Source: Rhodocaloribacter litoris
GTDB lineage: Bacteria > Bacteroidota > Rhodothermia > Rhodothermales > ISCAR-4553
Assembly (NCBI RefSeq): GCF_011682235.2
Contig: NZ_CP076718.1
Span: forward strand, 1,637,141 to 1,701,140
Length of the DNA: 64,000 nt
Direction: 5' to 3'
In this document: piece after piece, positions 1 through 64,000 of the stretch
How positions within the stretch are numbered: the first letter of the stretch is position 1
Layout: each line of letters begins with the position of its first letter
Translations under genes and position numbers: made by a program
Notes under the pieces: model-generated
Told to the model about the DNA's origin: nothing
What the model saw: the letters and a program-made list of their open reading frames with translations, nothing else
Database searches by the model: none

Positions 1-223
1 TGGCACCGCCCACATAGAGTTCGAAGCCGGGCAGGCAGAAGGTGTTCTGCACGTCGATCAGGACCAGCCCCAGGCGGAAGGCGTCCTCACGGGCCGGACG
101 GATGCCGTGCTCCACGGCCCAGGCCCGTGCCTCGCCGGCCCGCTGCTGGTACGGCACCCGGTAGACCGTCCCGACGGCCTCCGGGTCGTAAAACGGCGGT
201 AGGGGCAGGGATTCGATAGCCAT
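1..223 (-). CDS. Isochorismatase-like cysteine hydrolase, 3'-truncated by window edge
   Basis: The gene runs off the left edge; about 74 N-terminal codons are visible from an ATG at 223. The stretch [20 protein letters not shown] matches the first core strand of the isochorismatase/nicotinamidase fold, where the Asp of IDVQN is the first catalytic residue. The catalytic Lys and Cys lie outside the window. About 55 residues precede this strand, longer than in minimal nicotinamidases, so it is probably a family member of unknown substrate. The family is inferred from one motif only; the substrate cannot be told. Confidence 0.7.
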
Positions 224-372
224 GGCACGAAGGACGTTTTGTTGAGAGTCCAGGGCGCAAGGGGGGAGAAAAGCCTCCCGTTGTGCACAATGCACTACGC
301 ACGACGCCGCCCGGACGATCCGCCCCGGCCGTGATGCGCCCAACGCCGGTCGGCTTGCCGGAGACCAACGCC

Positions 373-936
373 TCAGTTCAGGCGCGGGTCGTCCGGGAAG
401 TTGGCCAGGATCGCATACTCGCCTCCCTTGCGGCGCAACACGGCGCGCCACAACCGTTCGGGAACCTCCGCGAAGACGACGTCGCCGGAGGCCGGGCTCA
501 GGAACCATCCGCCCTGCTCGATCTCCTCTTCGAGCTGGCCGGGGGACCACCCGGCGTAGCCGAGAAAAAAGCGCAGGGCCTCGCCCGTGACGCGTTCCCC
601 CGTCAACAGGTGTTTCAGCGCTTCGAAGTCACCGCCCCAGTAGACGTCCTCCAGGACCGGAACGGCTCCGGGAATGCGTTCGCCGAAGCGATGGAGAAAG
701 TGCAGGGTGTTCGGCTGCACCGGCCCCCCGAGGGAAAGCGGGGTATCATAGTCCAGCACGTCGTCGAGGACGTCTTGCAGGTGCAGGGTCAGGGGCCGGT
801 TCAGGATCAGCCCGAAGGAGCCTTCCTCGCCATGCTCGCACAGCAGGACCACCGTTCGCCGGAAGTTGGGATCTTCCATCAGGGGCGGCGCGATCAGGAG
901 CGTACCGGTCGTGGGCCGGCTCTCGGGCTGGGTCAT
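373..936 (-). CDS. YqgE/AlgH family protein (UPF0301)
   Basis: This 187-aa protein has the usual length of the family. The hallmarks are [19 protein letters not shown] near residue 15, the GLILNRPL motif near 41, LSLGGPV near 65 and [16 protein letters not shown] near 130. The family is widespread and cytoplasmic; AlgH affects alginate regulation in Pseudomonas, but its biochemical role is not settled. The frame stays open upstream to 1446, but the ATG at 936 gives the conserved N-terminus and overlaps the stop of the upstream gene by 4 bp, so the two are translationally coupled. Confidence 0.9.
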
Positions 937-1364
937 TTCGTGTTCTCTGTCCGGCGGAGCAGGGCACGGTAGGCCCCGCACCACCAGTCGGCGTTGCGGG
1001 TGATGGCGGCGATGGTGATGTGCTGAAAATGCGGCACCAGGGCCAGCAGGCGTGCGGGCACCTCGTTCCACCGGTCGGCCCGTATGAGCGTTTCCAGTTC
1101 GTCGGCCGCGGTGCGGCACCAGCGCCACTTCTCCCGGAGCGCCTCGGCTTTCTTCCAGTAGTTGCGCTCGTCCCAAGCCCCGGCGCTCTCGTCGATGGTC
1201 CGGTAAATGTCCCGCAGGTTGAAAACGAGGAACGCCGTCATGTCCCGGGCCTCGTCGTCGAAACGGGCGCGCTGGGCCAGCAGGCGCAGCACCTCGGCAC
1301 ACGAGCGCATGTGCGCGTGCCGTCGGCTGGCGGGGGTCTCCCCCGTCGTGATGATGCGGCTCAT
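933..1364 (-). CDS. Conserved hypothetical protein upstream of yqgE
   Basis: This 143-aa soluble, mostly helical protein is rich in Trp and Arg (motifs [19 protein letters not shown] and [13 protein letters not shown]). It has no signal peptide or membrane segment. Its stop overlaps the ATG of the YqgE gene by 4 bp (ATGA), which supports it as a real translated gene in a two-gene operon. I do not recognise the family and assign no function. Confidence 0.65.
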
Positions 1365-1466
1365 CCCGTCGCACGAAAAGGTTCGTTGCCCTGGCGGTGC
1401 CCGAGAAGTTAGGGGACGCGCCTTTTCTTTTGCAACGACCTTCCACCCGAAAACGGGCCGGCGGGG

Positions 1467-3896
1467 CTACCGGAGCAGCACCATCGTCCGGGTGAGCACC
1501 TGCGCCGGGGTTTCCAGCCGGTAGACGTAGAGCCCGCTGGCCCGCCCCGTGGCATCGAAGACCACCTCGTGCCGGCCGGCCGGCCGCAGCCCGTCGACGA
1601 GCGTGGCCACCCGGCGGCCCAGCACGTCGTAGACGGCCAGGCGCACCTCGGTCGGGCGGTCGAGCCGGTAGGCGATGGTCGTCACCGGGTTGAAGGGGTT
1701 GGGCCGGTTCGGCTCCAGCACCACCGCCGCGGGCACCTCCGCCATCTCCTCCACCGGCGTGGCCGTGTCCACCAGAAACTCGGCCCGGATCGGGATCGAC
1801 GTGTTCCGTAGGCTGGCACCGCTAGAGAGACTGAGAACCCAGAGTTCAGCCCAGTTTCCATTCGAGAGCCGTACCCAGGAGACACTCTCGGCCGGATGAC
1901 GTGACGGCACGATGACCATGTAGTTCGTATCGGTCCCTGTCTCTTTGTACCCAACCCAGATCACCTCGGGCAAATCGTTCAACTGGCTGTGATAGGCAGA
2001 GAGATCCACTTCCCAGAAGTTCGAAATGGGGCAGGGCGCCGTCGACGTTTGCAAGGTGAGGGCACAGGGCGTCTGGAAGTTGATGGGGAAATAGCTGGTG
2101 CCCAGGTTCTGGACGAGTGAGAACAGTTCGGCACCGGGACGACCGTTCGCGTCGGCCCATACGGTAACAGCCACATTCCGCGGGCCATCCGCCCCCCCGA
2201 ACTGATCCTCGAAGAACGGGGCAATGAGAACGCGATCGAGCGCGACCGTCCCCGCCGGGACCTCCATCCGGTTGGCAACGGCCCCCTGCGCCTGTGCACC
2301 GGTGGTGAAGATCCAGCCATTGCCATTGTCATCGTAGACATACAAGTTTCCGTCATCCTGGACGATGCTCGCTGTCGTCAGCCCGGCGCCGGAGGGGGTC
2401 CACGAGGCGGCGTACCGGAAATTGACCGGGCCGGCGATCGCGCTGAGCTCGACGTGGGGCACGATGAGCGTCACGGCGGCAAACGGGCCGGTGAAGGCAT
2501 GGGCTTCGGCCCGGGCGGCGATGGATTGTACCGTCACCGTCCCGTCCGTGCGCTCCAGGACGACCCGGGGCCGGAGCCACGTGCGCATCGTCTCCACGCT
2601 GAACGTCCCGTCGGAGACGGCGTCGAGGCTGAGCGTGAAGTCGCCCACGTCTTCCCATCGCAGGTAGCGCACCCCTCCCTGTCTCAGGTTGTTAAACGTA
2701 GTGGCGGGGGTTTCGAACGTCGAGCGCCCGTCCACCACGACGGCCGCCTTCGCCTTCACCCCCTGCAGCTTGTCTCGCGCATAGCCGTAGCGCGGGTCGA
2801 TCGCCGTGTTGTTCAGAAAGTTGGCCGTGTGGAAGTCGGCCAGCAGCCGGCGCATCTCCTCGGCGCCGAGGACGTTGTTGTAGCCGGTCAGCCCGACGCC
2901 CGGGTCGCGCGTGAGGGCGCCGGTCGTGAGGGCGCCCACCTGCTCGGCCAGGTAGTTGTGGAACAGGCTGCCGCGCTGCCGGTCGCGCAGGGAGGAGGCG
3001 TCTTCGTACCGGAGAAACAGGATATTGTGCTCGTTGACGTCGTTCAGGTACGTGATGAAGCGTCCCTGATAGCCGTTCAGGTACTCGGCCCACTCGGACT
3101 GGGCCTCGTTGACGAACGTCGTCTCGAGCTGGTCGTAGTTGGCGTGGATCAGGTGCTGGTATTCGTGCGCGGCGGTCAGCTGGACGAAAGTCTCGTCCCG
3201 CCCGAAGCGTCCGGGGTCGGTGATGAGCGGGTTCGTATCCAGGTAGAGCACGTCGGCCTGGTTGCCCTGGCCGGCCGGGGCTCCGGGTGTGATGTCCGTG
3301 GGCGAGAAGAAGCCGAGCACGAACAGGCCGCTCTCGGCATCCGGTCCCTCGGTGATGTCATAGAGGAGCACGTCCACAACGCCGTCGCCGTCGTAGTTGG
3401 GCGGCAGGCCGAAGACCTGTTCGTCGTTGGCGATGATGCCCTGATTCGGGTTGAAGGAGCCTTCGGGGGTCCTGGAGAGGAGCGCCTCGGCCAGGGCGTC
3501 GAGATCCTGCTGTGCAACCACGGTATCCTGGCTGTTCTCCAGCCACACGCTCGCCAGGGTGTTCGACGCCTTGCACGTGAACGTTTTGGCGACCCACCGC
3601 CGGTTCGAGGAAATCACGTTTTCGAGCACATTGAAGCTGCGGGCCTGCCCGACCGTACAGGGGGCGGCGCCGGCTTTGGGACGGGGGAGGCGGCCCGCTG
3701 CCTTCGCCTCATGAAAGGCGCGCAGGGCGGCCTGTCCCTCCGGCGAGGTCACCAGGTCATCCGTGATGTGGACGGCCTGCGCCTGCGACCCGGACGGTTG
3801 CACCCCGGCCACCGGCCTCAGCCCCTGTACGGGTGTCTGGGCCAGGGCGGACAGCGCCAGCAGGAATACCAGAAGCAACGAACCGGCGTATTTCAT
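1467..3896 (-). CDS. Secreted M30-like zinc metallopeptidase with T9SS sorting tail
   Basis: The product is 809 aa. The ATG at 3896 is preferred over an in-frame ATG at 3944 because it starts directly with a signal peptide ([20 protein letters not shown]). [15 protein letters not shown] near residue 245 is an HExxH-type zinc site, and NEAQSEWAE about 20 residues later may supply the third ligand. This arrangement resembles hyicolysin-type M30 peptidases. The C-terminal 80 residues ([15 protein letters not shown] through [13 protein letters not shown]) form a T9SS type A / FlgD-like sorting domain, so the protein is expected to cross the outer membrane. The middle is beta-rich without a recognised domain. 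Protease family is inferred from the motif; substrate unknown. Confidence 0.75.
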
Positions 3897-4109
3897 GATC
3901 TTCGGAAAGATGAGACTGACGACGTGCGAGACCGGTAAAAACATGATTTACGGAAAACAGGCATACCGGCTTCCCGTTCCCGCTTCGTGCGTGTTTTTCA
4001 CAATCGAACAGACCGGCCGGCGGGTACCGTGCGGTCCGGTACGGCGGTTGCCCGGAACGTTCTCCGGGACAGGCGTTCCACCCTGCAAACGCACCAACCC
4101 TCCGATGCC

Positions 4110-4412
4110 ATGCTCCGCCTCTTCGTCCTGGGGGCCCTGCTGCTGCCGGCCGGCTGCGCCACCACCGCCCCGCCTTCTCCGGACCTCATCACCGTCGAAG
4201 GCAGCGTCAGCCGGCGCGGGAACGAACCCTTCTCGGCGCTGATGCTCGAGACCGACACGCGCAACCTGTACATCCTCACCATCGAGGACGGTCCGGCGCC
4301 CTCGTTTTCCGTTTCGTATCGTTACCGGGTCACCGGTTACGTCTACCGGGACACATGGAACGGCCGGCCGTTTGCGCACCTGCGGGTCGTCGAGGTGGAG
4401 CCCCTGCGCTAG
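4110..4412 (+). CDS. Small hypothetical lipoprotein
   Basis: The gene encodes 100 aa. The ATG at 4110 is chosen because it starts a lipoprotein signal (MLRLFVLGALLLPAGC) with the lipobox Cys at residue 16; an in-frame start at 3987 would bury it. The mature part is a small beta-rich domain (LITVEGSVSRRG, LYILTI, YRYRVTGYVYRDTW) that may be an OB-like or single-sheet fold. It converges on the flippase gene, with 29 bp between the stops. Function unknown. Confidence 0.7.
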   Translation: MLRLFVLGALLLPAGCATTAPPSPDLITVEGSVSRRGNEPFSALMLETDTRNLYILTIEDGPAPSFSVSYRYRVTGYVYRDTWNGRPFAHLRVVEVEPLR

Positions 4413-4441
4413 GCTCCGGCGTGCCGCCGGTGCGGCCGGTG

Positions 4442-6004
4442 TCAGGCCCCCGCACGAAAGCCGGAGACGACCCGTTTCAAGGCGGCCGGCGAGACGATGC
4501 GCAGCCCGAGCAGCCCGAAGAGGTAGGCTCCGAGCAGCAGCCCCTCCCCCCACCACTGCTGGAGCGCCGGCACGGCGTCCCACAGGAAGAACAACGCCGC
4601 CGCCAGCCCGCCCATCCCGAGCACCGGGCGCCAGGCGTAGGGTACCGGATAGAAACGCCGCACGAGCCCGTAGAGCAGCAGCGCCATCAGGGCATAGGCG
4701 AGCGTCGTGGCCCAGGCGGCGGCAAGCATGCCGTACCGCGGCACCAGGGTCGCGTTCAGGACCAGCGCCAGCGCACTCCCGGCCAGCGTGCAATGAACGA
4801 AGTACTTCGTCTTCTTCTCGATATAGGCCCCCGCCGAAAAGTTGTAGTACCAGCCCTGGAAGAGGTAGCCGAGCAGGGCCGGCGGCACGATGAACAGGCC
4901 CATCCAGTAACGCTCGCTCACCAGGTGCCGCCCCCCCGGCAGCGGCAAGGCCACCAGCTCCTGCGCGTAGAATGAGACGGCCAGCACCACGAACAGGCCC
5001 GCCGCCGTGTAGAGGGTGAACACCCGGGCAAAGAGGGGGCGGGCGTCGGCGTCGCGGGCGTGCTGCAGAAAGAACGGCTGCCAGGCATAGCGAAACATCT
5101 GGGTGACGAGCATCATGAAGACGGCCAGCTTCAGGCAGCCGTTGAAGACCCCCACCACGTAGTCGCCGTAGGCCGAGCCGGAGGCGCCGGCGAGGGCGGC
5201 CTGCACCTCCGGCGTCATGGCCCGGCCGTAGAGCGCCAGCACCCGCTCGGGCGAGAGGCCTTCGAGAAAAAAGATATTGATCCGCTCGGTGACGGCATAC
5301 CCCAGTCCACCCGGTACGAAGGGCAGGGCAAAGTGGAGCATCTGCCGCCACAGACCACCGTCGAACGACGGCCGGAAAGAAGCCGCCAGCGTGGGCAAGA
5401 GCAGCACCAGCGCCAACGCCGAGGAGATCACGTTCGCCAGAAAGACCGCCTCGACGCCCATCTTCACGACGAACAGGAGCACCACATTCATGCCCACGTT
5501 GACCAGCGCGGCGACCAGCCGGACGGCCGCGAAACGCCCCGCCCGGTTCTGCAACCGCAGCTCCGCCAGCGGCACCACGGCCAGCGTGTCGAGCAGGAGG
5601 ATGGCCGCCGCATAGTAGAGCAGATGATGCCATGACGGCTCCAGCCCGATCACGGCCCCCACCGGCGCCCGCAACCCCACCATCAGCACCGAGAGCAACA
5701 CCGAGGTGCCCAGCAACGAAACGACCGCCGTGCTGAACGTCGCATGCCGGGCCGCGGCATCCGGGCTGTCCGCCGCGTACTTCAGATAAGCCGACTCCAT
5801 CCCGTGCTGGTACACCACGTTGAGAAAGACGAACGCCGTGTACACGATGGAAATGACGCCGTACTGGTCCGGCAGAAAGACGTGCGAGTAGATCGGGAAG
5901 AGCAGGTACCCGATCATCCGGCCCACAATGGACGCGATCCCGTAGACCGCCGTCTCCGAGGCCAGCTGTTTGATGCGGTCGAAAAAACCCGTTGCGGCCG
6001 CCAT
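4442..6004 (-). CDS. Polysaccharide/lipid flippase of the MOP superfamily (Wzx/MurJ-like)
   Basis: The protein is 520 aa with about 12-14 hydrophobic segments spread over its length. The N-terminal ETAVYGIASIVGRMIGYLLF and FLPDQYGVISIVY are typical of oligosaccharide flippases, which move lipid-linked sugar units across the inner membrane. The frame is open to 6184, but the ATG at 6004 gives the usual short cytoplasmic N-terminus and lies 2 bp after the stop of the upstream gene, implying an operon. No glycosyltransferases are adjacent, so the cargo cannot be named. Confidence 0.85.
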   Translation of the reverse strand: MAAATGFFDRIKQLASETAVYGIASIVGRMIGYLLFPIYSHVFLPDQYGVISIVYTAFVFLNVVYQHGMESAYLKYAADSPDAAARHATFSTAVVSLLGTSVLLSVLMVGLRAPVGAVIGLEPSWHHLLYYAAAILLLDTLAVVPLAELRLQNRAGRFAAVRLVAALVNVGMNVVLLFVVKMGVEAVFLANVISSALALVLLLPTLAASFRPSFDGGLWRQMLHFALPFVPGGLGYAVTERINIFFLEGLSPERVLALYGRAMTPEVQAALAGASGSAYGDYVVGVFNGCLKLAVFMMLVTQMFRYAWQPFFLQHARDADARPLFARVFTLYTAAGLFVVLAVSFYAQELVALPLPGGRHLVSERYWMGLFIVPPALLGYLFQGWYYNFSAGAYIEKKTKYFVHCTLAGSALALVLNATLVPRYGMLAAAWATTLAYALMALLLYGLVRRFYPVPYAWRPVLGMGGLAAALFFLWDAVPALQQWWGEGLLLGAYLFGLLGLRIVSPAALKRVVSGFRAGA

Positions 6005-6006
6005 GG

Positions 6007-6516
6007 CTACCGGGCCACCCGGCGGCGGCGTTTGAAGGGGATGATGAGCCCGTCCATGAACAAGTGGCTGAAGTACCCGACGACGGCCGCTCCGTAGAAG
6101 GGCAACCCCGAGAGCGGCCGCTCCGGGAAGAAGAGATAGGGCAGCAACAGGAGCGGTGACGGAATCAGCAACATAGCCCACCACGTGTGCGTCCAGCCCC
6201 GATGCTTGCCCAGCACGGGCAAAATGGCGAAGAGCCCCAGGTAGGCCGCCTCCTCAAAGTTTTTCGTGGCAATCAGCACCACGTCGGCCAGGAAGAAAAT
6301 GGTGTAGAAGAGGTTCTGCCCGACCGAGTTCGTGTCTACGTCGGGCCAGAGGCCGAACATGAGGCACAGCCCGAAGAGTGCCAGCGGGTAGGCCACCAGT
6401 TCGAGGGTGGAGAAGCGGGCATAGGCTGCATCCACCATGAAAACGAACACGAGCAGGCCCAGGTACAGCCCGTAGAAGACGGAAGCCCCGGCAATATGTC
6501 CGCGATAGGTTGCCAC
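6007..6516 (-). CDS. YdjM-like metal-dependent membrane hydrolase family protein
   Basis: This 169-aa integral membrane protein has about five hydrophobic segments. The motif GKHRGWTHTWW near residue 104 and the later SHLFMDGLIIPFKRRR match the HRG.TH and DxxT-type motifs of the YdjM / LexA-binding inner-membrane family (putative metal-dependent hydrolases). The C-terminus is basic and cytoplasmic. It ends 2 bp before the flippase start, so the two are co-transcribed. Substrate unknown. Confidence 0.75.
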   Translation of the reverse strand: MATYRGHIAGASVFYGLYLGLLVFVFMVDAAYARFSTLELVAYPLALFGLCLMFGLWPDVDTNSVGQNLFYTIFFLADVVLIATKNFEEAAYLGLFAILPVLGKHRGWTHTWWAMLLIPSPLLLLPYLFFPERPLSGLPFYGAAVVGYFSHLFMDGLIIPFKRRRRVAR

Positions 6517-6557
6517 GCGTTGTCCCGTTTATTCCCCCACCGTTTCGTCACCCCCGG

Positions 6558-7397
6558 CTACAACCGAATCTCCACCGGGGTTTCCCCTTCGGGTGGTTCC
6601 CCGCTCGAAATGTAGTATTCGACATTCAGATTACGGATGTGGTGGAAAGGAAGCACAAAATAATGACCGTGAATCGGATAATAGGCTTCAGATTCCGAAG
6701 GCAACGTGCTTTCCTCTGCTCGATCCTGTGCGAGGGAACGCCGATGGGCCGATTGCAAGACGATTCGGTCCAGTTTTCCCGTCACGTCGAAGAAAAAATC
6801 AGACAGGATGCCCCAGTACAAAAACGCAGAACCGCCCTGTTCGACCACGGCCGCGATGAAAACACAGACCACCCGTTCCTTTTCCAGCAAGGCATGGAGA
6901 CGCTCGGGGGTTCTGTCTTGTTGGACTAGATCAAAAACCCGTACCTCCCCGGTAAAGAGGTAATACCAGTCGTTATCAAAGCGCAAAGCATCCCATCGCA
7001 GATCCAGTCGAAGCCTTCGTACAAGCCAGTGTACCCCATACCCCAGCCCGAAACCTCCTATCAAGGATAGGGAAAGGAAATACAGAAGAATCGAATGAGC
7101 GTGCTCGGAAACGGCCCTCAACGCGTGCGCGCCCTCCCTGCTCTCGGGATTTGCCTGTCCGAGCAACAAGACCAGGATGGCGCTGTAGTCGATCGTCTTG
7201 CCGAAACACTTCTGGACGATCAAGATGCCGAACAGGTGCAAGAGGATGGCCAGCAATACTCCCCGAGCAATTTCACCGGGCAACGAGGAAAAGGAGACAG
7301 GACTTCTCCATGAAAACCCCTTGCGATAGGCATAGCTCAGCAATAACCCCGGCAAAATCAGCAAAAAGACCAGTAAAGCCGGAAAAGCAAGGTTCAT
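6558..7397 (-). CDS. Low-GC membrane protein of unknown function (DUF6338-like layout)
   Basis: The product is 279 aa. Three to four N-terminal membrane segments (FPALLVFLLILPGLLLSYAY, GVLLAILLHLFGILIV, SILLYFLSLSLIGGFGLGYG) are followed by a cytosolic C-terminal half ending in HIRNLNVEYYISSGEPPEGE. The layout recalls DUF6338 proteins, but I cannot confirm membership. GC content is visibly lower than in flanking genes, suggesting transfer. The ATG at 7397 is chosen because it begins the first membrane helix and lies 1 bp after the stop of the small upstream gene. Confidence 0.6.
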   Translation of the reverse strand: MNLAFPALLVFLLILPGLLLSYAYRKGFSWRSPVSFSSLPGEIARGVLLAILLHLFGILIVQKCFGKTIDYSAILVLLLGQANPESREGAHALRAVSEHAHSILLYFLSLSLIGGFGLGYGVHWLVRRLRLDLRWDALRFDNDWYYLFTGEVRVFDLVQQDRTPERLHALLEKERVVCVFIAAVVEQGGSAFLYWGILSDFFFDVTGKLDRIVLQSAHRRSLAQDRAEESTLPSESEAYYPIHGHYFVLPFHHIRNLNVEYYISSGEPPEGETPVEIRL

Positions 7398-7398
7398 T

Positions 7399-7584
7399 TC
7401 ACCTTTCTTCTTCCCCAGCAGAACGCACGTTGGCCCATGTCCCCCTCGCACGTCTCAGATAAACCGTCTCCCCGTTAACCTTCAGGGTCACAGGCTTTCC
7501 CCTGCGGGCTGCCTCAACGAGTTGTCTGGCCTTGTCGACATCCGCCAGAATCCGGCGGACCTCATCGGACAAAGGTGCTTTCAT
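7399..7584 (-). CDS. 61-aa hypothetical protein paired with the membrane protein
   Basis: The ATG at 7584 opens a 61-residue soluble protein: a helical first half (SDEVRRILADVDKARQLVEA) and a short beta-like stretch (GKPVTLKVNGETVYLRR). Its stop is 1 bp from the start of the membrane-protein gene. A longer frame to 7719 is less likely because the extension crosses the AT-rich upstream region. The size and pairing recall antitoxin or immunity partners, but no such motif is identifiable. Confidence 0.5.
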   Translation of the reverse strand: MKAPLSDEVRRILADVDKARQLVEAARRGKPVTLKVNGETVYLRRARGTWANVRSAGEEER

Positions 7585-7751
7585 GAGCTTTCTCACTCTG
7601 TTTAGCCGTGCCTGGCCGCATAACGCATCGGAGTCGCCAATAATACAAAACAGTTTTTGCAAAGATGCAACCCTGCGTGATTTTGCCAGCTCCCGGAACA
7701 CCCGGTGCGTACGCACCAACCTGACCGGTTTCTGCCCTTTGAGTCCACCGC

Positions 7752-8201
7752 TTACAGCGCTTCATCGCCAGACAGGCGGGAGTGTGCCACGAAATACTGC
7801 ACGGCCAGGTGGTAGCCCGCGGGGCCAAGGCCGCTGATCTGCCCGGCACACACCGGCGCCAGCATCGAGCGGTGACGAAAGTCCTCGCGTGCGTGGATGT
7901 TCGAAAGGTGCACTTCCAGGACCGGCACGTCGATGGCCGCCACGGCATCGCGGAGCGCGACGGACGTGTGCGTGTAGCCCCCCGGGTTGAACACGATGCC
8001 GTCGAGCCGCTCGTCCTGTGCGGCGTGGAGCCGGTCGATCAGGTCCCCCTCGTGGTTGCTTTGAAAGAACGCGAACGTCACCTCCGGGAAAGCCCGCCGG
8101 AGGCCGGCTTCCAGGTCGTCGAGCGTGGTGCGGCCGTAGGTGGCCGGCTCGCGCGTGCCCAGCAGGTTCAGGTTCGGCCCGTTGAGGATCAGGAGCTTCA
8201 T
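7752..8201 (-). CDS. aroQ: Type II 3-dehydroquinate dehydratase
   Basis: The enzyme is 149 aa, normal for the dodecameric type II enzyme, and converts 3-dehydroquinate to 3-dehydroshikimate in the shikimate pathway. The active-site motifs are intact: LNGPNLNLLGTREPATYG at the N-terminus (catalytic Arg and Tyr), FFQSNHEGDLID near residue 46, NPGGYTHTSVALRDA near 72 and EVHLSNIHAREDFRHRS near 95. It stands alone between the low-GC islet and an MBL hydrolase, with no other aro genes nearby. Confidence 0.95.
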   Translation of the reverse strand: MKLLILNGPNLNLLGTREPATYGRTTLDDLEAGLRRAFPEVTFAFFQSNHEGDLIDRLHAAQDERLDGIVFNPGGYTHTSVALRDAVAAIDVPVLEVHLSNIHAREDFRHRSMLAPVCAGQISGLGPAGYHLAVQYFVAHSRLSGDEAL

Positions 8202-8240
8202 ACGTGCAACGATACGGCGTTCGGTTGACGGCCGGGCGGC

Positions 8241-9053
8241 TCAGGACATCGGCCCGCCGGCGACGTCGAAAGATAAGCCATCGTAGCCCAGGTTGACACC
8301 TTTCGGGAGGCGGGCATCCACCTCGGCGTGCAGGATGCTGTGCGTCATGTGGATCAGGTAGGTCTGCCGGGCCCCGAGGTGCCGCGCCACGGCAACGGCC
8401 TCGTCGATGGTGAAGTGGGTCGGGTGGGGTTCGTAGCGCAGGGCGTCGAGCACCAGCACATCCAGGCCGTGCAGCCGGGCGAGGCTCTCGTCCGGGATGC
8501 GGCTGGTGTCGGTGAGGTAGGCGAAGCGGCCGATGCGGTAGCCATAGAGGGGCAACGCGCCGTGAAAGACCTCGACGGGCTCGACGTGCACCGACCTACC
8601 CGTGCCATACCGGCTTGCCACCTCGAACGGCCCTTCGACCGCTCGCAGGTGGAGCTTCGGCACACCGGGGTAGGAGCCGTCGCAGAAGATGTACCGAAAC
8701 ATGCTGCGGAGCACGTCGGCGGTGTTGGGCCGGGCAAAACAGGGGATCGGAGCCCGGTTGTCGAAAAAGAAGGGACGCAGGTCGTCCAGGCCGACGACGT
8801 GATCGAAGTGGTGGTGGGTGAAGAGGACGGCATCGACACGACGAAAGCCCTCGCGGAGGGCCTGCCGGCGGAAATCCGGCCCCGTGTCGATGACGAGGTG
8901 CAGGTCGCCGCAGGTGACCAGGCAGGCGCAGCGGGTCCGGTGGTCGCGCGGGTCGTCGGAGCGGCAGACGCGGCAGTCGCAGCCGATGACGGGCACCCCG
9001 GTGGAGGTGCCGGTTCCCAGGAGGGTCACCTTGAGCGGCGGGGCGTCAGCCAT
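8241..9053 (-). CDS. PhnP-like metallo-beta-lactamase-fold hydrolase
   Basis: The 270-aa cytoplasmic protein has LLGTGTSTGVPVIGCDCRVC at the N-terminus, with the structural Cys cluster of the PhnP/lipoyl-octanoyl branch, and the metal motif THHHFDHVVGLDDLRPF near residue 80. LTDTSRIPDE near 180 supplies the bridging Asp, and YLIHMTHSI near 233 the last His. PhnP is a cyclic phosphodiesterase, but no phosphonate genes are near and the substrate is uncertain. The start overlaps the upstream gene by 8 bp. Confidence 0.85.
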   Translation of the reverse strand: MADAPPLKVTLLGTGTSTGVPVIGCDCRVCRSDDPRDHRTRCACLVTCGDLHLVIDTGPDFRRQALREGFRRVDAVLFTHHHFDHVVGLDDLRPFFFDNRAPIPCFARPNTADVLRSMFRYIFCDGSYPGVPKLHLRAVEGPFEVASRYGTGRSVHVEPVEVFHGALPLYGYRIGRFAYLTDTSRIPDESLARLHGLDVLVLDALRYEPHPTHFTIDEAVAVARHLGARQTYLIHMTHSILHAEVDARLPKGVNLGYDGLSFDVAGGPMS

Positions 9054-9351
9054 CCTCCTCCTCCATCGCGTCCGGCACCGGTCGCGCCACGGTCTCGCGC
9101 TGCGTCCAGGCCGCTTCGAGCGCCGCCCGAACGGCGGGCTTGAGAAAGACCGTCTCGACGGGCAGCTCGCGCAGGGCGTCGGCCAGCACGGCCAGGTGTA
9201 CCTCGGGCGGGTGCCGCTTGTTGAGCACCACGACCTCCTCCTCGCCCACCTTGCAATACCCGCCCCGGAAGTGCCCCTGCTCGCAGCGCACCTGCACCCC
9301 CATCCGGCGGACGGCGTCCTCCAGCTCCCGGACGATCTGCTGCAACTTCAT
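9046..9351 (-). CDS. Hypothetical protein coupled to the MBL hydrolase
   Basis: This is a 101-aa soluble protein (MKLQQIVRELEDAVRRMGVQ). Its 3' end overlaps the start of the MBL-fold gene by 8 bp, indicating translational coupling. It contains an alpha/beta pattern with one CEQGHFRGGYCKVGEEEVVV hairpin that could bind a metal through two Cys and a His. I do not recognise the family. It may be an accessory of the hydrolase. Confidence 0.6.
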   Translation of the reverse strand: MKLQQIVRELEDAVRRMGVQVRCEQGHFRGGYCKVGEEEVVVLNKRHPPEVHLAVLADALRELPVETVFLKPAVRAALEAAWTQRETVARPVPDAMEEEDG

Positions 9352-9509
9352 GACGACCAGCCGAACCTGTGGCGTTTTACGCTATGCCGGCCTGCTCCGA
9401 CGGCCGGCACCAACCCAACCCCGGAAACGCCACCCATGTTTCAGCCCGCCTCGCCGCGGCACGGCCGGGCGACCCGGCACCGTCTCTTCGCCACGCAGCA
9501 GGTACGCGC

Positions 9510-10256
9510 TCACCAGTTCGCCCCGATCCGGAAAAACTGCTGGCTCCCCCGGTAGTCGAAGAAGTCGTTCGCCAGAAAGCCGGAGCCGCCGGCGTTCCAG
9601 GTCTGGCGGCGGTAGCCGGCGCCGGCGGTGAGGCCGAAGCGCCCCGCGAGCCTTGCCAGGTGCACCTGTACGTCGGTGTCGACAAACGTCGAGAGGCCCG
9701 TCGTATCCCCGAAAGAGCGCAGGGCCAGCCCGACGGCCGGCAGGGCACGGGCCTCGAGCACGACCCGTGGACCGGCGAGACGGAAGCCCACCCCACCGCC
9801 GAGACCGATCACACTGAACTCGAAGGCGTCGAGCAGGCCGTCGTCCGTCCCGGGCCGCGACACCCGGCGGAACCCGCTGTGCAGGGCCACCGGCACGAAG
9901 AAGCGGACCCGGCTGCCCTCCTCGAACACGAACGGCTCGACCTCCCCCCAGAGCATCAGGTTCACGTCGAGCAGGCGGCGGTCCTCCCCTTCCGTTCGCT
10001 GTTCGCCGAAAGCCAGCGCGGCGAAAAAGTTGGGCCGTGCGTAGCTGATCCCGGCGACGGGCCCGTCAAAGTCGAAGGTGGGGTCGGGGCGCACGGTGCC
10101 GTCGAAGGAGAAGCGGACCCCGTAGTAACCGACGGTCAGGGCCTGGGACGGCCCGTTGGTCCCGCCGAAGGTGGGGCGCTGGGCGACGACCTGCAACAGG
10201 CCGATCGTTGCCCACCCGGCTCCCACGAGCAGCAGGATGCCGGCCCGCCGCATCAC
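9510..10256 (-). CDS. Probable outer-membrane beta-barrel protein
   Basis: The product is 248 aa with a hydrophobic N-terminal signal (about residues 1-26, ending VVAQ). The rest alternates polar and hydrophobic residues in amphipathic strands and ends in an aromatic residue (FFRIGANW), as in outer-membrane barrels recognised by the BAM complex. There are no internal hydrophobic helices. The ATG overlaps the stop of the RNase E/G gene by 4 bp. Function unknown; a soluble secreted beta protein is the alternative. Confidence 0.6.
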   Translation of the reverse strand: MMRRAGILLLVGAGWATIGLLQVVAQRPTFGGTNGPSQALTVGYYGVRFSFDGTVRPDPTFDFDGPVAGISYARPNFFAALAFGEQRTEGEDRRLLDVNLMLWGEVEPFVFEEGSRVRFFVPVALHSGFRRVSRPGTDDGLLDAFEFSVIGLGGGVGFRLAGPRVVLEARALPAVGLALRSFGDTTGLSTFVDTDVQVHLARLAGRFGLTAGAGYRRQTWNAGGSGFLANDFFDYRGSQQFFRIGANW

Positions 10257-12100
10257 GTCACCTCCTTGCCGGTCTCGGCGTCGAAGAGGCGGAAGCCCAG
10301 CGGGTCGAGGGCGGCATCGGTCTCCAGGCGGACCCGGACGTGGTGCTTCATGCGCCAGCGCCCGACGCAGTTGATCAGCCCGCGCCGCAGATAGGCCGCC
10401 GTGAAGGGGTGCACCCGCAGCCGGAGCAGGCCCCGCCGCCCCTGTTCCTTGTAGGCGACGATCCCCCGCTCGATTTCCTCGACCAGTGCTTCCGGTGCCC
10501 GCACCGGCATGCCGTTTCGCTCGGCCGGCACGGCGGCTTCCGGCTTCGGCGCTTCTGCGCCCCCCGTATCCTCGTCGTCCGTCGTGCCGTTCGGGCCGCT
10601 GAAGGCCGTGGTGATGCTCGGTCGCAGGCGTTGCCGGGTGATCTGCATCAGCCCGAAATCACTCATCGGCAGGATCTTGGTCACGGCCCGGTCCCGCCGG
10701 AAGGCTTTCCGCATCTCGTCGAACACCTTGCGGCGGTTGCGTTCATCCCGCATGTCGATGAAGTCGACCACGATGATGCCGCCGAGGTCGCGCAGGCGCA
10801 CCTGCCGGGCGATGGCCCGGGCCGCCTCCAGGTTGACCTTGAGCGAGTTCTGTTCCTGGGTCAGCCCCTTGCCCGCTCTTCCCGAGTTGACGTCGATGAC
10901 GTGCATGGCCTCGGTCTGTTCGATGAAGAGGTAGCCGCCCGAGGGCAGGTTGACCCGGCTCTCGAAGGCTTCGGCCACGGCCCCGGCGATGCCGGTCGCC
11001 TCGAAGATCGGCTTGCGGCCCTTGTAGTGCTGCACAGCCGGGGCCATCTGCGGCGCCACGGCCTGCACATACCCCTTGATGTTGCGGTAGACGCGGGGAT
11101 TGTCGATCAGGATGCGGTCATAGTCTTCCGAGAACAGGTCGCGGATGACCGAAGAGACCATGTTCACGTCTTCGTGGACGACGAGCGGCGGGTTCGGCTT
11201 GCCGGCCAGCTTTTGCTCGATCTTACGCCACTTTTCGAGGAGCAGGCGCAGGTCGGTGTCCAGGTCCTTGGCACTGCGTCCCTCGGCCACGGTGCGTACG
11301 ATGACGCCGAAGCCGTCCGGCACGAGGCTTTTGGCCAGGGCCCGCAGGCGACGGCGCTCCTTGTACGAATAGATTTTTTTCGAGACGGCCACGTAGTCGG
11401 CCAGGGGAACGAGCACGAGGAAGCGCCCGGCCAGCGAGATGTCGGTCGTGACGCGGCTGCCCTTGGTCGAGATCGGCTCCTTGCTGATCTTGACCAGGAT
11501 GCGCTGGTCCCGCCGGAGGTAGGATTCGAGGGGCCGGTCGCGGGGGGTGTCTTCGTCCGGAGGTGCCGGGCGGCCAGTGGACGTTTCCTGCTTTTCCGCG
11601 CCGTTCTTGTCTTTGCGGCCGCGGGATCGTCGCTGCGCGGAGCGGCGCCGGCTGCGCGTCCGGGCATCGGCCACGGCATGATGGGCCTTCTGCTCCGGCT
11701 CGGCCTCGCCGTCCGGGGGGGAAGACGCCTCTTCGTCCGGCCCGGCGCGGTGGGGGTGCCGGCTGCCTTTCGGGCGGCGGCGCTGCGGCCGGGCGCGGTG
11801 ATGCTCCGACCGGAGCGGCACCTTCTCTACCGAAGGCTCGGTCTGTTCGAGAAATTCGAGCCAGGCGGGCAGGTTTTCGGCCAGGTCGGAAAAGTGAAGG
11901 AAGGCATCCTGTTTCTGCCCGATGTCGATAAACGCCGCCTGGATGCTTGGCATGATACGCCGGACGCGCCCCAGGAAGATGTTCCCGATCGTGCGCTCGT
12001 TCTCGGGGTTCTCGATGAACAGTTCCACCAGCTCACCCTCTTCGAGGATGGCGATACGGGTCTGTTCTTTCTCTGCGTTGATGATGATTTCCTTGCCCAT
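10253..12100 (-). CDS. rng: Ribonuclease E/G family endoribonuclease
   Basis: The 615-aa RNase E/G has an S1 domain (residues about 38-210) with FLGRVRRIMPSIQAAFIDIG and FLHFSDLAE. This domain is interrupted after residue 90 by an insertion of about 115 residues that is very rich in Arg, Lys and Pro. After the S1 part come an RNase H-like domain and the catalytic Asp motifs HVIDVNSGRAG and VVDFIDMRDERNR. The family matures 16S rRNA and degrades mRNA. The CPxC zinc-link expected after the catalytic domain is absent: LRPSITT is followed by an acidic spacer, and the protein's last 150 residues hold one Cys. The start matches the conserved GKEIIINAE N-terminus. Confidence 0.9.
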   Translation of the reverse strand: MGKEIIINAEKEQTRIAILEEGELVELFIENPENERTIGNIFLGRVRRIMPSIQAAFIDIGQKQDAFLHFSDLAENLPAWLEFLEQTEPSVEKVPLRSEHHRARPQRRRPKGSRHPHRAGPDEEASSPPDGEAEPEQKAHHAVADARTRSRRRSAQRRSRGRKDKNGAEKQETSTGRPAPPDEDTPRDRPLESYLRRDQRILVKISKEPISTKGSRVTTDISLAGRFLVLVPLADYVAVSKKIYSYKERRRLRALAKSLVPDGFGVIVRTVAEGRSAKDLDTDLRLLLEKWRKIEQKLAGKPNPPLVVHEDVNMVSSVIRDLFSEDYDRILIDNPRVYRNIKGYVQAVAPQMAPAVQHYKGRKPIFEATGIAGAVAEAFESRVNLPSGGYLFIEQTEAMHVIDVNSGRAGKGLTQEQNSLKVNLEAARAIARQVRLRDLGGIIVVDFIDMRDERNRRKVFDEMRKAFRRDRAVTKILPMSDFGLMQITRQRLRPSITTAFSGPNGTTDDEDTGGAEAPKPEAAVPAERNGMPVRAPEALVEEIERGIVAYKEQGRRGLLRLRVHPFTAAYLRRGLINCVGRWRMKHHVRVRLETDAALDPLGFRLFDAETGKEVT

Positions 12101-12712
12101 ACAAAAAGCTCGTGCGTGCCATCCCGGGGCTGGTCCTCACGTGGCGGGTCCCCGGTGGGGGGTAGCCCGGCCGTTGCGCGTCGGGGTGCCGTTCCCCACG
12201 AGCCGAAGCAATCCGGCCCGCTTACCGGGCCTCCGGCAGCAGCAGGCGCCGGCGCATACACGCCGGAAGGCAAAAGAGGAGCCGAAACGGGAGGTGTCGC
12301 CGTACGCGTGTGCACACAGGCGGTCCCGGCCGGTATGGCGAGATGCTTCGCGGTGTGAGATCGGACCGTAAAAGACCAGCCCCAGGAGTGCCTGACGCAC
12401 TCCTTGAGAAAACGAAGTAGCAGTGAGAGGAAAAACAGCGTCGCTTTTATCAAGCGATCTATCAACAGATCGTCACGCAAAATAAACCACGAAATGGCAG
12501 GTGGTGGTCGGCGGGTCGTTCTGCAAACGACCCGGGTGGGCGGCCGGCGCAAGACCGGGTCACAGGGTATGAACGCGCCCGGAACCCGGTCTCCCGGCGG
12601 CAAGCCGGGGTTTCGCAAGGCCGCACACGACTCATGAGGATAATGATTTTTACACTTCCCCGCCTCAAGGCGGAAGGTTCCTGCTTCGCAGACGGTAGCT
12701 CGACGACAGGCC

Positions 12713-12744
12713 GATTGGACGCGTGACGCGGAACGCATCCAATC
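12713..12744. repeat. Imperfect palindrome with 12-bp arms
   Basis: Arms GATTGGACGCGT (12713-12724) and ACGCATCCAATC (12733-12744) pair with one mismatch around an 8-nt loop. Inside it, positions 12724-12740 match the 17-bp palindrome found in the IS256-type transposase at 57367-57383 in 15 of 17 positions. Confidence 0.6.
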
Positions 12745-12847
12745 CGTCTTACACCGTCTCCACAGGCTTTTTGCCCCGAAGGGCTCGGGTATGCCCTACC
12801 CTATAGCGTTGGTCCATGCTATTGAAGGCGTCGTTGTGCAGCGCGAT

Positions 12848-12934
12848 GTAGCCGCACCCTTCACGGGTGCGCTCCCCTCTCCGCCGGCGCGCCCGGGCTA
12901 ACGGGACGCGCAACGCGTCCAGATCCGCGGCTAC
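12848..12934. repeat. Dispersed REP-like repeat, copy 1
   Basis: The unit opens with GTAGCCGCA and closes with CGCGGCTAC, inverted arms matching in 8 of 9 positions. An inner hairpin (GCACCC-TTCAC-GGGTGC) lies at 12854-12870. The first 25 bp match 25543-25567 in 22 positions, and the closing arm is also shared. A 17-bp palindrome, GGACGCGCAACGCGTCC, sits inside at 12904-12920. Confidence 0.6.
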
Positions 12935-13400
12935 ACGTGCGCCGTTCGCTAAGGGCAGCCATGCCCTCAATAACCATGACCTCCGCTATACCGAAAATCA
13001 AGGGGACCGCTTTTGGTTATCAAGCAGCATAAGTACGACTCCGCCTTGCCTGCAGGGTTCCCGTTCGGTCGTATGCGCACCTGCTTACGGGAAGCGAAGG
13101 GAGTCTGCGTATCCCGCTGGCTGAAGCCAGGGGTTTCAGGCCGGGCCAAGCGGCCTCTGCCCCCCTCCGAACCTCCCCTTTTTCTTCGAAAAATTGTCGA
13201 TTCCGGCAAATGATCCCGCCGGTCCGGGTATCTTTGATCCTGCGGGCCGTACCCTGCCCTATCCTCCCGGCAGCGGCCCCGGAGCCCCTGCCTTTAACAT
13301 AAATTCTCCTTGTCGCCAGAGCCGCTGCTGTATATTCGATGCAGATCGGCCACGGTTTTCTCCCGGTCGCTCTTGCTCCTCTCCAAACCGGCAGGCTGCC

Positions 13401-14543
13401 ATGGCAACACAAGAGACGCCCCTCATCCAGGCACGCGGTCTCGAAGGCGTCGTAGCGCTGGATTCCGAGCTTTGCTTCATCGACGGGCAACAGGGGACGC
13501 TGATCTACCGGGGCTATGACATCTTCGACCTGGCCCGTCACACCTCGTTCGAGGAGGTTGCCTACCTGCTCTGGAACGGTCACCTCCCCAACCGGTCGGA
13601 ACGGGACGAGCTGCTGGCCCGGCTCCAGGCCGAACGTACCCTGCCCCCGATGGTGGCCGAGCTGCTGGGCATGACCCCTGAGGACGCCAGCCCCATGGCG
13701 GTGCTCCGCTCGGCCGTCTCGGCGCTGGCCCTTTTCGATGCCGAGGCCGACGACCCGTCCCCCGAAGCCAACTACCGCAAAGCCATTCGCCTGACGGCCC
13801 GCATCCCGGTCCTGCTGGCCGCCTTCGACCGGCGGCGCAAGGGCCTGCCGCCCGTCCCCCCGCGCAAGCACGGCAGCACCGCCTTCGACTTCCTCCACAT
13901 GCTGACCGGCGAAGAACCCGGCGAGGCGGCCGAACGCACCTTCGACACGTGCCTCGTCCTGCATGCCGAGCACGGCCTGAACGCCTCCACCTTTGCCGCC
14001 CGCGTCATCGGCGCCACGCTGTCGGACATCTACTCGGCCGTCACCGGAGCCATCGGCGCCCTCAAAGGCCCCCTCCACGGCGGCGCCAACATCGAGGTCA
14101 TGCGCATGCTTCTCGAGATCGACCGCACCGGCCGCGACCCGGTCCAGTACGTCAAGGAGAAGCTCGCCCGGAAAGAACGCGTCATGGGGTTCGGCCACCG
14201 GGTCTACAAAACCCTGGACCCCCGGGCCGCCATCCTCCGCGACATGGTCGAGGCGCTGAGCGAAGAACGCGGCCAGCGCAAGTGGTACGACTACAGCATG
14301 AAAATCATGGAGACCATGGAACGGGAGAAAGGACTCTACCCGAACGTGGACTTCTTCAGCGCCCCGGTCTACTACATGCTCGGCATCGCCCCCGACCTCT
14401 TCACGCCCATCTTTGCCATGAGCCGCATCACCGGCTGGACGGCCCACCTGCTCGAACAGTGGAAAGACAACCGCCTCATCCGCCCCCGTGCCGCTTACGT
14501 CGGCCCCCGCAACCTGGCCGTCAGGCCTCTCGACGAGCGCTGA
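13401..14543 (+). CDS. gltA: Citrate synthase
   Basis: The 380-aa enzyme condenses acetyl-CoA and oxaloacetate at the entry of the TCA cycle; its size fits the short type found in Gram-positives, archaea and thermophiles. Conserved elements include GYDIFDLARHTSFEEVAYLL near residue 37, the catalytic His motifs LHAEHGLNAST near 190 and MGFGHRVYKTLDPR near 262, and the Asp motif YPNVDFFSAP near 313. The ATG at 13401 is used; the frame is open further upstream but lacks family similarity. It stands alone after the 1.3-kb non-coding interval. Confidence 0.95.
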   Translation: MATQETPLIQARGLEGVVALDSELCFIDGQQGTLIYRGYDIFDLARHTSFEEVAYLLWNGHLPNRSERDELLARLQAERTLPPMVAELLGMTPEDASPMAVLRSAVSALALFDAEADDPSPEANYRKAIRLTARIPVLLAAFDRRRKGLPPVPPRKHGSTAFDFLHMLTGEEPGEAAERTFDTCLVLHAEHGLNASTFAARVIGATLSDIYSAVTGAIGALKGPLHGGANIEVMRMLLEIDRTGRDPVQYVKEKLARKERVMGFGHRVYKTLDPRAAILRDMVEALSEERGQRKWYDYSMKIMETMEREKGLYPNVDFFSAPVYYMLGIAPDLFTPIFAMSRITGWTAHLLEQWKDNRLIRPRAAYVGPRNLAVRPLDER

Positions 14544-14740
14544 CGCAAGCCGCGATCCCCGCGACCAGGCTTTTTCGGCGACGCGGGAGCCGGAGGCTTC
14601 CCTACGGCCACGGGGGCAGGGATCGTCCTGCCGGTCTCATCGTATGAGGTTTTCACCGGCCCGACACCCATGCCGGGCGGCACGGGCTTTGCTGAACAGA
14701 CGCCACGCCGTCCACGTGTTCCGCGACGCCTGCTCCCTTC

Positions 14741-15946
14741 ATGGTCATCCCCCGTCCCTGCCTCGCCTACCTCGGCCTGCTGTTGATGCTGGTCGCCGGC
14801 CTGCCGGCGGCCCGGGCGCAGATCTTCAAGCTCCCGCCGCCCGACACGACCGCCGGCAACTTCTTCGGCGTGGCCGTAGCCCTCGACGGCGACCGGGCCC
14901 TCGTGGGAGCCAGCGGGGCAGGCAGTTGCGGGGAGAATGCGGGCGCGGCCTACCTGTATGAGCGCGACCCGGCCCGCAACGAATGGAGGCTCCAGGCCCG
15001 GCTGCTCCCGAGCGACTGCAAGGCCGGGCAGTTCTTCGGGCGGGCCGTAGCCCTCAGCGGCGACCGGGCCGTCGTCGCGGCCTTCCGTCCTTTCTTCAGC
15101 ACGGCCCTCTCGAATGCCGTCTACGTTTTCGAGCACAACCCGGTCACGGGCCTCTGGGAAGAGACGGCCCGGCTCACGTCGAACCGGACCGAGGAGGAAG
15201 GCGCCTTCGCGGCCTCCGTGGCCCTCGACGGCGACCGCCTGCTCGTGACCGCCGCCGGCGACCCCGCCGGCCGCCGCTACGGCGGTGCCGCCTATCTCTT
15301 CGAACGCGAGCCCGGCGGGCGATGGAAACAGCAGGCCCGCCTCACCGGCGACGACGACCTCCGCTACGGCCTCTTCGGCACCGACGGCGACCTCGACGGC
15401 GACCGGGTCGTCGTCGCGGCCTCCACCTACTTCGCCAACCGGCCCGGCTCCATCTACCTCTTCGAACGCAACCCCGCCTCCGGTGCCTGGGAAAAGGTCG
15501 CCCGCTTCGGCCACATCGACGACTTCTTCATCTCGGTCGACCTCTCCGGGGACCGGGTGATCGTCGGAGAGAGCCGGGACGGGCCGCACGGCTCGGGACG
15601 GGCGACGCTCTTCGAACGCAACGCGGAAGGCCGGTGGCAGCAAACCGCCACGCTTGCCCCCACCCAGCCCTACAAACAGGGGGGGTTCGGCACCGAGGTG
15701 GCCCTCGACGGCGACCGGGCCCTCGTCGTCGGCTACGACGAGCAGCTCAGCTTCGAATTCAACATCGACCGGGTCGTCTATGTCTTTGCCTATGACCCCG
15801 AAAGCCGGTCCTGGGAGCAGAAACGCATCCTCGACGTCGGGGAAGTCGCCTTCGGTTCGGCCATCGACCTCGACGGCCCGTGGGCCCTCATCGGGCAGGC
15901 TTCCGAACAAAAGCCCGGGCAGGTCTACCTGGCCCGCCTTCCCTGA
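14741..15946 (+). CDS. Secreted FG-GAP repeat beta-propeller protein
   Basis: This 401-aa protein has a signal peptide (residues 1-27, ending ARAQ). About seven repeats of roughly 50 residues follow, each with the pattern FG.AVALDGDR.LVGA then AYLYER or VYVFE and a Trp-containing strand, as in FG-GAP/integrin-like propellers. The stop is not followed by a T9SS tail, so the protein is probably periplasmic or loosely surface-bound. It is related in repeat design to the N-terminal half of the protein at 30142-32487. Ligand unknown. Confidence 0.75.
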   Translation: MVIPRPCLAYLGLLLMLVAGLPAARAQIFKLPPPDTTAGNFFGVAVALDGDRALVGASGAGSCGENAGAAYLYERDPARNEWRLQARLLPSDCKAGQFFGRAVALSGDRAVVAAFRPFFSTALSNAVYVFEHNPVTGLWEETARLTSNRTEEEGAFAASVALDGDRLLVTAAGDPAGRRYGGAAYLFEREPGGRWKQQARLTGDDDLRYGLFGTDGDLDGDRVVVAASTYFANRPGSIYLFERNPASGAWEKVARFGHIDDFFISVDLSGDRVIVGESRDGPHGSGRATLFERNAEGRWQQTATLAPTQPYKQGGFGTEVALDGDRALVVGYDEQLSFEFNIDRVVYVFAYDPESRSWEQKRILDVGEVAFGSAIDLDGPWALIGQASEQKPGQVYLARLP

Positions 15947-16174
15947 CGCACCACCCGGAGCCGTCCCGCTACCATTGACCGGCCCGTACCGACCACCGGG
16001 CCTCATACGGGCAACCCCGCCCGCCCGGCCACGTATACGCCATGCTGTATCAATAAAAACAACATCATAGTGTAATATTTTTTGGCCCAAATACGTAACC
16101 CTCCCGCCTCCACGTCGTAAGGTTGGGACACGTCATTTCTATCATCATAGCCTGACAAGGGGGAGGGTTCAGCT

Positions 16175-16624
16175 ATGAGAAAACATATGACACGCGCGAC
16201 GCTGGCCGTCGCCGTGCTCCTGCTCGGCTGGGCGGGCGTCGCACAGGCGGCCCCCCCGGACGACGACCCGCAGCACCTCTACGACGCGGCCCGCGAAGCA
16301 GTCGAAAAGGCCCGGTGGGACGTCTTCAGCAAACGCCTCGTCGAGGCCCTGCACACGAAGCACGACGGCCTTCGCGAGGCCGCCATGCGCCTGATCATCC
16401 AGTATGGCGACCGGGTGGACGTGAAGGATGCCGTCTTCGACGTGATGCGCCTCTACCGGGATCACGACGACGAAAACCTGCGCCGCATGGCCATCGTCAC
16501 CCTGGGCAGCATGAAGAGCAACTGGGCCATCAGCTTCCTTCGCCTGTCGGAGGAATACGAGAAATCGCCTGCCCTGAAACAGACGATCCGGGCCGTCGTG
16601 GCACGGCATCACAACGGAGGCTGA
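16175..16624 (+). CDS. Exported HEAT-repeat-like protein
   Basis: The product is 149 aa. A strong ribosome-binding site (GGGGGAGGG, 16159-16167) sets the start at 16175. The signal peptide ends at AQA (about residue 25). The mature part forms two or three helical pairs (LREAAMRLIIQYGDRVDVKD, DDENLRRMAIVTLGSMKSNW) typical of HEAT-like repeats. An AT-rich promoter region (16035-16090) precedes it and a strong terminator follows. Role unknown; HEAT repeats usually bind proteins. Confidence 0.7.
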   Translation: MRKHMTRATLAVAVLLLGWAGVAQAAPPDDDPQHLYDAAREAVEKARWDVFSKRLVEALHTKHDGLREAAMRLIIQYGDRVDVKDAVFDVMRLYRDHDDENLRRMAIVTLGSMKSNWAISFLRLSEEYEKSPALKQTIRAVVARHHNGG

Positions 16625-16648
16625 GCCGCATCCGGGCGTATCCAAAGC

Positions 16649-16681
16649 AAAAAACCTGCATGCAAGCATGCAGGTTTTTTT
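16649..16681. terminator. Bidirectional intrinsic terminator
   Basis: A perfect hairpin (arms AAAACCTGCATGC and GCATGCAGGTTTT, AA between) is flanked by an A-run on the left and a T-run on the right. It sits between the convergent HEAT-protein and DUF2911 genes and can serve both. Confidence 0.9.
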
Positions 16682-16706
16682 GTCTTCACGATAGGTGCGA
16701 GACGGA

Positions 16707-17270
16707 TCACACGGGCCGGATCGGGATGCTGACGCGGGTATGGTCCCACGTCATGACCAGGTTGACCCCGTTTTCCGCCTCCTCGAACTCGATCGTGAAG
16801 GCCTCGTACAGCTCCGGCGTCCGGGTCACCGGCACGGTGAAACGCAGCACGTCCTCGTCCGGATTATAGCGGAACGCGCCCCACTGGCCGAGAACGCCAT
16901 TGAGGATGACGGTCCACTGATTCTCTTCCGGGATGGTGAAGAGCGCATAGGTACCGGCCGGCAACCGGTGACCGGCGATCTCGATGTCTCCGGTCGTGGT
17001 CAGCTCGGTGGCCTCGTTGGCACCGGTGCGCCAGACTTCCCCGTAGGGGACGAGGCCGCCGAAGATCTCGCGATCCCGCTTGCGGGGCGAGGAGTAGGTA
17101 ACCTTCAGATAGGTATCGCCGAGCATGGTGCGGGCGATCATGGTCGGGCTGGCCCGGGGCTCGGGTGGGGGAATCACCTCGGCTTCCTGCGCGCGTAAGG
17201 ACGTCGCGGTGAAGGCCGCCAGCAGCAGGGCCAGCGCCGGCAAGAGGGAGCATCGTGTCGGGTATCGCAT
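16707..17270 (-). CDS. DUF2911 family exported protein
   Basis: The 187-aa protein has a signal peptide ending SLRAQ (about residue 27). The family signature is complete: YLKVTYSSPRKRDREIFGGL near residue 55, VPYGEVWRTGANEATEL near 75 and LPAGTYALFTIPEENQW near 101. DUF2911 proteins are periplasmic or secreted beta proteins common in Bacteroidota and of unknown role. It converges on the HEAT-protein gene across the shared terminator. Confidence 0.85.
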   Translation of the reverse strand: MRYPTRCSLLPALALLLAAFTATSLRAQEAEVIPPPEPRASPTMIARTMLGDTYLKVTYSSPRKRDREIFGGLVPYGEVWRTGANEATELTTTGDIEIAGHRLPAGTYALFTIPEENQWTVILNGVLGQWGAFRYNPDEDVLRFTVPVTRTPELYEAFTIEFEEAENGVNLVMTWDHTRVSIPIRPV

Positions 17271-17325
17271 AGGTCAGAGCGGGTTGGGAAACGGGCTTGA
17301 GCCGGGAGAACGCGTTCCGGCCTCC

Positions 17326-18084
17326 TCAGCGTTCGAGCGGGCGCACCGTGACGTTCTCGAGCACGATCTCGGAAACCGGCCGCAGCCGCCCTTCCTCGAA
17401 CAGCGTGTCGTAGTGCTCGATGTCGCCGGGGCCGAGCGTGTCGGCCGTATAGTTGCGGTAGTCGGCAAAGCGCACCCCGCCGACGTACCGGACGTTGAAC
17501 GCCTCCCGAAAGCGAGAGCCGGTCTCGTTCGTGTAATAGTAATAGGCAAGATAGTCCATGGTGGCACGGTCCTGATGGAACCAGTACACGAACCGGTCCT
17601 GGTAGTCGCGCCCGCCGCCTTCCTTCCGGAACGTGATCTCGACCTCGTGATACGGCTCGCCCCGGAGGGTGTCGAGGCCGAGATAGCGTTTCTGCACGGC
17701 CGGGTCGTTCAACGGGAAAGGCAGCAGGGCAAAGTATACGACCGAGTTGACGTCTTCCTCCACCTTCAGCCGCTCTTTCTCATTCAGCGCCACCACCTCT
17801 CCGTCGACCGCGCGGAAGAGCGTATCATTGGCGAGCACCTCGCGCACGGTGCCGGTGGTGTCGGTATAACGACGCTCATACCGAAAGAGCCCGTCCTCCC
17901 GGGTGACGGTGAAATGCGCACCGCGAAAGTCGAACTCGACGACGGCCCGGCGGAGCACCTCGCCGCCGTGCGCGGCCATGGCAGCGTCGACGATAGCCTG
18001 GGGATCGGGCGGGGCATCGCTGCAGGCGAGTGCGACAAAAAGCACCGGCAGGAGCACGAAACGGACAGGAAACGTAGCAGGCAT
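17326..18084 (-). CDS. DUF6503-like lipoprotein
   Basis: This is a 252-aa lipoprotein with signal MPATFPVRFVLLPVLFVALAC. The mature part begins with ADAAMAAHGG-like residues (IVDAAMAAHGGEVLRRAVVE), followed by a LolA-like or RseB-like run of antiparallel strands (FDFRGAHFTVTREDG, YYYYTNETGSRFREAF). That resembles DUF6503 proteins of Bacteroidota. An in-frame TTG at 18111 would overlap the upstream stop, but the ATG at 18084 begins the signal peptide directly. It is probably co-transcribed with the gene upstream. Function unknown. Confidence 0.65.
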   Translation of the reverse strand: MPATFPVRFVLLPVLFVALACSDAPPDPQAIVDAAMAAHGGEVLRRAVVEFDFRGAHFTVTREDGLFRYERRYTDTTGTVREVLANDTLFRAVDGEVVALNEKERLKVEEDVNSVVYFALLPFPLNDPAVQKRYLGLDTLRGEPYHEVEITFRKEGGGRDYQDRFVYWFHQDRATMDYLAYYYYTNETGSRFREAFNVRYVGGVRFADYRNYTADTLGPGDIEHYDTLFEEGRLRPVSEIVLENVTVRPLER

Positions 18085-18107
18085 GGCGTACGGGTGGCCG
18101 TGGGGTT

Positions 18108-18455
18108 TCAACCGGACCGGCCGGGGGGGGCCGCATCGTCCCGGTAACGTCGACGGTGGTGCAGTTTCTGGAGCTGCCGTTCGATGACCAGGTCGGCCAG
18201 GAGGGCCGGCAGATCCGCCGGGGCCGCGTCGGTGAGCGCACGGGTCACCTTCGCCTCGGCCACGTCGATGCGGTAAAGGATGCTCATGAGCAACCCCGGG
18301 TTCCGGTCGAGCAGGAAACCAATGCGTTCGATCAGAAACCGACGGACGTCGTCGAGCGTGATCGTCCCGGCCGGCACGGACAGGGCCGGGTCCACCGGGA
18401 AGGTCGCCGCCAGCAACCGCAGCGTCTCCGAGGGCAGGTGTGGATCGTCGGGCAT
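18108..18455 (-). CDS. Hypothetical helical protein
   Basis: The 115-aa soluble protein (LDDVRRFLIERIGFLLDRNP) appears all-helical with no signal or membrane segment. Its stop lies 24 bp upstream of the DUF6503-like start on the same strand, so the pair may be an operon. It is divergent from the HU gene. I do not recognise the family. Confidence 0.55.
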   Translation of the reverse strand: MPDDPHLPSETLRLLAATFPVDPALSVPAGTITLDDVRRFLIERIGFLLDRNPGLLMSILYRIDVAEAKVTRALTDAAPADLPALLADLVIERQLQKLHHRRRYRDDAAPPGRSG

Positions 18456-18623
18456 GAATGCCGCTGAATCGATTCGCGCAGGGTCGTGTGACGCGGTGGG
18501 CAGGGATACGTCTTCCCTACGGCACTACAAAGAAACCGCCTTTCGGATCCTGCCCCGGGAGCATGCGTTTAGGGAAACGCCGGCATCGGGCAAATCTTCT
18601 GGCTCATCTCCCCGCTCATCACC

Positions 18624-18932
18624 GTGACGAAAAGCGACATCATCGACCGCGTGGCGACCGGAACCGGTCTGACCAAAATCGAGACGGAGGCCGTCATCAA
18701 CGGCTTCATTGCCGTCGTCAAAGCCGCCCTGCGACAGGGAGAGCGCGTCGACCTCCGGGGGTTCGGCGCGTTCAAAGTGCAGCACCGGGCCGCCCGGACG
18801 GCACGCAATCCGCGCACGCGCGAAGAGATCGAAGTGCCACCACAGTACGTTCCGGTCTTCAAGGCATCCCGGGAGCTCCGACAGGACGTCGACGAGGCCA
18901 TGAAGACGGGCAAGAGCGAAAAACCTGCGTGA
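18624..18932 (+). CDS. HU/IHF-family DNA-binding protein
   Basis: The product is 102 aa from a GTG start. KSDIIDRVATGTGLTKIETE, VDLRGFGAFKV and the arm motif RAARTARNPRTREEIEVP followed by PVFKASRELR match HU/IHF subunits, which bend DNA as dimers. The arm keeps the RNP triad (ARNPRT) that intercalates into DNA. The C-terminus has a short Lys-rich tail. It is followed 16 bp later by the zinc-ribbon/TPR gene. Confidence 0.9.
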   Translation: MTKSDIIDRVATGTGLTKIETEAVINGFIAVVKAALRQGERVDLRGFGAFKVQHRAARTARNPRTREEIEVPPQYVPVFKASRELRQDVDEAMKTGKSEKPA

Positions 18933-18948
18933 CGACAAACCGGATACC

Positions 18949-20055
18949 ATGAAGGAGCTGGTCTGCGAAGGATGCGGGGCACGACTGCCCGGGGAAGCCT
19001 CCCGTTGCGATCTCTGTGGCACGCCGGTGGAGACGCCCGGCGCCGGGGACGCAGCGGAAGCCATCGGCGCCGCCGGAACGGAGCCCGGTGCAACCCCGGA
19101 AGCCGTGCCCGCCGGGATTTTCTGCAACGCCTGCGGCTGGTCGAACCCGCCGGCGGCCCGTTTCTGCAGCCGGTGCGGCGCCCGCCTGGATGAGCGGGTG
19201 GCGGCCCTCCACGGGGTCGCTGCTCCGCCCCCCTCCTCCCCCGGCACACCGGCCCCGCATGCGCACGCGGCGCATGCCGGACCCACTTCCTCCCGGGCTT
19301 CGTCGCCGGCCGGCGTGGGACGGCAGGTCGGTATCCTGATCGGTGCGGGCGTCCTGCTCGTGCTGGGGCTTTACCTGATCACCCTCGTCAGCAAGGGGGT
19401 CGAACGCGGTCCGGCCCCGGCGCAGCCCGCCGCCCAGGCCGCCCCGGCGCCGGCGACCGGCCCGCTCCCGGAAGACGTCGCCGCCCGGGCCGAAGCGCTG
19501 GCGGAGGAGATCAACCGCCTCACCGGCGAAGCCGCCCTCGAAAAACGCCGCGAACTCGTCCGGCTCTACGCACAGGCCGGGCGGTACGACCTGGCCGCCG
19601 CCGAGCAGAAAAGCCTGGCCGAGCGTGAAAACACCGAGGAAGCCTGGGTCCTGGCCGGCAACCTTTACTACGACTGGATGGAACGGCAGACCGGCACCGC
19701 ACGCACCCTCTTCGCCCGCCAGGCCATCGCCGCCTACCGGAAAGCCCTCGAGATCAACCCGGACAACCTGGACGTGCGCACCGACATGGCCATCGCCTAC
19801 CTGTACGACCCGGAACAGCCCATGAAGGCCATCGAGGAGACGAACGCCGTGCTGGCACGCGACCCGAACCACGTCCAGGCCAACTTCAACCGGGGCCTCA
19901 TGTTGCTGCAGATCAACCGGGTCGATCAGGCGCTGGAACAGTTCGAAAAGGTCAAAACCATCGTGGGCAACCCGAACGACCCGGTCTACCAGCGCGCCGA
20001 GCAGGTGATCGCGACCCTGCGCAACCAGCAGACGGGCGCCGGCGCCGGATCCTGA
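18949..20055 (+). CDS. Zinc-ribbon, single-TM, TPR-repeat protein
   Basis: The 368-aa protein starts with two zinc ribbons (CEGCGARLPGEASRCDLCG at residues 5-23 and FCNACGW...FCSRCGA at about 58-80). A Pro/Ala/His-rich linker and one membrane helix (QVGILIGAGVLLVLGLYLIT, about residue 125) follow. After an Ala/Pro linker comes a C-terminal TPR domain (AIAAYRKALEINPDNLDVRT, VLARDPNHVQANFNRGLMLL). The architecture is that of membrane-anchored scaffolds. It sits 16 bp after HU, probably in one transcript. Confidence 0.75.
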   Translation: MKELVCEGCGARLPGEASRCDLCGTPVETPGAGDAAEAIGAAGTEPGATPEAVPAGIFCNACGWSNPPAARFCSRCGARLDERVAALHGVAAPPPSSPGTPAPHAHAAHAGPTSSRASSPAGVGRQVGILIGAGVLLVLGLYLITLVSKGVERGPAPAQPAAQAAPAPATGPLPEDVAARAEALAEEINRLTGEAALEKRRELVRLYAQAGRYDLAAAEQKSLAERENTEEAWVLAGNLYYDWMERQTGTARTLFARQAIAAYRKALEINPDNLDVRTDMAIAYLYDPEQPMKAIEETNAVLARDPNHVQANFNRGLMLLQINRVDQALEQFEKVKTIVGNPNDPVYQRAEQVIATLRNQQTGAGAGS

Positions 20056-20203
20056 GACGCACCGGTCATCCGCCGTGCAGGAACGCTCTTGCCGCCCGCC
20101 CCCTCAATGAGAACACCGGGACCAACGCTTCCCTTGCCGACAAGGTTTATCGACCCGGAACCTCCTTCGCCCCCACCGCTAATCGCCGACTGGTACAAGG
20201 AGC

Positions 20204-20869
20204 ATGGAAAAGCTGTTTACCGAATCCGACCGTGCACGCATCCGGGAGGCCGTGCAGGCCGCCGAGGCACGAACCGCGGGCGAGATCGTCCCCTACGTGA
20301 TGCCGGAAAGCGGGCGGTATGAGGTGGCGGTATGGCGAGGCGCCTCCCTGGCGGCCCTGCTGGCCCTGTCGGCGACGGTGCTCGCCTCGACGCTCTACGA
20401 GGGGTGGGGGCTGGCCTGGCTCTACACCGGCTGGGGGACGGCCGCCGTCGCCGTGGCGGCCGGCATGCTGGGGGCGCTGCTGGCCGCGTACGTGCCGCCG
20501 CTCAAGCGGCTGCTCACCGGCCCGCGCCTGCTCGACGAGACGGTCCACCGGCGGGCCATGCAGGCCTTCGTCGAGGAGGAGGTCTTCAACACGCGCGACC
20601 GCACGGGTATCCTGCTGTTCATCTCGCTCTTCGAACATCGCATCGAGGTGCTGGGCGATGCCGGTATCAACGCCCTCGTCTCCCCGGACGACTGGGCGGA
20701 GGTGGTGCTGCGCATCCGGGACGGCATCAAGACCGGCCGGCCGGCCGACGGCCTCATCGAAGCCATCGACCTGTGCGGCCGGCTGCTGGAACGCAAGGGC
20801 GTCCAGCTCCGCGCCGATGACGAGAACGAGCTGCCCGACGCGCTCCGGATGCGACGGGACCCGTCCTGA
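20204..20869 (+). CDS. TPM-domain membrane protein
   Basis: This 221-aa protein opens with a TPM-like start (IREAVQAAEARTAGEIVPYV). Two adjacent membrane segments follow (about residues 45-62 and 72-96). The second part of the domain is VEEEVFNTRDRTGILLFISL, IEVLGDAGINALVSPDDWAE and DGLIEAIDLCGRLL. TPM domains occur in acid phosphatase-like and photosystem II repair proteins. The split of the domain by a membrane hairpin is usual in the short YgcG-like relatives. It converges on the nucleoside transporter, with 14 bp between stops. Confidence 0.75.
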   Translation: MEKLFTESDRARIREAVQAAEARTAGEIVPYVMPESGRYEVAVWRGASLAALLALSATVLASTLYEGWGLAWLYTGWGTAAVAVAAGMLGALLAAYVPPLKRLLTGPRLLDETVHRRAMQAFVEEEVFNTRDRTGILLFISLFEHRIEVLGDAGINALVSPDDWAEVVLRIRDGIKTGRPADGLIEAIDLCGRLLERKGVQLRADDENELPDALRMRRDPS

Positions 20870-20883
20870 ACCGCCGCGTCCGG

Positions 20884-22209
20884 TCAGCCCCCCACCAGCA
20901 CCCCGGCGATGGTCGCCGTCATCATGTTGGCCAGCGTGCCGGCCAGCACCGCACGCAGGCCGAGCTGGGCCAGCTCCGACTTGCGCGAGGGCGCCAGCGG
21001 GCCGATACCGCCGATCTGGATGGCGATGGAGGAGAAGTTGGCAAAACCGCAGAGTGCAAAGGTGGCCATGGTGATCGTCTTCGGCGAGAGCGCGCCCGCG
21101 CCGATGAGGTCCGCCAGCTGGGTGTAGGCCACGAACTCGTTGGCGACGATCTTCGTCCCGATGAGAGCGCCCAGGTTCATGGCGTCGGCCCAGGGGGTGC
21201 CGATGAGCCAGGCCAGCGGCGCCAGCACCCAGCCGAAGAGCTGCTCCAGCGTGAGCGTGCCGCCGAAGAGGCCGGCGCCCCAGCCCAGCGCCCAGTTGAT
21301 CATGGCGATCAGGGCCAGGAAGGCGATGAGCATGGCGCCCACGTTGAGGGCCAGCTTGAGGCCATCGCCGGCCCCGGCGGCCGCCGCATCGATCACGTTC
21401 TTCGTCGACTGCTCCACCCGGGCCCTGACCGTGCCGCGCGTGACCGGCTCGTCCACCTCGGGCACCAGGATCTTCGCCAGCAACAGGGCCGCCGGGGCTG
21501 CCATCAGGCTCGCCCCCAGCAGTTGCTCGGCAAAGAGCAGTTGGGCCGCCTCCAGCTCCAGTCCCCGTGCCTGTGCAAAGGCATTCCCCAGGATCGAGAT
21601 GTAGGCGACCATCACCCCGCCGGCAATCGTCGCCATGCCGCCCGTCATCACCGCCATCAGCTCCGAATACGTCATCTTCTCCAGATACGGCTTCACGACC
21701 AGCGGCGCCTCGGTCTGCCCGACGAAAATGTTGGCCGTCACCGAGAGCGATTCGGCCCCGCTGGTGCGCAGCAGCCGCGTCACGAGCCAGGCCATCGCTT
21801 CCACCACCCGCTGCATGACGCCCAGGTGGTAGAGCACTGCCATCAGCGAGCCGAAGAAGATGATCGTCGGGAGCACCTGAAAGGCGAAGAAGCTGCCCAT
21901 GCTGCCCTCCATGCCCGGGCTGATTGCCAGCCGGCCGAAGACGAACTCGGCCCCGGCCGTGGTAAAGTTGAGCACGAGCACAAAGAAGGAGCTCACCCAG
22001 GAAAAGAACGCCTTCGGCCAGCCCAGCGGGGCGAAAACCGCCCCCATCTCCTCCCCCTTCAGGATGAAGATCGCCAGGACGAGCTGGAGCCCGAGCCCCG
22101 CTCCCACCGTGCGCCAGTTGATGTGCCGGCGGTTGTTCGACAGAAGAAAGGCAAGTCCCAGAATGACCACCAGCCCGAGCAGGCCGCGCAACAACGCTAC
22201 GAAGTCCAT
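20884..22209 (-). CDS. CNT-family (NupC-like) nucleoside transporter
   Basis: The 441-aa transporter matches the concentrative nucleoside transporter family. Hallmarks are the N-terminal WRTVGAGLGLQLVLAIFILK, the repeat-hairpin motif VFVGQTEAPLVVKPYL (here IFVGQTEAPLVVKPYL, near residue 160), GGMATIAGGVMVAYISILG near 188, TKIVANEFVAYTQLADL near 353 and ALCGFANFSSIAIQIGGIG near 388. The family imports nucleosides using a Na+ or H+ gradient; the ion cannot be told here. The ATG at 22209 starts the first membrane helix, and the longer frame upstream is not family-like. Confidence 0.92.
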   Translation of the reverse strand: MDFVALLRGLLGLVVILGLAFLLSNNRRHINWRTVGAGLGLQLVLAIFILKGEEMGAVFAPLGWPKAFFSWVSSFFVLVLNFTTAGAEFVFGRLAISPGMEGSMGSFFAFQVLPTIIFFGSLMAVLYHLGVMQRVVEAMAWLVTRLLRTSGAESLSVTANIFVGQTEAPLVVKPYLEKMTYSELMAVMTGGMATIAGGVMVAYISILGNAFAQARGLELEAAQLLFAEQLLGASLMAAPAALLLAKILVPEVDEPVTRGTVRARVEQSTKNVIDAAAAGAGDGLKLALNVGAMLIAFLALIAMINWALGWGAGLFGGTLTLEQLFGWVLAPLAWLIGTPWADAMNLGALIGTKIVANEFVAYTQLADLIGAGALSPKTITMATFALCGFANFSSIAIQIGGIGPLAPSRKSELAQLGLRAVLAGTLANMMTATIAGVLVGG

Positions 22210-22381
22210 AGGGCGCACAGGAAGGGAAAACGAACGGGAACACGGGTGGGCCGCATCGCCGGAACGGAGCCGCTCCGGGAGGGCAAAAATGCAAAGCCGC
22301 GGCAATATACGGGATCCACACCATAATTGAACGGATATCACGCAGGCCGGCAGGGCGCCGTTCAACCAGACACGCGAAGGG

Positions 22382-23692
22382 ATGCAAGGACACGATGCGA
22401 AACGACGCCGGCGACGTACGGCCGGGCGGGTTGTCGCCGGCGGGCTGTGCCTGGCGTTGCTCTGGGCCGGATGCGACAGCGGCGGAACCGGGGAGGAACC
22501 CGAACCCACAGGTCCCGGCAGCCTCGTCGAGACGGCGCTGCTGGAGACGGTCGACACCGGGCGGATCGCCGCCATGAACCTGCCCGTGTCCCCCCGTTAC
22601 GACGTGGAGATCCACCGCATCCTCTACCGGACGGTGGATCCCCACGGGCGGGAGACGACCGCCTCGGGCGCCCTGATGCGGCCGCGGGGGACCACCGGGG
22701 CCCTCCCGCTGGTAAGCTACCAGCACGGCACGGTCGTCCGGAAGGACGACGTCGCCTCCGCCCGCGGCCTGGACGTACCGGAGGCGCTCGTGGGGGTGCT
22801 CTTCGCCACGAGCGGCTACCTCGCCGTCATGCCCGACTACCTGGGCCTGGGCGCTTCGGAAGGGCTGCATCCCTACGTACACGCCGCCTCCCTCGCCACG
22901 AGCGTCGTGGACATGCTGCGGGCCGCCCGCCATTTCGCCGAACGCGAGGGCATCCCGCTCGACGAGGCTGCCACCGGCCGGCCGGCCGTGTTCCTGACCG
23001 GCTATTCCGAGGGCGGCTTCGCCACCGTGGCGGCCCAGCGCCTCCTCGAAGGCGAACAGGCCACCGCCTTCCACCTGGTCGCCTCGGCCCCGATGGCGGG
23101 CAACTACGACATGTCCGGCACGATGGCCGACCTGATGCTCCGGCGTGAACCCTATCCCGCCCCCTTCTTTCTCCCCTACACCCTCCTGGCCTACGATGCC
23201 GTCTACGACCTTTTCGACGACCTCTCCGAGGCCTTCGTCGCCCCCTACGACCAGCGCCTGCCGGCCCTCTTCGACGGCACCCGCTCCGGCAGCGAGATCG
23301 ACGCCGAGTTGCCGGCGATACCCATCGAGATGGTCCGGTCCGACTACCTGACGGGCTTCCTGAACGACACCAACCACCCGCTCCGGCAAGCCCTCCGCGA
23401 CAACGACCTCTACGCCTGGGCGCCCCGCACACCCACCCGGCTGTACCATTGCGAGGCGGACGAACTGGTGCCGTTCGCCAACACAGAGGTGGCGGCGGCG
23501 AACTTCATCGCCCGCGGCGCCCCCGCCGTAGAGGTGGTCCGGCTCGATGTAGGCGGGCACGTCGCCTGTGCCGGGCCGGCGCTGTTCCTGGCCTGGCTCT
23601 GGTTCGAAACGTTCCGCACGGCCAAAGACGGGCTGCCGGCGACGCGCCCGCCCACGGCACAGGGGCAACCGACCCGCCTTCCGGTACGCTGA
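22382..23692 (+). CDS. Secreted lipase-like alpha/beta-hydrolase lipoprotein
   Basis: This 436-aa protein has a lipoprotein signal with the lipobox Cys in ALLWAGC (residue 31). The alpha/beta-hydrolase core shows the nucleophile elbow LTGYSEGGFA near residue 207, an earlier SYQHGTVV strand near 113, and the candidate His in DVGGHVACAG near 400. The Asp is probably in the CEADELVP segment. The order resembles secretory lipase (LIP) family enzymes. The leading Arg run is compatible with the Sec or Tat route. Substrate unknown. Confidence 0.75.
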   Translation: MQGHDAKRRRRRTAGRVVAGGLCLALLWAGCDSGGTGEEPEPTGPGSLVETALLETVDTGRIAAMNLPVSPRYDVEIHRILYRTVDPHGRETTASGALMRPRGTTGALPLVSYQHGTVVRKDDVASARGLDVPEALVGVLFATSGYLAVMPDYLGLGASEGLHPYVHAASLATSVVDMLRAARHFAEREGIPLDEAATGRPAVFLTGYSEGGFATVAAQRLLEGEQATAFHLVASAPMAGNYDMSGTMADLMLRREPYPAPFFLPYTLLAYDAVYDLFDDLSEAFVAPYDQRLPALFDGTRSGSEIDAELPAIPIEMVRSDYLTGFLNDTNHPLRQALRDNDLYAWAPRTPTRLYHCEADELVPFANTEVAAANFIARGAPAVEVVRLDVGGHVACAGPALFLAWLWFETFRTAKDGLPATRPPTAQGQPTRLPVR

Positions 23693-23749
23693 CGCACAAC
23701 CGGCGGGCGCCCGGCCGTGGTGCCTCCCGAGGACCGCCTCCCCGAGACC

Positions 23750-25429
23750 ATGCTCCTTTTCTCCATCGAAACCGACGCCGTGCGGCTGATCTGGAGCCGG
23801 AGCCACGAGGCCGCCCCTGCCGTAGCGCCCGGTCCCGCTCGCCCTCCCTTCGGGCTCGACGTGCGGGCCCTGGCACCGGGCGTCCAGCCACGGGTCACCG
23901 TACCCGACGGTGCCACCGGCTACCTCTTTGAACAGACCGACTACACCCTGCTCGTGCGTAGCCGTGCCGCAGACCCCGTGGGCGTCCGGCATCGTGATCC
24001 GGTGATCGTGAACCGGCTCCACACCTCGGAAGACGGGCACGTGGTGCACGGCACGATCAACTTCGGAACGCAGGTGGGCCAGAGCCGCTTCCTCATCGAA
24101 GCCGGCGGTCGACCGCATCTGCTCGTCACGGTCGAGGTCTTTCCGTCGAAGCTCGACTACCGTAGCGACTACGTCGCCCTGCGGGAAGACGTGCAGGAGC
24201 TGGCGGCCGGGCTGGCCTTCGAGTACCTGCGCGCCACGTATCGCCCGGCCGAAGCCGTCCCGGACGAACCGCCCGGCCCGGTGGCCTGGCTCACGTTGCT
24301 CCGGAACCTCCTGTCCGACCTCGAGCAGGCACTCGGCCAGGTGACCCGGCATCCCCGGTGGGAGACGACCCGCCGCGTCGAACCGGTGCGGGTGGAGCGC
24401 ATCCGCCGGCCGGACGCGGCCCTCCGCCGGGCGCTGGCCCGCCGGCCGCCCGGCGAGGCGACGGGGGACGGCCTCCCCGGCGCGCAGGTACTGCCGTCCC
24501 GCCGGGCCGTCTACACCCTCGACACCCCCGAACACCGGTGGCTGGCAGCCCAGCTCCGGCACGTCCGGGCAAACCTGACGCGGCTCCAGGCCATCGAGCG
24601 ACGCCGTTCCGGCACCGCCCGGCAACACCGGGTGCGCGCCGAGCTCGACCGCCTCCATGCCCGGCTGACCCGGCTCATGGCGATCCCTCCGCTCTGCGTG
24701 ACCGGTCCCCCGCCCCCCACCCCCCCGTTGCCCCTCCTCACGGCTCCCGGCTACCGCGAAGCCTACCGCGCATGCCTGGCCCTGCGGCGCGGCCTCCGGC
24801 TCGGCGGCGGCCCGCTGGCGCTCAGCCTCAAGGACCTGCACCTGCTGTATGAATACTGGTGCTTCCTCACGCTCGTCCGCCTGGCTGCCGCCGCCGTGGG
24901 CCACCGGGTACCGGCAGACCGGCTCGTCGCCGTGGAGCGGCACGGGCTGCGCCTCCGCCTGCACCGGGGCCCTGCACAGACCCTCCGGTTCACCCTGGAG
25001 GACGGCCGCCGCCTCACGATCACCTACAACCCGCGCTTCGGCGGCCGGCGCTATCTCGTCCCCCAGCAGCCCGACATCGTCCTGACCCTCGCCCGCCCGC
25101 GCGAACGCCCCACCCGGTTCGTCCTCGACGCCAAATACCGCCTCGACGCCACCCCCGGCTACGTGCAGCGGTATGGCATGCCCGGCCCTCCCGTCGACGC
25201 CCTGAACACCCTCCATCGCTACCGGGACGCCATCCTCGACCGTGCCGGGAGCGGGCGCACCGTCGCCCAGGCCGTGGCCCTGTTCCCCTACCGCGAGACG
25301 CGGCCGGGCGAATACACCGCCAGCCGCCATGCCCGCGCCCTGAACGAGATCGGCGTCGGCGCCATCCCTCTGCTACCCGGCGCCACCACCCACCTGGCAA
25401 CCTGGCTCGACGGCGTGCTTGCCCCATGA
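23750..25429 (+). CDS. Orphan DUF2357 / PD-(D/E)XK nuclease-domain protein (DUF524-like)
   Basis: The protein is 559 aa from the ATG at 23750; a GTG at 23717 is possible. The N-terminal half is a beta-rich DUF2357-like region (VIVNRLHTSEDGHVVHGTIN). A helical linker follows (RWLAAQLRHVRANLTRLQAI), then LKDLHLLYEYWCFLTLV. The C-terminal nuclease fold has QQPDIVLTL followed by RFVLDAKYRLD, the D...(D/E)xK signature. Such proteins normally sit beside a McrB-like AAA+ GTPase in type IV-restriction-like systems. Here no partner is adjacent: a lipase precedes it and ddl is convergent. The nuclease call rests on motifs. Confidence 0.7.
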   Translation: MLLFSIETDAVRLIWSRSHEAAPAVAPGPARPPFGLDVRALAPGVQPRVTVPDGATGYLFEQTDYTLLVRSRAADPVGVRHRDPVIVNRLHTSEDGHVVHGTINFGTQVGQSRFLIEAGGRPHLLVTVEVFPSKLDYRSDYVALREDVQELAAGLAFEYLRATYRPAEAVPDEPPGPVAWLTLLRNLLSDLEQALGQVTRHPRWETTRRVEPVRVERIRRPDAALRRALARRPPGEATGDGLPGAQVLPSRRAVYTLDTPEHRWLAAQLRHVRANLTRLQAIERRRSGTARQHRVRAELDRLHARLTRLMAIPPLCVTGPPPPTPPLPLLTAPGYREAYRACLALRRGLRLGGGPLALSLKDLHLLYEYWCFLTLVRLAAAAVGHRVPADRLVAVERHGLRLRLHRGPAQTLRFTLEDGRRLTITYNPRFGGRRYLVPQQPDIVLTLARPRERPTRFVLDAKYRLDATPGYVQRYGMPGPPVDALNTLHRYRDAILDRAGSGRTVAQAVALFPYRETRPGEYTASRHARALNEIGVGAIPLLPGATTHLATWLDGVLAP

Positions 25430-25644
25430 CACACACCGGTGAAGATGTGGGAACGGCTTTCCTGTATCGAATTCCAGAACACCTTCTCTCACATTGCCGC
25501 GGCGGGTGCGCTGGATGCCGGCGTCTACACACCTCACCTCCGGTAGCCGCGCTCTTCACGGGTACGCGCGTCAACCGCCGCACAAGCCCGCGGCTACGGA
25601 GCTGTTCCCGGGGGCTCCTCAACCATCATGCCCCCGCCATACCG
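25430..25644. other. Intergenic gap between convergent nuclease and ddl genes
   Basis: The 215 bp hold the second copy of the dispersed REP-like repeat (25543-25597). Otherwise I see no gene, terminator with a T-run or RNA. Confidence 0.6.
25543..25597. repeat. Dispersed REP-like repeat, copy 2
   Basis: Perfect inverted 9-bp arms GTAGCCGCG (25543-25551) and CGCGGCTAC (25589-25597) bound the unit. The left 25 bp match 12848-12872 in 22 positions. The right end, GCACAAGCCCGCGGCTAC (25580-25597), recurs at 39163-39180 with one mismatch. Confidence 0.65.
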
Positions 25645-26889
25645 CTATCCACTCCCCTTGGCCCCCTTCAGACCGGCGAGGCTCCGCTCGGAGAGCAGGT
25701 TGACGTCGTAGGTGTGGATGCGGCTACCGGCGTCCCGGTGCCGTTTCAGGGCGAGTTCGATCAGCCGGTGCGTCAGCACCTCGAAGGACACGCCGGAGGG
25801 TTCCCACAGGTAGAACGAGAACGAGCCGGGGATGGTGTTGATCTCGTTGAAGAAAACCTGACCGGTTTCCACGTCGAGCAGGAAGTCGATGCGGGCGACG
25901 CCGGCGCACTCGAACAGGCGAAAGACGCGCACGGCGAGTTCCTGCATGAGGCGGGTCTGTTCGTCCGACAGCGGGGCGGGAATGATGCGGTCGAGGGAGG
26001 CCATGCCGCCCGGCCCGCCGCCCTGCTTGGCGCCGCGCCGCTGGGGCGTGCCTTTGCCTCCCCCGCCTTCGCCCCGCATGTACTTCTCCTGGAAGGTAAG
26101 CAGTTCCTGGCGCGTGACCGGCTCTTCGAGCACGCTCGGCACGGCCTCGTCCGGGTCGCCGAGGACCGAGCAGTTGACCTCCCGGAGCCGGGTGACGGCC
26201 CGCTCGACGATCACCTTGTCGTCATACCGGAAAGCCTCCTCGATGGCGGCATCGAGGGCGGTGCGGTCCTTGGCCTTCGTGATGCCGATGGAGGAGCCGA
26301 GCCGGGCCGGCTTGACGACGACGGGATAGCCGAGGCCGGCCTCGCAGCGGTCGAGCCAGGCCTCCTCCCGGTAGCTCCATTCGGATTCCCGGAACGCCAC
26401 GAAGTCGACGACGGGGATGCCCGCCTCGCGGCAGAGCCGTTTCGAGAGCACCTTGTCCATGCCGAGGGCCGAGCCGAGGATGCCGCTGCCGGTGTAGGGC
26501 ACGTTGAACGTCTCGCAGAGCCCCTGCAGGCCGCCGTTCTCACCCGATCCGCCGTGCAGCCCGAGGAACATCACGTCGATGCGGTGGCGCCGGGGCCGGC
26601 GCAGGTGAAAACGTCGCCCGTCGTCCTCCACCAGCTCGAGCACGCCGGCACCGCGCGGGTCGAGGCGGACGGGGATGGCCCGGGCCCGGACGCGGTCGAG
26701 GTCCCGGTACGCCTCCACGTCGAGCAGGTGCGCGCCGGTGTACCACGTGCCATCCTTCGCGATGTAGACCGGCACCGGCCGGTAGCGGTTGCGGTCGAGC
26801 GCTGCGGCGGCCTGCAGCGTCGAGATGACCGACACCTCGTGCTCGGGCGAGACACCCCCGAAGACGAGACCGACGTTGAGGATAGACAA
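25645..26889 (-). CDS. ddl: D-alanine--D-alanine ligase with a Gly-rich insertion
   Basis: The 414-aa ATP-grasp ligase makes the D-Ala-D-Ala dipeptide of peptidoglycan. Motifs are VGLVFGGVSPEHEVSVIS at the N-terminus, FLGLHGGSGENGGLQG near residue 105, GYPVVVKPARLGSSIGITKA near 185, ARIDFLLDVETGQVFFNEIN near 337 and TIPGSF next to it. No ATG lies near the conserved N-terminus; the TTG at 26889 fits best. A low-complexity insertion (GEGGGGKGTPQRRGAKQGGG, around residue 280) splits the usual KY...IPA loop. It may be lineage-specific. The gene stands alone. Confidence 0.9.
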   Translation of the reverse strand: MSILNVGLVFGGVSPEHEVSVISTLQAAAALDRNRYRPVPVYIAKDGTWYTGAHLLDVEAYRDLDRVRARAIPVRLDPRGAGVLELVEDDGRRFHLRRPRRHRIDVMFLGLHGGSGENGGLQGLCETFNVPYTGSGILGSALGMDKVLSKRLCREAGIPVVDFVAFRESEWSYREEAWLDRCEAGLGYPVVVKPARLGSSIGITKAKDRTALDAAIEEAFRYDDKVIVERAVTRLREVNCSVLGDPDEAVPSVLEEPVTRQELLTFQEKYMRGEGGGGKGTPQRRGAKQGGGPGGMASLDRIIPAPLSDEQTRLMQELAVRVFRLFECAGVARIDFLLDVETGQVFFNEINTIPGSFSFYLWEPSGVSFEVLTHRLIELALKRHRDAGSRIHTYDVNLLSERSLAGLKGAKGSG

Positions 26890-27211
26890 GGGGATTTCTG
26901 CGGTCTGATGGAGTGAAAAGGGCCTTTCCCGGCGGAAGCCGGTACCGGGCGGTTCCGGCGGGAAGTTAAGCAAATCAGGCGATATGCGGTCGCCCGTTCG
27001 CTTTCTGCACACGTCGTTCCGAAATGGCCGGCGCCGCACCGTCCCTTCCCCGAAGGATCGGCCGGGGACCTGTCCGGACCTGCGGTGCGGGATCCACCGA
27101 CACGCGGTGCCAGGGCGGACTTCGACCCCGTTTTCACAGCTCGCAGCTTGCCGGCGACGACATCCCGTCCGATTTTCCCCACCGCCGAGGTAACCATCCT
27201 GCTCCATTACC

Positions 27212-27913
27212 TTGAAACTCGCCCTCATCTCCGACATCCATTCGAACCTGCCTGCCCTGGAGACGGCCCTGGCCTGCATCGATGAATACGGGGCCGATGC
27301 CATCTACTGCCTGGGCGACGTGGTCGGCTATGGTGCGGATGCGGCGGGTTGTGTGGCCCTCGTCCGGGAGCGTTGTGCGGGCGTGGTGCTGGGCAACCAC
27401 GACGAGGCCGTGGCGCTCGAGCGCGGCCTCGAATACCTGCCGAAGGAGGCACAGATCGCCGCCCTGCACAACCGCGCTCAGCTTTCTGAAGAGCAGCGGC
27501 AATACCTGGCCGGCCTGCCGCTCCGGCTGGAGGTCCACGGCTGCACGTTCGTGCATGCCACCCCCTTTCAGCCCGAGGCCTGGATCCGTCTGGACACGTA
27601 CCAGACCGCCCAGCTCCAGTTCGAGCACTTCACTACCGACGTGTGTTTCCTGGGCCACACCCACATTCCGGCGGTGATGTCGAACCGGCTCGGCGTGCTC
27701 CGGGTGCGCCGGGGTCACCGCTTCCTGATCAACGTCGGCAGCGTCGGCCAGCCCCGCGACGGCAACCCGCGCCTGTGCGTGGCCTTTTTCGACACCGAGA
27801 CGTTCGCCTACGAGCTCCTCCGCCTGCCCTACGACGTGGAACGGGCCGCCGCCCGCATCGAAGCCGAGGGCCTGCCCACGAGCCTGGCCCGCCGCCTCAA
27901 GCTCGGCCGCTGA
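27212..27913 (+). CDS. Metallophosphoesterase (YfcE/MJ0936-like)
   Basis: The enzyme is 233 aa from a TTG start at 27212, which gives the conserved first strand MKLALISDIHSNLPALE (D-x-H). Further metal motifs are YCLGDVVGYG (GD), VVLGNHDEAV (GNH[DE]), FVHATP and FLGHTHIPAV (GHTH), followed by INVGSVGQPRD. This is the calcineurin-like phosphodiesterase family with two metal ions. Substrate unknown. A GAGGTAAC sequence about 18 bp upstream is a distant ribosome-binding candidate. Confidence 0.88.
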   Translation: MKLALISDIHSNLPALETALACIDEYGADAIYCLGDVVGYGADAAGCVALVRERCAGVVLGNHDEAVALERGLEYLPKEAQIAALHNRAQLSEEQRQYLAGLPLRLEVHGCTFVHATPFQPEAWIRLDTYQTAQLQFEHFTTDVCFLGHTHIPAVMSNRLGVLRVRRGHRFLINVGSVGQPRDGNPRLCVAFFDTETFAYELLRLPYDVERAAARIEAEGLPTSLARRLKLGR

Positions 27914-27922
27914 AGCCGCTCC

Positions 27923-29719
27923 TCACCGCCCGAGCCAGGCCGCTCGCAGGGCCGCCTGCCCCGGCGCCGGCGCCGCGACCGGGACGATGGCGTAGGCGTC
28001 CGGCAGCCGGGCGTCGAGGCGGACGCGGAACGTCTGCTCCTCTCCCCACCGCCGCACGGTCACCGTCACCGCGTCGCCCGGCTGGAAGGGGCGAAGGAGG
28101 TCGTCGAGCGCGCCGGCCGATACGTCGTTCCCCTCGACGGCGAGCAGCACGTCGTCGAGGTCGAGGCCGGCCTCGAAGGCGCCGGAGCCGGGCCACACGT
28201 CGGTGATCCGCCCGTCGGCGTCAGTGCGCACGCCCAGCCAGGCCGCCGGCCGGGCGGGGTCGGTGCGGCGTTCGAGCCGGAGGCCGGCGTGCGCCAGGTA
28301 GCGGTCGTAGTCCACGTCCTCGGTGCCGTAGATGTGCGCGTCGAAGAAAGCCTGAAAGCTCGTGCCCGTGACGTGTTCGAGGGCCTGCCGGAAGCCGTCT
28401 TCGGGGACGCCGCGCCCCTGCTTCGCGTAGGTCTCGTTGAGGTAGCGGATCACGTCGTCGAGCGAGCGGGTGCCGCCGGTGCGGGCCCGCACCTCCAGGT
28501 CGAGCAGCATCCCCATCACCTTGCCCGCCGTGTAGAACGAATAGAAGGTGTGGGGCGGGGCCTGCCCCTGCTTGGCCCAGCTGTCGAAGCTCGTCATGGC
28601 GATGCTCGTCACCTTCCGGCCCGGCTCTAGGTCGAACCGGCGGATCGTGGCGGCCATCTCGTCGAGAAACCCTTCCTCGCTCATCAGCCCGGCCCGCAGG
28701 AGGAAGACGTCAGCGTAGTAGTCCGTGATGCCCTCGAAGATCCACATCTGGGTGGTGTACTGCGGCTGCGCATAATCCGTCGGCAGGAGGGGGGCCGGGC
28801 GGATGCGCTCGACGTGCCAGGCGTGGAAGAACTCGTGCGAAGCCACCCCGAGGAGCGCGTTGTACCGGCCCGGCGTGGCGGCGGGGTCGTCCGGGCGGGT
28901 AAACGCCTCCGAGGGGCCGAGGACGATGGAGGTGCTGTTCTTGTGCTCGACGCCGTGCCCGAAGCGGTAGGGCAGCAGGTGGTACATGAACAGGTAGCGC
29001 CGGAACGGCACGTCCCGCATCATCGCCATCTGCGCGGCGACGATCCGGCGGTGGTCCTCGATGAGCGCCGCGTCATTGACCGGCAAAGTCCCCTGGATGG
29101 CGATCTCGAAGGTGGCCCCGCCCTCCTCGAAGGTGAGCAGCTTGAAGTCCGGGCTCATGAGAATGGGCGAATCGACCAGCTCGTGGTAGTCGGCGGCCAC
29201 GTAGGCGCCGAGGGCCGCGTCGTAGTCGAGCGCGGTGGCGACGCGCCAGTCCTCGGGGTGATGGAGCACGACGGCCACCGGCTCGGTCATGCGCCCGCGC
29301 ACGTTCATCAGCGCGGTGATGGGGTTGAGGTAGGCCTCCCGGGCGTCGAGGTAGCTGGCACCGGCGTCGAGCTGGCGGGCGTAGCTCCGGTACGTGGCCA
29401 CCACCTTCGCCGCGTCGCCCCGTTCGACCCGCCAGGTGTTCTTGTCGATTTTCTCGAACGGGAGCGGCCGCCCCTCGCCGTCCTCGGCGGCAAACCCCAC
29501 CACGTCCTTCGCGTAGTTCTGCAGGATGTACCGGCCGGGCCGCCACTCCGGGATGCGAAAGTCGACGTGCGGGGCGTCGTGCCCCGTCACCTCGAGGCGG
29601 ATGTGGAAATAGTGGGCGTTCGGCGTGCCCCAGCCGACGTGGTACGTGAGGGCGGGTTGCCGGGCGGATGCAGTCATCGCAAACAGGAAGATGGACAGGG
29701 TAAGAAGCAGGGCTTTCAT
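27923..29719 (-). CDS. M61 family (glycyl aminopeptidase-like) metalloprotease with PDZ domain
   Basis: The 598-aa exported peptidase starts at 29719 with a signal peptide (MKALLLTLSIFLFAMTASA). The N-terminal domain is beta-rich (FRIPEWRPGRYILQNYAKDV, typical of M61). The catalytic zinc site is SHEFFHAWHVERIRP near residue 305, with the Glu ligand in WIFEGITDYYADVF about 35 residues later. A C-terminal PDZ domain (AFEAGLDLDDVLLAVEGNDV) follows. M61 enzymes such as glycyl aminopeptidase trim small N-terminal residues. The upstream in-frame extension to 30082 lacks similarity. Confidence 0.9.
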   Translation of the reverse strand: MKALLLTLSIFLFAMTASARQPALTYHVGWGTPNAHYFHIRLEVTGHDAPHVDFRIPEWRPGRYILQNYAKDVVGFAAEDGEGRPLPFEKIDKNTWRVERGDAAKVVATYRSYARQLDAGASYLDAREAYLNPITALMNVRGRMTEPVAVVLHHPEDWRVATALDYDAALGAYVAADYHELVDSPILMSPDFKLLTFEEGGATFEIAIQGTLPVNDAALIEDHRRIVAAQMAMMRDVPFRRYLFMYHLLPYRFGHGVEHKNSTSIVLGPSEAFTRPDDPAATPGRYNALLGVASHEFFHAWHVERIRPAPLLPTDYAQPQYTTQMWIFEGITDYYADVFLLRAGLMSEEGFLDEMAATIRRFDLEPGRKVTSIAMTSFDSWAKQGQAPPHTFYSFYTAGKVMGMLLDLEVRARTGGTRSLDDVIRYLNETYAKQGRGVPEDGFRQALEHVTGTSFQAFFDAHIYGTEDVDYDRYLAHAGLRLERRTDPARPAAWLGVRTDADGRITDVWPGSGAFEAGLDLDDVLLAVEGNDVSAGALDDLLRPFQPGDAVTVTVRRWGEEQTFRVRLDARLPDAYAIVPVAAPAPGQAALRAAWLGR

Positions 29720-30141
29720 CAGAGCGGCACGGGCGGATAAAGGGAAAACGCCGGGCCTTACGCCGCGGCGCTTACCCCGGATCCCGCCCGCGGGGAACGC
29801 CCGGCGCCGGCCCGCGTGTTTCCGTGGCGTATGGGAGCCCGGCTTCCAGTTCACATGGGGCGTACGCGCACGGCTCGTCGGCCTGTCCCGCCGGCTACCC
29901 CGCCGTGCCGGAACTCGCCGGGGCCAGCGTACGGGGGCTTCGGCTTCGCATGAGGAAGGGCCGGAGAAACCCGATACGAGCCCATCCTCCTCACAGGGTA
30001 CTTCGAAGGAGGATGGGGGGCAAAAACCCGGGCAGGGGGAAGCATCCGGAGGGATGGGCTTGTATATTTTCCCACGCATCACGCCATAACACCGTGACGG
30101 GTAGCCGCACCCGGCCCTCTCGCAACCAACCCGACTTCGCC

Positions 30142-32487
30142 ATGAAGACGCGCTTCCTGATCTGCCTGCTCCTGCTGGTCCTGCCGGCTCCTGTGCTTGC
30201 CCTCACCCCGTCGTCGCCCGTGCCCCGGGCTGCTTTCGGCGCGGCGGTGGCCCTCACGGGGGACCTCCTGTTCGTCGGAGAGCCCCAGAGCTTCAAAGAC
30301 CCGGGGACGGTGCACGTCTACCGGCGCAACGGGGATGCCTGGACGCTCGTGACCCGGCTCACGGCCTCGGACGCCGAGGTGGGCGACGGCTTCGGACAGG
30401 CCCTGGCAACCGACGGCGAACGGCTGGCCGTGGCGGGCGGTGCGGCGGTCTACGTCTTCGAGCGCTCCGGCGACACCTGGACCGAAGCGGTCCGCCTGGC
30501 GGCTCCCGGCGAAGGGGACGCCTTCGGACAGGCCCTTGCCCTCGGCGGCGACCACCTGCTCGTCGCTGCTCCCGGGCACGACGCACGGCGGGGCACCGTC
30601 TACGTCTTCGCACGGGGCACGGAGGGCGCCTGGACCGCCGCGGACACCCTGCACGTCGACGACCTCCGGCCCGGCGATGCACTCGGCAGCGCCCTGGCCC
30701 TCGGCGGCGACCGCCTGCTCGTTGCCGCCCCCGGGCGCAACGAGGGCGCCGGGGCCGCTTTCGCCTTCCGCCGCGAGGGCGACAGGTGGGTTCGGGAAGC
30801 CGTGCTCGTCCCGGCCGGGGCCGGGCCGGGTAGCCGCGCAGGCAGCGCCCTGGCCCTCGACGGCGACTACGCCTTCCTCGGAGCCCCCCGCCACAACGGC
30901 TTCACCGGAGCCGTCTTCACCTTCCACCGCCATGCGGACGGGACGTGGACCGAGTGGGCATCGCTCGCGCCCGAAAAGCCCGGGGAACGCGACTTCTTCG
31001 GCGCGGCGCTGGCCGCCGGCGGCGGCCTCCTGTGGGTCGGCGCCCCCGGCACGGGCGGCTTCGCGGGACAACTCACCGCCTTCCTTCCCACCGGCGAAGG
31101 GTGGACCCCCGACCGGACCGTACAGGCCGGCACGGTACGCCCCGGTGACGCCTTTGGCAGCACCTTCGCCGTGTCCGCCGACCTGCTGGCCGTGGCCGCC
31201 CCCCGCGACGACTACGGCGAGGGCAGCGTCCACCTCTTCGCCCGTATCGGCCGCAGCTGGCACCCACAGGCCTTCCTGATCCACGAAGCCGAACCGTTCC
31301 CCGCCCTCACCGGCGAACGGGAGCCCTGTGCCGGCGGTTCGGCGGCCGGCTTCGACTGCCGCGACGTCGACCTGCTCGCTTTCATCCCGAACCGGGACAT
31401 GGACATCGGGCGGGGCGTCCGCCTGAACGACGTCTGGGGCTGGACCGACCCCGAGACGGGCCGCGAGTACGCCCTCGTCGGGCACATGGAAGGCACTGTC
31501 TTCCTCGACGTCTCCGACCCCACCCGCCCCGTCTACCTGGGCACGCTCCCGATGCACGAAGGCGCCACGGGCAACACCTGGCGGGACATGAAGGTCTACC
31601 GGAACCACGCCTTCATCGTGGCCGACGGCGCCGGGCCGCACGGCATGCAGGTCTTCGACCTGACCCGCCTCCGCCGCGTCGAGAACCCGCCCGTCACCTT
31701 CACCGAGGACGCCCACTACGACCGCATCGCGAGTGCCCACAACATCGTCATCAACGAGGAGACGGGCTTCGCCTACGCCGTCGGGGCCGGCATGGGCGGC
31801 GAGACGTGCGGCGGCGGCCTGCACATGATCGACCTCCGCGAGCCGAAAAAGCCCCGCTTTGCCGGCTGCTTCGGGCACGAAGGGACGGGCCGCCAGGGCA
31901 CCGGCTACATCCACGACGCGCAGTGCGTCGTCTACCGGGGGCCGGACGCCGACTACCGGGGCAAGGAGCTCTGCTTCAGCGCCAACGAGACGGCCATCAG
32001 CATCGTCGACGTGACGGACAAGGCCAACCCGAAGGCCATCGCCTCCGGGGCCTATCCCAACTTCGGCTACGTCCACCAGGGCTGGCTCAGCGAGGACCAC
32101 CGCTTCTTCTTCCAGAACGACGAAACGGACGAACTCAACGGTAACGTGGACCGCACGCGCACGCTCGTCTGGGACCTCGCCGACCTCGACGATCCCATCC
32201 TCGTGAAAGAATACTTCGGCCCCACCTCGGCCACAGACCACAACCTGTACGTCCGCGGCCACCTGATGTACCAGACGAACAACGCCAGCGGCCTGCGCAT
32301 CCTGGACGTGAGCGACCCGCTCAACCCCGTGGAGGTGGCCCACTTCGACACGACCCCGTACGGGAAAGACGTGGCGGGCTTCAACGGCACCTGGAGCAGC
32401 TACCCGTACTTCGAGAGCGGAACGATCGTGGTCACCAGCCGGCGCGAAGGCGTCTTCCTGCTGAAAAAGAAAGACATCGACCTCTGA
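30142..32487 (+). CDS. Secreted choice-of-anchor B family protein with FG-GAP propeller
   Basis: The protein is 781 aa with a signal peptide (MKTRFLICLLLLVLPAPVLA). Residues about 25-380 form FG-GAP-type repeats (FGQALATDGERLAVAGGA, LGSALALGGDRLLVAAPGRN). Residues about 400-781 carry LVIVD-type repeats of the choice-of-anchor B family (VFLDVSDPTRPVYLGTLP, LRILDVSDPLNPVEVAHFDT). The C-terminus lacks a T9SS tail despite the family name. The start is set by the signal peptide, since the frame is open far upstream. It is probably surface or periplasmic; ligand unknown. Confidence 0.8.
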   Translation: MKTRFLICLLLLVLPAPVLALTPSSPVPRAAFGAAVALTGDLLFVGEPQSFKDPGTVHVYRRNGDAWTLVTRLTASDAEVGDGFGQALATDGERLAVAGGAAVYVFERSGDTWTEAVRLAAPGEGDAFGQALALGGDHLLVAAPGHDARRGTVYVFARGTEGAWTAADTLHVDDLRPGDALGSALALGGDRLLVAAPGRNEGAGAAFAFRREGDRWVREAVLVPAGAGPGSRAGSALALDGDYAFLGAPRHNGFTGAVFTFHRHADGTWTEWASLAPEKPGERDFFGAALAAGGGLLWVGAPGTGGFAGQLTAFLPTGEGWTPDRTVQAGTVRPGDAFGSTFAVSADLLAVAAPRDDYGEGSVHLFARIGRSWHPQAFLIHEAEPFPALTGEREPCAGGSAAGFDCRDVDLLAFIPNRDMDIGRGVRLNDVWGWTDPETGREYALVGHMEGTVFLDVSDPTRPVYLGTLPMHEGATGNTWRDMKVYRNHAFIVADGAGPHGMQVFDLTRLRRVENPPVTFTEDAHYDRIASAHNIVINEETGFAYAVGAGMGGETCGGGLHMIDLREPKKPRFAGCFGHEGTGRQGTGYIHDAQCVVYRGPDADYRGKELCFSANETAISIVDVTDKANPKAIASGAYPNFGYVHQGWLSEDHRFFFQNDETDELNGNVDRTRTLVWDLADLDDPILVKEYFGPTSATDHNLYVRGHLMYQTNNASGLRILDVSDPLNPVEVAHFDTTPYGKDVAGFNGTWSSYPYFESGTIVVTSRREGVFLLKKKDIDL

Positions 32488-32684
32488 TGACGGACCCCGG
32501 TCCGGAAGCGGGGATACCCACCCACGCGAAACGGAAGCAACGGGCGCTTTCGAACGTCTATTCCGGACGGACCTTCGTGCCCGGGACGGACAAACGACCC
32601 GCCCGATGAACGGTCCATGGAGCGCGTAACAAATGGCGCTTCCGCTCGTTTACTGCCACCGTGAAATGCATCCCCCGCACCACC

Positions 32685-34076
32685 ATGTCCGTTTCTCCCT
32701 CGATGTATTCCACCCCGTCGTCTTTCCCGGGGCCAGCGCTCCGGTATGCCTTCCTGCTCGTTCTCCTCACGATCCTCGGCCACGGGACGACCCACGCACA
32801 GCAAGCGCGGACCATCACCTTCGAGGAAGCCGTACAGATCGCCCTGGAGCGCAACGCCGCGATCCGGCGTAGCCGCAACAACGTCGGCCTGCAGGCGACG
32901 GTCGTCTCCAGCGAGCGTGCGGACTTCTTCCCCAACCTCAACCTGTCCTCCAGCACGAGCCGCACCTACGGGCTCACCTTCGACCAGACCACCGGCCAGC
33001 TCGTCTCGGAATCGACGGACGCCTTCAATGCCAGCGCGAGCTCGTCGATCAACCTGTTCAACGGTTTCGGGGACGTGGCCTCCTACAACCAGGCCAGACA
33101 TGCCCTCGAAGCCGAGGAATACACCCTGAACCGCACGCAACAGACGGTCCTCTTCGACCTCATCACCAGCTACCTGCAGGTGATCCTGGACCGCGAGCAG
33201 ATCCAGATCCGGCAGGAGGACCTCGAGGCCCAGCGCCAGCAACTGGCACGGATCGAGGAGTTCGTGCGCGTGGGGTCGCGGCCCGTCTCCGACCTGTACC
33301 AGCAGCAGGCCACGGTCGCCTCCAGTGAGCTGGCCCTGCTCGAAGCCGAACGCGCCGCCCAGCTCAGCGAAAGCCGGCTGATCCAGGTGCTTCAGCTCGA
33401 TCCCTTCCAGGAATACGAGTTCGTGGCCCCCTCGGCCGAAGAGATTCCCCTCCTGCCCCGGGAATACGACGCCGAATCGCTGCTTCGCACCGCCTTCGCG
33501 AACCGCCCGGACCTGCAGGCCCAGGAAGCCAGCATCGAGGCCGCCCTCGAAGGCATCCGGTTCGCCCGGTCCGGCATGTACCCGTCGCTGAGCCTTTTCG
33601 GCAGCATCCGCACCAGCTATTCGAGCCGGAACGAGCTCACCTCCTTCGCGGACCAGCTCTCGGACAACCGTGCCCAGTCGTTCGGGATCAGCCTGAGCAT
33701 TCCCATCTTCAACCGGTTCCAGACCCGGACGAACGTCGAGCGGGCGCGCGTGCAATACGAGAACGCCCGGCTGGCCGAGGAGACGCTCGAACTCCAGATC
33801 GCCGCCGAGGTGCGCCAGGCCTACCTGGACTACCAGACGGCCGTCAAGCGGCTCGACGTGACGGAGAAACAGCTGCAGGCCGCCGAGCAGGCCCTGGCCG
33901 TCGAACAGGAGCGGTACAACGTCGGCGCCTCGACGCTCGTGGAGCTGACGCAGGCCCGCGCCACCTACGTGCAGGCCGCCAGCAACCGCATCCAGGCCAT
34001 CTACCGGTTCTATTTCCAGGACCGGCTGCTCGAGTATTACCAGGGCACGCTGAACCCGACCCGGCCGTTGTTCTGA
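32685..34076 (+). CDS. TolC-family outer-membrane efflux protein
   Basis: The 463-aa outer-membrane channel protein has signal peptide LRYAFLLVLLTILGHGTTHAQ. The typical TolC N-terminus ITFEEAVQIALERNAAIRRS is followed by long helices in two structural repeats (YLQVILDREQIQIRQEDLEA, AAEVRQAYLDYQTAVKRLDV) and VGASTLVELTQARATYVQA. It is expected to form the trimeric exit duct for the adaptor and ATPase encoded next. The start among GTG 32661, ATG 32685 and ATG 32703 is uncertain. It is the first gene of a three-gene operon. Confidence 0.9.
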   Translation: MSVSPSMYSTPSSFPGPALRYAFLLVLLTILGHGTTHAQQARTITFEEAVQIALERNAAIRRSRNNVGLQATVVSSERADFFPNLNLSSSTSRTYGLTFDQTTGQLVSESTDAFNASASSSINLFNGFGDVASYNQARHALEAEEYTLNRTQQTVLFDLITSYLQVILDREQIQIRQEDLEAQRQQLARIEEFVRVGSRPVSDLYQQQATVASSELALLEAERAAQLSESRLIQVLQLDPFQEYEFVAPSAEEIPLLPREYDAESLLRTAFANRPDLQAQEASIEAALEGIRFARSGMYPSLSLFGSIRTSYSSRNELTSFADQLSDNRAQSFGISLSIPIFNRFQTRTNVERARVQYENARLAEETLELQIAAEVRQAYLDYQTAVKRLDVTEKQLQAAEQALAVEQERYNVGASTLVELTQARATYVQAASNRIQAIYRFYFQDRLLEYYQGTLNPTRPLF

Positions 34077-34134
34077 CCGGTTCCGGAAGAAACCCGAAAG
34101 GCCCCATCCCGCACACTGAGAATCCACCGAGCGT

Positions 34135-35535
34135 ATGGCTCCCCCGAAGAAAAACGCCACACGTCGCCTGCTTTTCCTCATCATCGGCCTGATCGTGCTG
34201 CTGGTCATCCTGGCGGCCGTCGGGCGGGCCACCGGCCTCTTCGGCACCGGTAACGACGCCGTCGAGGTGGAGACCGCGAGGGCCGAACGGCGCACGCTGA
34301 CCCAGGTCGTGACGGCCTCCGGGAAGGTCCAGCCGGAGGTGGAGGTCAAGCTCAGCCCCGACGTCTCCGGCGAGATCATCGAACTGCGGGTGCGAGAAGG
34401 GGATCAGGTCGAGAAAGGGGACCTGCTCGTGCGCATCCGCCCGGACTTCTACGTGGCCCAGGTGGAACAGGCCGAAGCCGGGGTCCTGCAGGCCAAGGCC
34501 AACATGGCCCAGCGCCGTGCGGACATGCTCACGGCCGAGGTCGAGCTGAACCGGCAGAAGGCCCTCTTCGAAAAGAACGCCATCGCCGAAAGTGACTATG
34601 TGCGGGCGCAGAACCAGTATGAGGTGGCGAAGGCGGCCTACGAAGCCGCCGAGTATGCGGTGCAAAGCGCCGAGGCCCGGCTCCGCGAGGCCCGCGAGCA
34701 ACTCTCGAAGACGGCCATCTATGCCCCCATGAGCGGCACCGTCAGCAAGCTCGACGTCGAGCTCGGCGAGCGGGTCGTCGGCACCAGCCAGTTCACCGGC
34801 ACCGAGATGATGCGCATCGCCCGGCTCGACCAGATGGAGCTGGAGGTCGATGTCAACGAGAACGACGTGGTCAACGTGGCCCTCGGAGACACGGCCCGCA
34901 TCGAGATCGACGCCTACCCGGAGCAGACCTTCCGGGGCGTCGTCACCGAAATCGCCAACACGGCACGCACCACCGCGGCGGGCACGCAGGAGCAGGTGAC
35001 CAACTTCCCCGTCAAGATCCGCATCCTGGACCCGCACAACCTCAACCTGGCCGTCCCGGGTACAGGCCAGGCCCTGCAGACGAGTGAGACCCCCCTCGCC
35101 GACGCCTCGCCCCAGTTCCGCCCGGGTATGAGCGGCACCGTGGACATCTACACCAAGACCGTCTTCGACGTGGTGGCCGTGCCCATCCAGGCCGTCACCG
35201 TGCGCGACTTCGCCCGCCTCCAGCCGGCCGCCGACACGACCCGAAGGGCACGCACCGGGGAAACCGGCCGGGACGACACGGTCTCGACCCGCTTCCCCAA
35301 AGAGGACCTTCGCAAGGTGGTCTTTCTCGTCGAAAACGGCAAGGCAAAGATGGTGGAGGTGACCACCGGCATCACGGACGACACCCACATCGAGATCAAA
35401 TCCGGCCTCTCCGGTGGGGAGGAGGTCATCATCGGCCCGTACCGTGCCGTCAGCCGCACGCTGGAGCCCGGCACTCCGGTGCGGGTGAAGCCGCCCGAGC
35501 AGCCCGGACGCCGACCGCTGGCGGCCGCCAACTGA
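34135..35535 (+). CDS. HlyD/MacA-like periplasmic adaptor subunit
   Basis: This 466-aa adaptor has an N-terminal membrane anchor (LLFLIIGLIVLLVILAAVG, residues 11-30). A lipoyl half-motif (VKLSPDVSGEIIELRVREGD) precedes a coiled-coil hairpin (VEQAEAGVLQAKANMAQRRA to YVRAQNQYEVAKAAYEAAEY). The second lipoyl half (IYAPMSGTVSKLDVELGERV) and a beta-barrel domain follow, with a C-terminal membrane-proximal domain (ISGLSGGEEV-like). It bridges the ABC exporter and TolC. It sits 58 bp after the TolC gene. Confidence 0.9.
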   Translation: MAPPKKNATRRLLFLIIGLIVLLVILAAVGRATGLFGTGNDAVEVETARAERRTLTQVVTASGKVQPEVEVKLSPDVSGEIIELRVREGDQVEKGDLLVRIRPDFYVAQVEQAEAGVLQAKANMAQRRADMLTAEVELNRQKALFEKNAIAESDYVRAQNQYEVAKAAYEAAEYAVQSAEARLREAREQLSKTAIYAPMSGTVSKLDVELGERVVGTSQFTGTEMMRIARLDQMELEVDVNENDVVNVALGDTARIEIDAYPEQTFRGVVTEIANTARTTAAGTQEQVTNFPVKIRILDPHNLNLAVPGTGQALQTSETPLADASPQFRPGMSGTVDIYTKTVFDVVAVPIQAVTVRDFARLQPAADTTRRARTGETGRDDTVSTRFPKEDLRKVVFLVENGKAKMVEVTTGITDDTHIEIKSGLSGGEEVIIGPYRAVSRTLEPGTPVRVKPPEQPGRRPLAAAN

Positions 35536-35625
35536 CCGGGCGAGGCCCTGCGCCGCGCAGGTTGCGCCGGGCCCTACGAGAACCCCCACCCTGCGCCTCC
35601 GATGGCCGAGAACCCGAAGGATCCC

Positions 35626-36384
35626 ATGAGCACCCCCTCGCACGGCAACACCCCGCTGATCCGGCTGATCGACATCACCAAGGTCTACCCGATGGGTATG
35701 CAGGAGGTGCGGGCCCTGGCGGGCGTCTCGCTGGAGATCCATCCAAACGAATACGTCGCCATCATGGGCCCCTCGGGCTCGGGCAAGTCCACCCTGATGA
35801 ACATCATCGGCTGCCTGGACGTGCCCACCAGCGGGGCCTATTACCTCAACGGCCAGCGGGTGAGCGAGATGACCGACGACGAGCTGGCCGAGGTGCGCAA
35901 CCGCGAGATCGGCTTCGTCTTCCAGACGTTCAACCTGCTCCCGCGCGTGAACTGCCTGCAGAACGTGGAGCTGCCGTTGATCTACGCCGGCATCCGGCGC
36001 CAGACCCGCCGGAGCATGGCCGAGCAGGCCCTTCGCAACGTGGGCCTGGGCGACCGCCTCCACCACAAACCGAACGAGCTCTCGGGCGGGCAGCGCCAGC
36101 GCGTGGCCGTGGCCCGCGCCCTGGTCAACAATCCGTCCCTCATCCTGGCCGACGAGCCGACGGGCAACCTGGACTCGAAGACGGGCGAGGAAATCATGCG
36201 CCTGTTCGAGACGCTCTACCGGCGGGGCAACACGCTGCTGGTGGTCACGCACGAGGAAGAGATTGCCCGGCATGCCCGCCGCATCATCCGCCTCCGCGAC
36301 GGCCACATCGAATCCGACACCCCCGTCGAACAACCCATCCTGGCCGAACTCGATCCGGCTGCCCTCGAAACGAGCGCGCATTGA
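35626..36384 (+). CDS. MacB/LolD-type ABC transporter ATP-binding subunit
   Basis: The 252-aa ATPase has Walker [18 protein letters not shown]-loop [11 protein letters not shown], signature [18 protein letters not shown], Walker [14 protein letters not shown] and the H-loop VVTHEEEIA. The spacing is that of MacB/LolD type ATPases. The ATG at 35626 follows GAAGGATCCC, a better ribosome-binding site than that of the ATG at 35602. The matching FtsX-like permease is not encoded next to it: the operon ends here, facing a convergent gene. Substrate unknown. Confidence 0.92.
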
Positions 36385-36414
36385 CGGATCATCGCCCTGG
36401 ATCCGGACGGACAC

Positions 36415-36437
36415 CCGGCCTCCCGCCGGAAGGCCGG
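36415..36437. terminator. GC-rich hairpin between convergent genes
   Basis: Arms CCGGCCT (36415-36421) and AGGCCGG (36431-36437) enclose a 9-nt loop between the ABC ATPase stop and the PrcB-like stop. No T-run follows, so termination is a weak inference. Confidence 0.35.
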
Positions 36438-36438
36438 C

Positions 36439-36915
36439 CTACCCGACGGTGCAGGGCAACGGCTCGCGCCGGTGGATGAAGCGGGCCTCCCCCGTGGCCC
36501 GGCGGGCCTTGACGGCCTGGTAGGGCACCGCCGGTCCTTCCACCGTGATACACCCGCGCTCGGGCGTGTAAAGCACGTAATGCACTTCGATGACGTCTTC
36601 CTTCTTCTCTATCGCCTCCACCTCCACCCCGTAACCGCCCGACGGCACCGGCACCGCCACCAGCACGATCATTTCCTGGGTGAAATCGACCGGCTTGAAC
36701 GGTCCCGCCGCGTGGAGACGGGTCCGGTAGGCCTCCCAGGCCTCCGGAGTGTAGAGCACGACCCCCGTCGTGTCCGACAGCCGGGCGTTCGGCCCCACCC
36801 CGACGTTCTCGAACGGCAGCAGCTCCACGTCCTCGACGATCACCTCGGCGTCGTCACGCCGGCACCCGGCCGCCAGCACAAGGAGCACCAGCCCGACCAC
36901 CACAACCTTTGTCAT
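36439..36915 (-). CDS. PrcB-C-terminal-domain lipoprotein
   Basis: The lipoprotein is 158 aa with signal MTKVVVVGLVLLVLAAGC. The mature part has a Gln/Glu-Met-Ile-Val strand and GG turn (DFTQEMIVLVAVPVPSGGYG) followed by VEVEAIEKKEDVIEVHYVLY and VPYQAVKARR. This is the pattern of the PrcB_C domain, named after an accessory of a treponemal protease complex. No protease gene is adjacent. The ATG at 36915 gives the lipobox; the longer frame would bury it. Confidence 0.75.
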   Translation of the reverse strand: MTKVVVVGLVLLVLAAGCRRDDAEVIVEDVELLPFENVGVGPNARLSDTTGVVLYTPEAWEAYRTRLHAAGPFKPVDFTQEMIVLVAVPVPSGGYGVEVEAIEKKEDVIEVHYVLYTPERGCITVEGPAVPYQAVKARRATGEARFIHRREPLPCTVG

Positions 36916-37084
36916 CAATAGCCCGTTTGCGGATGGGAGGAATCCTGTGGCCGAACATACGGCAAACCGGGCATATTTGCTCCGGGCGTTCCGGGCCGGC
37001 GGCCTTCCGCCCACGGGGGTAGCGTATGGGCGGCAGATGCCGTATCATTCCGGGCGCGTTTCGTCGTCATCCGTTGCCTTCGCC

Positions 37085-38155
37085 ATGCCGTTCTGCCGCC
37101 GTCCCGTACCGGTCGTCGCGCTGCTCCTCGTCCTGGCCGGATGCCGGAACGAGGGGACGGAACCTCCCCTTCGCGCCCCCGCCTGGGAGGTGCGACCCAC
37201 CGACACGACGGCGCGGCTACAGGCCGTGAGCATCGCGGCAGACGGAACGGTGTGGGCCAGCGGAACGGGCGGCACCTATGCCGTCACCACCGACGGCGGG
37301 GTCACCTGGCGCACGGGCACCGTCCCGGAGGCGGACACGCTCGAGTTTCGCGACGTGCACGGCGTCGACGCCCGGACGGCCTACCTCCTCTCCGCCGGAC
37401 CGGGCGCCGCCTCCCGCATCTACAAAACCACCGACGGCGGCACCTCCTGGACCCGCCAGTTCACCAACCCCGAGCCCGACGGCTTCTTCGACTGCTTCGA
37501 CTTCTGGGACGAGACGCACGGCCTGGCCTTCTCGGACAGCATCGAAGGGCAACTCTACCTGCTCATCACCGAAGACGGCACCACGTGGCGCCGCCTGCCC
37601 CCCGAAACCCTGCCGCCGGCCCTCCCGGGTGAAGGCGCCTTTGCCGCCAGCGGCACGTGCGTCGTCACCCGCCCCGGCGGGCACGTGTGGATCGGCACCG
37701 GCGCCTCGGCCGTGGCGGCCCGCGTCCTCCACAGCCCCGACTACGGGCGCACGTGGACCGTCGCCGAGACGCCGCTCGTGAGCGACACGCCCTCCTCGGG
37801 CATCTACACGCTCGCCTTCCTCGACGACCGGCGCGGCGCGGCCCTCGGCGGCGACTATGCCCGGAGGGACTCGGTGCCGGCCCGCACCGTCGCCACCACG
37901 GCCGACGGCGGCACCACGTGGACCCTCGCCGGGGCGGCCCCCCTGCGCGGCGCCGTCTTCGGCGCCACATACGTGCCCGGCGCTCCCACCCCCACCCTCG
38001 TGGCCGTGGGACCGGACGGCTCCGCCCTCTCCACGGACAACGGCCGCACCTGGACCCGCTTCGACGACGCCTCGTACTGGAGCGTCGCCGCCGGGCCCCG
38101 GGCCGTGTGGGCCGTCGGCCCCGAAGGTCGCATCGCGCGGCTACGCACCCGCTGA
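37085..38155 (+). CDS. YCF48/BNR-like beta-propeller lipoprotein
   Basis: The product is 356 aa with lipoprotein signal VALLLVLAGC (Cys near residue 19). Five or six repeats carry the Asp-box/BNR-type signature TDGG.(S/T)W (TTDGGVTWRTG, TTDGGTSWTRQ, TADGGTTWTLA, STDNGRTWTRF). Such propellers are annotated as YCF48-like or sialidase-related, but no catalytic residues of a glycosidase are evident. It is probably periplasmic or surface-exposed. The ATG at 37085 is set by the signal peptide. Confidence 0.75.
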   Translation: MPFCRRPVPVVALLLVLAGCRNEGTEPPLRAPAWEVRPTDTTARLQAVSIAADGTVWASGTGGTYAVTTDGGVTWRTGTVPEADTLEFRDVHGVDARTAYLLSAGPGAASRIYKTTDGGTSWTRQFTNPEPDGFFDCFDFWDETHGLAFSDSIEGQLYLLITEDGTTWRRLPPETLPPALPGEGAFAASGTCVVTRPGGHVWIGTGASAVAARVLHSPDYGRTWTVAETPLVSDTPSSGIYTLAFLDDRRGAALGGDYARRDSVPARTVATTADGGTTWTLAGAAPLRGAVFGATYVPGAPTPTLVAVGPDGSALSTDNGRTWTRFDDASYWSVAAGPRAVWAVGPEGRIARLRTR

Positions 38156-38209
38156 CCCACCCCCCGCACGAAGCCGTACCGCCGGTCCGCGAACCACCCC
38201 GGAAACAGG

Positions 38210-38872
38210 ATGGACCCGAAACAGATCGCCGAACAGCTCCGTTGTCCTCATGGCGCACAGGCCGCACGGACGGCGCAGCGGATGAACGAGGCCAACGCCG
38301 GCCTCTATCACGCCACCATCACCTGGCTCGACCTGAGACCGGAGAGCCACGTCCTGGAAATCGGCCCCGGAAACGGTGCCTTCGCCGCCGAGGTTCTCCG
38401 CACCGCACACCACTACACCGGCCTCGACTGGTCCCCCGCGATGGTCGGCGAAGCCAAAAAACACAACCGCGCGCTCGTAGCCTCGGGCCGTGCCACCTTC
38501 CTACGGGGCAGTTCCGACCACATGCCCTTCCCGGACGACACCTTCGACCGGGCCTTTTCCATCAACACCCTCTATTTCTGGGAAGAGCCCCGCCGACATG
38601 CCGCAGAAATCGCCCGGGTGCTCCGGCCGGGCGGCCTGTTCGTTCTGGTCTTCGGCGAAGAGGCGTTCATGCGCACGTTGCCCTTTGCCGCACACGGGTT
38701 TAAGCTGTACGACGAAGCCGGCGCCTGCACCCTCATGCGGGCAGCCGGGCTGCACGTCTGCGACCTTCACCGCTACCGGGAGACCGGCCGGAGCAACAGC
38801 GGCCGGGTCGTCGACAAGCGGTTTCTCCTCCTCCGGTGTGAAAAACGCCCGGAACAGACGGATTCGGCATGA
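38210..38872 (+). CDS. Class I SAM-dependent methyltransferase
   Basis: The 220-aa protein has motif I VLEIGPGNGAFAAEVL near residue 48, the acidic end of strand 2 (YTGLDWSP), motif DHMPFPDDTFDRAFSINTLY near 103 and motif III EIARVLRPGGLFVLVF near 135. This is a Methyltransf_11 type enzyme. The acceptor is unknown. Its stop overlaps the next ATG by 4 bp, so it is coupled to the SelW-like redox protein. Confidence 0.88.
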   Translation: MDPKQIAEQLRCPHGAQAARTAQRMNEANAGLYHATITWLDLRPESHVLEIGPGNGAFAAEVLRTAHHYTGLDWSPAMVGEAKKHNRALVASGRATFLRGSSDHMPFPDDTFDRAFSINTLYFWEEPRRHAAEIARVLRPGGLFVLVFGEEAFMRTLPFAAHGFKLYDEAGACTLMRAAGLHVCDLHRYRETGRSNSGRVVDKRFLLLRCEKRPEQTDSA

Positions 38873-39156
38873 ACGAGAAGAGCTGCATCGAGATCCACTA
38901 CTGCACCCGGTGCCGCTGGCTCCTGCGGGCAACGTGGATGGCCCAGGAGCTGCTCACCACGTTCGAACAGGAGATCGGCCGGCTGGTGCTGGTCCCGGGC
39001 ACCGGCGGGATCTTCGAGATCTATGCCGACGGCGAACGGGTGTGGTCCCGCAAAGCGCAGGGCCGCTTCCCCGAGATCGCGGAGCTCAAACGGCTCGTCC
39101 GCGACCGGATCGCCCCCGAAAAGGACCTGGGCCACACGGACCGGCACGGTACCTGA
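38869..39156 (+). CDS. SelT/SelW/SelH (Rdx) family thioredoxin-fold protein
   Basis: This 95-aa protein has the N-terminal IEIHYCTRCRWLLRATWMAQ with a CxxC (CTRC) in place of the CxxU of eukaryotic selenoproteins. FEIYADGERVWSRKAQGRFP and EIAELKRLVRDRIAP follow, the whole Rdx fold. The family is presumed redox-active. It overlaps the methyltransferase stop by 4 bp, which implies a shared transcript. Confidence 0.88.
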   Translation: MNEKSCIEIHYCTRCRWLLRATWMAQELLTTFEQEIGRLVLVPGTGGIFEIYADGERVWSRKAQGRFPEIAELKRLVRDRIAPEKDLGHTDRHGT

Positions 39157-39162
39157 TTGCCG

Positions 39163-39180
39163 GCACAAGCCCGCCGCTAC
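39163..39180. repeat. Partial copy of the dispersed REP-like repeat end
   Basis: GCACAAGCCCGCCGCTAC matches the right end of the 25543-25597 repeat in 17 of 18 positions. It lies in the 20-bp gap after the SelW-like gene and covers the stop of the next, convergent gene. Confidence 0.5.
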
Positions 39181-40346
39181 CGGGGTTCCGGCACCCGGGG
39201 ACGAACGAGGTCGGCATAGGAGCGGATCTCGCCCCGGCGGTAGCGCTCGATCAATTCGCCGATGGGCTGAAGCAGTTGCGTGCTGGCGTAGCCCGGCACC
39301 GTCTCGGGATGCTGCTGATCGAAGCGGTTGAAATAGCTGCGGATGATGACGGCCCCGGGGTGAAGCGGCAGCGTCTCCAGGTTCGCCACGAAGCGGCCGA
39401 AGGTGCCCGCCCGCATCAGATAGAATGCCACGTTCGACGTGTAGAAGACCGACACCTGCAGACCCTCGGCGTGGAGGTAAGCCCCGATGGACCGGAGGGC
39501 GTGCGGCCCCGCCAGATCGCCGACGACCGGGATAACACGGTTCTCCGCCTGCATCGTCTTCAGCAGGCGAAAGGCGTCTTCCCGTGCCAGAAAGTTCGCC
39601 TGGTGCCCTTCGCGGTCGCGTTCGAGCAGAAGCCGGCGCAGGGTGGGATAATACGGCCGGGGCGGGCGGTTATGGCTGGTGAAGCGCAGGTCGAGCCCTT
39701 CCCGAAAGAAGGCCTCCTGTATGGCGGCGATGCGGTTCAGATCCTGCCGGGAAAGCGACACCCCGAAGCGGGGTACGAGATCACGCACGGCATCGCGGGC
39801 AGCGGCGGCCACCTCCGGCGAGAAGGGGGTGGCATCGACATAGGCGACGAGGTCGTCCGGTCCGGCGGCCTCGGGCGGGCCGGCAGGCAGGGCACCGCCG
39901 GGCGGCAACGGCCGGCCCGTGAGCAGGCACAGGTACTCGAGGCGGTTCCGGGCCAGCGTGAAGAGGGCCTTGAAGAAGAGGTGCTGGAGCAGGTTGTCCC
40001 GCCGGATATCCACGATGAACGCCAAGCGTGGCCGCACGAGGGCGATGTAGGAAAAGTTCTGGTCGGGTCCGACGCCGAGATAGACCCCGCCTTCGAGGTT
40101 GCGTGCCCGGAGCGCCCCGGCGACGTGGAGATAGGAGGCTTCGTTGGAAATGAGGTTGTCCGTGTCGAAATAGCCGCCGGGCTCCGACAGCCGCGCCACC
40201 AGTCCTGCAAAGGCCGTGTCCGGCGTGACGGCGGGACGTTCGGGAAAGACCGGTCCCTCCGGCCGGGCCTGTCCCCGGCATCCCGTGGCCGGGAGCACCA
40301 GCACGGCCAGCAGCACCATCCAGGCGGTTCGCCGTCGGACGCCCAT
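39177..40346 (-). CDS. LIC_10091-like lipoprotein of unknown function
   Basis: The 389-aa lipoprotein has signal MVLLAVLVLPATGC (Cys near residue 23). The mature part shows YFDTDNLISNEASYLHVAG, GVGPDQNFSYIALVRPRLAF, VDIRRDN and VGDLAGPHALRSIGAYL. This pattern matches the LIC_10091 family, whose fold resembles SAM methyltransferases, though activity is unproven. An exported methyltransferase-like fold would be odd, which makes the role unclear. The assignment is from memory of the family pattern. Confidence 0.6.
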   Translation of the reverse strand: MGVRRRTAWMVLLAVLVLPATGCRGQARPEGPVFPERPAVTPDTAFAGLVARLSEPGGYFDTDNLISNEASYLHVAGALRARNLEGGVYLGVGPDQNFSYIALVRPRLAFIVDIRRDNLLQHLFFKALFTLARNRLEYLCLLTGRPLPPGGALPAGPPEAAGPDDLVAYVDATPFSPEVAAAARDAVRDLVPRFGVSLSRQDLNRIAAIQEAFFREGLDLRFTSHNRPPRPYYPTLRRLLLERDREGHQANFLAREDAFRLLKTMQAENRVIPVVGDLAGPHALRSIGAYLHAEGLQVSVFYTSNVAFYLMRAGTFGRFVANLETLPLHPGAVIIRSYFNRFDQQHPETVPGYASTQLLQPIGELIERYRRGEIRSYADLVRPRVPEPR

Positions 40347-40448
40347 GTTCCCCTCGCTCGATGGTGGATGGAGACGTTGTTGCAGGTGGCACGTTGAACG
40401 TTACGGTTCGGGGGTTCCGGGTCCACGAGCACCGCAGCCCCGGTCGCC

Positions 40449-41087
40449 TCATGCCGGGTCTCCGGTGTCGTCCCCCGGGAGGTGCGGGAAGCGCCGTCCG
40501 GTGGGCAGGCTGATGTTGTGCGCCATCGCCCAGAAGCGCAGGCCGGTGGTGACGACTGCTGCCGTCGTCATCGCCACCGCCTCGCCCAGGCCGAGGGCCG
40601 CCGTGCCGGTGAAGGCGACCCCGCCGAGCAGGGCCGCCGTCGCATAGAAACCGCCCTTGATGACGGCAGGCACCTCGCGCACGAGCAGATCGCGCACGAC
40701 CCCGCCGCCGGTGGCCGTCAGGGCCGCCATCAGGACGATGCCGATCGGGCCGAGACCGGCGGCGGCAGCCCTGGCCGCTCCCATGGCCGCAAAGACACCG
40801 AGCCCGACGGCATCCGCCACGAGCACCCGGTTCCAGCGCCGGGCGATCGGCGGAGCGGCCCAGAAGACCGCCATCCCGCCGGCCAGGCACACGAGCAGGT
40901 ACCACTCGTCCTGCAGGGCGGCGGGCGGGGTAGCCCCGAGCAGGACGTCCCGGATCATCCCGCCGCCGACGCCCGTGGCCACGGCCAGCACCATGAAGCC
41001 GAGGAAATCCAGCCCGTGCCGGTTGGCCTGGAACGCCCCCGAGAGGGCAAAGACGAACGTCCCCAGCAGGTCGACGGCGTAGAGCAT
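40449..41087 (-). CDS. TRIC-family (YadS/YicG-like) cation channel
   Basis: This 212-aa membrane protein has seven hydrophobic segments built as two repeats. Each repeat holds the glycine-rich motif GVGGGMIRDVLLG or ATGGGVVRDLLVR. These motifs define prokaryotic TRIC channels (formerly UPF0126), which are trimeric K+-permeable channels. It lies 15 bp after the stop of the upstream TIM-barrel gene. Confidence 0.88.
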   Translation of the reverse strand: MLYAVDLLGTFVFALSGAFQANRHGLDFLGFMVLAVATGVGGGMIRDVLLGATPPAALQDEWYLLVCLAGGMAVFWAAPPIARRWNRVLVADAVGLGVFAAMGAARAAAAGLGPIGIVLMAALTATGGGVVRDLLVREVPAVIKGGFYATAALLGGVAFTGTAALGLGEAVAMTTAAVVTTGLRFWAMAHNISLPTGRRFPHLPGDDTGDPA

Positions 41088-41102
41088 CCAGGGGCTCCGG
41101 GC

Positions 41103-41972
41103 TCAAACGTCGCAGATGGCGAGGGCTTCCCGCAACGAGGTGAGCGGGTCGCGTGTGGGAATGAACTCCTGCGCGATGTAGCCGGTAAAGCCGGTGTCCG
41201 CGATGGCCTGCGCGATGGCCCTGTAGTTGAGTTCCTGCGTCTCGTTGATCTCGTGGCGCCCCGGATTGCCGCCCGTGTGATAATGGGCGATGTAATCGTG
41301 GTAGGTGCGGATGGTCCGGATGATGTCGCCCTCCATGATCTGCATGTGATAGATATCGTAGAGCAACTTGAAGCGGTCCGACCCGAGGCGGTCGACCAGG
41401 GCAACACCCCAGGCCGTATGATCACACTGATAGTCGGGGTGATCGACCTTGCTGTTGAGCAGCTCCATGCAGACGGTCACGCCGAGGCGTTCGGCCGCCG
41501 GGAGGATTTTCTTGAGGCCCGTGACACAGTTTTCGAGCCCTTCCTCGTCGTCCAGGCCGGCACGGTTGCCGGAGAAGCAGATCAGGTTGGGGAAACCGGC
41601 CTCGGCCACCTCTTCGAGCCGTTTCAGGTAACCCGGCACCAGCCATTCGTGGTGTTCGAGGCGGTTGAAGCCGTGGGTGAGGAAGTGCATCCCGTCGGGT
41701 GCCGCCGGCGGGTTGGCCATCGCGCAGATGAGCCCGTGCCGTTTGACGGCGGGCCAGTCCGGCGGGTCGAGCAACTCGACCGAGCGCAGGCCCATGGCCG
41801 CTCCGGCAGCCGCCAGTTCGTCGACCGTCAGGTTCGGGTAGCACCACTTACAGGCCGAGTGGTTGAGACGCCCCCGGCGGGCGGGACGCGCCTCGATGCA
41901 CGCGGTGGACGCAGGCAGGGCCGCAGCGGCAACCGTCGCCAGCCCGGCCCGCACAAAGGTTCGGCGTTTCAT
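41103..41972 (-). CDS. Tat-exported hydroxypyruvate isomerase-like TIM-barrel protein
   Basis: The product is 289 aa. The signal MKRRTFVRAGLATVAAAALP carries a twin-arginine motif (RRTFV). The barrel shows ELLDPPDWPAVKRHGLICAM, VCMELLNSKVDHPDYQCDH (Glu ligand), LLYDIYHMQIMEGDI (Asp/His) and IAQEFIPTRDP (Glu), the metal-ligand order of xylose-isomerase-like/Hyi proteins. The cytoplasmic enzyme isomerises hydroxypyruvate and tartronate semialdehyde; this exported version may act on another sugar acid. The ATG at 41972 starts the signal. Confidence 0.8.
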   Translation of the reverse strand: MKRRTFVRAGLATVAAAALPASTACIEARPARRGRLNHSACKWCYPNLTVDELAAAGAAMGLRSVELLDPPDWPAVKRHGLICAMANPPAAPDGMHFLTHGFNRLEHHEWLVPGYLKRLEEVAEAGFPNLICFSGNRAGLDDEEGLENCVTGLKKILPAAERLGVTVCMELLNSKVDHPDYQCDHTAWGVALVDRLGSDRFKLLYDIYHMQIMEGDIIRTIRTYHDYIAHYHTGGNPGRHEINETQELNYRAIAQAIADTGFTGYIAQEFIPTRDPLTSLREALAICDV

Positions 41973-42157
41973 GACAGGGTCCGAAAAGCAAAAGGGAGGA
42001 AGCACGCAAGTAATGTAATGCATGGCCTTTCCCGGGACAAACCCCGCGAGACCCTGCCGCCCTCGTCCCGAACCTGCCACGAAACGGCGCCCCGGCGTAT
42101 CTTGTGCCCGCTCCGCCCGTAACGGGGACGATCCTTCCTCCTTCCCTCCCGGACGCC

Positions 42158-42538
42158 ATGCGACACCTGGGCAACGTGCTGTGGATCTTCCTCGGCGGCG
42201 GCTTCTTCATCTTCCTCGAATACCTGCTCGGCGGCCTCGTGCTGTGCCTGACCGTCATCGGGATCCCGTTCGGACTGCAATGCATCCGGCTGTCGGTACT
42301 GGGGCTGCTCCCCTTCGGACGAGACGTGCGGGAGCACCCGGCGGCTTCCGGATGCCTGCCGCTGGCGATGAACGTGATCTGGATCCTCGCCGGAGGGGTC
42401 TGGCTGGCACTCACCCACCTTCTCTTCGGGCTACTCTGTGCCCTGACCGTCATCGGAATCCCCTTTGCCCGGCAGCACATGAAACTGGCCCGGCTCGCGC
42501 TGGCCCCCTTCGGCAAAGAGATCGTCCCCGTGCCCTGA
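42158..42538 (+). CDS. YccF-domain membrane protein
   Basis: This 126-aa protein has two tandem YccF units. Each has a membrane helix and the motif LCLTVIGIPFGLQ or LCALTVIGIPFARQ, preceded by NVLWIFLGGGFFIFLEYL or NVIWILAGGVWLALTHLL. YccF proteins are inner-membrane proteins of unknown function. The ATG at 42158 gives the conserved MRHLGNVLW start; an upstream in-frame start at 42104 is not needed. Confidence 0.88.
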   Translation: MRHLGNVLWIFLGGGFFIFLEYLLGGLVLCLTVIGIPFGLQCIRLSVLGLLPFGRDVREHPAASGCLPLAMNVIWILAGGVWLALTHLLFGLLCALTVIGIPFARQHMKLARLALAPFGKEIVPVP

Positions 42539-42725
42539 TCCTTCCGTTTCCTCGGCCGTACAACGGAGCAGGCGCCGTTTCCTTCGCCGAATCTTTACCC
42601 GAATCCGGCCGCTGCCGGTAGTCATCCCGGATCGCTGGCGGACTATCAGAACACCTTCCCGCACGATACCGGATGACCTTCACCAGCCCACGCATGCCGG
42701 ACAACCCATCGCTACGACCCGATCC

Positions 42726-43295
42726 ATGCCATCCGGACCGCCGCCTGAGGAACTCTGCCGGCGCCTGAAAGCCTCCGACCGCGAGGCATTCGAGGCCATC
42801 TTCCGGCTTTTCCGGGGGGATCTGCTCCGGTTCGCAACCGCCATCGTGGAAGACGCGACGGTGGCGCACGACCTGGTACAGGATGTGTTCGTGTCGCTGT
42901 GGGGCCTGCGGGAAACGCTCGACCCCTCGAAATCGCTCCGGGCCTACCTCTTCCGGATGACGCGCAACCGGGCCTACCGTCATCTGCGGGACGAGCGTAC
43001 CCATGCCCGCAAGCACACGCAACTCGGCGACGAGGCCGCCGCCCGTCCCCCTGCCGAGGTGACCAACGGCCATGACGCCGCGCTGCTGGCGGACCGGCTG
43101 CAGGCGTGGATCGCGGCCCTGCCGGCCCGGCAACGGGAGGCCCTGCTGCTGAGCCGCTTCCACGAACTGAGCCATCGCGAGATCGCCGCCGTCATGGACA
43201 TCTCGCCGCGCACGGTGAACAACCACATCGTGCGGGCCCTGGAGCACCTGCAGCGGTGTCTTGAGGCTTTCGAACCGTCCTTGCTTGAACGATGA
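42726..43295 (+). CDS. ECF sigma factor, FecI-like Bacteroidota type
   Basis: The 189-aa sigma-70 family factor has region 2 (FRLFRGDLLRFATAIVEDAT, HDLVQDVFVSLWGLR) and region 4 (FHELSHREIAAVMDISPRTV, NNHIVRALEHLQRC), joined by a short linker. Together with the downstream FecR and TonB receptor it forms a cell-surface signalling unit. Its stop overlaps the FecR start by 4 bp, so sigma and anti-sigma are made together. Confidence 0.92.
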   Translation: MPSGPPPEELCRRLKASDREAFEAIFRLFRGDLLRFATAIVEDATVAHDLVQDVFVSLWGLRETLDPSKSLRAYLFRMTRNRAYRHLRDERTHARKHTQLGDEAAARPPAEVTNGHDAALLADRLQAWIAALPARQREALLLSRFHELSHREIAAVMDISPRTVNNHIVRALEHLQRCLEAFEPSLLER

Positions 43296-44344
43296 AAGAA
43301 GAACGATCCCGGTCGATCCCACCGGAGGTGCAGGCGACGCTGGAGGCCACGGCCCCGGAAGCGCGGCAACGCCTGGAGAAGATGTGGCACCTGCTCACGC
43401 CCCGGGAAATCCCCGCCGGAAGCGTGCCGGACGACGAGGCGGCCTGGGCCGACCTGCAGGCACGGCTCGACGCCGCCGGCGCCGGAACGCCGGACGCACC
43501 CACCTCCGATCCACGCCGCCGGGCCGCCGGCCGCCCACCCGTACGGCGACGACGCCCGCACCCACACCGTCACCTCCTTCCCGTTTCCGTCCTCCTCGTG
43601 CTGGCGCTCGGCCTGGGGCTGTGGTGGTGGCACCGGCCGGTCACCGTGACGGTCCCGCCGGGCCGCCAGCTGACCGTCACCCTGCCCGACGGCTCGACGG
43701 TCCACCTCAACAGCGACACGCGCCTGTCGTATGCCCGGGGCTTCCGGACCTGGCCGCTCGTCGACACGCCGCAGCGCCGCGTACGGCTCGACGGGGAAGC
43801 CTTCTTCGACGTGAAGCCGGGCAGGCGTACGTTCGTCGTCGAAACGTTCAATGCCCGGGTGGAGGTGCTTGGCACCCGGTTCAACGTATGGGCCCGCGCG
43901 GAGGCCCCGGCCCGCGAGACCCGTGTGACCCTGGCCGAGGGGCACGTGCGCGTCCTGGACGCCGGTGCACCGGAACAGGCCGTCGAACTCCGTGAGACGG
44001 GCCACGCCGCCCGTGTGACGGACGCGGCCCCGTCGCCGCTCCCCCAGCGGGCCGGGCCGGACGCCCTCGAAGCCGCCACCGCCTGGCGACGGCAGGGCTT
44101 CACCGCCGTCAACCAGCCGCTCTCGGCCATCCTGGCGGAGCTGCAACGCCGGTATGCCCGCGACCTCGGCGCCGAACCCGGCATCGCGCTCACCGATTCC
44201 CTGACCCTCCTTTACCTCCGGCCCGTGCCGCTCGAAGCCATCCTCAAGGACCTCTGCCTGGTGCAGGGTTGCCGCTACCGCCCCACAAGCCGGGGCTTCG
44301 TCCTGATCCCCGGCACACCGGCCGCGTCGTCGCCCTCCCCGTAG
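43292..44344 (+). CDS. FecR-family anti-sigma regulator
   Basis: The 350-aa protein has a cytoplasmic N-terminus (about 90 residues) and one membrane helix (LLPVSVLLVLALGLGLWWW). The periplasmic FecR domain follows (VTLPDGSTVHLNSDTRLSYA, RRVRLDGEAFFDVKPGRRTF). The C-terminal DUF4974/STN-like part is NQPLSAILAELQRRYARDLG. It should hold the ECF sigma factor inactive until the TonB receptor signals. A linker rich in Arg/Pro precedes the membrane helix. Confidence 0.92.
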   Translation: MKEERSRSIPPEVQATLEATAPEARQRLEKMWHLLTPREIPAGSVPDDEAAWADLQARLDAAGAGTPDAPTSDPRRRAAGRPPVRRRRPHPHRHLLPVSVLLVLALGLGLWWWHRPVTVTVPPGRQLTVTLPDGSTVHLNSDTRLSYARGFRTWPLVDTPQRRVRLDGEAFFDVKPGRRTFVVETFNARVEVLGTRFNVWARAEAPARETRVTLAEGHVRVLDAGAPEQAVELRETGHAARVTDAAPSPLPQRAGPDALEAATAWRRQGFTAVNQPLSAILAELQRRYARDLGAEPGIALTDSLTLLYLRPVPLEAILKDLCLVQGCRYRPTSRGFVLIPGTPAASSPSP

Positions 44345-44385
44345 GCCGTGTGACACGTCCCATACGCCGGATGTCCCCGCCAGCC

Positions 44386-47166
44386 ATGCTTCCCCGAATC
44401 CGCCCCTTCGCCCGGCTCATCGTCCTGCTGATGGTGCTGTGCCCGGTGACGGCCCGGCCCGGCGACACCATGGGACAGCCGCGTGAAGGCGAGGCGTACA
44501 GCCTGGTGTTCCGGGGCACCCCGCTCGACCAGGCGCTCGAAGCACTCGTGCGCCTCACGCGGATCGACCTGGTCTATTCCACGGAGCAGGTTGCGGGACG
44601 CCGCGTGTACTGCACGGGCCGGGAACTGCCGGCCGAAGCCCTCCTGCGGTGCGTGCTTGCCGGCTCCGGGCTCGACTATGTTCGCTCCTCCTCCGGCGCC
44701 TATGTGCTGATCGAGGCCCGCAACGCCCCGGCCCTCTTCGGAGACCTTGCCGGCCAGGTCATCGACGGGGAAACCGGGGTGCCGCTGCCGGCGGCCAACG
44801 TGCTGCTGGCCGAAGCCGCCACCGGCACCACGACCAACGACGCCGGCTTCTTCAGCTTTGCCGGGCTGGTCTCCGGCCCCTACCGCGTGGTGGTCACCTA
44901 CGTCGGCTATGAGACGGCCCGGGACAGCGTCTGGGTGGCCCCCGGCGCCCGCGCCCGCCTGCAGGTCCGCCTCCGGCCACGTACCGTGCCGATGCACCCC
45001 ATCGTGATCGACGGCCTCAGCCAGCGGCTCCCCTCCCGGATGCTGGGCTCCGGAGAGGCCGGGCCACAGGCGCTGGCCTCGGTCACCTTCGCCGGCACCC
45101 CCGACGTGGCACGCGGCGCCGGCCGCCTGCCCGGCGTGGCGGCCACCCAGCCCCTGGCCGACCTGCACATCCAGGGTGGCGGCGGCGGGGAACACCTCAC
45201 CCGCCTTGACGGCATCCCCGTGCGACACCCGGTGAGCCTGGGACGACATCTCGGTGCCTTCAGCCCCCTGGCCCTGCGGCGCCTCGTCGTCCACAAGGCC
45301 GGCTTCGGCGTGGAACACGGCAGCCACCTCGCCGGCCTCGTCGCCGCCGAACACCACGTGAACGGCGAACACCGGCTGGCCGTGAGCCTGGACCCGATCA
45401 GCGCGAACGCCCGAACCCACGCCCGCCTCACCCTGCCCGGCAAACGGCCGATGGACCTGATGTTCGCCGGACGCACCGGCCTGTGGGCCCAGTACCAGGA
45501 CCCCGGCGTCGCCGCCCTGCTGCGCCGCTGGAACAGCGTAGACCCGCAACTGGCCGGCCGCTGGCTGGGCCAGCCGGTGACCACCCGCTCCTTCGCCGTG
45601 TTGCACCCACTCCCCGACGTAGCCTTCTCCGACCTCCACGCCGCCCTCCGCCTCACCCCCGCCGCGTTCCACCTCATCGACGCCTCCGCCTATCATGCAC
45701 GCAACCGCATCCGGGCCGACCTGACAGGACTGAACCGGCTGGAAAACACCACGGAAGACCGCCTCATCCTCACCCGCGACGATTACGACTGGTCGAACTG
45801 GATGGGCCAGGCCCGGTACAGCCGCCTGCTCGGCGCCCACGCGGTGCTGACCGTGCAGGCCGGCGGCAGCCGCCACACATCACGCTACAGCTACCGCGCC
45901 CTGCAGACGAACGTCCTCCGGGGCACCTACACGGACGACAACCTGGAACAGGCACGCAACCGGTTCGAAGAGGCGTTACAAACCAGCTACGTCACCTACG
46001 AACACAACGCCATCCGGGAGGTGACCGTACGGGCCGTCCTCAGCCACAGCCTCGCCCCCTCCCGGCAGTTCGAAGCCGGCCTGTTCGCCAGCCACACCGA
46101 CAGCGAGTTCAACCTGAACAACCAGTTCATCCCCGCCTTCTGGTACCACGGCTCGGCCTGGACCGGCGGCACCTACCTGAAGGGAACGCTGGCTCCGGGA
46201 TGGCACCTGACCCTGGAGCCCGGCCTCCGCCTGACGTATGCCGCCCGCCGCCGCACGGTCTATGCCGAACCCCGCCTGGCCCTGCGCTATGACCGCGAAA
46301 CCGGACCGCTCGGCCCGTACGCCCTGCGCCTGGCCGCCGGCCTCTACCGGCAGTTCGTCAACCAGTTCGAGCTGACCAGCTCCGGCCCAACCGCCGCCGT
46401 ACCGTCCGTCCCCTTCTGGCTTCCCATCGACCGCACCCTCGCCCCGCCCCGCACCTATCACCTGGCCGCCGAAGCCCTGCTGATGCCGTCCACGGCCTGG
46501 ACGATCCGGGTGGAAGGCTACTACAAAGCCCAGCCGCGCCTGCTCACCATCGACTATGCGACGCTGGTCAAACTGCTCGAGGCCGGCCCCCGCACCCCCC
46601 TGCCGCAGGCCACCTTCATCGCCTCAACCCACGGCCGTGCCTTCGGGGGCAGCCTGCGCGTCGTATACACGACGCCCCGCCTCACCGCCGGCCTCGACTA
46701 CGCCTTCAGCCGCGCCGTCCGCCGCTACCCCGGCCGTTTCGACGACCGCCTCGTCCCGGTTCCCTGGAATGTCCCCCACCGCCTCACCGCCGACCTGAAA
46801 GTATCCCTCTCCGATCATCTCTCCCTCCACCTCACCGGCGAAGGGGCCCGGGGACGCCGCTGGGCCCTGCGCCAGGCCTACTACGACTACCTCGCCCTCG
46901 GAGGCCTGCTGCCGGACGCCGGCCCCTTCGACCTCGACCGACCCGACGACCACCGGCTGCCCGCCTACCTCCGCCTCGACGCCGGCCTGGCCTACACCCA
47001 CACCCTGGGTCCCGTCAGCCTGCAGGCGCAGTTCTACCTCGTCAACCTGACGAACCACCGCAACGTCTACGACCAGAGCCTCGAAACAACCGGCACCACC
47101 GTACGCACGGTCGACCGCCTCCTGCCCGGCCGCTACCCCGTCTTCGCCATCCACCTCGACTACTGA
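44386..47166 (+). CDS. TonB-dependent receptor with STN and carboxypeptidase-like domains
   Basis: The product is 926 aa with a signal peptide (about residues 1-25). The STN domain (YSLVFRGTPLDQALEALVRL) receives or gives the signal to FecR. A carboxypeptidase-regulatory-like domain follows (AGQVIDGETGVPLPAANVLL), then a plug (GRLPGVAATQPLADLHIQGG) and a 22-strand barrel ending in an aromatic residue (FAIHLDY). It is the outer-membrane sensor and importer of the sigma/FecR unit. No SusD gene is nearby. The start could also be 44371. Ligand unknown. Confidence 0.88.
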   Translation: MLPRIRPFARLIVLLMVLCPVTARPGDTMGQPREGEAYSLVFRGTPLDQALEALVRLTRIDLVYSTEQVAGRRVYCTGRELPAEALLRCVLAGSGLDYVRSSSGAYVLIEARNAPALFGDLAGQVIDGETGVPLPAANVLLAEAATGTTTNDAGFFSFAGLVSGPYRVVVTYVGYETARDSVWVAPGARARLQVRLRPRTVPMHPIVIDGLSQRLPSRMLGSGEAGPQALASVTFAGTPDVARGAGRLPGVAATQPLADLHIQGGGGGEHLTRLDGIPVRHPVSLGRHLGAFSPLALRRLVVHKAGFGVEHGSHLAGLVAAEHHVNGEHRLAVSLDPISANARTHARLTLPGKRPMDLMFAGRTGLWAQYQDPGVAALLRRWNSVDPQLAGRWLGQPVTTRSFAVLHPLPDVAFSDLHAALRLTPAAFHLIDASAYHARNRIRADLTGLNRLENTTEDRLILTRDDYDWSNWMGQARYSRLLGAHAVLTVQAGGSRHTSRYSYRALQTNVLRGTYTDDNLEQARNRFEEALQTSYVTYEHNAIREVTVRAVLSHSLAPSRQFEAGLFASHTDSEFNLNNQFIPAFWYHGSAWTGGTYLKGTLAPGWHLTLEPGLRLTYAARRRTVYAEPRLALRYDRETGPLGPYALRLAAGLYRQFVNQFELTSSGPTAAVPSVPFWLPIDRTLAPPRTYHLAAEALLMPSTAWTIRVEGYYKAQPRLLTIDYATLVKLLEAGPRTPLPQATFIASTHGRAFGGSLRVVYTTPRLTAGLDYAFSRAVRRYPGRFDDRLVPVPWNVPHRLTADLKVSLSDHLSLHLTGEGARGRRWALRQAYYDYLALGGLLPDAGPFDLDRPDDHRLPAYLRLDAGLAYTHTLGPVSLQAQFYLVNLTNHRNVYDQSLETTGTTVRTVDRLLPGRYPVFAIHLDY

Positions 47167-47379
47167 ACCGGCGCCTCCGGCACTCCGCGTAGTCATCCCC
47201 CCGGCTTCGCGTACTTCCCGGAAAACCATCGCCCGGCCTACCCGGCAGACGGCGTGAAGCGTATGAGAGGTTGAAGTAGACGGCAACGCGCATCACGCCT
47301 CCGGCGAACCACCCCGCCCCCGAACGGCACCAACGCGCCCGCGGCCGGGCTCCTGTACCATCAACTCCGGAGAATACCT

Positions 47380-49968
47380 ATGCGCCCCCGTTCCCTTCTC
47401 ATCGCGCTGCTGCTTTCCCTCGCCCTGCTGCCCGGCACGGCCCTGGCCCAGACCTTCCTCACCGGCACTTTTTCGGCGGCCCAGGAGACGCACGACGTCA
47501 CGAGCGAGGCCACCGGCACCGCCGCCCTCGCCGTCACCGACGAAGGCGTGCGGTTCCTGATTACCGTCGAAGGACTCAGCGGTCCGATCTCCGCCGCCCA
47601 CTTCCACAACGCCCCCGCCGGGGAAAACGGCCCCGTCGTCCGAACCATCACCGGCGACTTCTCCGGCAACACCGCCTCCGGCCTCTGGACCAGCGCCGAC
47701 ACCGAACCCCTCACCGGTGAACTCCTCCGCGAACTCCTCGCCGGAAACCTCTACCTCAACGTCCACACCGCCAACAACCCCGCCGGCGAAATCCGGGCCC
47801 AGCTACATCCCACCTCCGGGGCCGGGCTTTCGGCCCGGCTGACGACCGCCCAGGAGACGCACGACGTCACGAGCGAGGCTACCGGCACCGCCACGGTCCT
47901 GGCGACGAAAGCGGGAGTTCTTTTCTTCGCCACGGTGGACGGGCTGAGCGGCCCGATCTCCGCCGCCCACTTCCACAACGCCCCCGCCGGGGAAAACGGA
48001 TCCGTCGTCCGAACCATCACCGGCGACTTCTCCGGCAACACCGCCTTCGGCCTCTGGACCAGCACCGACACCGAGCCCCTCACCGGTGAACTCCTCCGCG
48101 AACTCCTCGCCGGAAACCTCTACCTCAACGTCCACACCGCCAACAACCCCGCCGGCGAAATCCGCGGGCAGGTCCTCCTCAGCAGCGGCTGGGGCTTCAA
48201 CGCCACGCTCGATCCGGAGCAGGAGACGCACGACGTCACGAGCGAGGCCACCGGCACCGCCACGCTGACGCTCACCAGCGAAGGCCTCGCCTTCAACCTC
48301 ACCGTCGAAGGACTCAGCGGTCCGATCTCCGCCGCCCACTTCCACAACGCCCCCGCCGGGGAAAACGGCCCCGTCGTCCGAACCATCACCGGCGACTTCT
48401 CCGGCAACACCGCCTCCGGCCTCTGGACCAGCACCGACACCGAACCCCTCACCGGTGAACTCCTCCGCGAACTCCTCGCCGGAAACCTCTATCTCAACGT
48501 CCACACCGCCAACAACCCCGCCGGCGAAATCCGCGGGCAGATCCTCCCCAGCGGTGGGACGCCGCTCTCGGCCCGGCTGACGACCGCCCAGGAGACGCAC
48601 GACGTCACGGGCGAGGCCACCGGCACCGCCGCCCTCGCCGTCACCGACGAAGGCGTGCGGTTCCTGATTACCGTCGAAGGACTCAGCGGCCCGATCTCCG
48701 CCGCCCACTTCCACAACGCCCCCGCCGGGGAAAACGGATCCGTCGTCCGAACCATCACCGGCGACTTCTCCGGCAACACCGCCTCCGGCCTCTGGACCAG
48801 CACCGACACCGAGCCCCTCACCGGTGAACTCCTCCGCGAACTCCTCGCCGGAAACCTCTACCTCAACGTCCACACCGCCAACAACCCCGCCGGTGAAATC
48901 CGCGGGCAGGTCCTCCTCAGCGGGGGAACGCCGCTCTCGGCCCGGCTGACGACCGCCCAGGAGACGCACGACGTCACGAGCGAGGCCACCGGCACCGCCA
49001 CGATGACGCTCACCAGCGAAGGCCTCGCCTTCAACCTCACCGTCGAAGGACTCAGCGACCCGATCTCCGCCGCCCACTTCCACAACGCCCCCGCCGGGGA
49101 AAACGGCCCCGTCGTCCGAACCATCACCGGCGACTTCTCCGGCAACACCGCCTCCGGCCTCTGGACCAGCACCGACACCGAACCCCTCACCGGTGAACTC
49201 CTCCGCGAACTCCTCGCCGGAAACCTCTACCTCAACGTCCACACCGCCAACAACCCCGCCGGCGAAATCCGCGGGCAGGTCCTCCTCAGCGGCGGCATCG
49301 GAGCAGCCACCAGCCTTGACCCGGAGCAGGAGACGCACGACGTCATGAGTGAAGCGGCGGGTACGGCGGCCCTGACGCTTGCAGATGCCGGGCTCGTCTA
49401 TCGCATGACCGTGGACGGGCTGAGCGGCCCGATCTCCGCCGCCCACTTCCACAACGCCCCCGCCGGGGAAAACGGCCCCGTCGTCCGAACCATCACCGGC
49501 GACTTCTCCGGCAACACCGCCTCCGGCCTCTGGACCAGCGCCGACACCGAACCCCTCACCGGTGAACTCCTCCGCGAACTCCTCGCCGGAAACCTCTACC
49601 TCAACGTCCACACCGCCGCCTACCCCGCCGGCGAAATCCGCGGGCAGGTCCTGCCGGACGGGGTGGTCGTCACGGCCGTCGAGCGGGTGGACGATGTGCC
49701 TCCGGTCACCTACCGGCTCGAACCGAACTACCCGAACCCTTTCAAGGGCACCACCACCATCACCTTCGCGCTCCCCCGTACCACCCGGGCCCGCCTCGAC
49801 ATCTTCAACGTCCTCGGGAAACGGGTGGCAACCCCGGTGGACGGAACCCTGACGCCGGGCACCTACGCGGTCACGTTCGACGCGTCACGGCTTCCGTCGG
49901 GCGTCTATCTCTATCGCCTGACGGCCGACGGCATCACCCGAGCACACCGGATGACCGTGATCCGGTAG
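47380..49968 (+). CDS. Secreted six-CHRD-repeat protein with T9SS sorting tail
   Basis: The 862-aa protein has signal MRPRSLLIALLLSLALLPGT. Six tandem CHRD domains follow, each 123 residues, with core AAHFHNAPAGENGPVVRTIT and NLYLNVHTANNPAGEIR. CHRD domains were named from chordin; their function in bacteria is unknown. The C-terminus (NYPNPFKGTTTITFALP through LPSGVYLYRLTADGITRA) is a T9SS type A tail. It lies 213 bp after the TonB receptor on the same strand and may be regulated with it. Repeats are nearly identical even at the DNA level. Confidence 0.88.
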   Translation: MRPRSLLIALLLSLALLPGTALAQTFLTGTFSAAQETHDVTSEATGTAALAVTDEGVRFLITVEGLSGPISAAHFHNAPAGENGPVVRTITGDFSGNTASGLWTSADTEPLTGELLRELLAGNLYLNVHTANNPAGEIRAQLHPTSGAGLSARLTTAQETHDVTSEATGTATVLATKAGVLFFATVDGLSGPISAAHFHNAPAGENGSVVRTITGDFSGNTAFGLWTSTDTEPLTGELLRELLAGNLYLNVHTANNPAGEIRGQVLLSSGWGFNATLDPEQETHDVTSEATGTATLTLTSEGLAFNLTVEGLSGPISAAHFHNAPAGENGPVVRTITGDFSGNTASGLWTSTDTEPLTGELLRELLAGNLYLNVHTANNPAGEIRGQILPSGGTPLSARLTTAQETHDVTGEATGTAALAVTDEGVRFLITVEGLSGPISAAHFHNAPAGENGSVVRTITGDFSGNTASGLWTSTDTEPLTGELLRELLAGNLYLNVHTANNPAGEIRGQVLLSGGTPLSARLTTAQETHDVTSEATGTATMTLTSEGLAFNLTVEGLSDPISAAHFHNAPAGENGPVVRTITGDFSGNTASGLWTSTDTEPLTGELLRELLAGNLYLNVHTANNPAGEIRGQVLLSGGIGAATSLDPEQETHDVMSEAAGTAALTLADAGLVYRMTVDGLSGPISAAHFHNAPAGENGPVVRTITGDFSGNTASGLWTSADTEPLTGELLRELLAGNLYLNVHTAAYPAGEIRGQVLPDGVVVTAVERVDDVPPVTYRLEPNYPNPFKGTTTITFALPRTTRARLDIFNVLGKRVATPVDGTLTPGTYAVTFDASRLPSGVYLYRLTADGITRAHRMTVIR
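47485..49650 (+). repeat. Six in-frame CHRD units with an exact 369-bp period
   Basis: The anchor GAGACGCACGACGTCA recurs at 47485, 47854, 48223, 48592, 48961 and 49330, always 369 bp apart. Long blocks within the units are identical in DNA, and differences cluster in the first third of each unit. The last unit is the most divergent at its start (near 49345) and has AAY in place of ANN near its end. Confidence 0.95.
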
Positions 49969-49974
49969 GAGCCC

Positions 49975-51477
49975 TCACATGGTCAGCAGCGCGGCAAACA
50001 GGTCGACGCCATACCACAGGTTTGCCAGGCGCAGGTTCTCGTTCGGAGCGTGCTCGTTGTTGTCATGGTTGACGATGGGCACGATGACGGCCGGTTTTTC
50101 GAGCACATCGGTGAAGAGATACAGCGGCAACGAGCCGCCGAAGGTGGGCACCAGCAGGGGGGGCTCGCCGGTCGCCGCCTCGACCGCCTTCGCCAGGGTG
50201 CCTACGATCGGCAGGTCGACGGGCGTACGGGCGGCCGGATAACCCTTCTCACGCACCACCCGCGCAATCTTCGGATGCCGGAGGCGGGTGTCGTGGTTGG
50301 GCGTCACCCGGACGATGTGGTAGCCCTGTCGCCGGATGTGCTCCTCGACACGCTCCATGATCGTCTCGGGGTCGTTTCCGGGGGCGAGCCGGATGTCGAT
50401 GGAGGCGGAGGCATGGGAGGGGACGACGTTGCGCACGGTCTCCCCCACACTGCCGCTCTCGAGGCCGCGCACCGTGAGCGAGGGTAGCATGAGGCTCTCC
50501 ACGAGGGGCACCCCCTGGAGTCCCGTGCCGAGCAGCCCGAGTTCCTGGCGCAGGTCGTCGTCGTAGTCCGGCATGGCGTCGAGCAGGGCCCGCTCCGCCT
50601 CGCCGACCGGCTCGACGCCGTCGTAGAAGCCGTCGATCAGCACATGCCCCTCCTCGTCCACCATCGAGGCGAGCAGATGGGCGAGCAGGGTTCCGGGGAC
50701 CGGCGCCCAGTTGCCGTAATGACCGCTGTGCAGCGGCCGCACGGCCCCGTAGACGGTCACCTCCAGGCTGGCCGTCCCCCGCGCCCCGAAGACGAGCTGC
50801 GGGCGACGGCTCGGATGCACCGGCCCGTCCAGGAAGAGCCAGGCGTCGACATCGTGATATGACTCCCCGTAATGCTTCAGGTAGCGCGGCAGGTTGGGCG
50901 AGCCGCTTTCCTCCTCGCCGTCGAAGAGGAACTTGAGGTTGGCCGTCGGCGCGATGTCGGCGGCGTAGAGCGCATCGAGTGCGGCCAGCAGGGCGGCAAA
51001 CGGCGCCTTGCCGTCGCTGGCGCTGCGGGCGTAGAGCCGCCATTCCGGGTCAATGGGTTCCCCCTCCTCGGGCAACGGGCGCGGCTGCCCGCCCTCCTCG
51101 AGGGGCCGGTGATAGAGCGTGGGCTCCCACGGCGGATGCGCCCACCGATCGGCCCCCGCCGGCTGGCCGTCATAGTGCATATAGATACCCAGCGTGCGTG
51201 TGGCACCGGGCGTACGCAGCTCGCCGAACACGATCGGCGGCGCACTGGCAACCCGCAACAGCTCCATGCGGGCCCGGCGCTTCGCGAACGCCTCCTGCAG
51301 AAAATGGGCGTTGCGCACGAGCCCTTCGGCCTCCGCACTGGTGTTCGGGATCGAGAGGAACGTGCAAAACTCGCGCAGGATGGACGGCCCGTGGGCCCGG
51401 CGATAGACCCGGGCCGCTTTGACGGCCCGCTCGAGCGGCGTCCCCTCCCGGACGAATGGCGACGTGGCGATACTCAC
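49975..51477 (-). CDS. M20 family metallopeptidase
   Basis: The 500-aa enzyme has MHYDGQPAGADRWAHPPWEP (first metal His, Asp) near residue 100. RSASDGKAPFAALLAALDAL (bridging Asp) and FLFDGEEESGSPNL (catalytic Glu pair) follow. SGHYGNWAP starts the dimerisation domain, and the final His lies in TFGGSLPLYLF or VNHDNNEHAPNE. The family includes dipeptidases and carboxypeptidases with two zincs. It has no signal peptide. It converges on the CHRD gene, with 6 bp between stops. Confidence 0.9.
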   Translation of the reverse strand: MSIATSPFVREGTPLERAVKAARVYRRAHGPSILREFCTFLSIPNTSAEAEGLVRNAHFLQEAFAKRRARMELLRVASAPPIVFGELRTPGATRTLGIYMHYDGQPAGADRWAHPPWEPTLYHRPLEEGGQPRPLPEEGEPIDPEWRLYARSASDGKAPFAALLAALDALYAADIAPTANLKFLFDGEEESGSPNLPRYLKHYGESYHDVDAWLFLDGPVHPSRRPQLVFGARGTASLEVTVYGAVRPLHSGHYGNWAPVPGTLLAHLLASMVDEEGHVLIDGFYDGVEPVGEAERALLDAMPDYDDDLRQELGLLGTGLQGVPLVESLMLPSLTVRGLESGSVGETVRNVVPSHASASIDIRLAPGNDPETIMERVEEHIRRQGYHIVRVTPNHDTRLRHPKIARVVREKGYPAARTPVDLPIVGTLAKAVEAATGEPPLLVPTFGGSLPLYLFTDVLEKPAVIVPIVNHDNNEHAPNENLRLANLWYGVDLFAALLTM

Positions 51478-51536
51478 GGTTCTGGCTCTGGTCTGCAGGG
51501 GCGGCTTCTACCCCGGGTTGAAAACGTCGAAACTTT

Positions 51537-51556
51537 TTTAGTGTTGAAACATTAAA
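51537..51556. promoter_or_regulatory. Probable MarR operator palindrome
   Basis: TTTAGTGTT (51537-51545) and AACATTAAA (51548-51556) form an inverted repeat with one mismatch and a 2-bp spacer. It sits 54 bp upstream of the chosen MarR start in the divergent region before the M20 gene. The size, AT-rich arms and position suit autoregulation by the MarR protein. Binding is inferred. Confidence 0.6.
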
Positions 51557-51610
51557 CGTCTGGACATGATTCCTTCAACCCCTCCGGCATCGTCAGTATC
51601 GGTTCTTTCC

Positions 51611-52060
51611 ATGCGGATTGAAGAGGCCATCAAGCAAAAACGGTTCAAGAGCGAATATCACAAGCTGGCGCTGAACCTTATGTATACCGGCAGCTGGCTG
51701 CAGACCTTAAGCCTGCGCGGGCTGAAGCCCCATGGCCTGAGCCCGCAACAGTACAACATTTTGCGGATTCTTCGGGGGCAGCACCCCGATCCGGTCACCG
51801 TGCAGGCCATCAAGGAACGCATGCTCGACCGGATGTCGAACGTCTCGCGGCTGGTCGAAAAGCTCCGGCAGAAAGGGTTGCTGGTGCGGCGGACCTGCCC
51901 GCATGACCGCCGCGCCGTCGATGTGGTGATCACGCAGGCCGGGCTGGACCTGCTCGAACGGATCGACCGCGAAGAGGCCGTCTGGCTCGAAGCCCTCCAT
52001 ACCCTCTCTCCGGAGGAAGCCCGCCGGCTCAACGAGCTGCTCGACAAGGTGCGCGGCTGA
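51611..52060 (+). CDS. MarR-family transcriptional regulator
   Basis: The 149-aa regulator has a winged helix (GLSPQQYNILRILRGQHPDP, IKERMLDRMSNVSRLVEKLR, LVRRTCPHDRRAVDVVIT). The Asp-Arg-Arg of the wing is conserved. The ATG at 51611 gives the family-typical MRIEEAIKQKRF start; ATG 51566 would leave only 9 bp after the operator. A Cys in RRTCPHD at the wing base could make it redox- or electrophile-sensitive. It heads an operon with a quinone oxidoreductase-like gene and doxX. Confidence 0.9.
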   Translation: MRIEEAIKQKRFKSEYHKLALNLMYTGSWLQTLSLRGLKPHGLSPQQYNILRILRGQHPDPVTVQAIKERMLDRMSNVSRLVEKLRQKGLLVRRTCPHDRRAVDVVITQAGLDLLERIDREEAVWLEALHTLSPEEARRLNELLDKVRG

Positions 52061-52071
52061 TTTTTCTTGCC

Positions 52072-52081
52072 CGAATATTCG
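52072..52081. promoter_or_regulatory. Short perfect palindrome before the oxidoreductase gene
   Basis: CGAATATTCG lies in the 43-bp gap between the MarR stop and the next start. It could be a second operator or chance. The ribosome-binding site AAAGGTGGTGAC just before 52104 is strong. Confidence 0.25.
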
Positions 52082-52103
52082 TTCAAACAAAAAAGGTGGT
52101 GAC

Positions 52104-53000
52104 ATGGAAAAACCAACCCTCCTCGTGACCGGTGCCTCGGGCCACCTTGGCCGCCGCGTCGTGGAACGGCTCCTGGAGCGCGGGGCCGGGCCCGTCATCG
52201 CGACGACCCGCCACCCCGAGAAGCTGGCGGACCTGGCCGCCCGGGGCGTGGACGTGCGCCCGGCCGACTTCGACCGGCCCGAGACGCTGCCGCCGGCCTT
52301 CGACGGCGCCGACCGCCTGCTGCTCATCAGCACCGATGCCGTGGATCGCCCGGGGCGGCGCTTCGAGCAGCACCGGAACGCCATCGACGCGGCGGTGCGG
52401 GTGGGCGTCCGGCACATCGTCTATACGTCCCTCTTCGGCGTCGCGCCCGGCTCGCCCATCACGATCGCCGACGATCACCTGCGGACGGAGCAGGCCCTCG
52501 AGGCCGGCGGCGTGGGCTTCACGGCCCTGCGCAACAACCTGTACACGGACCTGCTGCTGATGAGCCTGCCGCCGGCCGTCGCCTCGGGCAAGCTCTACGC
52601 GGCCGCCGGCGACGGAGGCGCGGCCTACGTGACCCGCGAGGATTGCGCCCGGGCGGCCGCCGCGGCCCTGGCCTCGGACTTCGAGGGGACACGCCGCCTG
52701 GAGATCAGCGGGCCGGCCGTCGTCACCTACCACGAACTGGCTGCGCTGGCCTCGGAGCTCTCCGGCCGCCCGGTCGAATACGTCCCGGTGGACGTCGAGG
52801 CCTATGTGGCCGGAGCGGTGGCCGCCGGCCTGCCCGAGCCCGTGGCCCGGATGATGGCCTCCTTCGACGTGGCCATGCAGCGCGGCCTGCTCGGCCCGGC
52901 CACCGACGCCGTCCGCGAGTTGACGGGCCACCCGCCGACGAGCGTGCGCGCCTTCCTCGAAGCCCATCGCGCGGCGCTCGTCCCGTCGCCCAGAGCCTGA
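52104..53000 (+). CDS. NmrA/SDR-type NAD(P)H:quinone oxidoreductase-like protein
   Basis: This 298-aa atypical SDR has nucleotide site LLVTGASGHLGRRVVERLLE, TTRHPEKLADLAARGVDVRP, ADRLLLIS and HIVYTSLFG. It resembles QorB/YtfG-type quinone oxidoreductases and NmrA-like proteins that lack the classical YxxxK. The C-terminal part has TYHELAALASELSGRPVEYV. The MarR neighbour suggests induction by quinones or phenolic stress, as for other MarR-linked reductases. Confidence 0.85.
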   Translation: MEKPTLLVTGASGHLGRRVVERLLERGAGPVIATTRHPEKLADLAARGVDVRPADFDRPETLPPAFDGADRLLLISTDAVDRPGRRFEQHRNAIDAAVRVGVRHIVYTSLFGVAPGSPITIADDHLRTEQALEAGGVGFTALRNNLYTDLLLMSLPPAVASGKLYAAAGDGGAAYVTREDCARAAAAALASDFEGTRRLEISGPAVVTYHELAALASELSGRPVEYVPVDVEAYVAGAVAAGLPEPVARMMASFDVAMQRGLLGPATDAVRELTGHPPTSVRAFLEAHRAALVPSPRA

Positions 53001-53055
53001 AACCGTTCATCCATCCCATTCAACCCGACCCGTTCAACCAACCCGATTGCGAACC

Positions 53056-53478
53056 ATGATGAACCGCAAGACCATCACAGCGGCCCGCTATGTGCTGGGG
53101 CTGCTGCTCGTCGTCTTCGGGCTCAACGGATTCTTTCGGTTCCTGCCCATGCCCACGCCGCCGGAAGCCGCCGGCCGCTTTCTGGGCGCGATGATGGAGA
53201 CGGGCTACCTGCTGCCGCTGGTGAAGCTCGTCGAACTGACCGTGGGCGTGCTGTTGCTGGCGAACCGCTTCGTGCCGCTGGCGCTGGTACTCCTCGCCCC
53301 GGTTTCGGTCAACATCATCGCGTTCCACCTCTTCCTGGACCCGGCGGGCATCGTGCCGGGCGCCGTGATTGCCGCTCTCCAGGCGCTCCTGCTCCTCGCC
53401 TACAGGCCGGTCTACGAGCCGATGCTGCAGGCGAAGGTAGACGTGGAGGCACGCACGCGGCGTAAGCAAACGGCCTGA
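53056..53478 (+). CDS. DoxX-family membrane protein
   Basis: The 140-aa protein has four membrane helices. RYVLGLLLVVFGLNGFFRFL and a GAMMETGYLLPLVKLVELTV segment match the DoxX/YqjF family. These proteins accompany oxidative-stress and thiosulfate-oxidation systems. It is last in the MarR operon and is followed by a strong hairpin. The start may be 53056 or 53059. Confidence 0.85.
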   Translation: MMNRKTITAARYVLGLLLVVFGLNGFFRFLPMPTPPEAAGRFLGAMMETGYLLPLVKLVELTVGVLLLANRFVPLALVLLAPVSVNIIAFHLFLDPAGIVPGAVIAALQALLLLAYRPVYEPMLQAKVDVEARTRRKQTA

Positions 53479-53516
53479 ACCGGAATTCCAACCGTCCGAA
53501 ACGGAAACGTTTCTGG

Positions 53517-53559
53517 AAGCGCCCGTCCCCGCGTCACGTTCTGGCGGGGACGGGCGCTT
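53517..53559 (+). terminator. Strong hairpin ending the MarR operon
   Basis: A perfect 16-bp stem (AAGCGCCCGTCCCCGC at 53517-53532 with 53544-53559) has an 11-nt loop. It lies 38 bp after the DoxX stop. The T-run is weak (CGCGTTTGG). Confidence 0.7.
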
Positions 53560-53719
53560 CGCGTTTGGCCCTCTGATGCCGCCCTGCCTTCCCATTCCGC
53601 CGTCCCCTTCGTATATAGGATACAGCCTTTCTTGACCGCACCGGCGGTGCCTCCGTCGTCCCCGTCAGGTCGTTGCGGCCGGGCCCTTCTGCCCCGATCC
53701 ACCGCTGGAGGACACCGCC

Positions 53720-54481
53720 ATGACCTATGGAGAACGTATCATCGCAAGGGGAGCGCAGGGCCCGGATGTGGAGGAGCTTCAACTGCGCCTGGCCGGCTTC
53801 CGCGGCACCGTGCCCGACGGCGACTTCGGCCCGATCACCGAGATGCAGGTGATGACGTTTCAACGGGACGTGATGGGTCTCGACGCCCCGACCGGCATCG
53901 CCGACGGCGACACGCTCCGCGCCATCGACGCCTTCGCCGACGCCTTCCCGCTCGACTTCGACGCGCTCCGGTGCCCGTGCGGCGTCTGCCCGGGCTTCGG
54001 GCGGGGACGCTTCCGGGGGAGCTATCGCGGCGGACGCCCGCACATCGAGGCCTTCCACCGGTACGAGTATCCCGGCCTCCACCGGATGCTCCTCTGGGCC
54101 GTGCGCGCGGTTTTTTTCTACCTCCCCCAGTACCGTTTCCTCATCACCTCGGGCTACCGGTGCGGCGTGCGCAACCGGCAAACCGGCCGCACGAGCACCA
54201 ACCACCACGGCAAGGCCATCGACATCGACGTGGCCCGGCGGCCGGGCGAGGACAAGCGCGACGACATGAACCGGTGCGACGAAATCCGGGGGCTCATCGT
54301 GCAGCGCTCGAACGCTCAGCTCGGCTGGCTCGCGCCGAACATGAAGGCGCTCGAGCCGGCCCACATCGCGCCGACGTGGGTGCACTACGACGTGCGGAAC
54401 TACGCCCCGCGCTACCTCGAGGACCGCTTCTTCTGCACCGACGCGGCCACGCTCGACCGGCGCCTCCCGATTCAGGTCTGA
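53720..54481 (+). CDS. Peptidoglycan-binding, M15-type D,D-peptidase-like protein
   Basis: The product is 253 aa, preceded by GGAGGA (53707-53712). Residues 1-75 form a PG_binding_1 domain (QGPDVEELQLRLAGFRGTVP, DGDFGPITEMQVMTFQRDVM). The C-terminal M15A-like zinc peptidase domain has ITSGYRCGVRNRQTGR, STNHHGKAIDIDV (His and Asp ligands) and WVHYDVR (last His). A Cys pair (CPCGVCPGF) lies between. There is no signal peptide. The architecture resembles phage endolysins and cell-wall enzymes; no other phage gene is near. Confidence 0.85.
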   Translation: MTYGERIIARGAQGPDVEELQLRLAGFRGTVPDGDFGPITEMQVMTFQRDVMGLDAPTGIADGDTLRAIDAFADAFPLDFDALRCPCGVCPGFGRGRFRGSYRGGRPHIEAFHRYEYPGLHRMLLWAVRAVFFYLPQYRFLITSGYRCGVRNRQTGRTSTNHHGKAIDIDVARRPGEDKRDDMNRCDEIRGLIVQRSNAQLGWLAPNMKALEPAHIAPTWVHYDVRNYAPRYLEDRFFCTDAATLDRRLPIQV

Positions 54482-54690
54482 GGCCCCGATGACGGGTTGT
54501 TCCGGTCCCGCCCCCACCGTGCGGGGTTGGCGGCGATGTAGGCGCGAATGCGCCGGAGGTCGGCGGTGTCCCGGATGACGTGCTCGTAATAATTGCGTTG
54601 CCAGAGGGCCGCGCCGGGGGTCCCGCGGATGGCATTGATGCGTTTGGTGGAAACGGTTTTGAACGCCCCGATCAACCGGCCCAACGGTTT

Positions 54691-54770
54691 GCGTTTCACC
54701 GAACCCGTCCGCCCTGCCGCATCGCCCGTAGCGTTTCACCGAACCCGTCCGCCCTGCCGCATCGCCCGTA
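54691..54770. repeat. 40-bp perfect tandem duplication
   Basis: Units 54691-54730 and 54731-54770 are identical (starting GCGTTTCACCGAACCCGTCC). The length is 3n+1 and accounts for the frameshift in the transposase. Confidence 0.97.
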
Positions 54771-54795
54771 GGGGCGGTTCGCGAACCGCCCCTAC
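54768..54795. repeat. Perfect 28-bp palindrome inside the RAYT gene
   Basis: Half-site GTAGGGGCGGTTCG (54768-54781) is followed by its exact reverse complement. It encodes a GGSRTAPT-like linker in the transposase frame and resembles a REP palindrome. Confidence 0.85.
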
Positions 54796-55127
54796 CGCCG
54801 CCCATTCCACCATCATCCACATCCCCCATGACGATGATCCCATGCAAATGATCGGGCATGACGACCCACGCATCCAATGCGACGTACGGGTATTGCGCCG
54901 CCAACCACGTCCATGCCTCCGCGACGATGCGCCCGGCGGCGGACAACCGCACTGCTCCGTTCACCACCTCACCAAACAGGCAGGCCCGGTCCCGGACACA
55001 CAGGGTGACGAAATACGCCCCGTCCCGCGTGTAATCGTACCCGCGCAGCCGGATGGACCGGCGATGGTGTCGCTCCGGGTCGTAAGGCATCGGGTGATCC
55101 TCGTTTCAGAAAACCGCCACCGCCCCG

Positions 55128-56165
55128 TCACTCCGCATACCCGTGCTCGCGGAGCCAGGCTTCGCCGCGCCCTTTGATGTGCTCGTCCCAGTACTGCATC
55201 CAGGCCGGTCCTTCGGTGGCGAGGCGTTCCCAGTCCACCGGCATCGGGGTGATCGTCACGCGGGTGATCCAGGCGGGCAGCCGCGCGGGGTCGAGGTCGG
55301 TGCGGACGGGGATGCGGTAGTAGGTGCGGGCCTGCTCGACGAGGGCGCTGTCCGAGGTGACGAACTCGTAGAACTGCTTCGCCCGCTCCAGGTTGGGCCC
55401 GTTCTTGACAAGCGCGATGGCGTCGTTCAGCACGGGCGTGCCCGAGGCCGGGATCACGTAGTCGAACGGGTAGCCGTTGATCTCCGCCTGGATGTACGTA
55501 TCCGGCATGTTCCAGAGCGTCAGGTCGCCCTCCTCGCGGGCGATCTTGAGGTAGAGCTGGGTGGGGTCGGCGGCGTACGTCTTCGTGTTGGCGTCGAGGC
55601 GGGCCAGCCAGGCATAGCCCTCCTCCACGGTGGGCTGCCGCATGATCATCGCCCCCCAGATGGTGCGCATGGTGCTGGAGGCGAGGGGGTAGCGGACGAT
55701 GATGCGGTCGTCCCATTTGGGGTCGAGCAGGTCGTCCCAGTCCTTCGGGGCCTCCTCCGGCGCAAGGGTGCGGCTGTTGAACATGATCACCTCGGGCGTG
55801 AGGTAGGTGGCGTACCAGAAATGCGCGGGGTGGTGGGCGTCGTCCGGGACGGCCTCGGCCCAGGAGGGGACGTACGGCTCGAGCAGCCCTTCACGGGCGG
55901 CGCGGTCGAACATGGGGCCGTCACCGCCCCACCACAGGCTGGCCTGCGGGTTCTGCCGCTCGGTACGGATGCGGTCGTAGGCGTCCTGCCCGCCCATGTC
56001 GATCCACTGCACGTTCACCTCCGGGTGCAGCCGCTCGAACGCCTCCTCATACTGCGAGAGCATCTCTTTGCCGTGCGGCGAATAGATGACGAGCGTCTCG
56101 CGGGCGTCGCCCCCGCAGCCCGCCAGCATGAGCCCTCCCAGCATCCACACGATGAGTGTACGCAT
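55128..56165 (-). CDS. ABC transporter extracellular solute-binding lipoprotein (iron(III)-type)
   Basis: The 345-aa protein has lipoprotein signal MRTLIVWMLGGLMLAGC. TLVIYSPHGKEMLSQYEEAF opens a periplasmic binding protein, followed by WGGDGPMFDRAAREGLLEPY, PKDWDDLLDPKWDDRIIVRY and ALVKNGPNLERAKQFYEFVT. This order is typical of Fe3+ (FutA/AfuA-like) or spermidine-type binding proteins. No permease or ATPase is next to it; the flanking gene is the broken transposase. The ATG at 56165 gives the lipobox. Confidence 0.85.
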   Translation of the reverse strand: MRTLIVWMLGGLMLAGCGGDARETLVIYSPHGKEMLSQYEEAFERLHPEVNVQWIDMGGQDAYDRIRTERQNPQASLWWGGDGPMFDRAAREGLLEPYVPSWAEAVPDDAHHPAHFWYATYLTPEVIMFNSRTLAPEEAPKDWDDLLDPKWDDRIIVRYPLASSTMRTIWGAMIMRQPTVEEGYAWLARLDANTKTYAADPTQLYLKIAREEGDLTLWNMPDTYIQAEINGYPFDYVIPASGTPVLNDAIALVKNGPNLERAKQFYEFVTSDSALVEQARTYYRIPVRTDLDPARLPAWITRVTITPMPVDWERLATEGPAWMQYWDEHIKGRGEAWLREHGYAE

Positions 56166-56213
56166 ACGGTCTGTCCCCGGTCTGTTGCTGTGCCTGATCC
56201 CGCGCCCCGCCCA

Positions 56214-56300
56214 TCCCGGCGGCCACGCGACGGCCTGCAAACTACCCGATCCGCCGCAGGTTGGCAAATTTGAATACAAGCTTCTTCTTCTCTACCTTCA
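56214..56300. repeat. Copy A of the PcrA 3'-end repeat
   Basis: 56214-56268 is identical (55 bp) to 62249-62303, covering the helicase stop, its last codons and 28 bp of 3' flank. From 56269 to about 56300 the match decays but remains alignable. In the minus-strand frame it reads KVEKKKLVFKFANLRRIG then stop, against EVGQKKLVLKFANLRRIG in the helicase. Confidence 0.92.
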
Positions 56301-56389
56301 AATATTCTCACGGCCGACCCCATCATACCTGCTCAGATGAATCGTTGTGCCGCTAGAAAGACCATTCATAAGCACCGGAGTGAAGTTAT

Positions 56390-56953
56390 ATGCACACTAC
56401 GCTGGATCGGCTGGCGAAGGCACTGAATGTGCCGGGTGAACCGGCCTCAGACACGAAGCGCGACTCCCTTCGCCGCACATGGATACGCCTCGGAATCATG
56501 GCAGGCATCTTCTATCTATGCTCGTTCGTTTTCCCGCTGCTGCTCGGAAAAATACTGGAGATACCCTCGCCGCCCTTCTGGGCCCTGGCCGGATTCTCGC
56601 TCCTCGCCATGGCCTGTGTGGGCGCCCCTGTGGCGGCCATACTGCAATGGGCCTCCTGGCGCGAGGACGTGCGCGCCTTTCTGGATCACCCATCGCCTCC
56701 CCAGGACCTGGCTAGCTGGATCGACCGGAAACAGCGGGCCATGCTCCTCACACCCGTATGGGCAACGATAGGCATTGTGGCGGCCGCCGCACTAGCGTAT
56801 CCCCTGGGCCTGAAGTTCATTCATGACCCCACCTACGTTCGCCAGCTTCTGATCTTGTTCAGCGGGTGGGGCATCCTGGCCACGACGCTTGCCTGCCTTG
56901 CCTTCGCCTTCAAGTTGCGCCGCGCACACCAAGCCAGGATCAGTATGCCGTAA
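56390..56953 (+). CDS. Unknown four-helix membrane protein between helicase-end repeats
   Basis: The product is 187 aa. The start at 56390 is preceded by GGAGTGAAGTT. The N-terminus is charged (about 35 residues). Helices follow at GIMAGIFYLCSFVFPLLLGK, FWALAGFSLLAMACVGAPVA, PVWATIGIVAAAALAYPLGL and LILFSGWGILATTLACLAFA, arranged as two pairs around a cytosolic loop (EDVRAFLDHPSPPQDLASWI). I do not recognise the family. It is the only gene between repeat copies A and B. Confidence 0.65.
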   Translation: MHTTLDRLAKALNVPGEPASDTKRDSLRRTWIRLGIMAGIFYLCSFVFPLLLGKILEIPSPPFWALAGFSLLAMACVGAPVAAILQWASWREDVRAFLDHPSPPQDLASWIDRKQRAMLLTPVWATIGIVAAAALAYPLGLKFIHDPTYVRQLLILFSGWGILATTLACLAFAFKLRRAHQARISMP

Positions 56954-56976
56954 GACGCTCCGGCGGCCCGTCCCTC

Positions 56977-57031
56977 ACCCGATCCGCCGCAGGTTGGCAA
57001 ACTTGAGCACGAGCTTCTTCTGCCCCACCTC
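56977..57031. repeat. Copy B of the PcrA 3'-end repeat
   Basis: All 55 bp are identical to 62279-62333, the helicase's last 18 codons. The stop here is TGA (tca at 56975-56977) instead of TAG. The match ends at the stop codon, whereas copy A continues past it. Confidence 0.93.
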
Positions 57032-57047
57032 CTGTAGGTATCTGACA

Positions 57048-57125
57048 CTACTTTACCAACAAAATCGCTCCATTGACCGTTGTGTCGGCAGCCTCCAGAC
57101 CGTATAAATAGATGCCGCTGGGGCG
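57048..57125 (-). pseudogene. Stranded C-terminal fragment of a T9SS sorting domain
   Basis: The frame reads RPSGIYLYGLEAADTTVNGA then ILLVK and stop, the last strand pair of a T9SS type A tail. No upstream part of the domain (PNPFNP) is present; the frame runs into the IS256-type transposase end at about 57137. It is probably the remnant of a secreted-protein gene destroyed by insertion or deletion. Confidence 0.7.
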
Positions 57126-57136
57126 TAGATGCAATT

Positions 57137-58401
57137 CTAGTTGAAACTTTCTTCGGCAAGGGGCTCCCTCTCTGAGGGATTCCGTGGTTCTATATGTTTG
57201 AGAAGCGCCGCTCGCAGAAGCGGCAAATGTTCGGCGTGGTCGATCCGACGCATTTTCTGTTCCACCTCCAACAGCCCCATCGCCACCCACCGCTGGCGCT
57301 GGTCCGAGTCCATCCACCGCTTCACACGACCGATGTACTTCGAGAGCTGGCTGTTGAGGTTCTTTCGGACGCGTTCCGCGTCCAGATGCAATTGGTCGTC
57401 TTGAGACTCTTGCCCAGCTGCTCGAACAGCCCCAGCCGGTGCAGCGTCAGCGTCTCTTCGAGGCCCTCGAGGAGGCTGCGTGCAGCCGAGCGGTTGACCT
57501 GCTCCAACTCCGCGTGAATTTCCATCAGCGCTGCTTTGGCCTCTCCGTAGTCTACCTTCTGGTAGGCCCGCTGGAGCTTGCGGCGATAGCTGGCCTGATC
57601 TTGTCTCGGCAAATAGCTGACGACGTTCTCGCGTTTATGCCACTGGCAGCGCTGCACCTCGGCGCAGGTGCCGAAGACCTCTCGTACCGCCTTGTAGAGC
57701 CCCTTCGAGCCATCGATGACGCACAAGAGGCCTTCGCCGAAGTCCAGGCCCCGCCCGATCAGATCCTGGAGCAGGCCCTTGATCGCTCCGGTGTTCTCCG
57801 TCGTCGTCTCGACAAAGCCCAGGGGCAGCTTCCGTCCATCGATCGTCAAGCCGAGACAGATCACGAGTTGCACGCCGGCCAGGTGCTTCCCGTCGATCCA
57901 GAGCGCAACGAAGTCTTCCTCGGCCAGACTACGCTGCTCGAAGGCCTCCAAGGCCCGCCGGCTGCGCTCTTGGAAGGCCCGGCTGACCGACGATTGGCTC
58001 AGCCCGAAGCCGTCAAGGAACGCCGAGGCCACGCGCCCGTAGTCGCGTTGCGAGAGCCCCAGCAGAATCGCCTCTTCCAGGCGCTGGTCCATCTCGAGGG
58101 GCTGCTTCATCTGCTGGTAGGATTCCAAAGAACGTTCCCGGTCGGCTTCAACCTCGCGCACGCGGGGCACCTCGATGGGCACGCGCTCGGAGCCGATGCG
58201 GATCGAGCCGGGATTCGAGCCCCAGCGCCGGTAGCGCCCCTCAAGGGGCTTATCCCGGCTGTAGCGCGCGCCACACAGGCCAACGACTTCCTCGTCGAGG
58301 ATCTCCCGTGCCAGCAGGCGAGCCAGTTCGGCGTAGTGCTGCAAGAGATGCAGTTTCACGTCGAGCCCACTGCGGAGCAACTCACCCAGCCGCTCAGGCA
58401 C
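57137..58401 (-). pseudogene. IS256-family (mutator-type) transposase, frameshifted
   Basis: The first frame (58401 down to about 57385) shows YRRWGSNPGSIRIGSERVPI, FVALWIDGKHLAGVQLVICL (first Asp), LCVIDGSKGLYKAV (second Asp), QRCQWHKRENVVSYLP and LEGLEETLTLHRLG (Glu). The second frame (from 57391) gives NLNSQLSKYIGRVKRWMDSD. The break falls at the family motif TTNCI-ENLNSQL, where a net gain of about 20 bp contains a 17-bp palindrome. The GTG at 58401 may not be the native start: the IS3 insertion lies 45 bp upstream. Confidence 0.88.
57367..57383. repeat. 17-bp palindrome in the IS256-type transposase
   Basis: On the gene's strand it reads GGACGCGGAACGCGTCC: 7-bp arms around GAA. Relatives occur at 12904-12920 (16 of 17) and 12724-12740 (15 of 17). 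Confidence 0.88.
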
Positions 58402-58441
58402 CTCTGGCGGAAGTTGGCTCTGTGTCGTATCGTGGTCGTGA

Positions 58442-60146
<1,705 letters not shown>

Positions 60147-60236
60147 GGTATTAACACCTCGTAATTCAAGTTGTAATTCTCGCAAAATATCCAACCAAAG
60201 CATTATCGTATCGATCTTCGAGGCGCCTGCTATCAA

Positions 60237-62072
60237 CTACTGAATCAGCATAACAGCCACCGTGGCGTGAACACCTTTCCCGGACAGCAGCACGAGGTAG
60301 ACGCCGTCCGAAAGACCTCGCCCATCGACCGGTACCGTGTGAAGACGATTGACTACCGGAGTGCCTTCGTAGAGAACCCGAATCCGACGCCCAACCACAT
60401 CATAGAGATCGATCTGAACCGACCCGGCCTGCCGGAGCATGAAGCGAAGGGTCGTCCGGCCCTGAAACGGGTTCGGGTAGGCTTCCAGATGCACCAGCGA
60501 TCCAGGTACATTTCCCGCTTCACCGAACTCAACGCCCGTTGATACCGGAGGAGCAGAAAACTCGTACGCCCCCATGTCCACAACGGCCAACCCGGTGCCT
60601 CCGTCGTAGGCCCGCACGTTTCCGTCGAGGTCGACCGGTAGGGGCTCGGTCACGTCCCCATCTCCGTCGAGGTCCAGGCTGTCAGACGGCAGCGCCGCAT
60701 TGTCTCCTGCGTCGATGGCCGGAGAGCCTGCGCGCAGCCGCAGGTCGTCGTCCTCGGTGCCCATCACGCCATCGAACCCTGCAGCGTCGACGAACAGCGG
60801 ATCTGCGAAGAGGTTGCCACCGCCGTCTTCGGTGTCGAGCGGCACGCCCCCCTCGATCAGACTGTGCGCGAGCACAAGCACCGTTGGCCCGACCGACGTC
60901 GTCCCATTATAGACCTCATCGGTGCCCATCACGGCGCTGTTGCCCCAGAGAATACTGTTCGTCAGGACCGGCCGCCCATACCAGTTGTAGAGTCCCCCGC
61001 CATTGCCGACAGCCGTATTACCACTGAACGTCAGATTGGTGGCTGTGAACGAGCCGGCATCGGGGAACACATTGTAGATGCCCCCACCATCGCCTGCGGC
61101 TGTGTTGCCACTGAAAAGTACGTTGGCCAGCATGGTCTCGCTTTCATCATTGAAGAGCCCCCCACCGTCGAAAGGCGCCGCGCGGTTGCCTATGAAGACC
61201 GTATTGATCAAGGTCTGGCTCCCCTGACGGTTGTACACGCCTCCTCCCCAGCCCCCCACATTCCCGATAAAACGCGTGTCGATGACAACCACCTCGCTAC
61301 GGTCATTGTACAATCCTCCGCCGAAGGAGGTGCTCACATTGTCGCGAAACGTGACATACCGAAGCACTGTATGGGCGTAGCTGTTAGCCATTCCTCCCCC
61401 ATCGGCGCTCGAGACATTGGCCTGAAAGGTCACATGGGTTAGCACCGGTTCACCGGAGTTGGCCATCCCGCCCCCCAGCCCGGCTACATTTCCGGTAAAA
61501 ACGATATGCCGGATAGATGGGCTACCGGCGTTGTCCATCCCGCCCCCCAGATGGGTACGTGGAGGAAAACCGTCCGCCTGTCCTCCGGTAACGATGAACC
61601 CGTCGAGCACGGTGGTGCTGTCTGCGTCGCTGCCGGCCGCCACCACATGATAGCTGTTCTCGCTCCGCGACGGCTCATCGATCGCGACATGATCGTTGTC
61701 GTTGCCCAGCAAGTCCCCCGACAGGATCGTCTCGTTCACTTCCCAGTCCCGTTCTTCCCGGCTCGTCTCGGTCCCGGAGAACCCTCCGTAAAGGGCTACC
61801 CCCTCCTTGAGGACAAAGCTCGCCGAGCGGTCGCCCGGCGTCAAGCCCGCTCCCTGGTCAGGGCGGTAAGTGCCCGAAGCCACCCAGATCTCGTCGCCGG
61901 CCTGCGCCGCCGCCAGCGCATCCTGCAACGACGGGTATGCGGCAGCCCACGAGGTACCGTCCCCCGTCCCCACGGCATCAGCCTTCACGTAAAGTACCCG
62001 TTGCGCTTGTACCCCGGCCGCCATTTCCACGGCCGGCATCCCCAGCATCAGCAGCGACAGAAGCGCAAACAT
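60237..62072 (-). CDS. Secreted right-handed beta-helix protein with T9SS tail
   Basis: The 611-aa protein has a signal peptide ending GVQAQ (about residue 24). VLYVKADAVGTGDGTSWAAA and LQDALAAAQAGDEIWVASGT are the choice-of-anchor Q / DUF1565-type opening. About eight beta-helix turns with GGG(M/L)(A/Y)N motifs follow. AGSPAIDAGDN and VDMGAYEF close the helix. The tail EAYPNPFQGRTTLRFML through LSDGVYLVLL is a T9SS type A domain. It lies between the truncated gene and the helicase, inside the B-C segment. Confidence 0.85.
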   Translation of the reverse strand: MFALLSLLMLGMPAVEMAAGVQAQRVLYVKADAVGTGDGTSWAAAYPSLQDALAAAQAGDEIWVASGTYRPDQGAGLTPGDRSASFVLKEGVALYGGFSGTETSREERDWEVNETILSGDLLGNDNDHVAIDEPSRSENSYHVVAAGSDADSTTVLDGFIVTGGQADGFPPRTHLGGGMDNAGSPSIRHIVFTGNVAGLGGGMANSGEPVLTHVTFQANVSSADGGGMANSYAHTVLRYVTFRDNVSTSFGGGLYNDRSEVVVIDTRFIGNVGGWGGGVYNRQGSQTLINTVFIGNRAAPFDGGGLFNDESETMLANVLFSGNTAAGDGGGIYNVFPDAGSFTATNLTFSGNTAVGNGGGLYNWYGRPVLTNSILWGNSAVMGTDEVYNGTTSVGPTVLVLAHSLIEGGVPLDTEDGGGNLFADPLFVDAAGFDGVMGTEDDDLRLRAGSPAIDAGDNAALPSDSLDLDGDGDVTEPLPVDLDGNVRAYDGGTGLAVVDMGAYEFSAPPVSTGVEFGEAGNVPGSLVHLEAYPNPFQGRTTLRFMLRQAGSVQIDLYDVVGRRIRVLYEGTPVVNRLHTVPVDGRGLSDGVYLVLLSGKGVHATVAVMLIQ

Positions 62073-62248
62073 ACCCCCACCCAGACGGATTACACCCCAA
62101 AAAGGACGAATATTCCTACATGCACAATCTGTAAACGAGAAGACCTACAACGACCATCCGCTGATTACCGAACCATACACCGCAAAATAAATCCTTAACC
62201 TAATCACCACAAGGTAAGGCATGCATTATTACCTCTTTCGCCCGCTCG

Positions 62249-62333
62249 TCCCGGCGGCCACGCGACGGCCTGCAAACTACCCGATCCGCCGCAGGTTGGC
62301 AAACTTGAGCACGAGCTTCTTCTGCCCCACCTC
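62249..62333. repeat. Copy C: the native PcrA gene end
   Basis: This is the functional 3' end of the helicase gene with its flank. 62249-62303 equals copy A and 62279-62333 equals copy B, so C combines the coding side of B and the downstream side of A. Confidence 0.93.
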
Positions 62334-64000
62334 TTTGAAGAAGACGACCGCCTTGGCCTGGGCGCCCGCCCCTTCTAGCGAGAGCACCTTGCCTTCGCCG
62401 AAGAGGGGGTGTTCGACCCGCATGCCGGGGGTGAACGCCCCGCCTTCCCCTTCGTCGTAGACGATGCGCCGCTCGCCGCCGCCCCGCTGGCCGCCGCCCC
62501 CGGTACGCGGTTTCTTCTCGCCCCGCAGGTTCTTCCGGTAATAGTGGGGGTCGATGCGGTCGTAGGTGTCGGTGGCGCCGGCGCCGGCCTGGAAGCGGCC
62601 GGCGCGGGGACGGAAGGCGGTGCCGGCCTCGGTGCGGATGAGGTCGGGGTCGAGCTCGTCGAGGAAGCGGCTGCGCACGGCCGGCTGCTGTTCGCCGTAG
62701 CGGTAGCGGCTGCGCGCGTAGCTCAGGTACAGGTGCCGCTCCGCCCGGGTGACGCCCACGTAGAAGAGCCGCCGTTCCTCCTCGAGGTCCTTGCGGTCCT
62801 GCGCGGCCGCGGCCAGCGGGAAAAGGCCTTCCTCGAGGCCCGTGATGAAGACGACGGGAAACTCGAGGCCCTTCGAGGCATGGAGCGTCATGAGCGTGAC
62901 GCGGTTCTCGTCGTCGTCGACGCTGTCGGCGTCGGTCAGCAGGGAGACTTCCTGGAGGAAGGCGCTGAGGGTGCCCTGCTCACCCGCGCCGGCGGTGAAC
63001 TCGGCGATGGCGTTGAGGAGTTCGTTCACGTTCTCCCACCGCACGAGGTTTTCGGGCGTGTCGTCCCGGCGGAGGTCGTCCAGGATGCCGGATTCGCGGA
63101 TGAGGTCGCGGGCGAGTTCGTCGGCGGGGCGGGAGGTAGCCTGCGCGGCGTGCCGGGCGATGAGGAAGCGGAAGGCCTCCACGGCGCTTACGGCGCGGGC
63201 GGGCAGCCCGGCCTCCTCGGCGCGCTCGAGGGCCTGCCAGATGCCCAGCCCCTCGCGCCGGGCGTAGTCGAAGAGGGCCTCCTGCGTCTTGCCCCCGATG
63301 CCGCGCGTGGGGTAGTTGATGACGCGGCGCAGGCTGGCCTCGTCGTTCGGGTTGACGACCAGGCGCAGGTAGGCCAGCGCGTCCTTGATCTCGCGGCGCT
63401 GGTAGAACGAGACGCCGCCGACGACGCGGTACGGGAGGCCGCCCCGGCGGAGCGCCTCCTCCAGCGAACGGCTCTGCGCGTTGGTCCGGTAGAGCACGGC
63501 GAAGTCGCGGAAGGTATAGCCCTGGCGCACGTGCAGGTCGCGGATGGTGCGCTCCACCTTCTGCGCCTCGTCCCGCTCCGAGATGGCCTCCAGCAGCGTC
63601 ACCGGCTCGCCGTCGCTGTTTTCCGTCCAGAGCGACTTCTCGAGCTGGTCCTGGTTGTGGCGGATGATGGCGTCGGCCAGGCGGAGGATGGTCTTCGTGG
63701 AGCGGTAGTTCTGTTCGAGGCGGACGGTTTTCGCTTCGGGGTAGTCCCGCTGGAACGAGAGGATATTGGTGATGTCGGCCCCGCGGAAGGCGTAGATGCT
63801 CTGCGCGTCGTCGCCCACCACGCACAGGTTCTTGTGGCGGGCGGCCAGCAGCTTCGCCAGCACGTACTGCGCGTGGTTGGTGTCCTGGTACTCGTCGATG
63901 TGGAGATAGCGCCAGCGGTGCTGGTACTTCTCCAGCACGTCGGCGTGCTGCCGGAACAGCTCGATGGGCTTGAGCAGGAGGTCGTCGAAGTCCATTGCGT
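62277..64000 (-). CDS. pcrA: UvrD/PcrA-family ATP-dependent DNA helicase, 5'-truncated by window edge
   Basis: About 574 C-terminal residues are visible. Motifs present are II (LHIDEYQDTN), III (VVGDDAQSIYAFRGADI), IV (RLEQNYRST), V (LMTLHASKGLEFPVVFITGL) and VI (EEERRLFYVGVTRAERHLYL). Motif I (Walker A) lies beyond 64000. The C-terminus has a Gly/Arg linker and a Tudor-like domain (GMRVEHPLFGEGKVLSLEGA, ending LKFANLRRIG), typical of PcrA, which binds RNA polymerase in other bacteria. The helicase unwinds DNA 3' to 5' in repair and conflict resolution. Its last codons are the repeated sequence. Confidence 0.93.
   Translation of the reverse strand, partial: AMDFDDLLLKPIELFRQHADVLEKYQHRWRYLHIDEYQDTNHAQYVLAKLLAARHKNLCVVGDDAQSIYAFRGADITNILSFQRDYPEAKTVRLEQNYRSTKTILRLADAIIRHNQDQLEKSLWTENSDGEPVTLLEAISERDEAQKVERTIRDLHVRQGYTFRDFAVLYRTNAQSRSLEEALRRGGLPYRVVGGVSFYQRREIKDALAYLRLVVNPNDEASLRRVINYPTRGIGGKTQEALFDYARREGLGIWQALERAEEAGLPARAVSAVEAFRFLIARHAAQATSRPADELARDLIRESGILDDLRRDDTPENLVRWENVNELLNAIAEFTAGAGEQGTLSAFLQEVSLLTDADSVDDDENRVTLMTLHASKGLEFPVVFITGLEEGLFPLAAAAQDRKDLEEERRLFYVGVTRAERHLYLSYARSRYRYGEQQPAVRSRFLDELDPDLIRTEAGTAFRPRAGRFQAGAGATDTYDRIDPHYYRKNLRGEKKPRTGGGGQRGGGERRIVYDEGEGGAFTPGMRVEHPLFGEGKVLSLEGAGAQAKAVVFFKEVGQKKLVLKFANLRRIG

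Follow-up and report, generated by a model that had tools for sequence, protein, structure and literature searches.

The CHRD domain is known mainly from an animal developmental protein. A crystal study of chordin (PMC13382577) describes the CHRD domains of that protein as SOD-like, without visible metal, and as binding glycosaminoglycans. Tandem surface domains of high DNA identity have been described as Periscope Proteins, and the source (PMC8201768) ties high repeat identity to variation in repeat number. In the open-licence literature we found no function for bacterial CHRD arrays, no report of such arrays with T9SS, nothing linking CHRD with copper, and nothing that treats YceI, Rieske, b561 and CHRD together.

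The array considered here lies in a window of 64,000 nucleotides from Rhodocaloribacter litoris, and coordinates refer to this window unless a relative is named. The gene, CHRD6, resembles chordin in that each of its units is a CHRD domain (PF07452) and the units stand in tandem, and differs from it in being bacterial, in having six units and in ending with a T9SS tail. Its parts are as follows.

47380..49968, + strand: CHRD6 gene, 862 aa, a single open gene with a signal peptide, six CHRD units and a T9SS type A sorting tail
47452..47820, + strand: unit 1, placed by anchor spacing
47821..48189, + strand: unit 2, placed by anchor spacing
48190..48558, + strand: unit 3, starting with WGF like unit 3 of the homologues L038, L128 and L132
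48559..48927, + strand: unit 4, with columns 53-131 equal to unit 1 and read as a recent copy
48928..49296, + strand: unit 5, a mosaic with columns 77-130 equal to unit 3 and columns 1-51 equal to unit 4
49297..49665, + strand: unit 6, placed by anchor spacing
47452..47583, + strand: first third of unit 1, position-specific (columns 1-132; likewise in units 2-6), strands 1-3
47584..47795, + strand: homogenised core of unit 1 (columns 133-344; units 2-6 at +369 each), strands 4-8 and helix, with HxH, NVHT and GEIRGQ
49729..49941, + strand: T9SS sorting tail (Por_Secre_tail, Pfam)

The signal peptide was read from the sequence. Pfam finds six CHRD stretches in the protein (E 7.6e-170, 556.1 bits against a gathering score of 24.1), and the C-terminal type A sorting domain scores above the cut-offs of both PF18962 (38.6 bits, cut-off 27) and TIGR04183 (40, cut-off 23), as is characteristic of T9SS cargo. 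The first-pass annotation had proposed six CHRD units with an exact 369-bp period, and this is confirmed: two anchor sequences occur six times each, all five spacings are exactly 369 bp for both, and TRF reports a repeat at 47479-49652 with period 369 and 5.9 copies, so that the array is real and far beyond chance. The accompanying description of the DNA as near-identical is valid for the core only, because whole units are 80.5-92.7% identical in pairwise comparison; at the protein level, adjacent units are 77-90% identical. Variation had been placed in the first third of each unit, where it is indeed found (26 variable columns in columns 1-30, 5 in 31-60 and 43 in 61-132, as against 10 of the 212 columns in 133-344), but a further 16 lie in columns 345-369. 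The variable part is thus the first third plus the last 25 bp, which join into one stretch over each unit junction; within it, columns 31-60 form a homogenised patch.

For comparison we used the end-to-end homologues L038, L128, L132 (the same gene as L056), L039, L040, L041 and L042, labelled in that order as Rhodothermales, same order (G026), Roseithermus, Deltaproteobacteria, Calditrichaceae, Phaeodactylibacter and Eisenbacteria, with the proviso that MAG labels may be wrong. L038, on the same contig as G001:C255, is the nearest record of the same family and is referred to below as the sister genome.

Directly upstream of CHRD6, in the same order as in the sister genome, lie genes for an ECF sigma factor, a FecR regulator and a TonB-type receptor, the three components that together mark a signalling regulon.

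42619..42644, + strand: promoter-like motif TAGTCAT-N14-GGACT, upstream of the ECF sigma gene
42726..43295, + strand: ECF sigma factor (TIGR02985)
43292..44344, + strand: FecR anti-sigma regulator (Pfam)
44269..47166, + strand: TonB-dependent outer-membrane receptor/transducer with a CarboxypepD_reg domain, start codon uncertain
47190..47215, + strand: promoter-like motif TAGTCAT-N14-GTACT, upstream of the CHRD6 gene

Pfam finds only the CarboxypepD_reg part of the receptor, and its barrel is presumed from SusC-type similarity and operon context. As in FecI/FecR/FecA-type signalling, sigma factor, FecR and receptor share one operon; unlike that arrangement, a second and separate promoter-like site of like type precedes a surface protein array, which in some genomes is unlinked to the operon on the chromosome.

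Alignment of the upstream regions shows that GTAGTCATCCC precedes both the ECF and the CHRD6 genes, and these are the sole two places in the window at no more than one mismatch. Other loci revealed a bipartite motif whose gap is always 14 bp; generalized to TRGKCAY-N14-GNNCT, it is present in 17 of 25 upstream regions, a count that is partly circular because the motif was first found by eye and its fourth base was then widened from T to T/G after genus g4 had been seen; with gaps of 10-13 or 15-18 in place of 14, none of the 25 matches. Many of the 25 regions served to define the motif, while the L129 CHRD and L132 Rieske sites, which match the narrower form, did not. Among CHRD frames, 9 of 63 carry the motif upstream, where shuffling would give 0.24 and the opposite strand gives 0, and these nine are both six-unit genes of the window's family together with all seven of the three-unit genes (7/7), in whose genomes the CHRD gene is not beside the ECF operon. 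Genome-wide, TAGTCAT-N14-GTACT (at most one mismatch) occurs exactly twice in each of G003 and G017, before the ECF operon and before the CHRD gene, about 1.5 Mb apart; G008 likewise has two copies of the strict motif (at most one mismatch), one ahead of the ECF operon and the other ahead of an operon whose last gene is CHRD6. The window genome has 10 matches to a looser pattern against 3 for the reversed control. In the other genomes, single matches elsewhere mean little, because the reversed control gives about as many.

The motif was not found upstream of the ECF genes of L137, L143, L144 and L146, nor directly upstream of the CHRD genes of L128, L131, L132 and L143; searches for sigma-70 promoters and terminators returned none and one respectively, numbers that shuffled sequence also gives. 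In 4 of the 11 ECF loci read (the window, L038, L137 and L143, in the last after a fasciclin gene) a CHRD gene lies behind the receptor; this does not amount to a rate because the loci were chosen from the best receptor matches. At the level of sequence, CHRD6 has the same promoter-like site as the sigma factor's own operon, and this shared motif argues strongly that CHRD6 is a target of the neighbouring ECF sigma/FecR/TonB-receptor system. We read it as the probable surface output of a cell-surface-signalling regulon.

The genes that accompany these sites in relatives were also considered. In G008 the motif-preceded operon consists of Rieske, cytochrome b561-like, YceI and CHRD6 genes. In G003 the receptor is followed by Rieske, b561-like and YceI genes, and the motif stands ahead of the Rieske gene; the b561 call falls just short of the Pfam cut-off (22.9 against 23). 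In G007 the motif is near YceI genes and a gene for a lipoprotein with weak resemblance to cytochromes. No b561-like member is present in the window genome. The third motif of that genome precedes a DNRLRE/CBM96-type T9SS protein, an apparent homologue of which (compared by eye) is preceded by the single one-mismatch motif of G001; in L039 and L040 a homologue of this protein, 43% identical, is the next gene after CHRD6. In the sister genome, a multihaem cytochrome gene (L038 7900-9354) directly follows CHRD6.

Other neighbourhoods hold further features. At L130 9752-13145, genes for a DtxR/MntR-type regulator and a ZnuA-type metal ABC transporter come after a three-unit CHRD gene; we considered this linkage as a general rule and dropped it, as the regulator adjoins in only 4 of the 7 g4 species' loci. 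Elsewhere in the window, a 40-bp direct repeat in two identical copies (54691-54771) lies inside a frame at 53534-55090 on the - strand, the start of which resembles a REP-associated transposase.

A model of a single unit (pLDDT 93.4) has eight strands and one helix, the first third supplying strands 1-3 and the core strands 4-8; the full-length model is less certain (pLDDT 79, pTM 0.73), and we propose no ring or superhelix for the protein as a whole. The best PDB matches in Foldseek are nearly all Cu,Zn SODs, with probability 0.98 but E 0.03 and none reaching E 0.001, and VIA gives Z of about 10 for one unit of the full model against Candida SOD5 and Bacteroidetes SodC. On these models, the units are predicted to form the SOD-like eight-strand Greek key. 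Chordin is absent among the best 50 Foldseek and the best 50 VIA matches listed, which is no evidence against kinship. A profile of the units finds the chordin chains 9qvv, 9igm and 9rd6 at E of about 1e-15 to 1e-16; it finds SodC weakly (E 0.26-0.4), with HxH aligned to the SodC HxH, and hhalign against the relatives' SodC gives probability 85.6 over the same stretch. The units thus share with Cu,Zn SOD (PF00080) the Greek-key barrel and the aligned HxH, and differ from it in having no long metal loops, no evident fourth copper histidine and no Sod_Cu Pfam match.

In SOD, the histidines of HxH are copper ligands. The histidine of NxHT in the units would correspond to another ligand, on strand 7; this assignment follows from the strand order of the model and the ligands of SOD1, because the global hhalign alignment left NxHT unplaced. 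Of 246 units, 237 retain all three copper-ligand-like histidines and 244 the arginine of GEIRGQ; the aligned chordin domains are without both HxH and NxHT. No fourth SOD copper histidine was seen among the conserved residues of the units, the protein has no PF00080 match, and NCBIfam SodCCaul scores 46 bits against a cut-off of 250, so that CHRD6 has neither the Sod_Cu profile nor the four copper ligands of a Cu,Zn SOD. Sod_Cu itself has no match in the window genome or the sister genome, and is present in 14 of 30 relatives.

It is quite possible, although we lean slightly the other way, that CHRD6 is a purely structural surface protein for adhesion or matrix with no bound metal, its histidines being structural leftovers of the SOD fold. 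The missing fourth histidine would fit this, as would chordin CHRD, which binds glycosaminoglycans and shows no metal (PMC13382577). The near-universal retention of HxH, the third histidine and the arginine is harder to reconcile with it, and so are the redox proteins among the regulon neighbours in relatives. A surface metal or redox role, as these residues and neighbours might suggest, remains our best guess for CHRD6.

The first-pass annotation also held that recombination homogenises the array, and for the cores this is borne out. At 4-fold silent sites, the divergence between units of the window gene is 5.6% for the core (n=709) and 33.3% for the first third (n=258), whereas that between the window gene and the sister genome, compared at the same unit position, is 42.8% for the core and 54.7% for the first third. 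Recombination is supported because core silent sites are nearly alike between units while differing at 43% from the sister genome, and constraint on the protein alone, to judge from these comparisons, could not yield such likeness. Runs of identity in the window gene form mosaics, with a stretch of unit 1 in unit 4 (53-131) and stretches of unit 3 (77-130) and unit 4 (1-51) in unit 5.

Two further cases are independent of the window gene. G044 has three units, of which 1 and 3 have a core tract in common; relative to HFH it spans -9..+203 (about 212 bp) if a single mismatch is permitted in either direction. Unit 2, lying between them, resembles neither, and in the six sister species of the genus the cores of units 1 and 3 have an identity of 0.68-0.85. 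This is conversion, because a crossover between units 1 and 3 would have deleted unit 2. In G032, 227 bp are identical between two units (-21..+206). The tract edges are alike in the three lineages, on the left about -15, -6/-9 and -21/-24 bp from HxH and on the right 11-23 bp past the start of GEIR. We take these tracts to indicate core-biased gene conversion in at least three lineages. Across CHRD frames, homogenisation favours the core often but not always: of the 53 multi-unit frames with enough sites, 36 have lower silent divergence in the core than in the first third (sign test p 0.013), and 17 do not, including three species of the three-unit genus. Conversion occasionally reaches the first third as well, as in window units 4 and 5.

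In contrast to the cores, the first thirds keep their place in the array. For ten six-unit genes, compared in all pairs, the true unit order was ranked among the 720 possible orders. First thirds rank 2 for window-L038, 1 for window-L128, 2 for window-L132 and 1 for L038-L132, where cores rank 73, 123, 39 and 206. With the remotest homologues the first-third signal weakens or disappears (window-L041 21, window-L039 43, window-L042 151 and L038-L042 297 of 720), and the first thirds of L131-L134 match each other by position (1 of 720) and not the window-type arrays. In a unit tree, units group mostly by gene, with unit 1 of the window gene and of L038 together (100/99), the close pair L039-L040 paired position by position, and the units of L010 scattered.

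There is also a pattern within the genes. Pairing of first thirds at lag 3 (1-4, 2-5, 3-6) ranks 1 of 15 in the window gene, L038, L039, L040 and L041, second in L042, 8 in L128 and L132, 7 in L131 and 14 in L134; in the window gene the signal stems partly from the copy of unit 1 into unit 4, and lag 3 also ranks 1 of 15 when cross-species comparisons only are used. Taken in order, the units of the three-unit genes correspond to positions 1, 5 (with 2 as second choice) and 6. The simplest history would be a triplet ABC doubled to ABCABC, and loss from six to three is a possible alternative. On these comparisons, the first third is not hypervariable and keeps instead a position-specific identity with an ABCABC pattern. 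The earlier suggestion that the variable part faces a ligand is unsupported in that form: because silent sites differ too and position identity is kept between genera, the first third looks like the part that escapes conversion and not like a diversified binding face. We also considered that adjacent units are kept apart against misfolding, and dropped the idea, as first-third dN is not clearly different between adjacent and non-adjacent units (by eye).

An account that asks for no selection on the first third deserves a hearing, and we regard it as a real possibility that falls some way short of convincing us. Conversion would simply halt at sequence that is too divergent, the edge near GLSG being a by-product of heteroduplex rejection. 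The sister species of G044, taken as the pre-conversion state, already have first thirds more diverged than cores, and the excursions of conversion into the first third in the window gene and the reverse cases among the multi-unit frames also point this way, but the account does not readily explain similar left and right tract edges in three lineages, nor the survival of position identity between families.

Unit number was compared between species, one genome per species, the window family being represented by two genomes of two genera; genes cut by contig ends (L045, G016, G375) were left out. On this basis, six units are present in 8 of 8 complete end-to-end homologues, window gene counted, and three in 7 of 7 species of the related genus g4, so that the copy-number variation originally proposed finds no support between species. 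The other CHRD frames (66 distinct frames) have 1 to 8 units, with four in L152 and eight in L043, and six is therefore a property of this subfamily and not of CHRD arrays. A fixed six with unit phylogenies following the species had been named as the pattern that would tell against the first-pass reading; it is found for the unit number and the first third, and not for the core. L131 and L134 have a second, divergent kind of six-unit CHRD array, and in a further six-unit array, L161 (G175), several units lack HxH and the third histidine.

With these counts, we think it unlikely that CHRD6 is a Periscope-type stalk in which unit number changes fast between strains to vary reach, six being merely the number in this genome. 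The repeats do pass the threshold for such proteins in PMC8201768 (>50 residues, at least 80% identical) with a mean unit protein identity of 82.4%, and the exact period, the high DNA identity that this source ties to number variation, the surface export tail and the range of 1 to 8 units in other CHRD frames are all what one would expect of a stalk. Unlike Periscope Proteins as described there, however, CHRD6 has a unit number that is constant between species and genera, unit identities that are ordered, and conversion mainly in a sub-domain core, and Pfam finds no separate adhesive tip domain in the window protein. The clustering of units within genes in the unit tree might suggest that tandem duplication, not conversion, recently re-expanded a single unit in this lineage; this is highly improbable and is ruled out by the position-by-position match of first thirds between the window gene and L038, whose unit 1 sequences pair and which also has six units.

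Taken as a whole, the data make it probable that CHRD6 is a fixed-order six-domain surface protein with converted cores, driven by a dedicated ECF system. The protein is built for export to the surface and consists of exactly six CHRD domains of SOD fold, the fixed order of which resembles a doubled triplet, ABCABC. As the sequences show, short non-reciprocal conversions within the gene overwrite the unit cores (strands 4-8, with the invariant HxH, NxHT and GEIRGQ) without changing unit number, while the first thirds keep their position-specific identity. A signal sensed at the outer membrane would lead to release of the sigma factor, which would then transcribe its own operon and CHRD6 via TRGKCAY-N14-GNNCT. 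Less certainly, the conserved core may carry a shared working site, probably a metal site because of the SOD fold and the three copper-ligand-like histidines, and we propose that conversion there would therefore be harmless or useful, whereas the first thirds would have to differ, since contacts between neighbours or the domain order would depend on them.

A bolder reading, which we offer as speculation and consider rather doubtful, is that the CHRD units of bacteria form a second class of metal domain built on the SOD fold, with three-histidine copper-type sites held six-fold on the surface and made on demand by the ECF system, in relatives together with Rieske, cytochrome b561-like, YceI and haem proteins, as an outer-surface metal/redox device in which conversion keeps the six cores alike and the first thirds fix their order. 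If this were true, chordin would belong to a line that lost the metal site.

CHRD6 presents an ordinary domain in an unusual setting, a fixed and ordered six-domain surface protein with what is likely a dedicated ECF regulon. It separates homogenisation of DNA from change in repeat number, which are commonly treated as one: conversion acts mainly on a core within the domain, and over wide distances the domains keep their number and order. For bacterial CHRD arrays it supplies a regulator, a promoter and partner genes that can be put to the test, and for the CHRD domain a simple prediction, that of metal binding.
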